A stretch of DNA of 40,117 nucleotides, taken from NCBI GenBank assembly GCA_020425515.1, contig JAGQRI010000016.1, forward strand, positions 1-40,117, given 5' to 3'. Both the position numbers and the translations under genes were made by a program. Each line of letters begins with the position of its first letter. Position 1 is the first letter of the stretch. Shown here piece after piece: positions 1 to 40,117 of the stretch. The notes below the pieces were generated by a model that saw nothing but the letters and a program-made list of their open reading frames with translations, made no database searches and was not told where the DNA came from. Source of the stretch: Planctomycetota bacterium. Lineage in GTDB: Bacteria > Planctomycetota > UBA8742 > UBA2392.

Positions 1-1
1 G

Positions 2-1180
2 CTACGTGCCGGTCAGGTTGAAGCGAATGCTTTCCGGCACCTGCAAGAAGGTGAAGCCGCTGTGTATCAATCCCGCGTACTCGGTCGCGCCGACGCCGTA
101 GGCCAGCGCATTGGAAGCACCGCCCATGCAGGTGTGGCTGTCGGTGGCCTGTACGAAGTCGCCGACGTCGATGAAGTGCTCGCGCGCGACCTGGTGGCAG
201 ATGCCGGGGCTGATGCCGTCTTTCGCGCTGTAGTCGCGGACGCTGGTGTGCTTCTGGAACTGGTTCTGCATCGTGACCAGCGTGCCGATCTTGTCGGCGA
301 ACTTGGCGAAGCGAGCCACGCCCTTGGCGTACAGCAGGTGGTCTTCGAAAACGGCGAACTTCTCCGGGTTCTGGACCTGGTAGTCCTTGCCGTACTCGTT
401 CTCGAGGAAGTAGTGCACCTGCGCCGTCGTGAACTCGTGGCTGTAGCCGGCGTCCACGTGCACCATCACCGGGTCGCCCGGCTTCACGTACGGGTCGCCC
501 TGGCCTTCGACCAGGTGCCGCGCGATCAGCTTCTCGGCCATGTTCATCGGGCGCTCGCCGCCCGCCAGCTTCGGCAGGTCGATTTTGCCGTCGGCCAGTT
601 CCTTGCTGAACGGGAACAGCCCGCCCGACTCCAGCATGATGCGCGTGACCGGGTCGTAGTCGCCCGTGAACTCGGCCAGCGGAATCTCCTCGCCGTTCTG
701 CAGGCGCTTGAGCTGCTCATGGTTGCCCATGATCTGCCCGAGGTTGATGTTGTTGCGCTCATGGATCGGCGCGAAGCTGGCCGCGATCACGATACTGATG
801 CCGGCCCACTTCTCGGCCTGTGGCGCGGTCTCGCGGCTGCTGCCGGTGCCCTTGCGCTGGCCGGAAACGATCACCTCGAAGTTGCCGTTGATCAGCGCGT
901 CCTGTGTGAACACGCGCTCGCCGTCCTTGTCGAACAGCCCGGCGTAGGCGTTGCGCGCGAGCTGCGCCGGGTCGTAGTCGAAGCAGACCCAGGCGGGCGT
1001 CATGGTGTCGGTGTTGATGTCGTCCAGCAGGTCCTCGACCTTCAGGTCTTCCATGCGCAGGTTGAGACCTTCGTATAGCTGTTTCCTGATCAGCTCGAGG
1101 TCCTTGGTCAGGAACAGTACGCGTTTATCAGGGTCAAGCTTGACGCTCTTGGGCAACGGCATGATCACCTCAGACATCAT
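2..1180 (-). CDS. Aconitase-superfamily hydro-lyase (isopropylmalate dehydratase/homoaconitase-like), swivel domain first, partial
   Basis: The gene runs off the left edge, so only the first 392 residues are visible. Residues about 50-160 resemble the LeuD/aconitase swivel domain, with DDINTDTMTP near 53 and the substrate-loop motif GTGSSRETAP near 111. From about 201 a LeuC-type catalytic domain begins (MNMAEKLIARHL, then a PGD...VD segment). It carries QATDSHTCMGG near 344-354, the region of the first [4Fe-4S] cysteine ligand; the other two cysteines would lie outside the window. LeuCD and AcnA have the swivel domain last, so this order is reversed and recalls AcnB, although the N-terminal HEAT-like domain of AcnB is absent. 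The family isomerises hydroxy-acids by dehydration and rehydration in the cytosol; the substrate cannot be told here. The ATG at 1180 is followed by another ATG, and neither has a clear ribosome site. A promoter and structured leader lie upstream. Confidence 0.85.
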   Translation of the reverse strand: MMSEVIMPLPKSVKLDPDKRVLFLTKDLELIRKQLYEGLNLRMEDLKVEDLLDDINTDTMTPAWVCFDYDPAQLARNAYAGLFDKDGERVFTQDALINGNFEVIVSGQRKGTGSSRETAPQAEKWAGISIVIAASFAPIHERNNINLGQIMGNHEQLKRLQNGEEIPLAEFTGDYDPVTRIMLESGGLFPFSKELADGKIDLPKLAGGERPMNMAEKLIARHLVEGQGDPYVKPGDPVMVHVDAGYSHEFTTAQVHYFLENEYGKDYQVQNPEKFAVFEDHLLYAKGVARFAKFADKIGTLVTMQNQFQKHTSVRDYSAKDGISPGICHQVAREHFIDVGDFVQATDSHTCMGGASNALAYGVGATEYAGLIHSGFTFLQVPESIRFNLTGT

Positions 1181-1331
1181 AAATGCATGCGCCGGGAGGG
1201 TCGTCGGCGCGGATCACCCGGACGGGCAATCGTCGGTGCATTCTCCGAAAACATAACGCGGGGAACGACCTTGGCCGTCCCCGGGAACTGACGGACACGG
1301 CCAATGAGCCGTGCCCGAACTGCCTTCCTTT

Positions 1332-1361
1332 ATAGTATTTCAGGGCCCAAATTGCACTCAA
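1332..1361 (-). promoter_or_regulatory. Candidate sigma-70 promoter and structured leader of the aconitase-like gene
   Basis: On the minus strand TTGAGT (1361-1356) and TACTAT (1337-1332) are separated by 18 bases. Transcription would start near 1325, giving a leader of about 145 bases before the ATG at 1180. The leader holds two GC-rich hairpins: GGCACGGC pairs with GCCGTGTCC near 1289-1312, and GGGGACGG pairs imperfectly with TCGTTCCCC near 1258-1281. No clear leader peptide or known riboswitch was recognised. Nothing else is visible in 1181-1382. Confidence 0.4.
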
Positions 1362-1382
1362 AAGCACCCTGCGAGACACCCG

Positions 1383-2465
1383 TCACGCGGGCAATCCGGC
1401 CAGCGCTTGCTGTGCTTTTTCGACCCACTCCGGCAGCCCCCGCTCGCGCCCGAGCCGGACCGCGCGCCGCAACGAAGCCGCGGCCTCGGCGTGGCGACCC
1501 AGTTTGATCTGCACCTTGCCGAGCGAGACGCTGATCGTGCATTCCGCCTCGGGCAGCCCGCTCCTGTGGCAGACGTCGACGCAGCGGGCCATGGTGTCGG
1601 CAGCGGCTTCCAGCTCGCCCAGTTCATTCAGCGCGCGCCCCAGGCCCTGCAGCGATGCGACAAGATAGCGCGTGAGCCCGACCCCCTCATAGGTTTCGAG
1701 CGCGCGGCTGAACCACTGTTTCGCCTCGGCGAAGCGCCCGGTGCGCGAGGCCGCCATCCCCAGGGTGTTCTGCGCCCCGCCCAGGTAGCGCTTGTCGTCG
1801 ATGCTTTCCGCCACCGGCAGCACGCCGCGCAGCATGGTTTCCGCCTCGGCGATCTTTCCTTCCTCGAGCAGGATGCGCGCCAGCGCGTTGCGTGTCAGCG
1901 CCAACTGGACCGGATCGCCGGCGCTCTCGTGCAGCGCGACGGCCTGCTCAAGGATGCGCTGCCCGGGCTCGCGCTCTTTCAGCATGAACCGGATCATCGC
2001 GCGCCCGCGCAGGACCTTGCCCCGGTAGACGTCGTCTTCACTCAGCCGCTCGCACTCGTCCAGCAGGCGCAGCCCGCGCTCGCGGTCGAACACGGTTGCG
2101 TGGATCGCAAGTTCGTACAGCGCCTCGCGCCGCGCGCCGGAGCGCTCGGGCAACAGCCCTGTCAGCCGTTCCAGCGCGGCGACGGCCTCCGGCATCTGGT
2201 CGCGCGAAAGCGCGTACCGATAGCCGGTATCGAGGTAGCGGCACTCGGCCTGCAACAGCTCGGCGTCGTCCGACTCGCCCCGCGCCAGTTGCGCATGCCC
2301 GGCGAGTTCCAGCGCATGGGGCGTAAGCGCGTCTTCCGCCAGGCAGCTTTCGAAGGCGCTGATGGCAAGCCGGTGCAGCTCGCCGCGTTCGGTGGGCAGG
2401 TGCAGCTCGTAGGCCGCGTCGCGCACCAGGGCGTGGACGAACAGATAGGCTTGTTCTGCGGACAT
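1383..2465 (-). CDS. TPR protein with orphan STAND-ATPase tail motif (downstream paralog)
   Basis: A 360-residue soluble protein made mostly of alpha-helical TPR-like repeats (pattern A..LG..A...GR..EA). It starts at the motif YLFVHALVRDAAYELHLP, which in STAND/AAA-type proteins such as MalT-like regulators and adenylate-cyclase-associated ATPases sits just behind the ATPase and leads into TPRs. No ATPase precedes it: an in-frame TAG lies only two codons before this ATG. It is a paralog of the gene just upstream (2472-3926), in the same reading frame and six bases away, so translation is probably coupled. It is the last gene of the STAS/TPR operon. A protein-protein interaction role is inferred; the partner is unknown. 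Confidence 0.8.
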   Translation of the reverse strand: MSAEQAYLFVHALVRDAAYELHLPTERGELHRLAISAFESCLAEDALTPHALELAGHAQLARGESDDAELLQAECRYLDTGYRYALSRDQMPEAVAALERLTGLLPERSGARREALYELAIHATVFDRERGLRLLDECERLSEDDVYRGKVLRGRAMIRFMLKEREPGQRILEQAVALHESAGDPVQLALTRNALARILLEEGKIAEAETMLRGVLPVAESIDDKRYLGGAQNTLGMAASRTGRFAEAKQWFSRALETYEGVGLTRYLVASLQGLGRALNELGELEAAADTMARCVDVCHRSGLPEAECTISVSLGKVQIKLGRHAEAAASLRRAVRLGRERGLPEWVEKAQQALAGLPA

Positions 2466-2471
2466 CGCCCC

Positions 2472-3926
2472 CTACTGTCCCGCCGCCGCTTCCCAGCGCT
2501 TGACCATTGCTTCCCAATCCTGGTTCGCACCGTTTTCCGCGAGGGCTTTGGCGCCCGACTCCCACAACGGGCGTGCTTCGTCTTCCCGGCCGCGGCGACG
2601 CAAAACCACGGCCTGCCCCGCATGAATGGCCCCCTGGAGGCGCGGGTCGTGAAAGCGCTCAGAGAGCCGCTCGGCTTCGTCGAGGTGCAGGGCGGCGACG
2701 TCCGTTGCATCCTGGTCGAGCCGGATGATTGCCAGGTTGGTCAGCCAGAAGACTTCCATGCGGATCGACCTCACCGCACGTGCCAGCTCGAGCGCTTCAA
2801 CCATGCAGGCTTCCGCTTCGTCCAGTCGACCGTGCTTGTGGTAAAGGTCGCCGAGGTTCCCGAGCTGTAGCGCGGCTCCCGCCCGGTCACCGAGTTCGCG
2901 GATGATCCGAAGCGTCTCCAGGTAGAGTTTCTCGGCCTCGGCAAAGTCGCCGCGTCTTCCCATCAGCATCGCCAGGCCCGCGAGCTGAGATGCCCTCAGG
3001 TCCAGGTTGCCGACACGCTGCGCGATCTTGAGTCCCTCGCTAAAACACTCCCACGCTTCCGCCGGGTCGCTGCGGCTGAGGGCACTGCCCAATGAGCTCA
3101 GGCACATGGCGGTTTCCGGCTCTGAGCCGATCTTCCGGAACAGCGCCAGCGATTCCCGTAGAGCGGCCAATCCTTTTTCAGGCTGGTTCCGCAACACACA
3201 GGTTCCACCGATGCTCAGCAAAACCACGGCGCGCCCGCGATCGGTCCCCAGTTGGTCGGAAAGCTCCAGCGCCTCGTGATAGCAGGCGTCCGCTTTCTCG
3301 AACTGCCCCATGGCGCGGTAGAGCCCGCCGGCGTCGCTGAGCAGGCCTGCCAGGCGGGTGATGTCGCCGGCCTCGCGGATAGGCGGGATGAAGCGCTCAA
3401 GGATCTCCAGTGCTTCTTCGTGCCGCCCGACACGCCCCAGGATCCACGCCAGGCGCTTGCCGGCATCGGACTGCAGCAGCGGATCACCGATTTTGTCGGC
3501 GGCATCGACGAGCTGACGGCATGTTTCTATCCCCACGCGATACCGTGCCGCCGCGTCCTCGATGAGGGTCAACTCGTTGAGCGCGTCAAAGCGCCGGCGC
3601 GGCTCGGTGGCCAACTCGAGCTTGCGTCGCACGTGGCGCTCGGCCTCGTCATGCATGAACTGCCGGCGCGCGCGCCTGGCGGCGATTCCGCGCCAGTGTG
3701 ACTCGCGGGATGCGAGGTCACCGGTCGCCGAGCCGAACTCGGCTGCGAGTTGAGCGTGCTCAGCGGCTTCGGCGGCGTGGCTCTCGGCCAGCTCTTTGTC
3801 CGAGAGGTTCTCGAACGCCTCCAGCGCCAGCGCGTGCAGCCGCCCCCGCGCCTCAACGGGCAGCAGCTGGTAAGCCGCATCCCGCACCAGGGCATGACGA
3901 AAGAGATAAACCTGCTCAGCATCCAT
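2472..3926 (-). CDS. TPR protein with orphan STAND-ATPase tail motif (upstream paralog)
   Basis: A 484-residue soluble protein with no signal peptide or membrane segment. Residues about 6-40 hold YLFRHALVRDAAYQLLP followed by R..LH.LA, the helical motif that normally follows the nucleotide-binding domain of STAND ATPases. The rest is a long TPR array with repeats such as GD..G A...Y..AL.L.R and an A..LGNLGDLY.KHGR.DEA unit near 360-380. The start is fixed: an in-frame TAA lies four codons upstream of the ATG, so no ATPase is encoded in cis. It ends with an amber TAG two codons before the next paralog in the same frame. The gap to the poly-STAS gene upstream is 26 bases, which suggests one transcript. 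Function is inferred to be a scaffold or sensor arm for partner proteins. Confidence 0.8.
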   Translation of the reverse strand: MDAEQVYLFRHALVRDAAYQLLPVEARGRLHALALEAFENLSDKELAESHAAEAAEHAQLAAEFGSATGDLASRESHWRGIAARRARRQFMHDEAERHVRRKLELATEPRRRFDALNELTLIEDAAARYRVGIETCRQLVDAADKIGDPLLQSDAGKRLAWILGRVGRHEEALEILERFIPPIREAGDITRLAGLLSDAGGLYRAMGQFEKADACYHEALELSDQLGTDRGRAVVLLSIGGTCVLRNQPEKGLAALRESLALFRKIGSEPETAMCLSSLGSALSRSDPAEAWECFSEGLKIAQRVGNLDLRASQLAGLAMLMGRRGDFAEAEKLYLETLRIIRELGDRAGAALQLGNLGDLYHKHGRLDEAEACMVEALELARAVRSIRMEVFWLTNLAIIRLDQDATDVAALHLDEAERLSERFHDPRLQGAIHAGQAVVLRRRGREDEARPLWESGAKALAENGANQDWEAMVKRWEAAAGQ

Positions 3927-3952
3927 CGCGGGAGTTTAGCAGAGGGATGCGG

Positions 3953-5863
3953 TCACGCCTCTTCCCGCTTGCGGCGTATCCACGACAACGCCGATTTGAG
4001 GTCCGGCAGGCGGGGCAACTGCCGGCACTTGCTGTCGAATTCGAGCCAGGTCTGGAGCTTCCGTGGCACGGCGATCAGCACGAGACTGCCGCCGCGGTCC
4101 CGGCAGGCCTTCGCCACCGCGGCCAGGCTGAGAGTTCCCAGATCGTCGAGCGTCTGCACCTCGGACAGGTCCAGCACCAGGTCGCGCACGCCGGCCTTGA
4201 ACACGTCGTTGCATTGACGCTCGAAATCGTCCAACGCGGGACCCAGCCCCATGCGGCCGGCAAGGCGTATTCGTTTGCAGCCGTCGATCCCTGTCTCCTC
4301 GACGCCCTGCACCAGCGTGTTGCGAAAACCGATGATCTCGGCGGCGCTGCGCTGGGCGGCCTCGGCGTTGTCGTACCACTCGAAGACGGACTCGGCGTTC
4401 TTGAAGGCCTGGCGGAATTCCGGCGTGGCGCCGGCGACCATTACGCAGCCGCCGTTTTCCATCATCAGGCGCGACATGGCGGCCAGGTTCTCGACGTTGG
4501 CGCGGTCCACGGCGCGGGTGCCGGCGGGTTCCAGGATGATGAAGCTGTCCTCCGGCTCCAGCAGCGCGAGGATCGCCGCGCGTACGCGTGGCGTGCGAGG
4601 CTCCAGCAGGTCGCCGCGCAGGACGACGTGCACGGCCCGAATCCACGGCAGGCGCCGCGCATACACCACGATGTCGTCGTCGTGCAGCGAGCGCAGGTGT
4701 GCCTCGGCGTCCGCGCGGGTTTCAAACATGCGCCAGTATTGCCGCTGCTCGGCAAAGGGCTCGCGGATGCCGTAGAAGACCACGGTGCCGCCTTTCGCGG
4801 CCGTCCTGGAAAGCGCGCCATGGAAACTGGAAGCAACCGAGTCAATGCCGGCGCCGTCCACAATCAACCAGCGCGGCACGCCGTGCTCGGCAAAGATGGC
4901 GTTGAATTCACTCTCAAACGGGGCACCAAGAATGCCTTGCTGGTCCACTGCGATGACCAGTGAATCATCAAGCCCACCCGGTTCGACGTGGGTGACGGTG
5001 CGGGGCAGATCGCGGCCATACACCTTCTGCCAACGCTTCGACTCATCCGCAGGCGCTGACACATGATCCAGTGCAGCCTCAATCGACTCAAACTCCGGGA
5101 AGTAGCGGCTGTAGCCCAGCATGTCGAAGACAGGTCGCCACGCGCGGGAGACGTTGCAAATCGACCAACTGCCACCGCTCCTCTGAACATCGTCAGCAAC
5201 AGCAATGAAACTGGCCTCGCCAATCGACGTCATGGCCTTCACCCGGCCCGCTTCCCAGAAAAAGTGCACGTAGCCCTCATCCCGTCGCTGCCTTACCCAG
5301 GATTCGAAAAAGATGACCTGTGGGGCACTCAAACGCCCGTCAAACTCAACTACCAGGTAGTCAGGCCGGTCGGCGATTGTGAAAGCCGTGAGTTTCAGGA
5401 CGGGATTGCCCGGCTGTTCTGATTGCGCACCGTCTAGTCCCGGTTCGAAATTCAGTTTCCAGCCGCGACGCGCGAGCCTTTCGATCAGCCCGATGTGGCG
5501 TACGGCAGTTTCCTGATCACCCGCGAATCCGAACTGTGCGGCCTCGACGTCCCCCGTCGGCAGCAGTTCATAGGAGTCCCGGCAATGCCTGGGCATGCCG
5601 ACAAAAACAACCCGCCCTCTTCGTTCAAGTACAAGCTCGTTCAGGATGATCATCGGCTGAAAGCCGAGTTCGCCAAACGACTGTACCGCGGCAACGTCGA
5701 GAACGATCCAGTGATACCCCTCATCAATGCGATTGCGGATGGTGCTCTTGACCACGTCCAGGGATTCGCCGAGGTCAACCCATCCCTCAAGTTGAAAGAA
5801 CCACGCGTGCGGCACGTCGAGGGCGTGAGAATCGACGATTCGGCATTCAGGTGTGTTACGCAT
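3953..5863 (-). CDS. Poly-STAS protein, about five STAS-like domains
   Basis: A 636-residue cytosolic protein built of repeated STAS-like (anti-sigma-factor-antagonist) modules at roughly 7-115, 150-270, 290-400, 410-515 and 524-630. The clearest is the last, with KRIRLAGRMG at its start and DLVLDLSEVQTLDDLG at the core strand/loop. In SpoIIAA-type STAS domains this loop reads DSSG and its serine is phosphorylated. Here only the second domain keeps a comparable Ser/Thr (TSIGEA near 213); the others have acidic or other residues (GELG, DDLG). I chose the ATG at 5863 rather than the GTG at 5884 because AGGA lies six bases before it and the N-terminus then aligns with the neighbouring paralog (RI[VL][DE]S.ALD.P.AWF). 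It sits 40 bases behind that paralog and 26 bases before a TPR gene. Known STAS domains bind anti-sigma factors or kinases, or form stressosomes; the partner here is unknown. Confidence 0.8.
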   Translation of the reverse strand: MRNTPECRIVDSHALDVPHAWFFQLEGWVDLGESLDVVKSTIRNRIDEGYHWIVLDVAAVQSFGELGFQPMIILNELVLERRGRVVFVGMPRHCRDSYELLPTGDVEAAQFGFAGDQETAVRHIGLIERLARRGWKLNFEPGLDGAQSEQPGNPVLKLTAFTIADRPDYLVVEFDGRLSAPQVIFFESWVRQRRDEGYVHFFWEAGRVKAMTSIGEASFIAVADDVQRSGGSWSICNVSRAWRPVFDMLGYSRYFPEFESIEAALDHVSAPADESKRWQKVYGRDLPRTVTHVEPGGLDDSLVIAVDQQGILGAPFESEFNAIFAEHGVPRWLIVDGAGIDSVASSFHGALSRTAAKGGTVVFYGIREPFAEQRQYWRMFETRADAEAHLRSLHDDDIVVYARRLPWIRAVHVVLRGDLLEPRTPRVRAAILALLEPEDSFIILEPAGTRAVDRANVENLAAMSRLMMENGGCVMVAGATPEFRQAFKNAESVFEWYDNAEAAQRSAAEIIGFRNTLVQGVEETGIDGCKRIRLAGRMGLGPALDDFERQCNDVFKAGVRDLVLDLSEVQTLDDLGTLSLAAVAKACRDRGGSLVLIAVPRKLQTWLEFDSKCRQLPRLPDLKSALSWIRRKREEA

Positions 5864-5903
5864 CGGAGGTCCTGCCGTGTGCACGAGATTCCAGCCACTA
5901 CCG

Positions 5904-7490
5904 TCAACTCATGGCCGTGAACTCGTCGTCGATGAATTCGAGCGCGCCCTGGGGTGAGGCGAAATAGCTGTAAACCCTGTCGCCACCGCCTTTGCCTAAG
6001 CTGTCGCGCAGCCCGGGTGAGGCGCCGGCGATGGCCAGCAACCCGCCACGTCTTTTCAGCATTTCGGCGGCGTGCGTTATCTGCAACTCGACCTCGGGCG
6101 CGAGTGTTTCGGTCTCGCCGGCATCCAGCACCAGGTAGCGCAGCCACTCCAGCGCCAGGAAATCATCGAGATAGCGCTTCAATTGCTTCTCGGCATCCGA
6201 GCCCAGGTTCTTTGCAAGTTCGGCGACCGCGGCCTGGAGGTGGTGGAAGCGGTGGACGTGTCGAACCCAGGCGGGCTCCTTCGCCACGACGGCCCGCAGC
6301 GAGTTGAGGGCGCCCTCAAGCAATTCGTAGTGCTCGAAGGCGGAGTAGCAGTCGTGTGCCTTGAGCTGCCCGGCCAGCGAGTCGGACAGCCCCGCCAGCG
6401 CCACGCAACCGCCGCGCTGGATCATCTTGCCCGCCCAGGCCAGCAGCCAGGCCTCCGCGCCTTCGTCGAGCGCCGCGAGATTGCTGACGTCGAGAAGCAG
6501 GTAGCGGGACAGGGGCGAACAGGCGAGGTTCAACCGCGTATCGAACCCGGCAACCTGCGCCTCGGTGACCGCACCGCTGAGTGCGGCCTCGGCAGTCGCC
6601 CCACGCACGTGCACGGCGACGTCAAGCTGCCCGGGCACAGGAGCCTCGGCGATCGGCGGTACGGGTCGTTCCGGAACCGACCCCGCGGGTGCGGCGGTCA
6701 TTGTCTCCAGCGCTGCTTCCACGGTGGGATACATGTCAAACAGCGAACCGAACCCGAGCATGTCGAAAATGGCCGTAAGCTTCGGGTGCGCATGGCAGAC
6801 CGCCCAGCGGCGCCCGTGCCGCTCCGCGAGATCCGCACGCATCAAGAAGCTACCCTCGCCGGTCGAACTAAGGTACCTGGTCTGGTGGAGGTCCCAGATG
6901 TAGTCGATGTAGCCTTCCTCCTCGCGCTGCTTGAGCCAGCTTTCGTACCAGATCACGTTCGTCGCGTTCAGTGCCCCACTCATCTCAACAAGCAGGTGGC
7001 CCGGTAGATCGGGCATCGCGTAGGCGGTCAGTTGCAGCGGGTCTGATTTCCACTTGTCGTCCGGTTCGCGCCGGGCGTGGGATACGCACAACAGCACGCG
7101 CCCGTTGTCGGCGAGTTGTTTCAACTCACGCATCCGGTCCAGCGCGGTTTTCAGGTCGGCGGCGAAGACGAAGCGGTCGTCCATCTTCAGAAGCTCGAAT
7201 GTCGCATGCACGCGCTTTGGCATGCCGGCAAACAGCAGCTTGCCGCCGTTCTTTTCGAGCGCGTCGTTGAGCACCGTAACCAAACCGTAGCCGAGGTCGG
7301 CGTAAGAGCCAACCTTCGCCACGTCGAGCACCATCCAGCGGCAGCCTTGCTCGACTCTGGTGCGCGCTTCCTGCTCGAACGCGCCGAGAGTTTCGCCGCC
7401 GTCGAGCGCGCCGTGCAGTTTCATGAACCAGGCGTCCGGGAAATCGAGCGCGCGCGATTCGAGAATGCGGGTTTCAGCGAAGCCGGCCAT
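5904..7490 (-). CDS. Poly-STAS protein, about four STAS-like domains
   Basis: A 528-residue cytosolic paralog of the next gene. STAS-like modules lie at about 5-115, 150-260, 285-385 and 395-525, each with a hydrophobic strand ending in VLD or LLD (WMVLDVAKV, YLLLDVSNL, YLVLDAGET) and a following helix. Only the second keeps the serine-rich switch loop, SSTGEG near residue 208; the third has DEGAE and the fourth APEVE, so most copies are unlikely to be phosphorylated in the usual way. The ATG at 7490 is nine bases after the stop of the preceding small gene and has no strong ribosome site, which suggests translational coupling. Two multi-STAS proteins followed by two TPR proteins point to a signalling or scaffold complex (inference). 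Confidence 0.78.
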   Translation of the reverse strand: MAGFAETRILESRALDFPDAWFMKLHGALDGGETLGAFEQEARTRVEQGCRWMVLDVAKVGSYADLGYGLVTVLNDALEKNGGKLLFAGMPKRVHATFELLKMDDRFVFAADLKTALDRMRELKQLADNGRVLLCVSHARREPDDKWKSDPLQLTAYAMPDLPGHLLVEMSGALNATNVIWYESWLKQREEEGYIDYIWDLHQTRYLSSTGEGSFLMRADLAERHGRRWAVCHAHPKLTAIFDMLGFGSLFDMYPTVEAALETMTAAPAGSVPERPVPPIAEAPVPGQLDVAVHVRGATAEAALSGAVTEAQVAGFDTRLNLACSPLSRYLLLDVSNLAALDEGAEAWLLAWAGKMIQRGGCVALAGLSDSLAGQLKAHDCYSAFEHYELLEGALNSLRAVVAKEPAWVRHVHRFHHLQAAVAELAKNLGSDAEKQLKRYLDDFLALEWLRYLVLDAGETETLAPEVELQITHAAEMLKRRGGLLAIAGASPGLRDSLGKGGGDRVYSYFASPQGALEFIDDEFTAMS

Positions 7491-7499
7491 GCGACCAGT

Positions 7500-7832
7500 C
7501 TACTGGGCGCGTATCGATTCGACCACTTCGGTCAGCTCAACGGCCGGGTAGTTGAGCCCGAACTCGCCCTGGCTTAGTTCGGGGTCGGAGGTGGCCGGGT
7601 TGCAGATGGTGAAGCCGGCGGCGTGCAGTGCGGCGACGGCGCCGTTGTCGATGGCTTCGCTGTAGGCCTCGTTGCTGGCGGGGATCGCGAAGGCTCGCAC
7701 GTTGGGTTGCAGCGTTTTGCCGCCCAGTGCGTCGGCGATTTCCTTCAGCGCGTTCGCGTCGCCGCGGACGACCACCTGGTCGGGCACCGGCTTGCGGTCG
7801 CGCTGTGTGTCCTGTTTGTCGGTGTCAGGCAT
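7500..7832 (-). CDS. Small protein resembling aconitase/LeuC domain 3 without Fe-S cysteines
   Basis: A 110-residue protein. From about residue 15 the sequence QVVVRGDANALKEIADALGG, then K, a few residues, VRAFAIPASNEAYSEA and LHAAGFTICNP, follows the layout of the LeuC/aconitase C-terminal catalytic segment (SRIEDL...A..L.GK...V..IVPGS..V...A...G....L..AGA). At the place of the Cys-x-x-Cys iron-sulfur ligands it has NPATSDPELSQGE, so it cannot hold the cluster in the usual way. This match is my reading of the pattern, not a database result. The ATG at 7832 was chosen because the open frame upstream runs through a repeat element. The stop is nine bases before the poly-STAS gene. Function unknown; a non-catalytic binding or regulatory role is possible. 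Confidence 0.55.
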   Translation of the reverse strand: MPDTDKQDTQRDRKPVPDQVVVRGDANALKEIADALGGKTLQPNVRAFAIPASNEAYSEAIDNGAVAALHAAGFTICNPATSDPELSQGEFGLNYPAVELTEVVESIRAQ

Positions 7833-7841
7833 GGCGCCCCA

Positions 7842-7968
7842 GGGGACTGTCCCTGATTTTGGGGACTGTCCCCGTCTTCGAATACTGTTTGTCGGACCCT
7901 CGATAACAACTGGCAACTGCCCAGTGCTTCGACTACAGGGACAGTCCCCAACTGCGGGGACAGTCCCT
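7842..7968. repeat. Palindromic repeat cluster GGGGACNGTCCCC, four copies in inverted arrangement
   Basis: Four near-identical 13-base palindromes lie at about 7842-7854, 7861-7873, 7937-7949 and 7956-7968. The first pair reads GGGGACTGTCCC and the second pair reads GGGACAGTCCC, so the block as a whole is an inverted repeat able to fold into a long hairpin. The last copy overlaps the TAG stop of the cyclophilin gene. Such motifs are common as dispersed intergenic REP-like elements in several phyla and are often mobilised by RAYT transposases (established for REPs in general); no transposase is in the window. Confidence 0.75.
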
Positions 7969-8800
7969 ATTCGACCGTGATTTCCACCTTCTGCATGTGG
8001 TACTTGCCGGCGTTGCTTTCGGAGGCTCCGATCTGCATCACCGCGTCCATGCCCTCGACCACCTTGCCGAACACCGTGTACTGGTTGTCGAGGCTGGCAC
8101 AGTCGGCCGTGCATATAAAGTACTGGCTGCCGGCGCTGTGCGGGTCGCTGGTGCGGGCCATGCTGAGAATGCCCGGGTCGTGGTGGATCTCATTGAACTC
8201 GGCCGGGATGCGATAGCCGGGGCCGCCGCTGCCGCTGCCCGTGGGGTCGCCGCCCTGGATCACGAAACCCGGCACCACGCGGTGATAGCCGATCCCGTCG
8301 AAGTAACCCTTCTGCGCGAGCTGCACGAAACTCAGCACGTGGTTCATGGCGCGGTCGGCGAAGAACTCCAGCTTGATCGCCCCGGCCTCGGTCGCGATGT
8401 TCGCGTACAGCTTCTTGCCGCCGGCGTGAACCTTCACCGGCACGCGGTTGCTGACCTCCATCTCCGTGCCTTCGAAGTACGGGTGGATGTTGCCCTTGGG
8501 TCTATAGAAAGCCTCGATCAGTTGCCCGTGCGGGTCCACGGCCGGGATCTCGATCATGCCGCTGACCGATTCGCCGGGTGGCAGCTTGACCTCCTCGGCG
8601 TCGCCGCTGATGCGCACCAGGAAGCTCTCCGGCGTGAGCGCGTCCGGGCGCCGCGTGACGTGCAGGCTGACACTGGGCAGGCAGAACTCGGGCTTCGGGT
8701 ACACGGCGGGCGCGCCGCCCTCGTTCGTGACGGTCACCTCGGCGCGGATGGTCTCGCCCAGGTTGTAGGTGTCCTTGTCCAGCTTCAGCGCAACGGCCAT
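7967..8800 (-). CDS. Cyclophilin-type peptidyl-prolyl cis-trans isomerase with N-terminal Ig-like domain
   Basis: A 277-residue protein. Residues 1-125 look like an all-beta domain (KLDKDTYNLGETIRAEVTVT, with a P..G....I. pattern). Residues about 130-277 are a cyclophilin: YHRVVPGFVIQGGDPTGSGS, GPGYRIPAEF, LSMAR, AGSQYFI and NQYTVFGKVVEGMD are the family's catalytic and binding blocks, including the R and Q residues. It catalyses proline isomerisation during protein folding. The ATG at 8800 is chosen over the upstream open frame because AAGGAG lies five bases before it; no signal peptide follows, so it is probably cytosolic. The stop codon lies inside a palindromic repeat, so the last few codons may have been altered by insertion. 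It sits 57 bases behind a large membrane-anchored protein gene. Confidence 0.92.
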   Translation of the reverse strand: MAVALKLDKDTYNLGETIRAEVTVTNEGGAPAVYPKPEFCLPSVSLHVTRRPDALTPESFLVRISGDAEEVKLPPGESVSGMIEIPAVDPHGQLIEAFYRPKGNIHPYFEGTEMEVSNRVPVKVHAGGKKLYANIATEAGAIKLEFFADRAMNHVLSFVQLAQKGYFDGIGYHRVVPGFVIQGGDPTGSGSGGPGYRIPAEFNEIHHDPGILSMARTSDPHSAGSQYFICTADCASLDNQYTVFGKVVEGMDAVMQIGASESNAGKYHMQKVEITVE

Positions 8801-8857
8801 GGCATCTCCTTGTCGAATACGCCGAACATGCCATGCCCGCACCCGCACGCCAACACG

Positions 8858-11800
8858 TCATTCCGGTTGCAGCACGCCCCTGGCTTCCAGCGTCGCCCGC
8901 AGAGTGGCGGGAATCTCAAACGGCTGGTCGGAAGCCGCCGGTACGTCCACCCACTCGTGCGCGACCACCTTGTCGTCATCGAGAACAAACAGCTCCTGCC
9001 GTCCGGGGAAGGCGTAGCCGTCGTAGCCGAAGGGCAGGTACAAACCCGGAACCAGCGACGGCGTGACGACCACGATGTCGCCCCAGTCGTATCCCAGCTC
9101 AACGGCCCGCACGAGCGTTGTGTTGACGTCCTGTGGCTCGGCGCCCGGCGTAACACGCACCGGACGGGTCAGCCAGCTTCCGTGCACGGACGATTCAGCC
9201 AGCACGACCAGCACCAGGTCCACGCCGACGGGTTGCAACTTAAGTTGCACGCCGTCAGGCAGGCAGGCGGCGCCGTCGCGCTCAGGACTGATATTCGTCG
9301 GCTGGACGCACCCCGCACTGAGCATGCGGAGGCACCTCAGGTAGATTTCCAAGTCGCCGAAAGCCGCCGTGTCGAACATCAGCCGCACGGACGAGCGGCT
9401 GAATTCACCGAGCTCCGGCAAGTCAATCTCACGATCCTGCCCGTCGCTGAGGTCCACACTGACGGGCTCGGCCTCGCCGAACACGGGCACGAAACGGTAG
9501 CGCCCGGCGGGCAGGTAGTACTCGTCATCGTCCCAGACTTCGTCGACGTATTGGCCGTCGTCGCGTTGCAGGATCCACAGCGACGTAGCCTCGCCGTTGT
9601 GTTGCAATTTTGCATATGAATCGGATGACGTGGTGCTTACTTGCAGGCGCACCCAGTCGCCGTTCAGGTTCACCTCGGCGATTTCGCCGCGTACGACGTC
9701 GACGATCCGGGTGACGCTATGATCGAGAAAATACACCCTGACGGTCGCCTTCCCCGGCGGCGTCCAGAGCCGCGCCACGCCGTCGTCCGAGCTCTGCGAC
9801 ATCTGAAAGTCATCGCACGAGGCGATCGCATGCAGGTTGCGCACAGGCTTTCCGCGCCACGTCGCGCGGACTTCGATCCGCGATTCGAGGTCAGCGGTCG
9901 CGATGGCCTCGCCCCCCTCCTCCCCGGGCGGCGTGATCTTCAAAGGTACCAATGCGTCTCCGTCGATGATCGCCGTCGGAACCCCGGGCGGCTGGAACTC
10001 TTCACCGGTTCGGCTCCACAAGTTCCAGTGCTTTCCGGCGACGGAGACATCCAAGTAGTGATCGCAACGGTGACCGCCGCAAGTGATATTGTCGATGAAC
10101 TCCGCGGCGCGGTGCTGCCACGGCACGGCCGGAAGCGGCGGCAGCTCAACGTCCAGTTCATCGCCTTCGCTGACCTGCACGTAGATTGGACCGCTCAGCG
10201 TGCCGGTGAAACCGTAGTTCGCGCCGCCTTCCATCGTGACGCGCCACAGCCCCGCCCGGGGCAGCAGAAATATGCAAGTGTCGCCGTCCCTTTCATCACG
10301 GCTGGGATGCGTTCCCCCGTTCTGTAATCTGGCCTTTACGGAAAAACGCATTCTCTCAAGCCCGGTGAGATCCGGCAGGTGCACGCGCAGGATCGCCACT
10401 CCGACCTTGTCCTTGCGGGTCAGCGTCAGCACCAGTTTCTCGTCGCCGGGGCGGGTTTCGCCTTCCGCCCTTTCGTATCCGTCGGCCTCGACCACCACCC
10501 TGGTAACCGCGTCCTTGAACACGGGCGCACTCCACGGCGAACGCAAATAGGACTGGCCGCACGCAATCTCCGTGTCGTTTCTGTCGGCGCTCCAGTCGAC
10601 GCTGATGTACTCGGGCAAGGACCCGTCAGAGCGCAACTCGAGGGGCACGGTGTCCGTCGCTTTGAAGGACAGCTTAAGCCGGGTGACCTCGCCGTCGCGG
10701 CAGATCACGGCGCCGCTTGCCTCGGGGTAGAACTTCTCCGACTGCACAACATTCGCCCACCAGGGGTAACGCCCTTCGGGCAGCCACACAGTGGAAACGT
10801 GCGGCGACGGATAAACCGCCGTTTCGGTCGCCCAGTCCGCATGCTGGATTTCGAGTTGCGCGTATGCGCCGTCGTAGTAGCCCCAGTAGTCGACGGCCGG
10901 TACGCCGTCCCGGGCAATCGTTTCCGCATTTTCGATATCGGCCGTGATCTCGACCAACGCACCGCCGACGCGGATCTCGCCGTAGTCGAGCACGTTGCCG
11001 TGCATTTTCGGGATACCAAGATCAACCGAGAGTCTCAGGAAGCCGTCTGGGTCGTCGCTGTCGTGCCAGGCTTGCTCGTTACAGTAGAGCATGTGCCGCA
11101 GCTCGCCGACCGGCTTTTCCAGGTCATCCTCCAGGCACTGAACGAACCGGCCGGCGCCGTCCGTGAATATCTTCTGGTCGGCGTCCGCGTTCCCGTCTTC
11201 GCGCAGCAGCACGAGTTGGATGTCCGCACTGTGCGCCAGCGGCCGGCCTGAACTGTGTACCAGCCGCCCGGTGACAACCGGTGAGTCGCCGAACAGCGCA
11301 CGGTTGCCCAACACCACGGTGCCGAAGTCGATCACCCGGCCTTCCACACTCGGCTGTACGATTCCGGTCAGTTGATCCAGCCGCACGCCCTCGTTGCCCA
11401 GGTCCTCCAGTCCGATTGCGTCGCCGTCTTGCCAGGTGACCTGCCAGATGCCTTGGGGCGTCCCGGCGCCTTCGGGCTGGAAAGGCAGGTCGGCCGGCGT
11501 CAGCGCTTCTTCGAAACGGCAGTCCGGTCCTACGGACAGGATGCAGTCGTCAACGTCGTAACCGTCTTCGGCTCGCCGGGCGAAGCGGATCTTCACCGCC
11601 CAGTCCTCCGGGGCGGTGAGCGCGCGCGGATCGATCAGCAGGTCGGGCGCCCATTGAATGCGCCCGCGCAGCGTCCATCGGGAGTCGGGTTGCGCGGGCG
11701 CGCCGGGTACGCTTGGTGTGTTTTCGGGCGGGGCGGCGTCGCGGTTGCGGTTTCCGTTTGGCGACTCGCCCCCCGCAAGTGCCGGCTTATCCGTTGCTTC

Positions 11801-11917
11801 GTGTGTGGCCTGTTCGTTGTCGAGGCCGTTCAGCAGCGACCAGCCGCCGCCCAGCAACAGGCACAGCACCACCAGCAGAAGCAGGACCAGGAATGACCGG
11901 CGCACGGAAAACCCCAT
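8858..11917 (-). CDS. Large membrane-anchored or exported protein with Ig-like/carboxypeptidase-regulatory-like domains
   Basis: A 1019-residue protein with one hydrophobic segment at about 8-30 (VRRSFLVLLLLVVLCLLLGG), either an uncleaved anchor or a signal peptide. A Pro/Gly/Asn-rich linker to about 80 follows, then a long beta-rich extracytoplasmic part. Several stretches look like carboxypeptidase-regulatory or transthyretin-like folds: VVTGRLVHSSGRPL...D..GRF near 210-260, and IEVRATWRGKPVRNLHAIAS ... DDGVARLWTPPGKATV near 680-740. No catalytic motif was recognised. It resembles in style the lipoprotein at 27380-29449. The ATG at 11917 has only a weak ribosome site (GACGA). It heads the minus-strand run that continues into the cyclophilin and STAS genes, though shared transcription is not proven. 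Confidence 0.7.
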   Translation of the reverse strand: MGFSVRRSFLVLLLLVVLCLLLGGGWSLLNGLDNEQATHEATDKPALAGGESPNGNRNRDAAPPENTPSVPGAPAQPDSRWTLRGRIQWAPDLLIDPRALTAPEDWAVKIRFARRAEDGYDVDDCILSVGPDCRFEEALTPADLPFQPEGAGTPQGIWQVTWQDGDAIGLEDLGNEGVRLDQLTGIVQPSVEGRVIDFGTVVLGNRALFGDSPVVTGRLVHSSGRPLAHSADIQLVLLREDGNADADQKIFTDGAGRFVQCLEDDLEKPVGELRHMLYCNEQAWHDSDDPDGFLRLSVDLGIPKMHGNVLDYGEIRVGGALVEITADIENAETIARDGVPAVDYWGYYDGAYAQLEIQHADWATETAVYPSPHVSTVWLPEGRYPWWANVVQSEKFYPEASGAVICRDGEVTRLKLSFKATDTVPLELRSDGSLPEYISVDWSADRNDTEIACGQSYLRSPWSAPVFKDAVTRVVVEADGYERAEGETRPGDEKLVLTLTRKDKVGVAILRVHLPDLTGLERMRFSVKARLQNGGTHPSRDERDGDTCIFLLPRAGLWRVTMEGGANYGFTGTLSGPIYVQVSEGDELDVELPPLPAVPWQHRAAEFIDNITCGGHRCDHYLDVSVAGKHWNLWSRTGEEFQPPGVPTAIIDGDALVPLKITPPGEEGGEAIATADLESRIEVRATWRGKPVRNLHAIASCDDFQMSQSSDDGVARLWTPPGKATVRVYFLDHSVTRIVDVVRGEIAEVNLNGDWVRLQVSTTSSDSYAKLQHNGEATSLWILQRDDGQYVDEVWDDDEYYLPAGRYRFVPVFGEAEPVSVDLSDGQDREIDLPELGEFSRSSVRLMFDTAAFGDLEIYLRCLRMLSAGCVQPTNISPERDGAACLPDGVQLKLQPVGVDLVLVVLAESSVHGSWLTRPVRVTPGAEPQDVNTTLVRAVELGYDWGDIVVVTPSLVPGLYLPFGYDGYAFPGRQELFVLDDDKVVAHEWVDVPAASDQPFEIPATLRATLEARGVLQPE

Positions 11918-12043
11918 TCGTCAGAACATCGATAGTGTAAATCTGGAAAGGCGTTGGGTGGTGCGGGTGTACCGTCTGCTTCCCCGTAACGGCAACGCGG
12001 GAAGCCGCTGAGCGGAACGGCAAAGGTCGGTTCTTTTGCCTTC

Positions 12044-12078
12044 GAAAGAAATCGGCCGCCGGCTGGTTACCGACGGCC
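12044..12078 (-). terminator. Intrinsic terminator after tRNA-Gln
   Basis: On the minus strand GGCCGTCGG (12078-12070) and CCGGCGGCC (12062-12054) form a nine-pair stem with one G-U pair and a seven-base loop, followed by GATTTCTTTC. It lies ten bases beyond the CCA end of the tRNA. Confidence 0.6.
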
Positions 12079-12087
12079 TTCGTGATC

Positions 12088-12162
12088 TGGCTGGCCCGCA
12101 GGGACTCGAACCCCGAATAACGGTACCAAAAACCGCTGTGTTACCAATTACACCACGGGCCA
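12088..12162 (-). tRNA. tRNA-Gln (anticodon TTG)
   Basis: Read on the minus strand, the acceptor stem TGGCCCG pairs with CGGGCCA. The D arm contains AATTGG, the anticodon stem GCGGT/ACCGT encloses the loop TTTTGGT with anticodon TTG, and the T arm contains GGTTCGAGTCC. The discriminator base is G, and the 3' CCA is encoded at 12090-12088. The U1-A72 pair is typical of glutamine tRNA. A weak promoter (TTGCTT, 16 bases, TACCCT) lies just upstream. Confidence 0.96.
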
Positions 12163-12251
12163 GTTGGGCGAAGGGTAGCTTTGCCCCCGTCAGAAGCAAC
12201 GGGCCGTCCGCCGGAAACCGCCATACCAAGGGGCTCGCGCCCCGGTCATCA

Positions 12252-12279
12252 TTGACCGCGCCGCCGCGCGTGCTAGCCT
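12252..12279 (+). promoter_or_regulatory. Candidate sigma-70 promoter giving a nearly leaderless transcript
   Basis: TTGACC (12252-12257), 16 bases, TAGCCT (12274-12279). The predicted start of transcription is near 12286, at or next to the ATG of the following gene, which also lacks a ribosome-binding site; both observations fit a leaderless mRNA. Confidence 0.4.
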
Positions 12280-12286
12280 CGAAACC

Positions 12287-13192
12287 ATGAAAGCCATCAC
12301 AGTCAGGCTCGACAGCGGCGGTCTCGACTCGCTCCTCAAGCGCGTGCGCATGGGCCAGGAGCTCGGCTTCGACAAATTCGACCTGTGCCTCTCCAGCCCG
12401 CAGGTCGCCCTCGGGCGCATCGTCGCGGCGCTCAAGGAACACAACGTCGGGCTGACCGCGCTGCGCCTCAAGGAAGAACGCCAGGCCGCATTCATCACCC
12501 GCAAGCCCGGCTACTCCAAAATCGGCGCGCGCGACGCTGCCATCGCCGAGCGCTCAGCCGAGATGGTGATCCAGACGGCCGAGCAGATGGCGCCCGCCAA
12601 GCCGCAGTTCATCGTGCTCGAAGGCGGCTATGTGGCGGCGCCAAACCTGAACGAGCGGCAGTTGCAACTCGACGAGCTGCTGGACTGCGACGAATGCGAA
12701 GACACCCGCCGCGAGCGTCTGGCCGAAATCGTCAAGCTGGACCAGGGCGTCGTCGAGGAACAACTGGATCGCTTCTGCCGCGGGCTGCACGCCATCACGA
12801 AAGCCGTCGCGCCGCTCGACGTCTGCCTGCTGCCGCCGGAAAGCCCGTTCGGGCTGCTGCAGCCCGAGAACATGCAGCACGTCTTCGATGACCTCGGCGG
12901 GCGCAACCTGGGCTACTGGCACTGCACCGCCAACGCGGCGATCCTGCACAAGCTGGGCGGCCCGCCGCAGGCCGACTGGATCCAGCGCTTCGGCACGCGC
13001 CTGAAGGGCGTTTACCTTGAGGACATGCTCGGCGGCCACGGCGAGCAGGCCCCCGGGCTAGGCGAGATTGACTTCAAGCAGCTTGCCCCGCAGTTGGCGC
13101 AGACGACCGTCCGCGTTATGGTGGTGGGCGACGACAAGGGCACCAAGCTGCGTTTCGGCAGCGAGTACCTGTCCAAGGTCGGCATTTTCTAA
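12287..13192 (+). CDS. Sugar-phosphate isomerase/epimerase-like TIM-barrel protein (AP endonuclease family 2 fold)
   Basis: A 301-residue soluble protein. The pattern fits xylose-isomerase-like TIM barrels: strand FIVLEGGY near 105-112, GYWHCTANAAILHKLG near 210-225 at the place where family members have D..H, and LKGVYLEDMLGG....PGLGEIDF near 245-268, matching the common H.KD....PGEGxIDF metal-site segment (here E-D in place of H-x-K-D). A conserved barrel position therefore differs, and metal binding is not certain. Substrate unknown. No ribosome-binding site is visible before the ATG. It is the first gene of a four-gene cluster with a lipoprotein, ribF and pyrE (gaps 26, 3 and 19 bases). 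Confidence 0.65.
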   Translation: MKAITVRLDSGGLDSLLKRVRMGQELGFDKFDLCLSSPQVALGRIVAALKEHNVGLTALRLKEERQAAFITRKPGYSKIGARDAAIAERSAEMVIQTAEQMAPAKPQFIVLEGGYVAAPNLNERQLQLDELLDCDECEDTRRERLAEIVKLDQGVVEEQLDRFCRGLHAITKAVAPLDVCLLPPESPFGLLQPENMQHVFDDLGGRNLGYWHCTANAAILHKLGGPPQADWIQRFGTRLKGVYLEDMLGGHGEQAPGLGEIDFKQLAPQLAQTTVRVMVVGDDKGTKLRFGSEYLSKVGIF

Positions 13193-13218
13193 GCCCCTTT
13201 CCCCTGTGGGCAGCAACC

Positions 13219-13869
13219 ATGCGCAAAGCAGCTTTCCTTTTAACCGTGTTCGCGTTCGTGCTTTCGGCGTGCGCCAGCGGGGGCACCGGCGGCGGCAACA
13301 TCTCGACCAGCGGCAAGATCGACCCGAACGCCGACGCCGACACGCTCGAAAAGCAGGCCTACGAAGTGATCGGCGACGTGCGCGTGTTCTGGTACGTAAA
13401 GGGCGCGCTGCTGCCGGGCAGCGGCGGGCGCGAAGTCGAGCAGAAGGAACAGCGCTCGACGCTGATCAACAAGGGGCACAGCTTCTACCGTGGTCTGGTC
13501 GAGCAGGACATGAAGGACGAAGAGCGCTTCCTGATGAACGCTGACATGTACGACCTGCTGACGGCGCTGAAGGCGATCGGCTTCTTCGACAAAGGCAACG
13601 CCGTGAACATCCTGAGCGACGAACCCGTGGACCGCGCCGACCGCGAAACGCAGACCACGCGCATCATCGCCGTCCAGCAGATCAAGGACGGCAAGGTCAA
13701 CACCAGCTACTTCGCCCGGCGCGTCAGCGAAGATGTGCTTGACCGCGACCGCGCCAAGGTTTTCAACGACTGCCAGGCCGTGGTGATGCAGGCCATCGCC
13801 GGCGCGTTGCCGCGCGGCACAGCGGGTGTCGGCGCCGGCAACACTGACGAGATCCGAACGAACCGCTGA
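13219..13869 (+). CDS. Predicted lipoprotein of unknown function
   Basis: A 216-residue protein with a lipoprotein signal peptide: MRKA, a hydrophobic core, and the lipobox LSAC with Cys18 as the predicted lipidation site, followed by a Gly/Ser-rich linker. The mature part (about 35-200) is mixed alpha/beta without a motif I recognise; segments YEVIGDVRVFWYVKGALLPG and MYDLLTALKAIGFFDKGNA are the most regular. Expected location is the periplasmic face of a membrane. It ends three bases before ribF, so it is probably co-transcribed with it; a functional link is not evident. Confidence 0.8.
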   Translation: MRKAAFLLTVFAFVLSACASGGTGGGNISTSGKIDPNADADTLEKQAYEVIGDVRVFWYVKGALLPGSGGREVEQKEQRSTLINKGHSFYRGLVEQDMKDEERFLMNADMYDLLTALKAIGFFDKGNAVNILSDEPVDRADRETQTTRIIAVQQIKDGKVNTSYFARRVSEDVLDRDRAKVFNDCQAVVMQAIAGALPRGTAGVGAGNTDEIRTNR

Positions 13870-13872
13870 CCC

Positions 13873-14838
13873 TTGCCCCACCGCGCCCAGATATTCGGCA
13901 GCTTCGATGAGTTCCACCGCGACGCCCCGCGGCTGGTGGAAGCGCGCCCGGTGGTCAGCGTCGGCAGCTTCGACGGCGTGCACCTCGGGCACCAGTACCT
14001 GCTGGCCGAGCTGATTGAGTGGGCCCGCCGCGAACACGCGCCCGCCGTCGTCGTCACCTTCCGACGCCACCCGCGCGAATACATGCTGAACATCGAAATC
14101 CCGTCGCTGAACACGGCCGAGCACAAGGCGCGCCTGCTGAGCAAGGCCGGCGTGGACGCGGTGGTGATGCTCGACTTCGACGAGAACCTTCGGCAGCTCA
14201 CGGCCGAGCAGTTCATGAGCCGGTGCATCAAACAGCAGGTCGGCGCGCGGGCGATGCTGGTCGGCTTCAACAACCGCATCGGCAAAGACGGCGAGGGGAC
14301 GTTCCCGGTGCTGCGCGAAATCGGCAAGGGCATCGATATCGATGTGCGCGAGGGCGAACGCATTGAGGTCAGCGGTGAGGCGATGTCCAGCAGCGCGATC
14401 CGCAAACACGTGGCCAACGGGGACTTCCTGTGGGCGCGCAAGATGCTCGGGCGCCCGTACAGCCTGGTCGGCGCGGTGATCGAGGGCGACAAGCGCGGGC
14501 GCACGATCGGCTTCCCGACGGCGAACATCGCGTTGAAAGGGCTGGCTTATCCCCCGCAGGGCGTCTACGGCGCGCGCTGCAAACTCAATGGAAGCTGGCG
14601 CCTGGGTGCCGTGAACATCGGCACGCGCCCGACGGTCGACCCGGAGCGCGTCGAGCCGCTGCTGGAAGTGCACGTGCTGGATTTCGACGGCGACCTGTAC
14701 GGGAAAGAGATCGAGGTCGAATTCCTGTTCCACGTGCGCGGCGAGAAAAAGTTCCACAGTCTCGACGAACTCAAGCAACAGTTGCAGAAGGACGTGGGCG
14801 AGATTCACCGCCGCGCGGACGAAGAAGACTACGACTGA
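13873..14838 (+). CDS. ribF: Bifunctional riboflavin kinase / FAD synthetase
   Basis: A 321-residue enzyme of normal family length. It phosphorylates riboflavin to FMN and adenylylates FMN to FAD in the cytosol. The N-terminal nucleotidyltransferase domain has VGSFDGVHLGHQYLL near 30-44 (the HxGH-type site) and VVVTFRRHPREYM. After GEAMSSSAIRKHV the riboflavin-kinase domain starts near 191 with GRPYSLVGAVIEGDKRGRTIG and FPTAN near 215, then AVNIGTRPTV and LEVHVLDF..DLYG, containing the catalytic Glu. The start is TTG, three bases after the preceding stop; no ATG exists upstream of the active site in this frame, and the TTG gives the usual distance to the GSFDGVH motif. There is no clear ribosome site, so coupling to the upstream gene is likely. 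Confidence 0.95.
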   Translation: MPHRAQIFGSFDEFHRDAPRLVEARPVVSVGSFDGVHLGHQYLLAELIEWARREHAPAVVVTFRRHPREYMLNIEIPSLNTAEHKARLLSKAGVDAVVMLDFDENLRQLTAEQFMSRCIKQQVGARAMLVGFNNRIGKDGEGTFPVLREIGKGIDIDVREGERIEVSGEAMSSSAIRKHVANGDFLWARKMLGRPYSLVGAVIEGDKRGRTIGFPTANIALKGLAYPPQGVYGARCKLNGSWRLGAVNIGTRPTVDPERVEPLLEVHVLDFDGDLYGKEIEVEFLFHVRGEKKFHSLDELKQQLQKDVGEIHRRADEEDYD

Positions 14839-14857
14839 TCAACCGGAAGACACAAAC

Positions 14858-15400
14858 ATGGATGCACGCGAAGAACTGATGGCGATGGTCAAGAGCACCG
14901 TGGCCGAGGGCACCGTGACGCTGGCCAGCGGCGCCACCAGCGATTTCTACATCGACGGGCGGCAGACCACGCTGGATTCGCGCGGGCTGCACCTGACCGC
15001 CAACCTGATGTGGCAGCGCATCAAGGAAATGAACGTCACGGCGGTCGGCGGCCCGACCATGGGCGCCGACCCGATCGTCGGCGGCATCCTGATGGCGGCC
15101 GCGGCGGAAGGCGTGCACCTGAAGGGCTTCCTGATCCGGAAGGAAGCGAAGGCACACGGCATGCAGCGCTGGGTGGAGGGCCCGGAACTGGTCGACGGCG
15201 AGCGCGTCGTGATCATCGAGGACGTCGTCACCAGCGGCGGCAGCGCGATCAAGGCGATCAACGGCATGAACACCCAGTACAAGCCGGAAGTCGTGAAGGT
15301 GCTGTGCCTGGTGGATCGGCAGGCCGGCGCGACCGAAAAGCTGGAGGAAGCCGGCTACGAATTCGACGCGCTGTTCACGCGCAAGGATTTGGGACGGTAG
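14858..15400 (+). CDS. pyrE: Orotate phosphoribosyltransferase
   Basis: A 180-residue enzyme that joins orotate and PRPP to give orotidine monophosphate in de novo pyrimidine synthesis. Diagnostic features are SGATSDFYIDGR near 24-35, the FLIRKEAKAHG block near 91-101 and the PRPP-binding motif VVIIEDVVTSGGSA at 117-130. The end (EAGYEFDALFTRKDLG) is typical. The ATG at 14858 has GGAAG eight bases upstream. It lies 19 bases after ribF. A dispersed hairpin repeat starts 31 bases after the stop. Confidence 0.96.
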   Translation: MDAREELMAMVKSTVAEGTVTLASGATSDFYIDGRQTTLDSRGLHLTANLMWQRIKEMNVTAVGGPTMGADPIVGGILMAAAAEGVHLKGFLIRKEAKAHGMQRWVEGPELVDGERVVIIEDVVTSGGSAIKAINGMNTQYKPEVVKVLCLVDRQAGATEKLEEAGYEFDALFTRKDLGR

Positions 15401-15431
15401 AACTCTTTGGCCACCGGTTTGAATGAGCCGC

Positions 15432-15527
15432 GTGGCACAGACAATCTTGTCTGTGGTCGCGAGGCCTGCCTCGCGACAAGCCGGGCTTCGCTTCGCTCAA
15501 CCCCACAGGCAGGATTGCCTGTGCCAC
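15432..15527. repeat. Compound inverted-repeat element (REP/BIME-like)
   Basis: Three hairpins follow each other. GTGGCACAGACAATCTTGTC begins an imperfect palindrome at 15432-15456; GTCGCGAGGC/GCCTCGCGAC-type pairing lies at about 15457-15478; and a palindrome of related sequence (CCACAGGCAGG...GTGCCAC) lies at 15503-15527. The outer arms GTGGCACAG and CTGTGCCAC also pair with each other, so the whole block can fold as one large structure. It fills the space between convergent pyrE and the next minus-strand gene and abuts that gene's stop codon. The layout resembles dispersed REP-type elements; no transposase is nearby. Confidence 0.75.
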
Positions 15528-15528
15528 G

Positions 15529-16353
15529 TCATTCTTTCGCGGGCGGCCTGTACCAGCTTGCGCGGTCGTAGTCGCCGGGGCAGCGGGGCTGCAGCCAGGC
15601 TGCGTCGTCTTCCTCGATGTTGACGAAGAACCGCCAGACAGTCTTGGTCTGCCCGCTGAGCCGTGGCGGATAGTCGTCCCACTGCTCGCGCTTCGCCCAG
15701 AAGTGCCCTTCTTCGGCGTAGAGCTGGTCGGTCCACAACTCGGTGTGTTCGAGCCCGAACACGTGCCGCTTGTCGTCGAGCACCATGCGCAACAGGAACG
15801 CAAATCGTTTCGTGCTGCCGTCGTGCTCCGGCCAGTCGACGCGCCCCAGGTTCACGAAGTCGAACTTGCCGTCTTCATCTTTAAGCAGCGCGGGCACGAA
15901 CGTGGGGTCCTCGCCCAGCGCTTCCGTCTGCACCCACAACAGCTCCTCCTTGGGCGCGAGCCGCTTGATCAGCTCCGCCGACGAATCCCCGGGCGCGCAC
16001 TCGACGGAGTTCTCCATGAGCTGTTGCTCGTAAAAGTACACGCGCGGCAGCACCACCTTCATGCCTTCGACTTCGTCGGGGTAGTCGTCCGGCTCGTCCT
16101 CGCCCAGCGGGTGACGCTCCGACTTACCGAGGTACACGCCGCCCAGCCAGACCTGCGTGCCCTCCGGCACCTGCAGCGTGAAACTCTTGACGTAGCGCGC
16201 GTCGAGGAACTTCAGCATCAGCGCCTGCCGCATGTCGCCCCACACGGCCATCACGATGCTGAACAGCAGGATGCTCACCAGCAGCACCGCCCACACCACG
16301 CGGATCACGCGCAGGACTGGCGACATCGGCTTTTCAATGACTTCCTCGGCCAT
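15529..16353 (-). CDS. Hypothetical single-pass membrane protein
   Basis: A 274-residue protein with one membrane segment at about 13-40 (VLRVIRVVWAVLLVSILLFS, continuing), preceded by a short charged tail, so the C-terminal 230 residues probably face the periplasm. The soluble part has a beta-rich start (SFTLQVPEGTQVWLGGVYLG) and many aromatic and acidic residues, with no motif I recognise. I chose the ATG at 16353 because the membrane segment then begins near the N-terminus; the longer open frame upstream is antisense to fetA. The TGA stop directly touches a hairpin repeat. It is divergent from fetAB across 129 bases that contain a palindrome. Confidence 0.7.
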   Translation of the reverse strand: MAEEVIEKPMSPVLRVIRVVWAVLLVSILLFSIVMAVWGDMRQALMLKFLDARYVKSFTLQVPEGTQVWLGGVYLGKSERHPLGEDEPDDYPDEVEGMKVVLPRVYFYEQQLMENSVECAPGDSSAELIKRLAPKEELLWVQTEALGEDPTFVPALLKDEDGKFDFVNLGRVDWPEHDGSTKRFAFLLRMVLDDKRHVFGLEHTELWTDQLYAEEGHFWAKREQWDDYPPRLSGQTKTVWRFFVNIEEDDAAWLQPRCPGDYDRASWYRPPAKE

Positions 16354-16418
16354 GGGCGCAGCATAGGCGCAAGCAACGCGGTAACAAGCCGTGGCATCGC
16401 CTTCCAGCACGCGATACT

Positions 16419-16437
16419 CATGCGCAAGATGCGCATG
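16419..16437. promoter_or_regulatory. Perfect 8-bp inverted repeat between divergent genes (possible operator)
   Basis: CATGCGCA, spacer AGA, TGCGCATG. It lies 66 bases beyond the start of the minus-strand membrane-protein gene and 46 bases before fetA. A dyad of this size between divergent promoters is a reasonable repressor site, but no regulator can be named. Confidence 0.4.
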
Positions 16438-16482
16438 CCACTTGCCCCTGTCCTTTCCCTTAACCCTTTCCAGAATCGTGAC

Positions 16483-17256
16483 ATGGGCGACGAGGCAGCC
16501 ATCCGGATCAGCAATCTGCGGGTAACCGCACAGGGGTTGCGCTCGCGCCTGCTCGAGCCGCCGGAGGGCGAAGACCAGGTTGTGCTCGACGACGTGTCGC
16601 TGGAAGCAGCCAAGGGTTCGGTGCTCGCGATCCTCGGTGAATCCGGCGGCGGCAAGTCGACACTGTTGCGCTGCGTCAACCGCATGGTCGAGGCCGAGCA
16701 AGGCAGCGTCGAGGTGCTCGGGCGCGACGTGAAGCAGTGGGAAGTCCGCGAGCTGCGCCACACCGCCATCTACGTGCCGCAACGCTCGTTCCTGTTCGGC
16801 GGCAGCGTGCGCGAAGAGCTGATCCATCCCCTGCGCTGGAACGGGCGCGGCCCGATCAAGATGCCCTTCGGCGAAGTCTTGCAGGCCGTCGGGCTCGAAG
16901 TCGACCAGAAGCAGCCGGCAAGCGAATTGTCCGAGGGCCAGCGCCACCGCCTGTGCATCGCGCGGGCGCTGTTGCTGTTCCCGAAAATCCTGCTGCTCGA
17001 TGAACCGACCGGCTCGCTCGACGTCCGCACTGCGCGCGAAATGCTGGCGGCGCTGCTGGCGTGGGCAAAGGAGCGCGAGGTCACGCTCGTCTGCGTCACA
17101 CACCGCCCCGAGGACCTGGACGCACTCGGCGGCGACGCGCTGATGCTGCTCGAGGGCAAGGTCGCCGGGCGCTACCCGGCGCGCGACGTCTTGAGCGGCA
17201 AGGTCGACGCCGACACCAGCGCGTTTCTCGGCTCGCCGTCCGGGAGCAAGCCATGA
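16483..17256 (+). CDS. fetA: ABC transporter ATPase of the FetAB (YbbL/YbbM) metal-export type
   Basis: A 257-residue ATPase with Walker A GESGGGKST at 52-60, the Q-loop Gln near 100 (VPQRSFLFGG), signature LSEGQ at 149-153, Walker B ILLLDEP at about 169-175, D-loop SLD and H-loop His near 207. It powers the membrane partner encoded immediately downstream: the stop overlaps the next start as ATGA. The partner is a clear FetB, which identifies this subunit. In E. coli FetAB is reported to export iron and protect from oxidative stress; metal specificity here is inferred. An alternative ATG at 16435 would add 16 residues but overlaps the palindrome and has no ribosome site; the chosen ATG at 16483 also lacks a strong one. 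Confidence 0.85.
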   Translation: MGDEAAIRISNLRVTAQGLRSRLLEPPEGEDQVVLDDVSLEAAKGSVLAILGESGGGKSTLLRCVNRMVEAEQGSVEVLGRDVKQWEVRELRHTAIYVPQRSFLFGGSVREELIHPLRWNGRGPIKMPFGEVLQAVGLEVDQKQPASELSEGQRHRLCIARALLLFPKILLLDEPTGSLDVRTAREMLAALLAWAKEREVTLVCVTHRPEDLDALGGDALMLLEGKVAGRYPARDVLSGKVDADTSAFLGSPSGSKP

Positions 17257-18035
17257 TCGGGGCCGCGCAGGTGAACGACCCCGGCTGGCTCGGCCTCGTC
17301 GCCGCGGGCGCGCTGATGCTGGTGGTGCTCGGCGTCGCGCTGGCGCTGGGCATCAACATGATCAAGGAAGGCGCCATCGCCACGGCCCGCGCGACGGTGC
17401 AGTTGCTGGTGGTCGGGCTGATCCTCGGCTGGATCTTCGCACGCGAGCACTGGTGGGCGATCTGCCTGATCCTCACCGTCATGACCGGGATCGCCGGCTT
17501 CACGGCCGGGCGCAAGGTCAACAAGGTGCTCAAGCGGATGGGGCCGATGTTCACGCTCGTGCTGGCCGCGGTCACGGCGCTGACGCTGATTTACGTAACG
17601 CAGCTCGCGGTCGGCGAGCACAGGTTCACGGCGCAGTACTTCATCCCGCTGGGCGGCATCATCCTGGGCAACGCGATGACCGCGGCCGTACTGGCGACCA
17701 CACGCTACGCCGAAGACCTGGTTGAGCAGCGCGAGAAAGTCGAGGCCGCGCTGGCGCTGGGCGCATCGCCGGCCCAGGCCACGCGCGCGATGGAGCGTAA
17801 AGCCTTCACGGCGGCGGTCACACCGGTGATCAACGCGATGCTGATCGTCGGCATCGTGAAACTGCCGGGCGTGATGGTGGGCACGCTGCTGGGCGGCGTC
17901 GAGCCGCTGGTAGCCGCGAAGTACCAGTTGGTCGTGATGTTCATGCTGGTGTTCGGCGACGGCATGACGGCACTGGCCGTGCTCAACATCGTGCGCCGCC
18001 GCGCGTTCACCAGCGCGTGGCAACCCCGCCTGTAG
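17253..18035 (+). CDS. fetB: ABC transporter permease, UPF0014/FetB family
   Basis: A 260-residue integral membrane protein with about seven hydrophobic segments. The central block GNAMTAAVLATTRYAEDLVE ... REKVEAALALGAS, followed by INAMLIVGIVKLPGVMVGTL and KYQLVVMFMLV, is diagnostic of the UPF0014 (YbbM/FetB) family; length is typical. It forms the channel part of the ATP-driven exporter with the upstream ATPase. The ATG overlaps the fetA stop, with GGGAG seven bases upstream, so the two are translationally coupled. In E. coli the pair lowers cytosolic iron; plant homologues (STAR2/ALS3) act in aluminium tolerance, so the substrate is not certain. Confidence 0.92.
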   Translation: MIGAAQVNDPGWLGLVAAGALMLVVLGVALALGINMIKEGAIATARATVQLLVVGLILGWIFAREHWWAICLILTVMTGIAGFTAGRKVNKVLKRMGPMFTLVLAAVTALTLIYVTQLAVGEHRFTAQYFIPLGGIILGNAMTAAVLATTRYAEDLVEQREKVEAALALGASPAQATRAMERKAFTAAVTPVINAMLIVGIVKLPGVMVGTLLGGVEPLVAAKYQLVVMFMLVFGDGMTALAVLNIVRRRAFTSAWQPRL

Positions 18036-18130
18036 TAAAGACGACGCATGGCCTGCACGACCGGCACATCGCGGCGGAGGTGAAGACGCACAACCGCGAC
18101 CGGAAGAAGGTCGAGACTTGAAGCAGCCCA

Positions 18131-18165
18131 AATGCAAACCGGGACGGCGTGGGAAGCCGCCCCGG
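18131..18165 (-). terminator. Intrinsic terminator of the beta-propeller gene
   Basis: On the minus strand CCGGGGCGGC (18165-18156) pairs with GCCGTCCCGG (18148-18139), with one G-U pair and a seven-base loop, followed by TTTGCATTT. It lies 19 bases past the stop at 18184. The rest of 18036-18130 holds no gene I can support. Confidence 0.65.
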
Positions 18166-18183
18166 TCTGCTTCGACTGTCAGG

Positions 18184-19941
18184 CTACGCGGTGCGGCGCC
18201 GCAGCCAGACGAGCCCCATGAATCCCATCAGTGCCGCCAGCAGCCAGATGCCGCTTTCGCTGCCGGTGGTGCAACCGCCGCCGCCGCTGCCGCCGCCCGA
18301 GCCGGAGTCGCCGCTTCCGCTGCCCATGCCGGTCCCGGCCACCTGGATGTCGAACGTGAGGCTGGCCGTGCCGCCCTTGCCGTCGTCGATGTTGAGTGTG
18401 ACGGTATGGGTCGTGTTGGGCGCGTCGAACACGCCGGTCGCCGGGTACACCACGTAGGGCGCTGATGCGCTGTGGTTGAACTCGGACGCCAGGATGCCCG
18501 TGGTGCCGACGTTGCTTACGCTGCCGGCCAGGGCCACCGTGTCGCCGTCCGCGTCGGCCACGTCGATCTGCAATGCCAGGCCGTTGAGCGTGCTGTTGTG
18601 GGCGACGTTCAGCGTCGCGCCGTCCGTGATCGGGTTGCCGCCCGAGGTCACGGTCAGCGTCGGCGCGGCGTTGGTCGGGTAGCCGATGTCGAACGCCGCA
18701 AGCCTCATGTGTGCCTGGCCGCCGATCTGGGTGAACTCGCCGGCGATGTAAACGCGGCTGCCGGCGAAATCGATGGCGCGAACAAACCCGTCAGGGTTGG
18801 GAAGCCACGATGTGTCAAGGGCGCCGGTGTTGGGGTCAACCATGCAGAGGCGATCGCAGGCCTGGCCGTTGATCGTGGTGAAGCCGCCGCCGATGAACAG
18901 GCGGCTGTTCGTGGTATCGCTGCTCCAGGCCCAGACGCGCTCGTCCGCCGCAATGTCCCAGCCGGTCGTGGCGTTGGTGTTGATCGTATCGGCCGTCATG
19001 TCGAGGGCCGCGGCCGTATTGCGCGTTTCCGTCACGCCGCCGGTGGTGACGCTGCCGATCAGCCCGCTGATGTAGCAGGTGCTGCCGATGCCGTAGCAGG
19101 TGTTGATGACGTGCCCGGCGTTGTAGCCGACGGTATCAGGTACCCAGTCGGTGCTGGGGGCGCCGGTGCCGCTGGCGCTGACACAAACCACGAAGTTGCT
19201 GACTATCGGGTGCCCGGAGGACGAGCCGTCCTGCCAGTGGTCGCCGCCGACGCCGATCATGCCGCCGGTGATCACACACAGGTCGGAGCCGGCATCGATG
19301 TACATGGCCTGCGCACCGCCGACGCCGTAGCTGGGCGACCCGCTGCCGACTGAGGCCAGAACGTTCGGATCCCAGTTGGTCAGCCCGTTGGCGTTACCCA
19401 GGTTGTTCAAGTCGAAGCTGCAGACGTGTCCGCGCGGGGTGCCGTCGATGGCGGTAAAGCCGCCTCCCGCGTACAGGACGTCACCGACTAGTTCCAGGCA
19501 GTGGACGTCGTCGTCGAAGAAGATGTTGCTGGCGCCGTATGGCAGGGCGCAGGTCGGGTCCCAGCTCGTGAGCGTGTGGCTGGACAGGTCGAACGAGGCC
19601 AGGCTTTCGCGCGCCGTCGCGCCCATCAGGGTGAAGCCGCCACCGACATAGAGGATGTTGTTGTGCACCGCCAGCGAAGTGCAGAACAGGTCGGGGTTCG
19701 GGTTCCAGCTGGTGACCTGGTTGGTGCTGAGGTCGATTTCCGCGAGGCGGTTGCGCGGCGTCGTGCCGACGGTGGTGAACTCGCCGGCGATATACAGTTT
19801 CCCGTTGTGCTCCAGCACGTCCCAGATCTTGCCGTCGACGTCCGGCAGGCCCGCAACGGGCGTTGAACTGATCGAGAAGTTCTGGGCGCTGAGTGCGCCG
19901 GTGAACACAACCGCTATCAGGGCCAAGGCAATTCGGTACAT
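18184..19941 (-). CDS. Secreted beta-propeller (delta-60-repeat-like) protein with C-terminal sorting tail
   Basis: A 585-residue exported protein. Signal peptide MYRIALALIAVVFTGALSAQ. Residues about 25-400 contain recurring units of the form LYIAGEFT..G...R..LA..D......SW.P, seen as LYIAGEFTTVG, LYVGGGFTLMG, LYAGGGFTAID, LFIGGGFTTIN and VYIAGEFTQIG, as in delta-60/Rax2-type propellers. A cadherin-like beta domain follows at about 420-530 (NAAPTLTVTSGG...DVADADGDTV...FDAPNTTHTVTLNIDDGKGG). The end is a Gly/Ser-rich linker, GGGGC, a hydrophobic stretch WLLAALMGFMGLVWL and RRRTA: a GlyGly/MYXO-CTERM-like sorting signal. GGAGG lies eight bases before the ATG. It is divergent from the HTH-TPR regulator. 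A surface-exposed structural or adhesive role is inferred. Confidence 0.88.
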   Translation of the reverse strand: MYRIALALIAVVFTGALSAQNFSISSTPVAGLPDVDGKIWDVLEHNGKLYIAGEFTTVGTTPRNRLAEIDLSTNQVTSWNPNPDLFCTSLAVHNNILYVGGGFTLMGATARESLASFDLSSHTLTSWDPTCALPYGASNIFFDDDVHCLELVGDVLYAGGGFTAIDGTPRGHVCSFDLNNLGNANGLTNWDPNVLASVGSGSPSYGVGGAQAMYIDAGSDLCVITGGMIGVGGDHWQDGSSSGHPIVSNFVVCVSASGTGAPSTDWVPDTVGYNAGHVINTCYGIGSTCYISGLIGSVTTGGVTETRNTAAALDMTADTINTNATTGWDIAADERVWAWSSDTTNSRLFIGGGFTTINGQACDRLCMVDPNTGALDTSWLPNPDGFVRAIDFAGSRVYIAGEFTQIGGQAHMRLAAFDIGYPTNAAPTLTVTSGGNPITDGATLNVAHNSTLNGLALQIDVADADGDTVALAGSVSNVGTTGILASEFNHSASAPYVVYPATGVFDAPNTTHTVTLNIDDGKGGTASLTFDIQVAGTGMGSGSGDSGSGGGSGGGGCTTGSESGIWLLAALMGFMGLVWLRRRTA

Positions 19942-20013
19942 GGATAATCCTCCGGGTCAATTTGCGTGCCGGAAGGGTAGCGTATTTGCAATCGATATCG
20001 CGAACGATGCCGC

Positions 20014-20038
20014 TACAATTGGTTGCAGTTGTGCAACC
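20014..20038 (+). promoter_or_regulatory. -10 box with adjoining palindrome: candidate autoregulatory operator
   Basis: TACAAT (20014-20019) is a good -10 hexamer. Two bases later a perfect inverted repeat GGTTGCA-GTTG-TGCAACC (20021-20038) covers the expected start of transcription and ends 15 bases before the ATG of the HTH gene. No clear -35 is visible at 17 bases. Position and symmetry fit a site for the HTH protein itself. Confidence 0.45.
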
Positions 20039-20053
20039 GGACCGGAGGCCCCG

Positions 20054-21556
20054 ATGCAGACACGCAACCCGCCCGACCTCGACGCCGCCCTGCGCGAGCG
20101 CCTGCAACTGCTGGTGCAGGAGCACCCCCAGGCCGAGATCGCCCGCAAGACCGGCGTCGGCAAGCACAACGTCAGCCGCTACCTGAAGGGCACCAAGATC
20201 CCCGGCGAGTTCCTCAGCGCCATCGTCACCTCGCTCGGCGTCAACCCGGCCTGGCTGCTCGCGGGCGAAGGCACGCCATACCTGTCCGACGTGACCAGCG
20301 GCACGGCGAAGATGGCGGGCAACCTGCTCGAGCTCGTGCAGGCCATGAGCGAGGTTGCGCGCATGCGCCTCGGTGCGCTGACCGGCAAGACGCACCTGAA
20401 GGTCCTGCGACAACTGGACGAAGCATTGCGCGGCTACGAGAAACTGCGCGACGAGCTGAACAGCCAGAGCCGCCCGTTCCTGGAAAACCTGCTGGTGGAC
20501 TTCCAGGCGGCGCTGCGCAAGCAGGACCTCGACCGCTGCGCCCACCTCAGCCGTGCCGCCCACCAGTTGATGCGACTGAGCGACGACGAGGAAATGGCCC
20601 GCGAGTTGAACGGCCTCGAAGGCTATCGTTGCTTCCTGGCCGGCGACAACCAGCGCGCCATCGAGTTGCAGCGCAAGGTCTTCCTCGGATGGCTTACCGG
20701 GTTCGATGAGGTCAACGACCGCACCCTGCGCGAGGCGTTCAACTTCGCGCGGGCGCTGGAAGAACGCGGGCGCTTCGCCCAGGCCCGCGACGTCGCCGCC
20801 GCCACATTGGAACTCACGCGCGCGCTGGCCGACAGCTCGCGCTACCAGCTTGTGCGCACCCACCTGGGCTGGCTCGAGTTCTGCCTCGGCGACCTGCGCG
20901 CGGGAATGCCGAAACTGATCGAAGGGCTGGCGCGCACGGAACCCGACGACAGGCGCACGATCAGCGGCTGCGTCGTGACCGCCCAACTGGTCGGCGGCAC
21001 CATCAACTGGCGCGGCGCCGCGGAAATCGGCTCGCAGGGGGTCAGCCGCTCCAGCGCGCTGCTGCGCTGGGCGTTCATCAGCACCGACGCGGAGACCATT
21101 GAGGGTGTACGGAAGATCGCCGTCGGCGAACACCACGACCAGGTCCTTCCCGGTTCGTTCCTCGATGGCTCCTGCGACGCGCTGCTCCGCCTCGTCCACG
21201 GCGAGCAGAAGGCGTGGCGATCGTGGCACGACGAAGCGTTCACGCCGCAACTGCGCCGCGCAACCACGGGGCTGGGGCGCTTCAACCTCTATCTGCAGGC
21301 CGCCACGATCGCGGTGGCCGGCGGCGTCGCCGAAGCCGTCAGACTGGTGCTGGATACGGAACGGGAGCTGGAAAACATCCCGGCCGGCGTGCTGCCACAC
21401 GTGCTGTGGCGGATCCGGCACAACCTGAACGCCGTGCACGCGGCGAAGGGAAGCCGCAGCAAGCCGTTAAAGGAAGTCGCCGCGAAAGCGCACGACGAGC
21501 TGCAACGCTGGATCGATGCCGGCTGCTACGCGATCAAGGCAATGCTGCCCCAGTAG
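20054..21556 (+). CDS. HTH-TPR regulator (XRE/Cro-type helix-turn-helix plus helical repeats)
   Basis: A 500-residue cytosolic protein. Residues about 8-60 form a lambda-repressor-like HTH: EIARKTGVGKHNVSRYLKG is the helix-turn-helix and LGVNPAWLLAGEGTPYL the typical end of phage-repressor-like domains. A helical linker follows (about 70-150), then TPR-like repeats to the end (LDRCAHLSRAAHQLMRL, ELNGLEGYRCFLAGDNQRAI, LGWLEFCLGDLRAG). The architecture recalls Rgg/PlcR-type regulators, but no ligand pocket can be assigned. The start is well supported: GGAGG lies five bases before ATG 20054, and the longer upstream open frame is antisense to the divergent gene. A palindrome overlaps its predicted promoter, suggesting self-regulation and possibly control of the divergent surface-protein gene. 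It converges with the next gene, one base apart. Confidence 0.82.
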   Translation: MQTRNPPDLDAALRERLQLLVQEHPQAEIARKTGVGKHNVSRYLKGTKIPGEFLSAIVTSLGVNPAWLLAGEGTPYLSDVTSGTAKMAGNLLELVQAMSEVARMRLGALTGKTHLKVLRQLDEALRGYEKLRDELNSQSRPFLENLLVDFQAALRKQDLDRCAHLSRAAHQLMRLSDDEEMARELNGLEGYRCFLAGDNQRAIELQRKVFLGWLTGFDEVNDRTLREAFNFARALEERGRFAQARDVAAATLELTRALADSSRYQLVRTHLGWLEFCLGDLRAGMPKLIEGLARTEPDDRRTISGCVVTAQLVGGTINWRGAAEIGSQGVSRSSALLRWAFISTDAETIEGVRKIAVGEHHDQVLPGSFLDGSCDALLRLVHGEQKAWRSWHDEAFTPQLRRATTGLGRFNLYLQAATIAVAGGVAEAVRLVLDTERELENIPAGVLPHVLWRIRHNLNAVHAAKGSRSKPLKEVAAKAHDELQRWIDAGCYAIKAMLPQ

Positions 21557-21557
21557 C

Positions 21558-22310
21558 TCAGGCCGGTTTCTGCAACTGGTAGATGATGAACAGCGGCACG
21601 CGGAACAGGTCGTCGATGCCGGGGCGGCGCTTGAGCTGCTCGGCATTCGGCGTCGGCTCGTGGATGCGCTTCACGACCAGCCCGGCGTCGATGAACGCGT
21701 TGATGGTCGTGCTGAACATGCGGTGGTAGTTGGTCAGCCTGTGCTGCGGGCCGAACAGCACCGTGCGCTCGCCTTCCTCGGTGTAGTTGTCGAGCTTGTA
21801 GTGCAGCTTGCGCCCCATGTCGTCGCGCAGCCACCAGTTGCTCGTGCGCGTGGCGGTGGCCATCGGCGACAGGTTGCAGGCGAAGAGGCGTCCGCCCGGC
21901 TTCAGCACGCGCGCGGCCTGGCCGATCGCGGCGTGCATGTCCGGCACGTCCACCAGCGAGATGTAGGAGACCGCGAGGTCGAAGGCGTCATCCGGCACGC
22001 CGTTGAGCTCTTCCATGTCGCCGAGCAGGTACTTCTCGCGCTCGCCCTTGTGGGCCTCGGCGTAGTCGATGAAGGCGGGCTGCAGGTCGACGCCCAGCAC
22101 CTCGGCGCCGCGCGCGCCCAGCATGCGGCAGAAGCGTCCCTCGCCGCAGCCGAGATCGATTACGCGCAAACCGGCGACGTCGCCGACCAGCTCCAGCATC
22201 CAGTCATCGAGCAGGCCTTCGCGGGCTTCATCGCGCTGTTGCTCGCAGCGGGCGATCCACTCGGCGGCGAAGGCTTCCCACTCGGCCTGCAGTTTCGGTT
22301 TTTCAGTCAT
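21558..22310 (-). CDS. Class I SAM-dependent methyltransferase
   Basis: A 250-residue soluble enzyme. Motif I VIDLGCGEGRF near 50-60 binds S-adenosylmethionine, GVDLQPAFIDYA is motif II with the acidic ribose-binding residue, and FDLAVSYISLVDVPD and ARVLKPGGRLFACNL are motifs III/IV typical of Methyltransf_11/25-like enzymes. The substrate is unknown; the C-terminal half (NWWLRDDMGRKLHYKLDNYT) is like small-molecule or quinone-type methyltransferases only in general layout. Weak ribosome site before the ATG at 22310. It is a single gene, convergent with the HTH-TPR regulator with one base between stops. Confidence 0.88.
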   Translation of the reverse strand: MTEKPKLQAEWEAFAAEWIARCEQQRDEAREGLLDDWMLELVGDVAGLRVIDLGCGEGRFCRMLGARGAEVLGVDLQPAFIDYAEAHKGEREKYLLGDMEELNGVPDDAFDLAVSYISLVDVPDMHAAIGQAARVLKPGGRLFACNLSPMATATRTSNWWLRDDMGRKLHYKLDNYTEEGERTVLFGPQHRLTNYHRMFSTTINAFIDAGLVVKRIHEPTPNAEQLKRRPGIDDLFRVPLFIIYQLQKPA

Positions 22311-22342
22311 GGCGGGATTCTAACGAGCGCCGGTTGCGATGC

Positions 22343-22411
22343 AGAGGTCAGTGGCCGGAGGTGGGGGAAAAGCGTATCTCCCTGGCCTCTGATCTCCGAC
22401 CTCTGACCTCT
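22343..22411. repeat. Imperfect inverted-repeat element with 18-base arms
   Basis: AGAGGTCAGTGGCCGGAG (22343-22360) pairs with CTCCGACCTCTGACCTCT (22394-22411) at 16 of 18 positions around a 33-base loop. GAGGTCAG-type blocks of this kind are commonly dispersed in intergenic DNA; only this copy is in the window. Confidence 0.6.
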
Positions 22412-22470
22412 TCCCAACGGAAAAATCACAAAGCCCGGCTTGACGCTGTCGCGGATCGATGTAGTTAAAA

Positions 22471-22485
22471 TGAGTCTGAGTCGCA
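22471..22485 (+). promoter_or_regulatory. Fur-box-like 7-1-7 motif at the first kelch gene promoter
   Basis: TGAGTCT-G-AGTCGCA. It lies directly after a possible promoter (TTGACG at 22440-22445, 19-base spacer, TTAAAA at 22465-22470), so a bound repressor would block the start site. It matches the motif before the second kelch gene at 12 of 15 bases. The fit to the classical Fur heptads (TGATAAT-n-ATTATCA) is partial; assignment to Fur or a relative is inference. Confidence 0.4.
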
Positions 22486-22513
22486 ACTGCATCTAAAATC
22501 CCCGGAGCAAGCA

Positions 22514-24493
22514 ATGAAACGCACCGTCCTGTTTTCACTCCTCGCCGCGCTTCTGTTGACCGCGTCCGTCAACGCCGACGACGAGCCCGTAAAAACCAAA
22601 CCCGCGCCCGCACCCGCGCGAGGCGCCATCACCGTCATGCCGCAGGCCTTCACCAGTTTCGGCGCGGCCACACTCGGCGGATACCTGTACATGATCGGCG
22701 GCCACACAGGCCAGCCGCACCACTACGACCGCGAAGGCTTCAACCGCAACTTCTATCGCCTCAACCTGCGCGACCGCCGCGGCTGGGAAGTCCTGCCCGG
22801 CGGCGTGCCCCTGCAAAGCGTTGCCCTGGTCAGCGACGGCGAGCGCCTGTACCGCGTCGGCGGCATGACCGCCCTGAACGCCCCCGGCGAGGAGCACCAA
22901 CTGAAAAGCACGCGCGAGGCCCGCGCCTTCGACCCCCTCACCCGCGCCTGGACCACGCTGCCGGACCTTCCCGACAACCGCTCCAGCCACGACGCCGTCA
23001 TCCACAAGGGCAGGCTGTATGTCTTCGGCGGCTGGAAGCTCGCGGCCGACGCCCTGGAGGACAAGAGCGACGAAGGCGACTGGCACGACAGCGGACTCGT
23101 GCTCGACCCGAACGCCGACGAGCCGAAGTGGGAAGCGGTCAAGCAGCCGTTCAAGACCCGCGCGCTGGCACTGGCAAGCTGCGGCGATTCCATCTACGCC
23201 ATCGGCGGCATGACCCCGGACGGCATGACCAACGCCGTGCACGTCTACGACGACAAGAAGGGTGAATGGGGCAAAGGCCCCGACCTGCCCGGCTTCGCCT
23301 TCGGGACCTCGGCCTTTGCCATGAACGGACGGGTTTACGCCACCAACTGGGGCGGGCAACTGCTCAGCACCGCGCCCGGCGAAGACAAGTGGCGCGAAGA
23401 GGGCACGCTGACCTTCCCGCGCTTTTTCCATCGCCTGGTTGCCACGGGCGACAATGAACTGGCCGCGATCGGCGGCGTCACCCGCGGCGGGCAGTTGCGC
23501 AACATCGAGTGGCTGAAGCCCGGCGTGGAAGGCCCGAAAATCACCAGCCTGACCCTGCCCGCACCCGGCGACGCCAAGGCCCGCCAAGGCGTCTTCTTCT
23601 TTAACAGCACGCTGTACGTGTTCGGCGGCAACAACTCGGTGCTTGACCACCAGTTCGAGCCGGAGAATTTCGTCAATGAAGCCTACAAGATCAGCCTGAC
23701 CGATCTCAGCGCGCAGCGCATTGCCGACCTGCCGGTGAAGCGCCAGTCGTTCCACACTTTCATGACCGGCACCGACGACCGCTTCGCCGAGAAGCTCGGC
23801 TTCGCCGTCGGCGGCTTCGGGCACGACGGCAAGGCCGCGATCACCCACGGCGACATCTACCAGTACAGCATCGACGCCGACGTCTGGGAGCCGGCCAAGC
23901 TGAAGCTGCCCGCGCCGCTGACCCAGTTCGGGCTGGGCGAGCATGACGGCAAGGTGTACGTGTTCGGCGGGCTCGACTTCGACCCGGCGCGCGGCAAGAA
24001 GGAACGCTTCCAGGAATCCCGCACCATCTGGCAGTACGACCCCAAAGAGAAAGACAAGGGTTTCGTCGCGCTGGAGCCCGAGTTGCCGACGGCGCGCCGC
24101 GCGTTCGGCGGGGCGGTGCTGGGCGACAAGTACTACCTGGTCGGCGGCATGACGAAAAACTTCGAGGAACTCGACCGCTGCGACGTCTATGACTTCAAGA
24201 CCGGCGAGTGGACGAAGATCCCGAACCCGAGCAACGCCCGCCTGTCGCCGAAGCTGATCCCGCTGCACGGCAAGCTATACCTGGTCGGCGGCAGCAGCCC
24301 GACGCTGGAAGGCTTCATCCGCAACACCAGCGTGGAAGTCTTCGACCCGGCCACCGGCAAGTGGTCGATGCTGATCGACGACCTGGGCGAGAACCTGGGC
24401 GAGTTGCAGGCCTTCGCGTACGGCGAGCGGATCCTGCTGTACTCGGTGCACAACGACGACAACGAAATCCGGCTGGTGTTTATCGAGCCGTAA
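22514..24493 (+). CDS. Exported kelch-repeat beta-propeller protein
   Basis: A 659-residue protein with signal peptide MKRTVLFSLLAALLLTASVNA. The mature part is a chain of kelch repeats with the GG/Y/W pattern: LGGYLYMIGGHTG, LYVFGGWKL, IYAIGGMTPDG, LYVFGGNNS, VYVFGGLDFD, YYLVGGMTK and LYLVGGSSPTLEG, each followed about 20 residues later by a W or V....P segment. This gives two propellers' worth of blades in 635 residues. No catalytic motif, lipobox or C-terminal sorting tail is seen, so it is probably periplasmic or secreted. Start ATG has GGAG seven bases upstream. A Fur-box-like site lies just before it and a strong terminator just after. The second kelch gene downstream shares the regulatory motif. 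Confidence 0.88.
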   Translation: MKRTVLFSLLAALLLTASVNADDEPVKTKPAPAPARGAITVMPQAFTSFGAATLGGYLYMIGGHTGQPHHYDREGFNRNFYRLNLRDRRGWEVLPGGVPLQSVALVSDGERLYRVGGMTALNAPGEEHQLKSTREARAFDPLTRAWTTLPDLPDNRSSHDAVIHKGRLYVFGGWKLAADALEDKSDEGDWHDSGLVLDPNADEPKWEAVKQPFKTRALALASCGDSIYAIGGMTPDGMTNAVHVYDDKKGEWGKGPDLPGFAFGTSAFAMNGRVYATNWGGQLLSTAPGEDKWREEGTLTFPRFFHRLVATGDNELAAIGGVTRGGQLRNIEWLKPGVEGPKITSLTLPAPGDAKARQGVFFFNSTLYVFGGNNSVLDHQFEPENFVNEAYKISLTDLSAQRIADLPVKRQSFHTFMTGTDDRFAEKLGFAVGGFGHDGKAAITHGDIYQYSIDADVWEPAKLKLPAPLTQFGLGEHDGKVYVFGGLDFDPARGKKERFQESRTIWQYDPKEKDKGFVALEPELPTARRAFGGAVLGDKYYLVGGMTKNFEELDRCDVYDFKTGEWTKIPNPSNARLSPKLIPLHGKLYLVGGSSPTLEGFIRNTSVEVFDPATGKWSMLIDDLGENLGELQAFAYGERILLYSVHNDDNEIRLVFIEP

Positions 24494-24497
24494 ACGG

Positions 24498-24525
24498 GAC
24501 CCCCGCCCGCGCGGGGGCCTCTTTC
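24498..24525 (+). terminator. Intrinsic terminator of the first kelch gene
   Basis: CCCCCGC (24500-24506), loop CCGC, GCGGGGG (24511-24517), followed by CCTCTTTC. It lies six bases after the stop codon. Confidence 0.8.
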
Positions 24526-24535
24526 GCAAACTTAT

Positions 24536-24550
24536 TGATACTGAGTCTCA
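24536..24550 (+). promoter_or_regulatory. Fur-box-like 7-1-7 motif at the second kelch gene promoter
   Basis: TGATACT-G-AGTCTCA: the heptads are inverted repeats with one mismatch, the arrangement of Fur-family sites. A possible -10 (TATTAA at 24552-24557) begins one base later, so the site would overlap the promoter. It shares CTGAGTC and flanking positions with the site at 22471. Confidence 0.45.
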
Positions 24551-24574
24551 CTATTAAACTTGACGGAGTCACCC

Positions 24575-27106
24575 ATGAAACCGATCCGAATCTCTGCCTT
24601 GCTGCTGCCACTGCTGCTGCTCGCCGCGTGCGAATCCGGCGGCGGCGACAGCGGCGACCAGCCGAAAACCTTTTCCATCATCACGTCCTCCCTTCCCGCG
24701 GGCATCGAAGGCGTCAACTACAGCGCGCAACTCAGCAGCGACAACGGCGTCGCGCCCGTCACCTGGGCCTTCGCGCCGGGGTACTCCCCTCCCGCCTGGT
24801 TGTCCCTTTCCACCACGGGCGGGCTCTCGGGTGTGCCCTCGGCGTCCGGCAGCGTCAGTGTCGAAGTGCAGGCCACCGACTCATCGATGACGCCGGTTTC
24901 CATCACGCGCACGCTGCCGCTGGAAATCTACGCCCGCCCGGAAATCACCACGACAACGCTGCCACGCAACACCAGGGGGCAGGCGTACTCCGAACAGCTC
25001 ACGCACAACGCCAATGCCGCCCTGAACGTCACCTTCGCGCTGGCCTCCGGCTCGACGCTGCCGAACGGCTTCAACCTGTCCGCAAGCGGCGCGCTGACCG
25101 GCACCACCGGCGACGGCGGGCTGTACCCGCTCGAAATCGAGCTGCTGTACGCGGGCAGCGTCGTTGACACGTCAACCCTGGACCTGGTGGTCTACGAAAG
25201 CATCCCCTACGCCTACGTCGAAGACGCCCTCGAGCCCAACGACGGCTCGGGCTCGGCCACCCAGTTGCTTCCCGCGGCCAGCCCGCCCGGCAACCTCACC
25301 ATGGGCAACGACGCCGTGCAGACCACGCCGCTGACGCTCAACAGCGACCAGAACATCACCAAGCCCGACCCGGACGACTGGTTCAAGTTCAACATCGCCA
25401 CGCCCGGCACGATCACCATCGACGTCTTCTTCCGCGGGCTGGTCGGCGAAGTTGACGCCTACCTGTGGTTCTACACCGGCTCGCCCACCCACCAGGTGGT
25501 CAAGGTCGCGGAAAGCGTCGGCTATCAGACCGACGACGAGCGTATTGTCTACGACAACGCGCAACTCAGTAACGGCATCGGGGCCGGCTACTACTACCTG
25601 CAGATCAACGCCCCCGCGGACGCTTCGCAGTCGCTCTGGAACCGCAACGCCTACACCTTCCGGGTCAGCTTCAACGACCTGACCATCGCAACCGATCACC
25701 TCGAGGCGGACAGCGCCGGCGGCGGCATCAATGAGCAGGTTGTCGCGTACAACCAGGGGAACAGCCCCACGGCTCCCCAGTGGAGTGTCGCCGCCGGCGC
25801 CCTGCCCAACGGCGTGAGTTTCACGACCGACGGGCGCTTCACCGGTACCCCGACTCAGTTCGGGCTGTGCGACTTCACCGTGCGCGTTGAGGACGGCGGG
25901 CTCGTCAGCGAGCGCGACATCAAGGTGCGTTTCTTCGACAGCAACCAGGGCGACTACTGGCAGCTCCGCGGCGACCGCCTGCTGCACGACACCGGCACGA
26001 ACACCGACAGCGCGCTCGAAACCTTCGGCGACGCGATGGTCGTCGCGCCGCACCCGGACTACCCCACCGAGGGCGCCATCTACGTTCTCGGCGGCTACAG
26101 CACGCAGATGCTCGACAGCGTGCGCGTCTTCCACACCGACCGCGCCGGCATCCCGGCCGAGAAGCAGTTCAAGTTCGAGGACATCAACAAGCCGCTGCCG
26201 AACTCGCTGCGCTATCACGGCGTGTGCTACATGCAGCACAGCTACGGCGGCTACATCTACGTCGTCGGCGGCGAGATCGGCGCGCAGGCGACCGGGCACA
26301 CACCGGGCGACCTGTGGCGCAGCGTGTTCCGCCTGCAGGTGGCCGACGGCTCCGGCAATGCGCTCAGCCACCCTCTCAGCACCAACTGGGAACTGCTGGC
26401 CGAGTTGCCTGACACGGCGCCGAGCGGCGAGGACATCAAGGGCTGGGCCGAGTTCGGTCTCGCGGCGGACGACCAGGCCAACGACGCCGACGACCGCATC
26501 TACCTGCTGGGCGGGCGCTACGACATCGAGGACAGCGTCGGCAGCGCGACCTACAGCCGCAAGTTCCACGACGAAGTGCTGATGTACGAGTGCCCGACGA
26601 CCTCGGCCGGGAGCGGCGTGTGGTTCATCAAGAACGACACCACGCCGTACACCCCGCGTCGCTTCCCGGCCGTTGCCATGCTGGGCGGCTACATCTATGT
26701 GGTCGCCGGGCGCGAGGGCGCGATCGGGCAGACCGGCAGCGGCGGCGCGATTGCCGACTACATCGAGATGTACCAACCGGACAACTACCAGACGAACGCC
26801 GCGCTCAGCACGGCGGGCAAGACGCAGTTCCCGACGCTGGGCGGCGGCGGCGGCTACTACCCGATGTACGCGACGTTGAACGGCAGCCTGTACGTCTGGT
26901 GCGGCTGGGACACCAACTTCGCCGGCACGAAAGCGCTCAACCGTTTCGACCCGAACGGCGCAAGCGGTACGGTCACGCGCCTGACCGACGCCGACTGGGG
27001 CACCGGGTTCGGCGGCGGCGTGGCGCACGACGGCAAGCTCTGGATCATCAGCGGCATCGGCCACGGCGCGCACTCCGAGGCGAAGAACCTGGTGTACATC
27101 CCATGA
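24575..27106 (+). CDS. Kelch-repeat lipoprotein with Ig-like and PPC domains
   Basis: An 843-residue lipoprotein. Signal MKPIRISALLLPLLLLAAC with lipobox LAAC, followed by a Gly/Asp linker. Residues about 30-205 hold two putative-Ig (He_PIG-like) domains: PAGIEGVNYSAQLSSDNGVA ... WLSLSTTGGLSGVPSASG, and a second copy ending GLYPLEIELLY. About 217-365 is a PPC-like domain (DALEPNDGSG...DDWFKFNIATPGTITID...YYYLQINAP). A third Ig-like copy spans about 375-455 (GALPNGVSFTTDGRFTGTPT), then kelch blades to the end (IYVLGGYST, IYVVGGEIG, IYLLGGRYD, IYVVAGREG, LYVWCGWDT). I chose ATG 24575 rather than the earlier TTG because GGAG lies seven bases before it and the lipobox distance is right. Probably on the outer membrane. 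It overlaps the next small frame as ATGA. Confidence 0.9.
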   Translation: MKPIRISALLLPLLLLAACESGGGDSGDQPKTFSIITSSLPAGIEGVNYSAQLSSDNGVAPVTWAFAPGYSPPAWLSLSTTGGLSGVPSASGSVSVEVQATDSSMTPVSITRTLPLEIYARPEITTTTLPRNTRGQAYSEQLTHNANAALNVTFALASGSTLPNGFNLSASGALTGTTGDGGLYPLEIELLYAGSVVDTSTLDLVVYESIPYAYVEDALEPNDGSGSATQLLPAASPPGNLTMGNDAVQTTPLTLNSDQNITKPDPDDWFKFNIATPGTITIDVFFRGLVGEVDAYLWFYTGSPTHQVVKVAESVGYQTDDERIVYDNAQLSNGIGAGYYYLQINAPADASQSLWNRNAYTFRVSFNDLTIATDHLEADSAGGGINEQVVAYNQGNSPTAPQWSVAAGALPNGVSFTTDGRFTGTPTQFGLCDFTVRVEDGGLVSERDIKVRFFDSNQGDYWQLRGDRLLHDTGTNTDSALETFGDAMVVAPHPDYPTEGAIYVLGGYSTQMLDSVRVFHTDRAGIPAEKQFKFEDINKPLPNSLRYHGVCYMQHSYGGYIYVVGGEIGAQATGHTPGDLWRSVFRLQVADGSGNALSHPLSTNWELLAELPDTAPSGEDIKGWAEFGLAADDQANDADDRIYLLGGRYDIEDSVGSATYSRKFHDEVLMYECPTTSAGSGVWFIKNDTTPYTPRRFPAVAMLGGYIYVVAGREGAIGQTGSGGAIADYIEMYQPDNYQTNAALSTAGKTQFPTLGGGGGYYPMYATLNGSLYVWCGWDTNFAGTKALNRFDPNGASGTVTRLTDADWGTGFGGGVAHDGKLWIISGIGHGAHSEAKNLVYIP

Positions 27107-27369
27107 GCAACGACATCTATTTCGTCAGCTACCAGTGCGACGACGGCGAGTTGGTGTTCGCCACCGTGAACGGCCACTGCCGCATCGCCGCCATCAACCA
27201 CGCGGTGCTGGCCGAAGCAAAGCAGGGACGAGAAATCGTCTGCGGCGTCGCTGAGTTGCTGTGCCCCGGGCAAACTACTCGTAATAGAAACCGGGAGCGG
27301 CCGCCGCCGCTCCCGGCCCTCCGCATCGCAGCGGAACTGCCAAGACCCGCAGGGAGTACGCACGCGTGA
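27103..27369 (+). CDS. Small hypothetical protein, translationally coupled to the kelch lipoprotein
   Basis: An 88-residue frame whose ATG overlaps the preceding stop (ATGA). The first 60 residues (MSNDIYFVSYQCDDGELVFA ... HCRIAAINHAVLAEAKQGRE ... CGVAELLCPG) look protein-like, with a Cys-containing alternating pattern. The last 30 (RNRERPPPLP...) are encoded by a GC-rich hairpin and look unlike a folded domain, so the original stop may have been lost by a small frame change (TAATAG occurs in another frame at about 27281). No family recognised. Moderate confidence that it is translated. Confidence 0.5.
   Translation: MSNDIYFVSYQCDDGELVFATVNGHCRIAAINHAVLAEAKQGREIVCGVAELLCPGQTTRNRNRERPPPLPALRIAAELPRPAGSTHA
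27280..27316 (-). terminator. Terminator-like hairpin for the minus-strand lipoprotein gene
   Basis: An 11-pair stem, CCGGGAGCGGC (27291-27301) with GCCGCTCCCGG (27306-27316), loop of four. On the minus strand it is followed by TTTCTATTACG. It lies about 65 bases past the stop at 27380 and overlaps the end of the small plus-strand frame. Confidence 0.55.
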
Positions 27370-27379
27370 TTGGGTACTT

Positions 27380-29449
27380 TCAAGACAGCACAATGGTGCT
27401 GGTCTCGTCGGCTTTGATATCTACCGAATACATGAAATCAAAGTGATCCCAACTTAGCTCGGTATCCGAAACGCGCACGACACCCACGACGTAATGCCCG
27501 GGAGGTACGAAAACCAAACGGAAGTTCCCCTTATCATCTATCGCCGCACGCAAGCCATCGGTGCCAAGACGCGGCGGGTCCGCAGGATCAACCTTGCATG
27601 CGACCAACAGGTAGTCGGCATCAGACAAGCGTTTCTGGATATCGACCTTGCCTTCGAGAACACCATACTGGGCATGCTGCTTGTCCAGCACCAGTTGGGT
27701 ATCTTGCTGTTGCACGTAGACAACCTGGTTTGTCGGACTCACGACCGTAGCACCGCGGCTGGCATCCAGTTCGACTACTCCGTCGCGGTCAACCAGCGAA
27801 CAAGAAAATGGATAGCTTCTCGCGACGAAACTGTCCCCGGGGACAAGGTCCGCGACGCGCCGTGCTTCGCGCGCGGCGTACAGCGGCAGATAACCCGGGA
27901 AAGCCAGACACTTGCCGCGTGTCGGAAAACCCTTCGCAACGCCGTCGCCAACCCAGGACGAATGGAGGCTGACTCCGTTCAGATTCAGACGACAGGCCTT
28001 CGAAGGTCCCAGCGTCGCGGCCGCATATTCAATTTGGGTAGGTTGCCCTTTTCCAATGTACAACTCGAAGATTTCGGGGAAGTAGCCCGTCTGCGCGATT
28101 GCCAGCTTCGTGTTTCCGGTACCCACACCGTTTATGAGTAGATTGCGCCCCTCCGGCGCCTGCGGCCACTGATCGGTGAACCTGGGGCCGGACCAGCGAA
28201 TGGCGTCACCAGTTGGAGGCAGCGCCCAGAAAGCACCTGAACACCCTTCAGGGCCTGCGACATGAATGCTTCCCGAAGCAGACAGGTACAGGTCGTAGGC
28301 CGTATTGCGATGCTCAAGGAAAGGGTAGGCGTTCTGGCCCGTGACGGATTGATAGGTCGAGTAGCCTTCAGCCTCGGCGGTCAGGGCATAACGACCCGAC
28401 TCAACCCTCAGCACCAGAATGCCGCTTTCACCCGTCATGCCTGCGGCTGCCAATTCTGACTCACCACGGTGCCTAAGCGTCAGCTTTGCCCGCGGGATCG
28501 GCGTGCCGCTGTCCTTGTCCAGCACCCGGATTTTGATCAGCGGGCTGTGCGGTTTGAGAAGAATTCGCAGGCCGGCCCTCCCATCGGAAGGAACAGTCAC
28601 CGACTGCGTATCGTATCCGGTGTGAAGGACCTCCAATGCGACGTCGCCGGTGCGCGAAGGGCCCCATCCGGGTTCACGAATCGTGAATGCGCCTTGTACG
28701 TCCGTGGTCACGGCATGCCCGGGCATGCTTAGCTTGGCGGCAGCAACAGCCTCGAGCGTCTCCGCGTCGAGCACGCTCCCACCCCAGACTCGTTCCCGGT
28801 ACTCGGGGCGCAACACGAAATGTTTTCCGGCATCATCCGGTGATACGTCGATCACCCGGGGGTCGGTCTGCACCCAGTCGTCGTAGATACAAAGTAGTCG
28901 CCACTTCCCGGCCGGTACAGTGGTATCGAGCGTCTGAAAGTTACCGCCAATTGCGCCTGAACGGATGACACTGAGTTGTGTTGGACTGACAGCGTCGGGT
29001 CGCAACAGCAACCAGCGCGCCAGCCGCGGACGATACTCTGCTGGTAATTTCGCGTTGTCGATCCGAAGTGTAACAGCCACAGGAATTGACGCAGCGAGGT
29101 GAATGGTCAGATGCCGCGGTGGGCCCTCAAACACTTCGTGTGCAAAAATGCAGTCATCAGCACTGGCGGTAACTTCAAGTTTGTCCGCTTCATCAGCACC
29201 GACACTAACGCTACTGGACTGGGATGAGCGGCCCTCGACGGCAACGCCATCCTTGTACAGTATCAGGTTTATGACAGGGTCTCGCACCCCACTGCCCGAG
29301 TCAGCGGCCAACTCGATTTCCCACCGAACACCGGCACGCTGCTCTTTTGGCGAACCGGTGTTGGTGTTGTCTGATTTGGACGAACAGGAGGCAATGGATA
29401 GAACTGCCAGCAAAACAGATAGCAAGGACCCAAGAACAAGTCTCGGCAT
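27380..29449 (-). CDS. Lipoprotein with carboxypeptidase-regulatory-like beta domains
   Basis: A 689-residue lipoprotein. Signal MPRLVLGSLLSVLLAVLSIASC with Cys22 as lipidation site, then an Asn/Ser/Thr linker. Beta-rich repeats follow: WGGSVLDAETLEAVAAAKLS ... TDVQGAFTIREPG near 230-270, IKIRVLDKDSGTPIPRAKLT ... GESGILVLRVESGRYALTAE near 315-375, and a final one near 615-685 (LEGKVDIQKRL...DDKGNFRLVFVPPGHYVVGV). This is the CarboxypepD_reg/transthyretin-like pattern. I chose ATG 29449 (GTGGGGA about six bases before it) because the signal peptide then starts normally; the GTG at 29479 would add ten residues. It follows the secreted protein gene by 33 bases and is somewhat AT-richer than the window at large. 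Function unknown; its overall design resembles the protein at 8858-11917. Confidence 0.78.
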   Translation of the reverse strand: MPRLVLGSLLSVLLAVLSIASCSSKSDNTNTGSPKEQRAGVRWEIELAADSGSGVRDPVINLILYKDGVAVEGRSSQSSSVSVGADEADKLEVTASADDCIFAHEVFEGPPRHLTIHLAASIPVAVTLRIDNAKLPAEYRPRLARWLLLRPDAVSPTQLSVIRSGAIGGNFQTLDTTVPAGKWRLLCIYDDWVQTDPRVIDVSPDDAGKHFVLRPEYRERVWGGSVLDAETLEAVAAAKLSMPGHAVTTDVQGAFTIREPGWGPSRTGDVALEVLHTGYDTQSVTVPSDGRAGLRILLKPHSPLIKIRVLDKDSGTPIPRAKLTLRHRGESELAAAGMTGESGILVLRVESGRYALTAEAEGYSTYQSVTGQNAYPFLEHRNTAYDLYLSASGSIHVAGPEGCSGAFWALPPTGDAIRWSGPRFTDQWPQAPEGRNLLINGVGTGNTKLAIAQTGYFPEIFELYIGKGQPTQIEYAAATLGPSKACRLNLNGVSLHSSWVGDGVAKGFPTRGKCLAFPGYLPLYAAREARRVADLVPGDSFVARSYPFSCSLVDRDGVVELDASRGATVVSPTNQVVYVQQQDTQLVLDKQHAQYGVLEGKVDIQKRLSDADYLLVACKVDPADPPRLGTDGLRAAIDDKGNFRLVFVPPGHYVVGVVRVSDTELSWDHFDFMYSVDIKADETSTIVLS

Positions 29450-29482
29450 ACAAATCCCCACGTCATTCATGCGAAACACCTA

Positions 29483-31267
29483 CTACCCGCCGGCAGTGCC
29501 CCATTCTTCCTGGCAGGAAACCTCTAGTTCAATGCTTCTATTCCCCACTGTAACTTGCACCAACGCGGTGCCGTCGCCGGATGCACTGATGGTTAAAGGT
29601 TGTGATTCGACTCCTGCTTCTGTGAGCTGATCATACTCGACGCTGAAGTCCGGAATGTCGCTTGCGATAATCACAACGCTTACGTCCCGCGAATCCCCGA
29701 GCGCACCGCCGAAGTCCGCGTGAAACACGCTGATACCGGGCTGAATCCCCACATTGTATGAATCCAGCAGTTCCCCGTGCTCTTCGTCAGGCCACGATTC
29801 GAGTTCCCGAATGATGAAATCGCAAGGTTCTACTTCAACGTCGATTTCTCGAATAGCCACGTCGAGGTTCTCGAATCCTGACGGCATCCCGCCTTCTCTC
29901 CGAGCATTCACTGTAAACGCGCCATACGTTCCCTGCGCCGAAACACGATAATCGATGCGGCAACCGTACACCGCCGACACTTCGGCAGGGCCCGTCACTT
30001 CAGCGTCAAACTCATCGGAAACAGGCCACACGCCGAGAACTACCAGATCAAGCGGGCCGTCCGTATAGAAGTCGATTTGATACTCGGATCCGTCGGCGCT
30101 TGGATCAACATACATTGAGTATGTCTTGGAAGACCGGGGGGTAGGCAGGGGGCACATGTCTTGCGGGTCACCTACTGCGTCTTGGTCTTTGTCGGTCGGT
30201 GCAGGCTCGTCTGGCTCAGGCGGCCTGTGGTAGTCCTTCGGAGTGTCCTCCTTCTCGGTCCCCATGTAAGGCTCAATAATCATCTCCACCACTTCGGTAC
30301 CCCACCGCATGGTTTTTATGTGAGCCGTATGATCCTTTGTCGCGTTGGCTGTATTTTGATAAATCGCGCTAAAGGAAGCGCCAACCCACCGTTCGCGATC
30401 TTCGGCCTCCCCAACGGCCTGATCCAAATACCCTCTTGTTGTTACTCGGTACTCATAGTTGTTAATTGCGATAGGTGCGGTAGTCGGCGTTGTAACAGAC
30501 GTTGTCTGTGTGTAGCTGGTTGCGACTTTCAGGCCTTTGGCGACCTTGCCTGACAAGTCTACGCCACTGGTACTACCGCCCACCGTGGTAGTATAGTTTT
30601 GAGTAGCTTCGCCGCTGAATGCCCACTCCTTGGAAGTTGTAGATGAGCCGCCGTTCGGGGTAGAAGCAATCGAAAGATGGTAGTTGTGTTCCGTACCGAC
30701 CAGGTCCATTGCCGCCCAGGTACCGGAAAAGCTGAACTGAACATCGCCACCTTCAACCGTACCGTTGAGGTTCAGGTAAGTGTAACACTGCCAATAGTAT
30801 TCGGATCCACCTTCCGTATTGCCAGTACACGAAAAATTGGAGACCTTCTTCACACGCTCCGCCATGGAGCCGTCGAGGTTTTCAGCAACAGAGTCACTCA
30901 ACGATTTACCAGCCCCATGAGGCTTCATGTAGACTTCACCTTTAATTTCCAGATTGTGGCGGTAGAACGATAGAAAGCCCAGATCCGCTTGCTTTCTGTC
31001 GACCCAGCTAATCCCCACACCCAGGATCTTGAATGACCAACCTGTAGTAGTCGTATATCGATGCTGGACACCTCCGCCGTCTGGGATCGTCCCGATGTCG
31101 AAGGCACCTTGCACCCATTTGTTGCCATCCGTGATTTTGTGACGTGTCATGATTTTCTTGCGGGTCGAGATCAAGTAATCAGTATCCGGATCCGCATGCG
31201 CAACCTCACTTGCCAAGGTCGCGAACAGACTAACGGCAATTATGTAAGTGATAACAGTTTTACGCAT
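29483..31267 (-). CDS. Secreted protein of unknown function with TSP3-like calcium motif
   Basis: A 594-residue exported protein. Signal MRKTVITYIIAVSLFATLAS ... AHA, cleavage near 24. Residues about 30-350 are beta-rich and polar with many Thr/Ser/Gly (TTTTGWSFKILGVGISWVDR, ATQNYTTTVGGSTSG, SYTQTTSVTTPTTAP). Near 360-385 a Pro/Glu-rich linker leads to DKDQDAVGDPQDMCP, which matches a thrombospondin type-3 calcium-binding unit. Beta-rich segments to the end follow, with paired Cys residues. No known family. GGGGAG lies nine bases before ATG 31267 and directly touches the ATG at 31276, so the shorter start is preferred. Codon use is clearly AT-richer than flanking genes, suggesting transfer. 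Confidence 0.75.
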   Translation of the reverse strand: MRKTVITYIIAVSLFATLASEVAHADPDTDYLISTRKKIMTRHKITDGNKWVQGAFDIGTIPDGGGVQHRYTTTTGWSFKILGVGISWVDRKQADLGFLSFYRHNLEIKGEVYMKPHGAGKSLSDSVAENLDGSMAERVKKVSNFSCTGNTEGGSEYYWQCYTYLNLNGTVEGGDVQFSFSGTWAAMDLVGTEHNYHLSIASTPNGGSSTTSKEWAFSGEATQNYTTTVGGSTSGVDLSGKVAKGLKVATSYTQTTSVTTPTTAPIAINNYEYRVTTRGYLDQAVGEAEDRERWVGASFSAIYQNTANATKDHTAHIKTMRWGTEVVEMIIEPYMGTEKEDTPKDYHRPPEPDEPAPTDKDQDAVGDPQDMCPLPTPRSSKTYSMYVDPSADGSEYQIDFYTDGPLDLVVLGVWPVSDEFDAEVTGPAEVSAVYGCRIDYRVSAQGTYGAFTVNARREGGMPSGFENLDVAIREIDVEVEPCDFIIRELESWPDEEHGELLDSYNVGIQPGISVFHADFGGALGDSRDVSVVIIASDIPDFSVEYDQLTEAGVESQPLTISASGDGTALVQVTVGNRSIELEVSCQEEWGTAGG

Positions 31268-31340
31268 TGCGCCCATCTCCCCACAGATGAATTGATTTCA
31301 GTCTGACCAGCTTCGTTCTACGCAACTGATCAAGTTTGGG

Positions 31341-31368
31341 AATGTACACATGAATAAACCTGGTGCAA
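31341..31368 (-). promoter_or_regulatory. Candidate sigma-70 promoter of the secreted TSP3-like protein
   Basis: On the minus strand TTGCAC (31368-31363), 16 bases, TACATT (31346-31341). Start of transcription would be near 31334, about 67 bases before the ATG. The region 31277-31440 is AT-rich and otherwise holds nothing I can name. Confidence 0.4.
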
Positions 31369-31429
31369 TATATTTCTAAATACAGTCTCAATGCGACAAC
31401 TACGAACGCACATATGCAACATAATCACC

Positions 31430-31475
31430 ATGATTAAACTAACAACCGCGCCGGGAGGTTACTCCCGGCGCGGTT
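31430..31475 (-). terminator. Intrinsic terminator of dnaK
   Basis: A perfect 14-pair stem, AACCGCGCCGGGAG (31444-31457) with CTCCCGGCGCGGTT (31462-31475), loop of four. On the minus strand it is followed by TTGTTAGTTTAAT. It lies 21 bases past the dnaK stop. Confidence 0.85.
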
Positions 31476-31496
31476 GCATCTGACTCCGATATCAAG

Positions 31497-33446
<1,950 letters not shown>

Positions 33447-33500
33447 GATGTCTCTCCCTGCCGGGCTCAAAGGCCCGCGAATTCTAGTTGGAGGGATGTA

Positions 33501-33517
33501 TGCAAGCCCAATGCCAA
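33501..33517 (-). promoter_or_regulatory. Sigma-54-type (-24/-12) promoter motif upstream of dnaK
   Basis: Minus strand TTGGCATTGGGCTTGCA (33517-33501). It has the invariant GG and GC with exactly ten bases between them and matches TTGGCA and TTGCA of the RpoN consensus (TGGCACG-N4-TTGCA). Transcription would start near 33489, giving a leader of about 43 bases. No enhancer site was identified. Confidence 0.5.
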
Positions 33518-33618
33518 CAACCGGCGATCCGAATCTATGTCCATAAACAGCAGTGGGTTACGGCAGATCAGCCCTGCCGGACAGACTGCCATTTATGCAG
33601 AAACGGCAGCGGATCGAT

Positions 33619-33791
33619 GCGTCAGGAACCAAGGCTGCCAAATCGGCGCAAGCCCGGACGGCGGCATTGGCTAGGCTTTTACCCAAGGTTACGCCGGTCC
33701 TGACGCGCCCTTGGTTCTTCGCCTCTAGGCTTCCTGAAAATTTCGTGGGCGCTCACACGCCGCCGGTTTTTGCCGGGCGTGTTTTCTCTTT
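33619..33791 (+). promoter_or_regulatory. Structured leader ending in an intrinsic terminator: candidate attenuator or riboswitch
   Basis: GCGTCAGGA (33619-33627) pairs with TCCTGACGC (33698-33706). Overlapping it, GAACCAAGG (33626-33634) pairs with CCTTGGTTC (33709-33717). The two pairings interleave, so they form either a pseudoknot or alternative folds. A terminator follows: ACACGC..CCGG (33755-33766) pairs with CCGGGCGTGT (33773-33782), then TTTCTCTTT, ending 45 bases before the next ATG. Such an aptamer-plus-terminator layout is what transcriptional riboswitches look like, but it does not match a class I know. The promoter of this leader was not clear. The region 33447-33836 has no gene. 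Confidence 0.45.
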
Positions 33792-33836
33792 GGCGTGTGG
33801 CCGCCCGATCGATCGGATTCTTACTGGGAGGCCCCC

Positions 33837-36800
33837 ATGCGTTTCGCGGTTCTCATTCTGGTTTCGGCATTCGCACTTCCCCTGTATGCGAACGCCATCG
33901 CCCACGACCTGTCCAGCAGCAACTTCAGCCAGGACTGGAGCAACGGCGGACTGATCACCACCAACGACGACTGGAGCGGCGTGCCCTCCATTGAGGGCTA
34001 CCGGGGCGACGCGTTGAACTCGTCCACCAACACCGACCCTCAGACGATCACCGCTTCCGACTTCGGGGGCGTCGTCGACGTCAACGCCAACCAGTCCAAT
34101 CCCGACGGCTTCAGCACCGGCGGCGTCAGCGAATTCGACGGCATCACCGACCCCAGCGTCGGGCTGCAGGGTTCCGGCACGGCCGACGCGCCGTATATCC
34201 TGGTCTACCTGAACACGACGGGGCGCACCAACATCCAGGTCAGCTACAACGTGCGCGACCTCGACGGATCCGCGGACGACGCGGCCCAGCAGGTCGCGCT
34301 GCACTACCTGGTCGGCGCGTTGGGCTCGTCCAGTACTTTCACGAACATCGCCTCGGCCTACATCGCCGACGCCACAACCGGCGGCAGCGCCACACAGGTC
34401 ACGCCCGTCAGCCTCACGCTGCCGAGCGCGTGCGACAACCAGTCGGTGGTGATCCTGCGCATCATGACCACAAACGCCTCCGGCAGTGACGAATGGGTCG
34501 GTATCGACGACATCAGCGTCACCAGCTCGGCCCAGGGCAGCGGAGCCAGCCTGACCGCCAGCAAGTCCGCTTTGAGCCTCGGCACCACAACCCAGGGCAC
34601 GGCCGGCACGCCGGACTCGTACGACCTGACGGGCTCGAGCCTGACCGGCGACGTCACGGTTACCGCGCCGACCGACTGCGAGGTTTCGATCAGCGGCGCG
34701 AGCGGCAGCTATCTCGATTCGCAAACCGTCACGCCGGCCGCCGGCGCGATCAGCCAGACCGTGCACGTGCGCATCAAGAGTACCGCCGCCGTCGGCAGCG
34801 TCAGCGGCAACGTCCAGAACAGCGGCGGCGGGGCGACGCAGGTTGATCTCTCGGTCAGCGGCACGGTCAACAGCGCCAATCCCCTGCCCGTGATCAGCGG
34901 TATTTCGCCGGAATTCGGCAACGCGACCGGCGGGCAGACCATCACCATCGACGGCACGGACTTCACCGGCGCGACCGGCGTAACCTTCGGCGGCACCCCG
35001 GCAACCAACCTGAGCATCAGCGCCACGCAGATTACCTGCGACCTGCCGGCCGGCGCGGGCAACGGCCAGGTGGACGTGGCCGTCACCACTCCCAACGGCA
35101 CCGATACGGCAACCAACGCCTTTACCTATATGGCAAACCGTTTGAGCGTCGGGGACGCCTGGGTGATCGCCTACCGATCGGACGCCGACGACGGCTGCAC
35201 CTTTGTGCCATGGGTCGATCTGAACGCCGGCGAGATCTTCGGTTTCACAGACGACTCCTGGGATGGAAGCGCCTTCCGCGGCTCGGAAAACGTCATGCTG
35301 TGGCAGGTCCCGGCGGGCGGGCTGACGGCGGGCACGACCGTCGTGTTCTCGTGGCCGAACGGCTCGGCGACGGCCTCGGACGGCACGGTGCTGTCAGGCC
35401 AACTCGACGGCACGTCGGCGAGCGGCGACCAGATTTTCGTCTTCCAGGGCGACAAGACCGACCTGGTGTTCGGCATCAACTTCGCCAACAGCGGCTGGAT
35501 CACGACCGGAACCGCGAGTTCGAACAACAGTTACCTGCCCGCAGCGCTGAACGTCACGGACGGCAGCCTCGAGGCAACCAGCACCGACGACAACGCCGAG
35601 TACAGCGGCACCCGCAGCGGCACCAGCTTCACGGCGCTCAAGGCGCTGATCGGCAACTTCAGCAACTGGACCTTCGACAACGCGGGCACGACGCTCGCCA
35701 CGCTCGACGGCACGGATTTCACCATCGTCGCCAACAGCGCGCCGACCATCACCGCGCCGAGCAGCGCAACAGTCAATGAGGACAACACCTTCACCTTCAA
35801 CGCCGGCGGCGCGGACGAAATCAGCGTCGGCGACGCCAACAGCGACCCTCTCGACGTCACCCTGGGCGTAACCAACGGCACGCTGACGCTGGCCGGCACG
35901 ACCGGGCTGACCGTCAGCGGCAACGCCAGCGGCAGCATCACGATCAGCGGCGGCTCCGTCGCCAACATCAACGCCGCGCTGGACGGCCTGCAGTACACGC
36001 CGAGCGGCAACTACAACGGCGGTGACACGCTGGCGATCAGCGCGAGCGACGGCGCCGCCTCGCTGGTAACCGGCGGCGTCACGATCACCGTCAACGCCGT
36101 GAACGATCCGCCGGTCAACAGCGTGCCGGGCGCCCAGAATGCCGCCTTCGGCGGGCAACTGACGCTGACTACGATCAGCGTCAGCGACGTGGACGCAGGC
36201 TCGGGCAACATCCAGGTGACTCTCGGGGTCACCGCCGGCACGGTCAGCGCGACGGCCCTGGGCTCAGCCGCCGTCACCGGCAGCGGCACGACAAGCATGA
36301 TCATCGGCGGCACGCTCACCGACGTGAACGCGACACTGGCCAACGGGGTTGTCTTCGACGCGCCTTCGGCAGCCGGCGCGGTAACCCTGACCGTCACCAG
36401 CGACGACCTCGGAAACACCGGCGGCGGCGCGCAGACTGACGTTGACACCGTCACCATCAACGTCTCCAGCGCGCCCAGCATCACCGTGCCCGGCAGCGGG
36501 CCGAGCTTCACGGCCGCCATCGGGCAGGACTCGCCGGCGCAGTCGTACAGTGTGACGGGCGCGAACATCACCGGCGGCATCACCGTCACGGTCGGCGCGC
36601 CCTTCAGCGTCAGTGACAGCGCGACCGGGACCTTCAGCACGACGCTGAACCTCGGCAACACCGGCGGCAGCGTATTCGTGCGCTACAGCCCCACGGCCGG
36701 CACGACCCACACCGGCACGATCACGCACTCGGCCTCCGGCGTCGGCACCTCGCCGACCGTCAGCGTCAGCGGCGATGTTTTCCTGATCAGCACGGGCGCC

Positions 36801-37181
36801 AGTCTGCCCGGCGGCACCGAGGGCAGCGCCTACGCGCAGACCCTGACTACCGCAGGCGGCGTCGGGCCGTTCAACTGGTCGCTGGCAAACGGGCCGAGCT
36901 GGCTGAGCATCGACTCGTCGGGAAACCTGAGCGGCGTCCCGGGCAGCGCGGACGTCGGCTTGAACACCGTGGACGTCACGGCGACGGACACGCAGACCCC
37001 GCAGCAGAGCGTCACCAGCCAGTTCAGCATCAACGTGGTTGCCGCCAGCAGCAACGGCTCAAGCGGCGGCGGTGGTGGCGACGGCGGCAGTTGCAGCGCC
37101 TCGCGCGACGGTTCGCCATGGATGGCGGCACTGGCGTTGCTCGCCCTCGGCGCCTTGCTGATACGCCGCCGCCAGGCCTGA
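33837..37181 (+). CDS. Very large secreted multi-domain adhesin-like protein with C-terminal sorting tail
   Basis: A 1114-residue exported protein. Signal peptide about 1-20 (MRFAVLILVSAFALPLYANA). Residues 23-240 match a surface domain often found in proteins with extracellular nuclease or LTD parts (FSQDWSNGGLITTNDDWSGV; NTTGRTNIQVSYNVRDLDGS; SDEWVGIDDISV). About 350-430 is an IPT/TIG fold (PVISGISPEFGNATGGQTIT ... GVTFGGTPATN). About 433-630 is LTD-like (GDAWVIAYRSDADDG ... WDGSAFRGSENVMLW). About 633-880 are two cadherin-like repeats (VNEDNTFTFN, NAVNDPP), and about 980-1070 is a He_PIG domain (LPGGTEGSAYAQTL ... GNLSGVPGSADVG). The tail is GGGGGDGGSC, a hydrophobic helix and RRRQA. GGGAGG lies five bases before the ATG. 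No nuclease catalytic domain is present. Confidence 0.9.
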   Translation: MRFAVLILVSAFALPLYANAIAHDLSSSNFSQDWSNGGLITTNDDWSGVPSIEGYRGDALNSSTNTDPQTITASDFGGVVDVNANQSNPDGFSTGGVSEFDGITDPSVGLQGSGTADAPYILVYLNTTGRTNIQVSYNVRDLDGSADDAAQQVALHYLVGALGSSSTFTNIASAYIADATTGGSATQVTPVSLTLPSACDNQSVVILRIMTTNASGSDEWVGIDDISVTSSAQGSGASLTASKSALSLGTTTQGTAGTPDSYDLTGSSLTGDVTVTAPTDCEVSISGASGSYLDSQTVTPAAGAISQTVHVRIKSTAAVGSVSGNVQNSGGGATQVDLSVSGTVNSANPLPVISGISPEFGNATGGQTITIDGTDFTGATGVTFGGTPATNLSISATQITCDLPAGAGNGQVDVAVTTPNGTDTATNAFTYMANRLSVGDAWVIAYRSDADDGCTFVPWVDLNAGEIFGFTDDSWDGSAFRGSENVMLWQVPAGGLTAGTTVVFSWPNGSATASDGTVLSGQLDGTSASGDQIFVFQGDKTDLVFGINFANSGWITTGTASSNNSYLPAALNVTDGSLEATSTDDNAEYSGTRSGTSFTALKALIGNFSNWTFDNAGTTLATLDGTDFTIVANSAPTITAPSSATVNEDNTFTFNAGGADEISVGDANSDPLDVTLGVTNGTLTLAGTTGLTVSGNASGSITISGGSVANINAALDGLQYTPSGNYNGGDTLAISASDGAASLVTGGVTITVNAVNDPPVNSVPGAQNAAFGGQLTLTTISVSDVDAGSGNIQVTLGVTAGTVSATALGSAAVTGSGTTSMIIGGTLTDVNATLANGVVFDAPSAAGAVTLTVTSDDLGNTGGGAQTDVDTVTINVSSAPSITVPGSGPSFTAAIGQDSPAQSYSVTGANITGGITVTVGAPFSVSDSATGTFSTTLNLGNTGGSVFVRYSPTAGTTHTGTITHSASGVGTSPTVSVSGDVFLISTGASLPGGTEGSAYAQTLTTAGGVGPFNWSLANGPSWLSIDSSGNLSGVPGSADVGLNTVDVTATDTQTPQQSVTSQFSINVVAASSNGSSGGGGGDGGSCSASRDGSPWMAALALLALGALLIRRRQA

Positions 37182-37185
37182 TGAC

Positions 37186-37211
37186 TCAGGAACAAAGGCT
37201 GCCAAGCGGCG
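37186..37211 (+). promoter_or_regulatory. Leader motif shared with the upstream surface-protein gene; intergenic region with hairpins
   Basis: TCAGGAACAAAGGCTGCCAA then GCGGCG repeats, with few changes, the segment at 33622-33648 in the leader of the preceding gene. It lies five bases after that gene's stop. It is followed by hairpins GCGGC/GCCGC and GTGTCGC/GCGACAC (37227-37248) with no U-run. The remaining DNA to 37441 is AT-richer with possible -10 boxes (GATAAT at 37283, TATACA at 37323) but no convincing full promoter. Confidence 0.4.
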
Positions 37212-37441
37212 TAGAGGCCGCCAGGGTGTCGCGTTTAAAGGCGACACATCGCTGAAAGTGCATCTCTGTACCCACAAAGTGCGATAATGCGCCGTAACTC
37301 ACAGTTTGGTCTCATAAATTCATATACAACCTAGACTTACAAAGTTGCATGACACCCGCGATGGTCTCTATGATGCCTACGTTACGTGGGGATTTGAGTT
37401 GACTGAAACCGCCTGCAACGGGCGGCGGAGGTTAATTCGGC

Positions 37442-37460
37442 TTAAACCGTGGGGGTTTAA
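37442..37460 (+). promoter_or_regulatory. Hairpin enclosing the ribosome-binding site of the next gene
   Basis: TTAAACC (37442-37448), loop GTGGG, GGTTTAA (37454-37460), two bases before ATG 37463. The G-run that would serve as the ribosome site lies in the loop and the start of the 3' arm, so folding would mask it. Confidence 0.5.
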
Positions 37461-37462
37461 CA

Positions 37463-39685
37463 ATGAGGTATCTACTGCCGCTGATCGCGGCGCTGTTTCC
37501 GATTGCAGCCGGAGCACAGGTCATCTATCCGCTCAATCTGGGTGATCCGAGAGCGCAATACGACAATTTCAGCATCAACAGTACGATCACGAATGCCGAG
37601 CGCGGCTGGCGCTTCACGTGCAACCAGCCTGGCGTCGAAGTCACGCACCTTGCGTGCTTCGTCAACAATGGCGAAACCAGCCAAAAGCAAGTCAGCTTGT
37701 GGGACTATAATACTCAGGCACAACTGGCATCCGAGACCATGCCGCTCGGGCCCGGCTGGCAGGTCGTGGATCTTCAGACTCCGGTCGCACTCACGCAGGG
37801 CAGCGACTACATCATTTCCGTCTACACTCCTTCGCAGTACTTCTTCCAGTCCACTGGAGGGACCCCCTGGCAACCGAACGATGTCGTCACCTATCAGGAC
37901 ATGAAGTACGCAAACGGAGCCTCCGGTCCTACTTTCCCGACAAGTACACTGACAAACATCCAGTATGGAGTGGTCGACTTCGGCTACCGGATCACCACGG
38001 CCACGCTCAACGCTTACAATCCTTACGGCAACTACCGCCACCTGGATGCATCCGCGACGGACGAGGAAATCGGTTGGTTCGAGATCCAGAACGGGTCGTC
38101 CGCCAACACCGCCACCCTGACCGATATCACCCTGACGGCAAGCGGCAGCGTGGCTGATAATTCGGCGTTTACCGATGTCGCGATCTACCAGGACGCCAAC
38201 GGCAACGGCTACTACGATTCCGCCGACACGGCGGTCGGCAACTTCGCTGGCTGGACCAGCGACAACGGCTCGCAAGTCGTATCGGTTCCGGCAGCTTTGC
38301 AAACGTTCGCAACGGCGGAAACCAGACGCTTCTTTGTTGTTGTCCAACTGAATGGCTCCGCATCGGCCGCGCAAAATTTCAGTTTCTCGATTTCCGACAT
38401 CACCGTCGGCGGCGGGCAGCTCAAGGCCGGTGCGCCCACGCGTGCCCAATTCGGCTTTGACATCCAGACCAGCGAGTTGCTCTTCCGTGACTACGCGCCG
38501 ACGCCCGCCTCCTACACGAATGCCTATCAGGGGCCCGGCGGCAATGGCGTACTGATCGCGGACGTCGAGGCTTTCGCAACGGGCGCGGCCGCTACCTTGA
38601 GCAGCATGACTTTCCGCGCCTCCGGCACGATGACCGACAACACCGCATTCAGTGCGCTGGAGTTGTATGAGGACACGAACGCCAACGGCACGTTCGATGC
38701 GGGAACGGACACGCTTGCAACAGCGTCCGCAGGCACGGCGTTCGATGCCGACAACGGCAGCTACACCGCGACACTGACGAACACCGCCATCAGCGCGGGC
38801 AGTTCGGTTAGATACTTCCTGAGGGCCAAGCTGGCCGGCACGGCCAACATCGGCGAGACACTCTATTGCTGGCTTGATTCGGTAACGGCGACCGGCACGA
38901 ATGTATCCGGAGTTGCAACACCCTGGCGCTACGTCTTCGACATCACCAACAACAATGCGCCCACAATTACCGCCGGCGGCCCCTTTTCAATCGCCCCCGG
39001 CAACTCGCTTACGGCTGCCGCCGTCGCGACGGTGTCCGACGTGGAAGACGCGGCCGGCACGCTGACAGTCACCGCGCTCACGGTCCCGACGGGGATTACG
39101 GTCAGCAACATCACGAATACCGGCGGCAACGTCACGGCTGACATTGCCGTAGCGGCCGGTGCGACGATCGGGAGCAATACGGTCGTGCTTCAGGTTGCGG
39201 ACTCGGGCAGCGCGACATCAACCGCGAACCTCACGATCGACGTAAATACACCCCCGACGATTTCGCCGGTCGCCGTCACCGTCGCGCCCGCCGCGGCGCC
39301 GACCAACCAAACCATAGCCAACGTCAGCGACGCCGACGAGGCCGCCGGCAACCTGACGGTGACCGTCACAAGCGCTCCGACCGGCATCAACATCACGAAC
39401 ATCGTCAACACCAGCGGCGTTGTCACAGCAGACGTGGAAGCGACCGCGGCCGCGGCGCTGGGTGCGAACAGCGTGACGCTGCAAGTTGACGACTCCAACG
39501 GCGGCAGCGCCACTGCAACGCTTACGGTGCAAGTCGGCACATCAACAGGCGGTGGAGGAGGCGGGGGTGGCGGTGGCGGCTGCGTTGCCGGCCAAACCAC
39601 TTCCCTGCCGTTGACGCTGCTTGCGGCGTTGGGACTGCTTCTTCTTGCAATGACGGTGGTTCCGCGGCTGAAATCGCGCTCTTAG
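37463..39685 (+). CDS. Large secreted surface protein with C-terminal sorting tail
   Basis: A 740-residue exported protein. Signal MRYLLPLIAALFPIAAGAQ. Residues about 25-180 resemble a DUF4082/choice-of-anchor type beta domain (GWRFTCNQPGVEVTHLACFV ... GPGWQVVDLQTPVALTQGSD.YIISVYTPS). Two related domains follow at about 200-320 and 355-480, each with LTASGSVADNSAFTDVAIYQ or FRASGTMTDNTAFSALELYE and D.NGNG.YD..D. Two or three Ig/cadherin-like repeats then cover about 490-690 (TISPVAVTVAPAAAPTNQTI; ANVSDADEAAGNLTVTVTSA). The tail is an unbroken Gly run, Cys, the hydrophobic stretch LTLLAALGLLLLAMTVV and PRLKSRS, the third example of the sorting signal in this window. The ribosome site is a G-run nine bases before the ATG within a hairpin. 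A strong terminator follows. Confidence 0.9.
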   Translation: MRYLLPLIAALFPIAAGAQVIYPLNLGDPRAQYDNFSINSTITNAERGWRFTCNQPGVEVTHLACFVNNGETSQKQVSLWDYNTQAQLASETMPLGPGWQVVDLQTPVALTQGSDYIISVYTPSQYFFQSTGGTPWQPNDVVTYQDMKYANGASGPTFPTSTLTNIQYGVVDFGYRITTATLNAYNPYGNYRHLDASATDEEIGWFEIQNGSSANTATLTDITLTASGSVADNSAFTDVAIYQDANGNGYYDSADTAVGNFAGWTSDNGSQVVSVPAALQTFATAETRRFFVVVQLNGSASAAQNFSFSISDITVGGGQLKAGAPTRAQFGFDIQTSELLFRDYAPTPASYTNAYQGPGGNGVLIADVEAFATGAAATLSSMTFRASGTMTDNTAFSALELYEDTNANGTFDAGTDTLATASAGTAFDADNGSYTATLTNTAISAGSSVRYFLRAKLAGTANIGETLYCWLDSVTATGTNVSGVATPWRYVFDITNNNAPTITAGGPFSIAPGNSLTAAAVATVSDVEDAAGTLTVTALTVPTGITVSNITNTGGNVTADIAVAAGATIGSNTVVLQVADSGSATSTANLTIDVNTPPTISPVAVTVAPAAAPTNQTIANVSDADEAAGNLTVTVTSAPTGINITNIVNTSGVVTADVEATAAAALGANSVTLQVDDSNGGSATATLTVQVGTSTGGGGGGGGGGGCVAGQTTSLPLTLLAALGLLLLAMTVVPRLKSRS

Positions 39686-39704
39686 ACTGGAAGCAGCGTA
39701 AGGG

Positions 39705-39735
39705 AGGGGCGCCAAAGCGGCGCCCCTCTTCTCTT
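39705..39735 (+). terminator. Intrinsic terminator of the last surface-protein gene
   Basis: AGGGGCGCC (39705-39713), loop AAAGC, GGCGCCCCT (39719-39727), followed by CTTCTCTTT. It lies 19 bases after the stop, between convergent genes; no U-run is seen for the other strand. Confidence 0.85.
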
Positions 39736-39753
39736 TGCGCTTGGGAATGCGGA

Positions 39754-40117
39754 TCAGTTCAGCAGGCTGCGGAGCATCCAGGCGGTCTTTTCGTGAATGC
39801 GCATGCGGTCGCCGATCAGGGCGGCGCTGCTTTCGTCGCCGGCTTTCTGCACGTTGGGCAGCAGCTCGCGGCAGGTGCGGATCAGCGTCTCGTGCCCGTC
39901 GATCAACTGGCGGATCATTTCCGACCAGTCCGGGCGGCCTTCGGGCTCCTTGATCGCGCTGAGCTTGCTGAACTCGCTGTAGGTACCGGGCGCGAATTCA
40001 CCCAGCGCGCGGATGCGCTCGGCGACCTCGTCCACGGCCATCCACAGTTCGTTGTAGTGCTGCTCGAACATCAGGTGCAGCTCATTGAAGTGCGGGCCGG
40101 TGACGTTCCAGTGGAAG
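39754..40117 (-). CDS. dps: Dps-family ferritin-like DNA-protection protein, partial
   Basis: The C-terminal 120 residues are visible; the N-terminus lies beyond the right edge. The frame is open to the edge and begins [10 protein letters not shown], whose His is a ferroxidase ligand, followed by [20 protein letters not shown] with the second-shell Asp and Glu ligands. The helix [20 protein letters not shown] and the end [12 protein letters not shown] are typical of the family. Dps forms dodecamers that oxidise and store iron with hydrogen peroxide and can shield DNA. An ATG at 40071 is internal, not the start, because the ferroxidase His is upstream of it. It converges with the surface-protein gene. 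Confidence 0.96.

Follow-up and report, generated by a model that had tools for sequence, protein, structure and literature searches.

The two TPR proteins P0003 and P0004, encoded on a contig of a Planctomycetota metagenome-assembled genome, probably belong to the roughly 25 detached sensor tails of that genome, parts of a split protein with the layout of soluble adenylyl cyclase (sAC, ADCY10). According to this reading, to which we assign a probability of about 0.6, a shared cyclase-STAND head would be docked in trans, and the STAS proteins encoded beside the tails would act as ligand or scaffold. As a rule, sensor and engine are joined on a single chain in STAND proteins, among them NLR-like receptors, MalT and sAC. 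The proposed layout would run from cyclase 1 and cyclase 2 through the STAND ATPase to the TPR region, with the head kept as one gene and the TPR end multiplied into many.

The window, which is the whole stretch of DNA analysed (40,117 nucleotides), is the entire contig of genome G000, and 16 genomes of its Planctomycetota family (f1), G000 included, were compared. Four minus-strand open reading frames are separated by gaps of 40, 26 and 6 bases, as given in the preliminary description, and Pfam matches to STAS and TPR bear out its account of two multi-STAS and two TPR proteins. P0001 (7490-5904) is a four-STAS protein of 528 residues (Pfam STAS, E=3e-27), and its five-STAS paralogue P0002 (5863-3953) has 636 residues counted from the ATG (E=2e-24). 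The two tails follow as P0003 (3926-2472; 484 residues; Pfam TPR, E=5e-28) and P0004 (2465-1383; 360 residues; E=2e-18). A fifth co-directional gene, overlooked earlier, lies 9 bases upstream of P0001; this "mini" gene (7832-7500, minus strand, 110 residues) encodes an aconitase/3-isopropylmalate-dehydratase (LeuC)-like fragment, which matches NCBIfam NF001614 over residues 24-80 (E=1e-8). The conserved downstream neighbour is an aconitase gene cut by the contig end (2-1165, minus strand), and the conserved upstream neighbour (7967-8848, minus strand) encodes a cyclophilin-type peptidyl-prolyl isomerase, a family named by sequence reading. A sigma-70-like promoter was sought inside the P0001-P0004 cluster and none was found; the promoters of the host may differ from the sigma-70 type. 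Elsewhere in the window, G+C falls to 0.53-0.60 over two predicted secreted or lipoprotein-like genes (27380-31276, minus strand), which adjoin a DnaK-like gene at 31497-33470.

The N-termini of P0003 and P0004 match TIGR03903 (TOMM_kin_cyc) from position 828, directly after its ATPase, so both proteins appear to derive from STAND tails, an origin already proposed in the preliminary description. Neither chain contains a P-loop ATPase, and Pfam gives only TPR and similar helical-repeat families. The tails begin with the motif MxAExAYLFRHALxRDAAY, which marks the joint between ATPase head and TPR tail in ordinary STAND proteins. The profile of this tail family (A1), built on the first 62 residues of a thin alignment of five rows, matches P0003 with E=9e-29 and P0004 with E=4e-31. 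G000 has 25 tail copies, and 15 of the 16 family genomes have 13-47 each; the profile search found none in G007. Across a phylum-wide sample of 392 genomes, in which the counts rest on the best 16 candidates per genome, only the window's family and a family designated f69 are tail-rich; elsewhere in the sample the motif occurs eight times in G273 and one to three times in other genomes. Nine genomes outside f1 and f69 were searched again, and the motif lay within frames of 837-1473 residues.

A start codon stands 6-10 codons ahead of the motif in 90 of 101 distinct tails, and intact tail frames span about 330-710 residues; the longer tail frames of f69 appear, from a reading of the sequence, to carry unrelated in-frame sequence ahead of the tail start. 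Over 97 tails, the N-terminal 40 columns hold 2.5-3.6 bits each, compared with about 1.5 in the TPR repeats. In P0003 this conserved stretch of about 40 residues, the proposed docking end, is encoded at 3807-3926 on the minus strand. The structural model of P0003 is a TPR solenoid (pLDDT 90), with LGN-type TPR proteins as the closest structures, except for residues 1-20, which at 55-58 are the lowest of the model. These worst-predicted residues are also among the most conserved. Judged by their sequences, the tails are evolving fast and under constraint. A recent tandem duplication giving P0003 and P0004 is not supported, as the two are about 32% identical and the tree, itself of poor resolution, does not place them as sisters. 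Tandem arrays of four or five tail genes, some of them nearly identical, were observed at L126 and L127 (G012), L180 (G129) and L181 (G238), which suggests rapid birth and loss of tails.

The head was first met through an AAA_16 search in tail-bearing genomes and was then searched for itself. It comprises about 800 residues, with two cyclase domains (Guanylate_cyc) and a STAND ATPase (AAA_16), and stops a few residues before the point at which the tails start; all 17 full-length heads end in GV(L/I)(I/V)PA and a short linker, followed by the stop. The best match in the PDB is human ADCY10, covering both cyclase domains (E=6e-19), and the alignment keeps DISGF, GDA, INK...DKG and VNxxAR. The head also retains Walker A and the ATPase, though it has no sensor. 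All 14 other tail-bearing genomes of f1 have the head in single copy, 13 of them at full length (64-100% identity); it is broken into two contig-end pieces in G006, and G004 has an additional partial copy at a contig end. In f69, the head is present in four of the five genomes at 58-61% identity and not clearly in G158. The f69 genomes hold many further AAA_16/STAND frames, so their tails could have other partners.

No head was found in the tail-less G007, which has only a distant relative of 30% identity, and G016-G024 gave no comparable match. The co-occurrence of head and tail in the genomes searched tracks phylogeny, and gene trees disagree on the placement of G007, which may have lost head and tails together or diverged ahead of their origin. 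G000 itself gave no head match at E≤1e-10, an absence that is not decisive for a genome that is 80.5% complete and divided into 410 contigs, and a head is presumed to be present in the window's organism. The suggestion that the partners of the four proteins are encoded elsewhere agrees with a catalytic head that is single-copy in relatives and lies away from the tails; the heads examined had no tail motif within about 1.5 kb, which also ruled out head and tail as frame-shifted neighbours.

Fused cyclase-STAND-TPR proteins from two other families, in G041 (1103 residues) and G273 (1282 residues), allow the two parts to be placed on one chain. By blastp, the head of G005 covers residues 1-763 of the G041 protein and 6-781 of the G273 protein, and P0003 covers residues 772-1060 (E=3e-19) and 791-1202 (E=9e-39), respectively. 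The separate head and tail are complementary at the junction, since they tile the fused chain with no overlap and a gap of 8-9 residues. P0004 matches the G041 protein over residues 771-888, and the head part of the fused chains is about 39% identical over 1-779.

The aconitase neighbourhoods of the family were aligned. The order is cyclophilin, mini, two multi-STAS genes, two tails and aconitase in G000; cyclophilin, mini, STAS, tail and aconitase in G004 and G006; and STAS, tail and aconitase in G011. G001 has mini, STAS and aconitase with no tail, G002 and G005 have cyclophilin, mini, tail and aconitase with no STAS gene, and in G003, G009 and G012 one or more tails precede aconitase, again with no STAS gene. 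In the tail-less G007, a single other gene separates cyclophilin from aconitase. In total, aconitase lies in the same orientation directly downstream of a tail in nine family genomes including G000, and the cyclophilin neighbour is 58-82% identical in G002, G004, G005, G006 and G007. Mini orthologues occupy the same place in G001, G002, G004, G005 and G006, and a distant one stands directly before aconitase in G013. A single STAS gene adjoins aconitase in four other genomes, three of which also have a tail. Because these orders differ, the four-gene set is not conserved: the doubled set of two STAS genes and two tails was found in G000 only, among the family genomes compared, and the STAS-tail pair is kept in three other genomes (G004, G006 and G011). 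An obligate STAS-TPR pair was rejected, given tails that stand without a STAS gene in G002, G003, G005, G009 and G012 and a STAS gene without a tail in G001. As STAS and tail are not always together, their link rests on four loci.

The dN/dS values of the mini gene (0.12-0.46) indicate purifying selection. Values of 0.17-0.35 were obtained for the single STAS genes and values below 1 for the aconitase-linked tails, whose sole close pair (G002-G003) gave 0.26, so that these genes also look selected. The simplest reading of the locus is that the ancestral order was cyclophilin-mini-aconitase, that a tail would have been inserted upstream of aconitase and a STAS gene then added beside it in some members, and that both would have been doubled in G000, where the STAS proteins turned multi-domain. 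The linkage of tails to aconitase may be mere history. A search of named genomes with the STAS alignment retrieved four Planctomycetota metagenome-assembled genomes (HKST-UBA87, MAG_44, SJ873 and ACE_PLA33), and the same search with P0001 alone as the query gave no match. Two further aconitase loci were observed. One is a second aconitase-mini pair at L228 (G003:C86), similar to the pair found in genus g6 but lying in a genus-g1 genome, possibly through contamination of the assembly; at L199/L229 (G015:C1), aconitase accompanies a divergent urocanase-like gene with another STAS protein beyond, a differently arranged STAS-aconitase vicinity.

In the STAS proteins, Pfam detects four STAS stretches each, and reading with alignment gives four domains in P0001 and five in P0002, which is 29% identical to P0001 over most of the length of both. 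The first domain (D1) of P0001 is similar to the single STAS proteins of relatives (32-37% identity), and residues 161-525 (D2-D4) match a free-standing three-STAS protein, G015:C85, at 36% identity. P0001 is modelled with moderate confidence (mean pLDDT 70); in the PDB, the SpoIIAA, RsbV and RsbS structures are matches to its STAS domains. A two-STAS protein of about 258 residues that resembles D3-D4 of P0001 occurs in several family members, for example at L194 595-1371 (G000:C103) and L202 4048-4821 (G004). A separate, strongly conserved STAS protein at L036 2727-3833 (G000:C361) has a C-terminal CxxC zinc-ribbon-like part and a canonical NSTG site; its equivalents are found in nearly all family genomes, and it lies beside VWA-domain-type and transglutaminase-like proteins, as named by sequence reading.

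The preliminary description had raised the possibility that the four genes specify a stressosome-like or partner-switching assembly. In an assembly of this kind, a multi-STAS core would hold the TPR proteins as input or output arms and be phosphorylated on Ser/Thr by a kinase encoded elsewhere. The folds resembling SpoIIAA and RsbS speak for such an assembly, and an RsbU-RsbW-RsbV-like operon is present elsewhere in the genome, at G000:C224. The phospho-acceptor column, corresponding to S58 of SpoIIAA, was read from an alignment to the genome's own RsbV; its residues are D, S, E and P in P0001 and E, S, S, R and D in P0002, so that Ser, which would also suit the assembly, occupies three of the nine window domains. 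However, the four single-STAS orthologues all have Asp there, and the matching D1 domains of the window have D or E. Given this Asp and the separate RsbU-RsbW-RsbV operon, a classical phospho-switch is unlikely for the ancestral STAS protein, and phospho-switching of the three Ser-bearing domains is possible. Furthermore, the open reading frames of 16 neighbourhoods were read and no kinase or phosphatase was seen in the conserved locus, P0001 lies barely above the cut-off of the broad family TIGR00377 and P0002 below it, and the TPR partner is accounted for by another family. Taken together, a stressosome-like assembly now seems improbable.

Two other explanations concern the tails. Head and tails could be independent: the cyclase of the head would be constitutively free, as in truncated sAC, and ordinary TPR adaptors of STAND-tail descent would make up the tails. 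The activity of truncated human sAC (PMC12802110) is in keeping with this, as is the low identity among the aconitase-linked tails (about 30%, against about 65-93% for the genes around them). It does not readily explain why the best-conserved part of the tails is their non-repeat N-terminal end, which is poorly predicted alone, why a head without any sensor keeps Walker A and its ATPase, or why the presence of head and tail coincides in the genomes searched, and we regard independence as unlikely, though less so than the stressosome. The tails could also be decaying remnants of STAND genes, which would fit their fast divergence and turnover, their scattered positions and the tandem arrays; their intact frames, uniform starts and the dN/dS of 0.26, obtained from one close pair, make decay very improbable.

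In the split-protein mechanism that we favour, the tail end of about 40 residues (YLFRHALxRDAAY...R..LH), which follows the head directly in the fused relatives, would dock in trans on the head that all tails share. Through its TPR solenoid, each tail would bind a ligand of its own and switch the ATPase, and hence cyclic-nucleotide synthesis. For human sAC, the full-length form is less active than the tail-less form, the protein truncated after the cyclases is active, and the C-terminal part of the full-length protein is thought to restrain the cyclase (PMC12802110). The STAS proteins, with an acidic residue at the phospho-site, would most likely act as a ligand or scaffold that is for the most part unswitched and binds either the neighbouring tails or the complex once assembled. 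The STAS-type partners HsbA, BgrV and SiaC control a nucleotide cyclase (PMC8457831), and this precedent makes the binding of a STAS protein to a tail a plausible input. A fuller version, in which one shared head serves dozens of fast-evolving plug-in tails, the STAS proteins are the cognate ligands of the tails and cyclic-nucleotide signalling proceeds without phosphorylation, is offered tentatively, at slightly less than even odds.

If the pieces reassemble, one engine could take input from many interchangeable sensors, and sensors could be added or swapped without altering the enzyme. Such a natural split would be a new route to a large bacterial receptor repertoire, would offer separable parts for ADCY10-type biochemistry, and would account for dozens of TPR genes that are otherwise anonymous in the Planctomycetota genomes compared. 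The literature searched, from which subscription papers were mostly absent, yielded no split protein of the STAND or sAC type whose TPR tails act in trans, so novelty is unproven.

Among known systems, ADCY10 has the same layout, with C1-C2 cyclases followed by AAA_16 in the head, and the fused Planctomycetota relatives add the TPR end; human sAC likewise contains a STAND/P-loop part (PMC12802110). The difference is that the chain here is cut between ATPase and tail, with one head gene and many unlinked tail genes. The N-terminus and repeats of the tails align after the ATPase of TIGR03903 and AfsR, whereas the known members of the MalT/AfsR/TIGR03903 group have ATPase and sensor in one chain and the tails here have neither ATPase nor effector. 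The HsbA-HsbD, BgrV-BgrR and SiaC-SiaD pairs also place a STAS-type protein beside a cyclase-linked component (PMC8457831), but these involve diguanylate cyclases under the control of STAS phosphorylation, in contrast to the Asp of the single STAS proteins and the kinase-free locus described here. The stressosome (RsbR/RsbS/RsbT) and RsbV/RsbW share with the window STAS domains that occur several per protein or complex; they differ from it in that the conserved single STAS here has no acceptor Ser/Thr and its locus no RsbT-like kinase or phosphatase.
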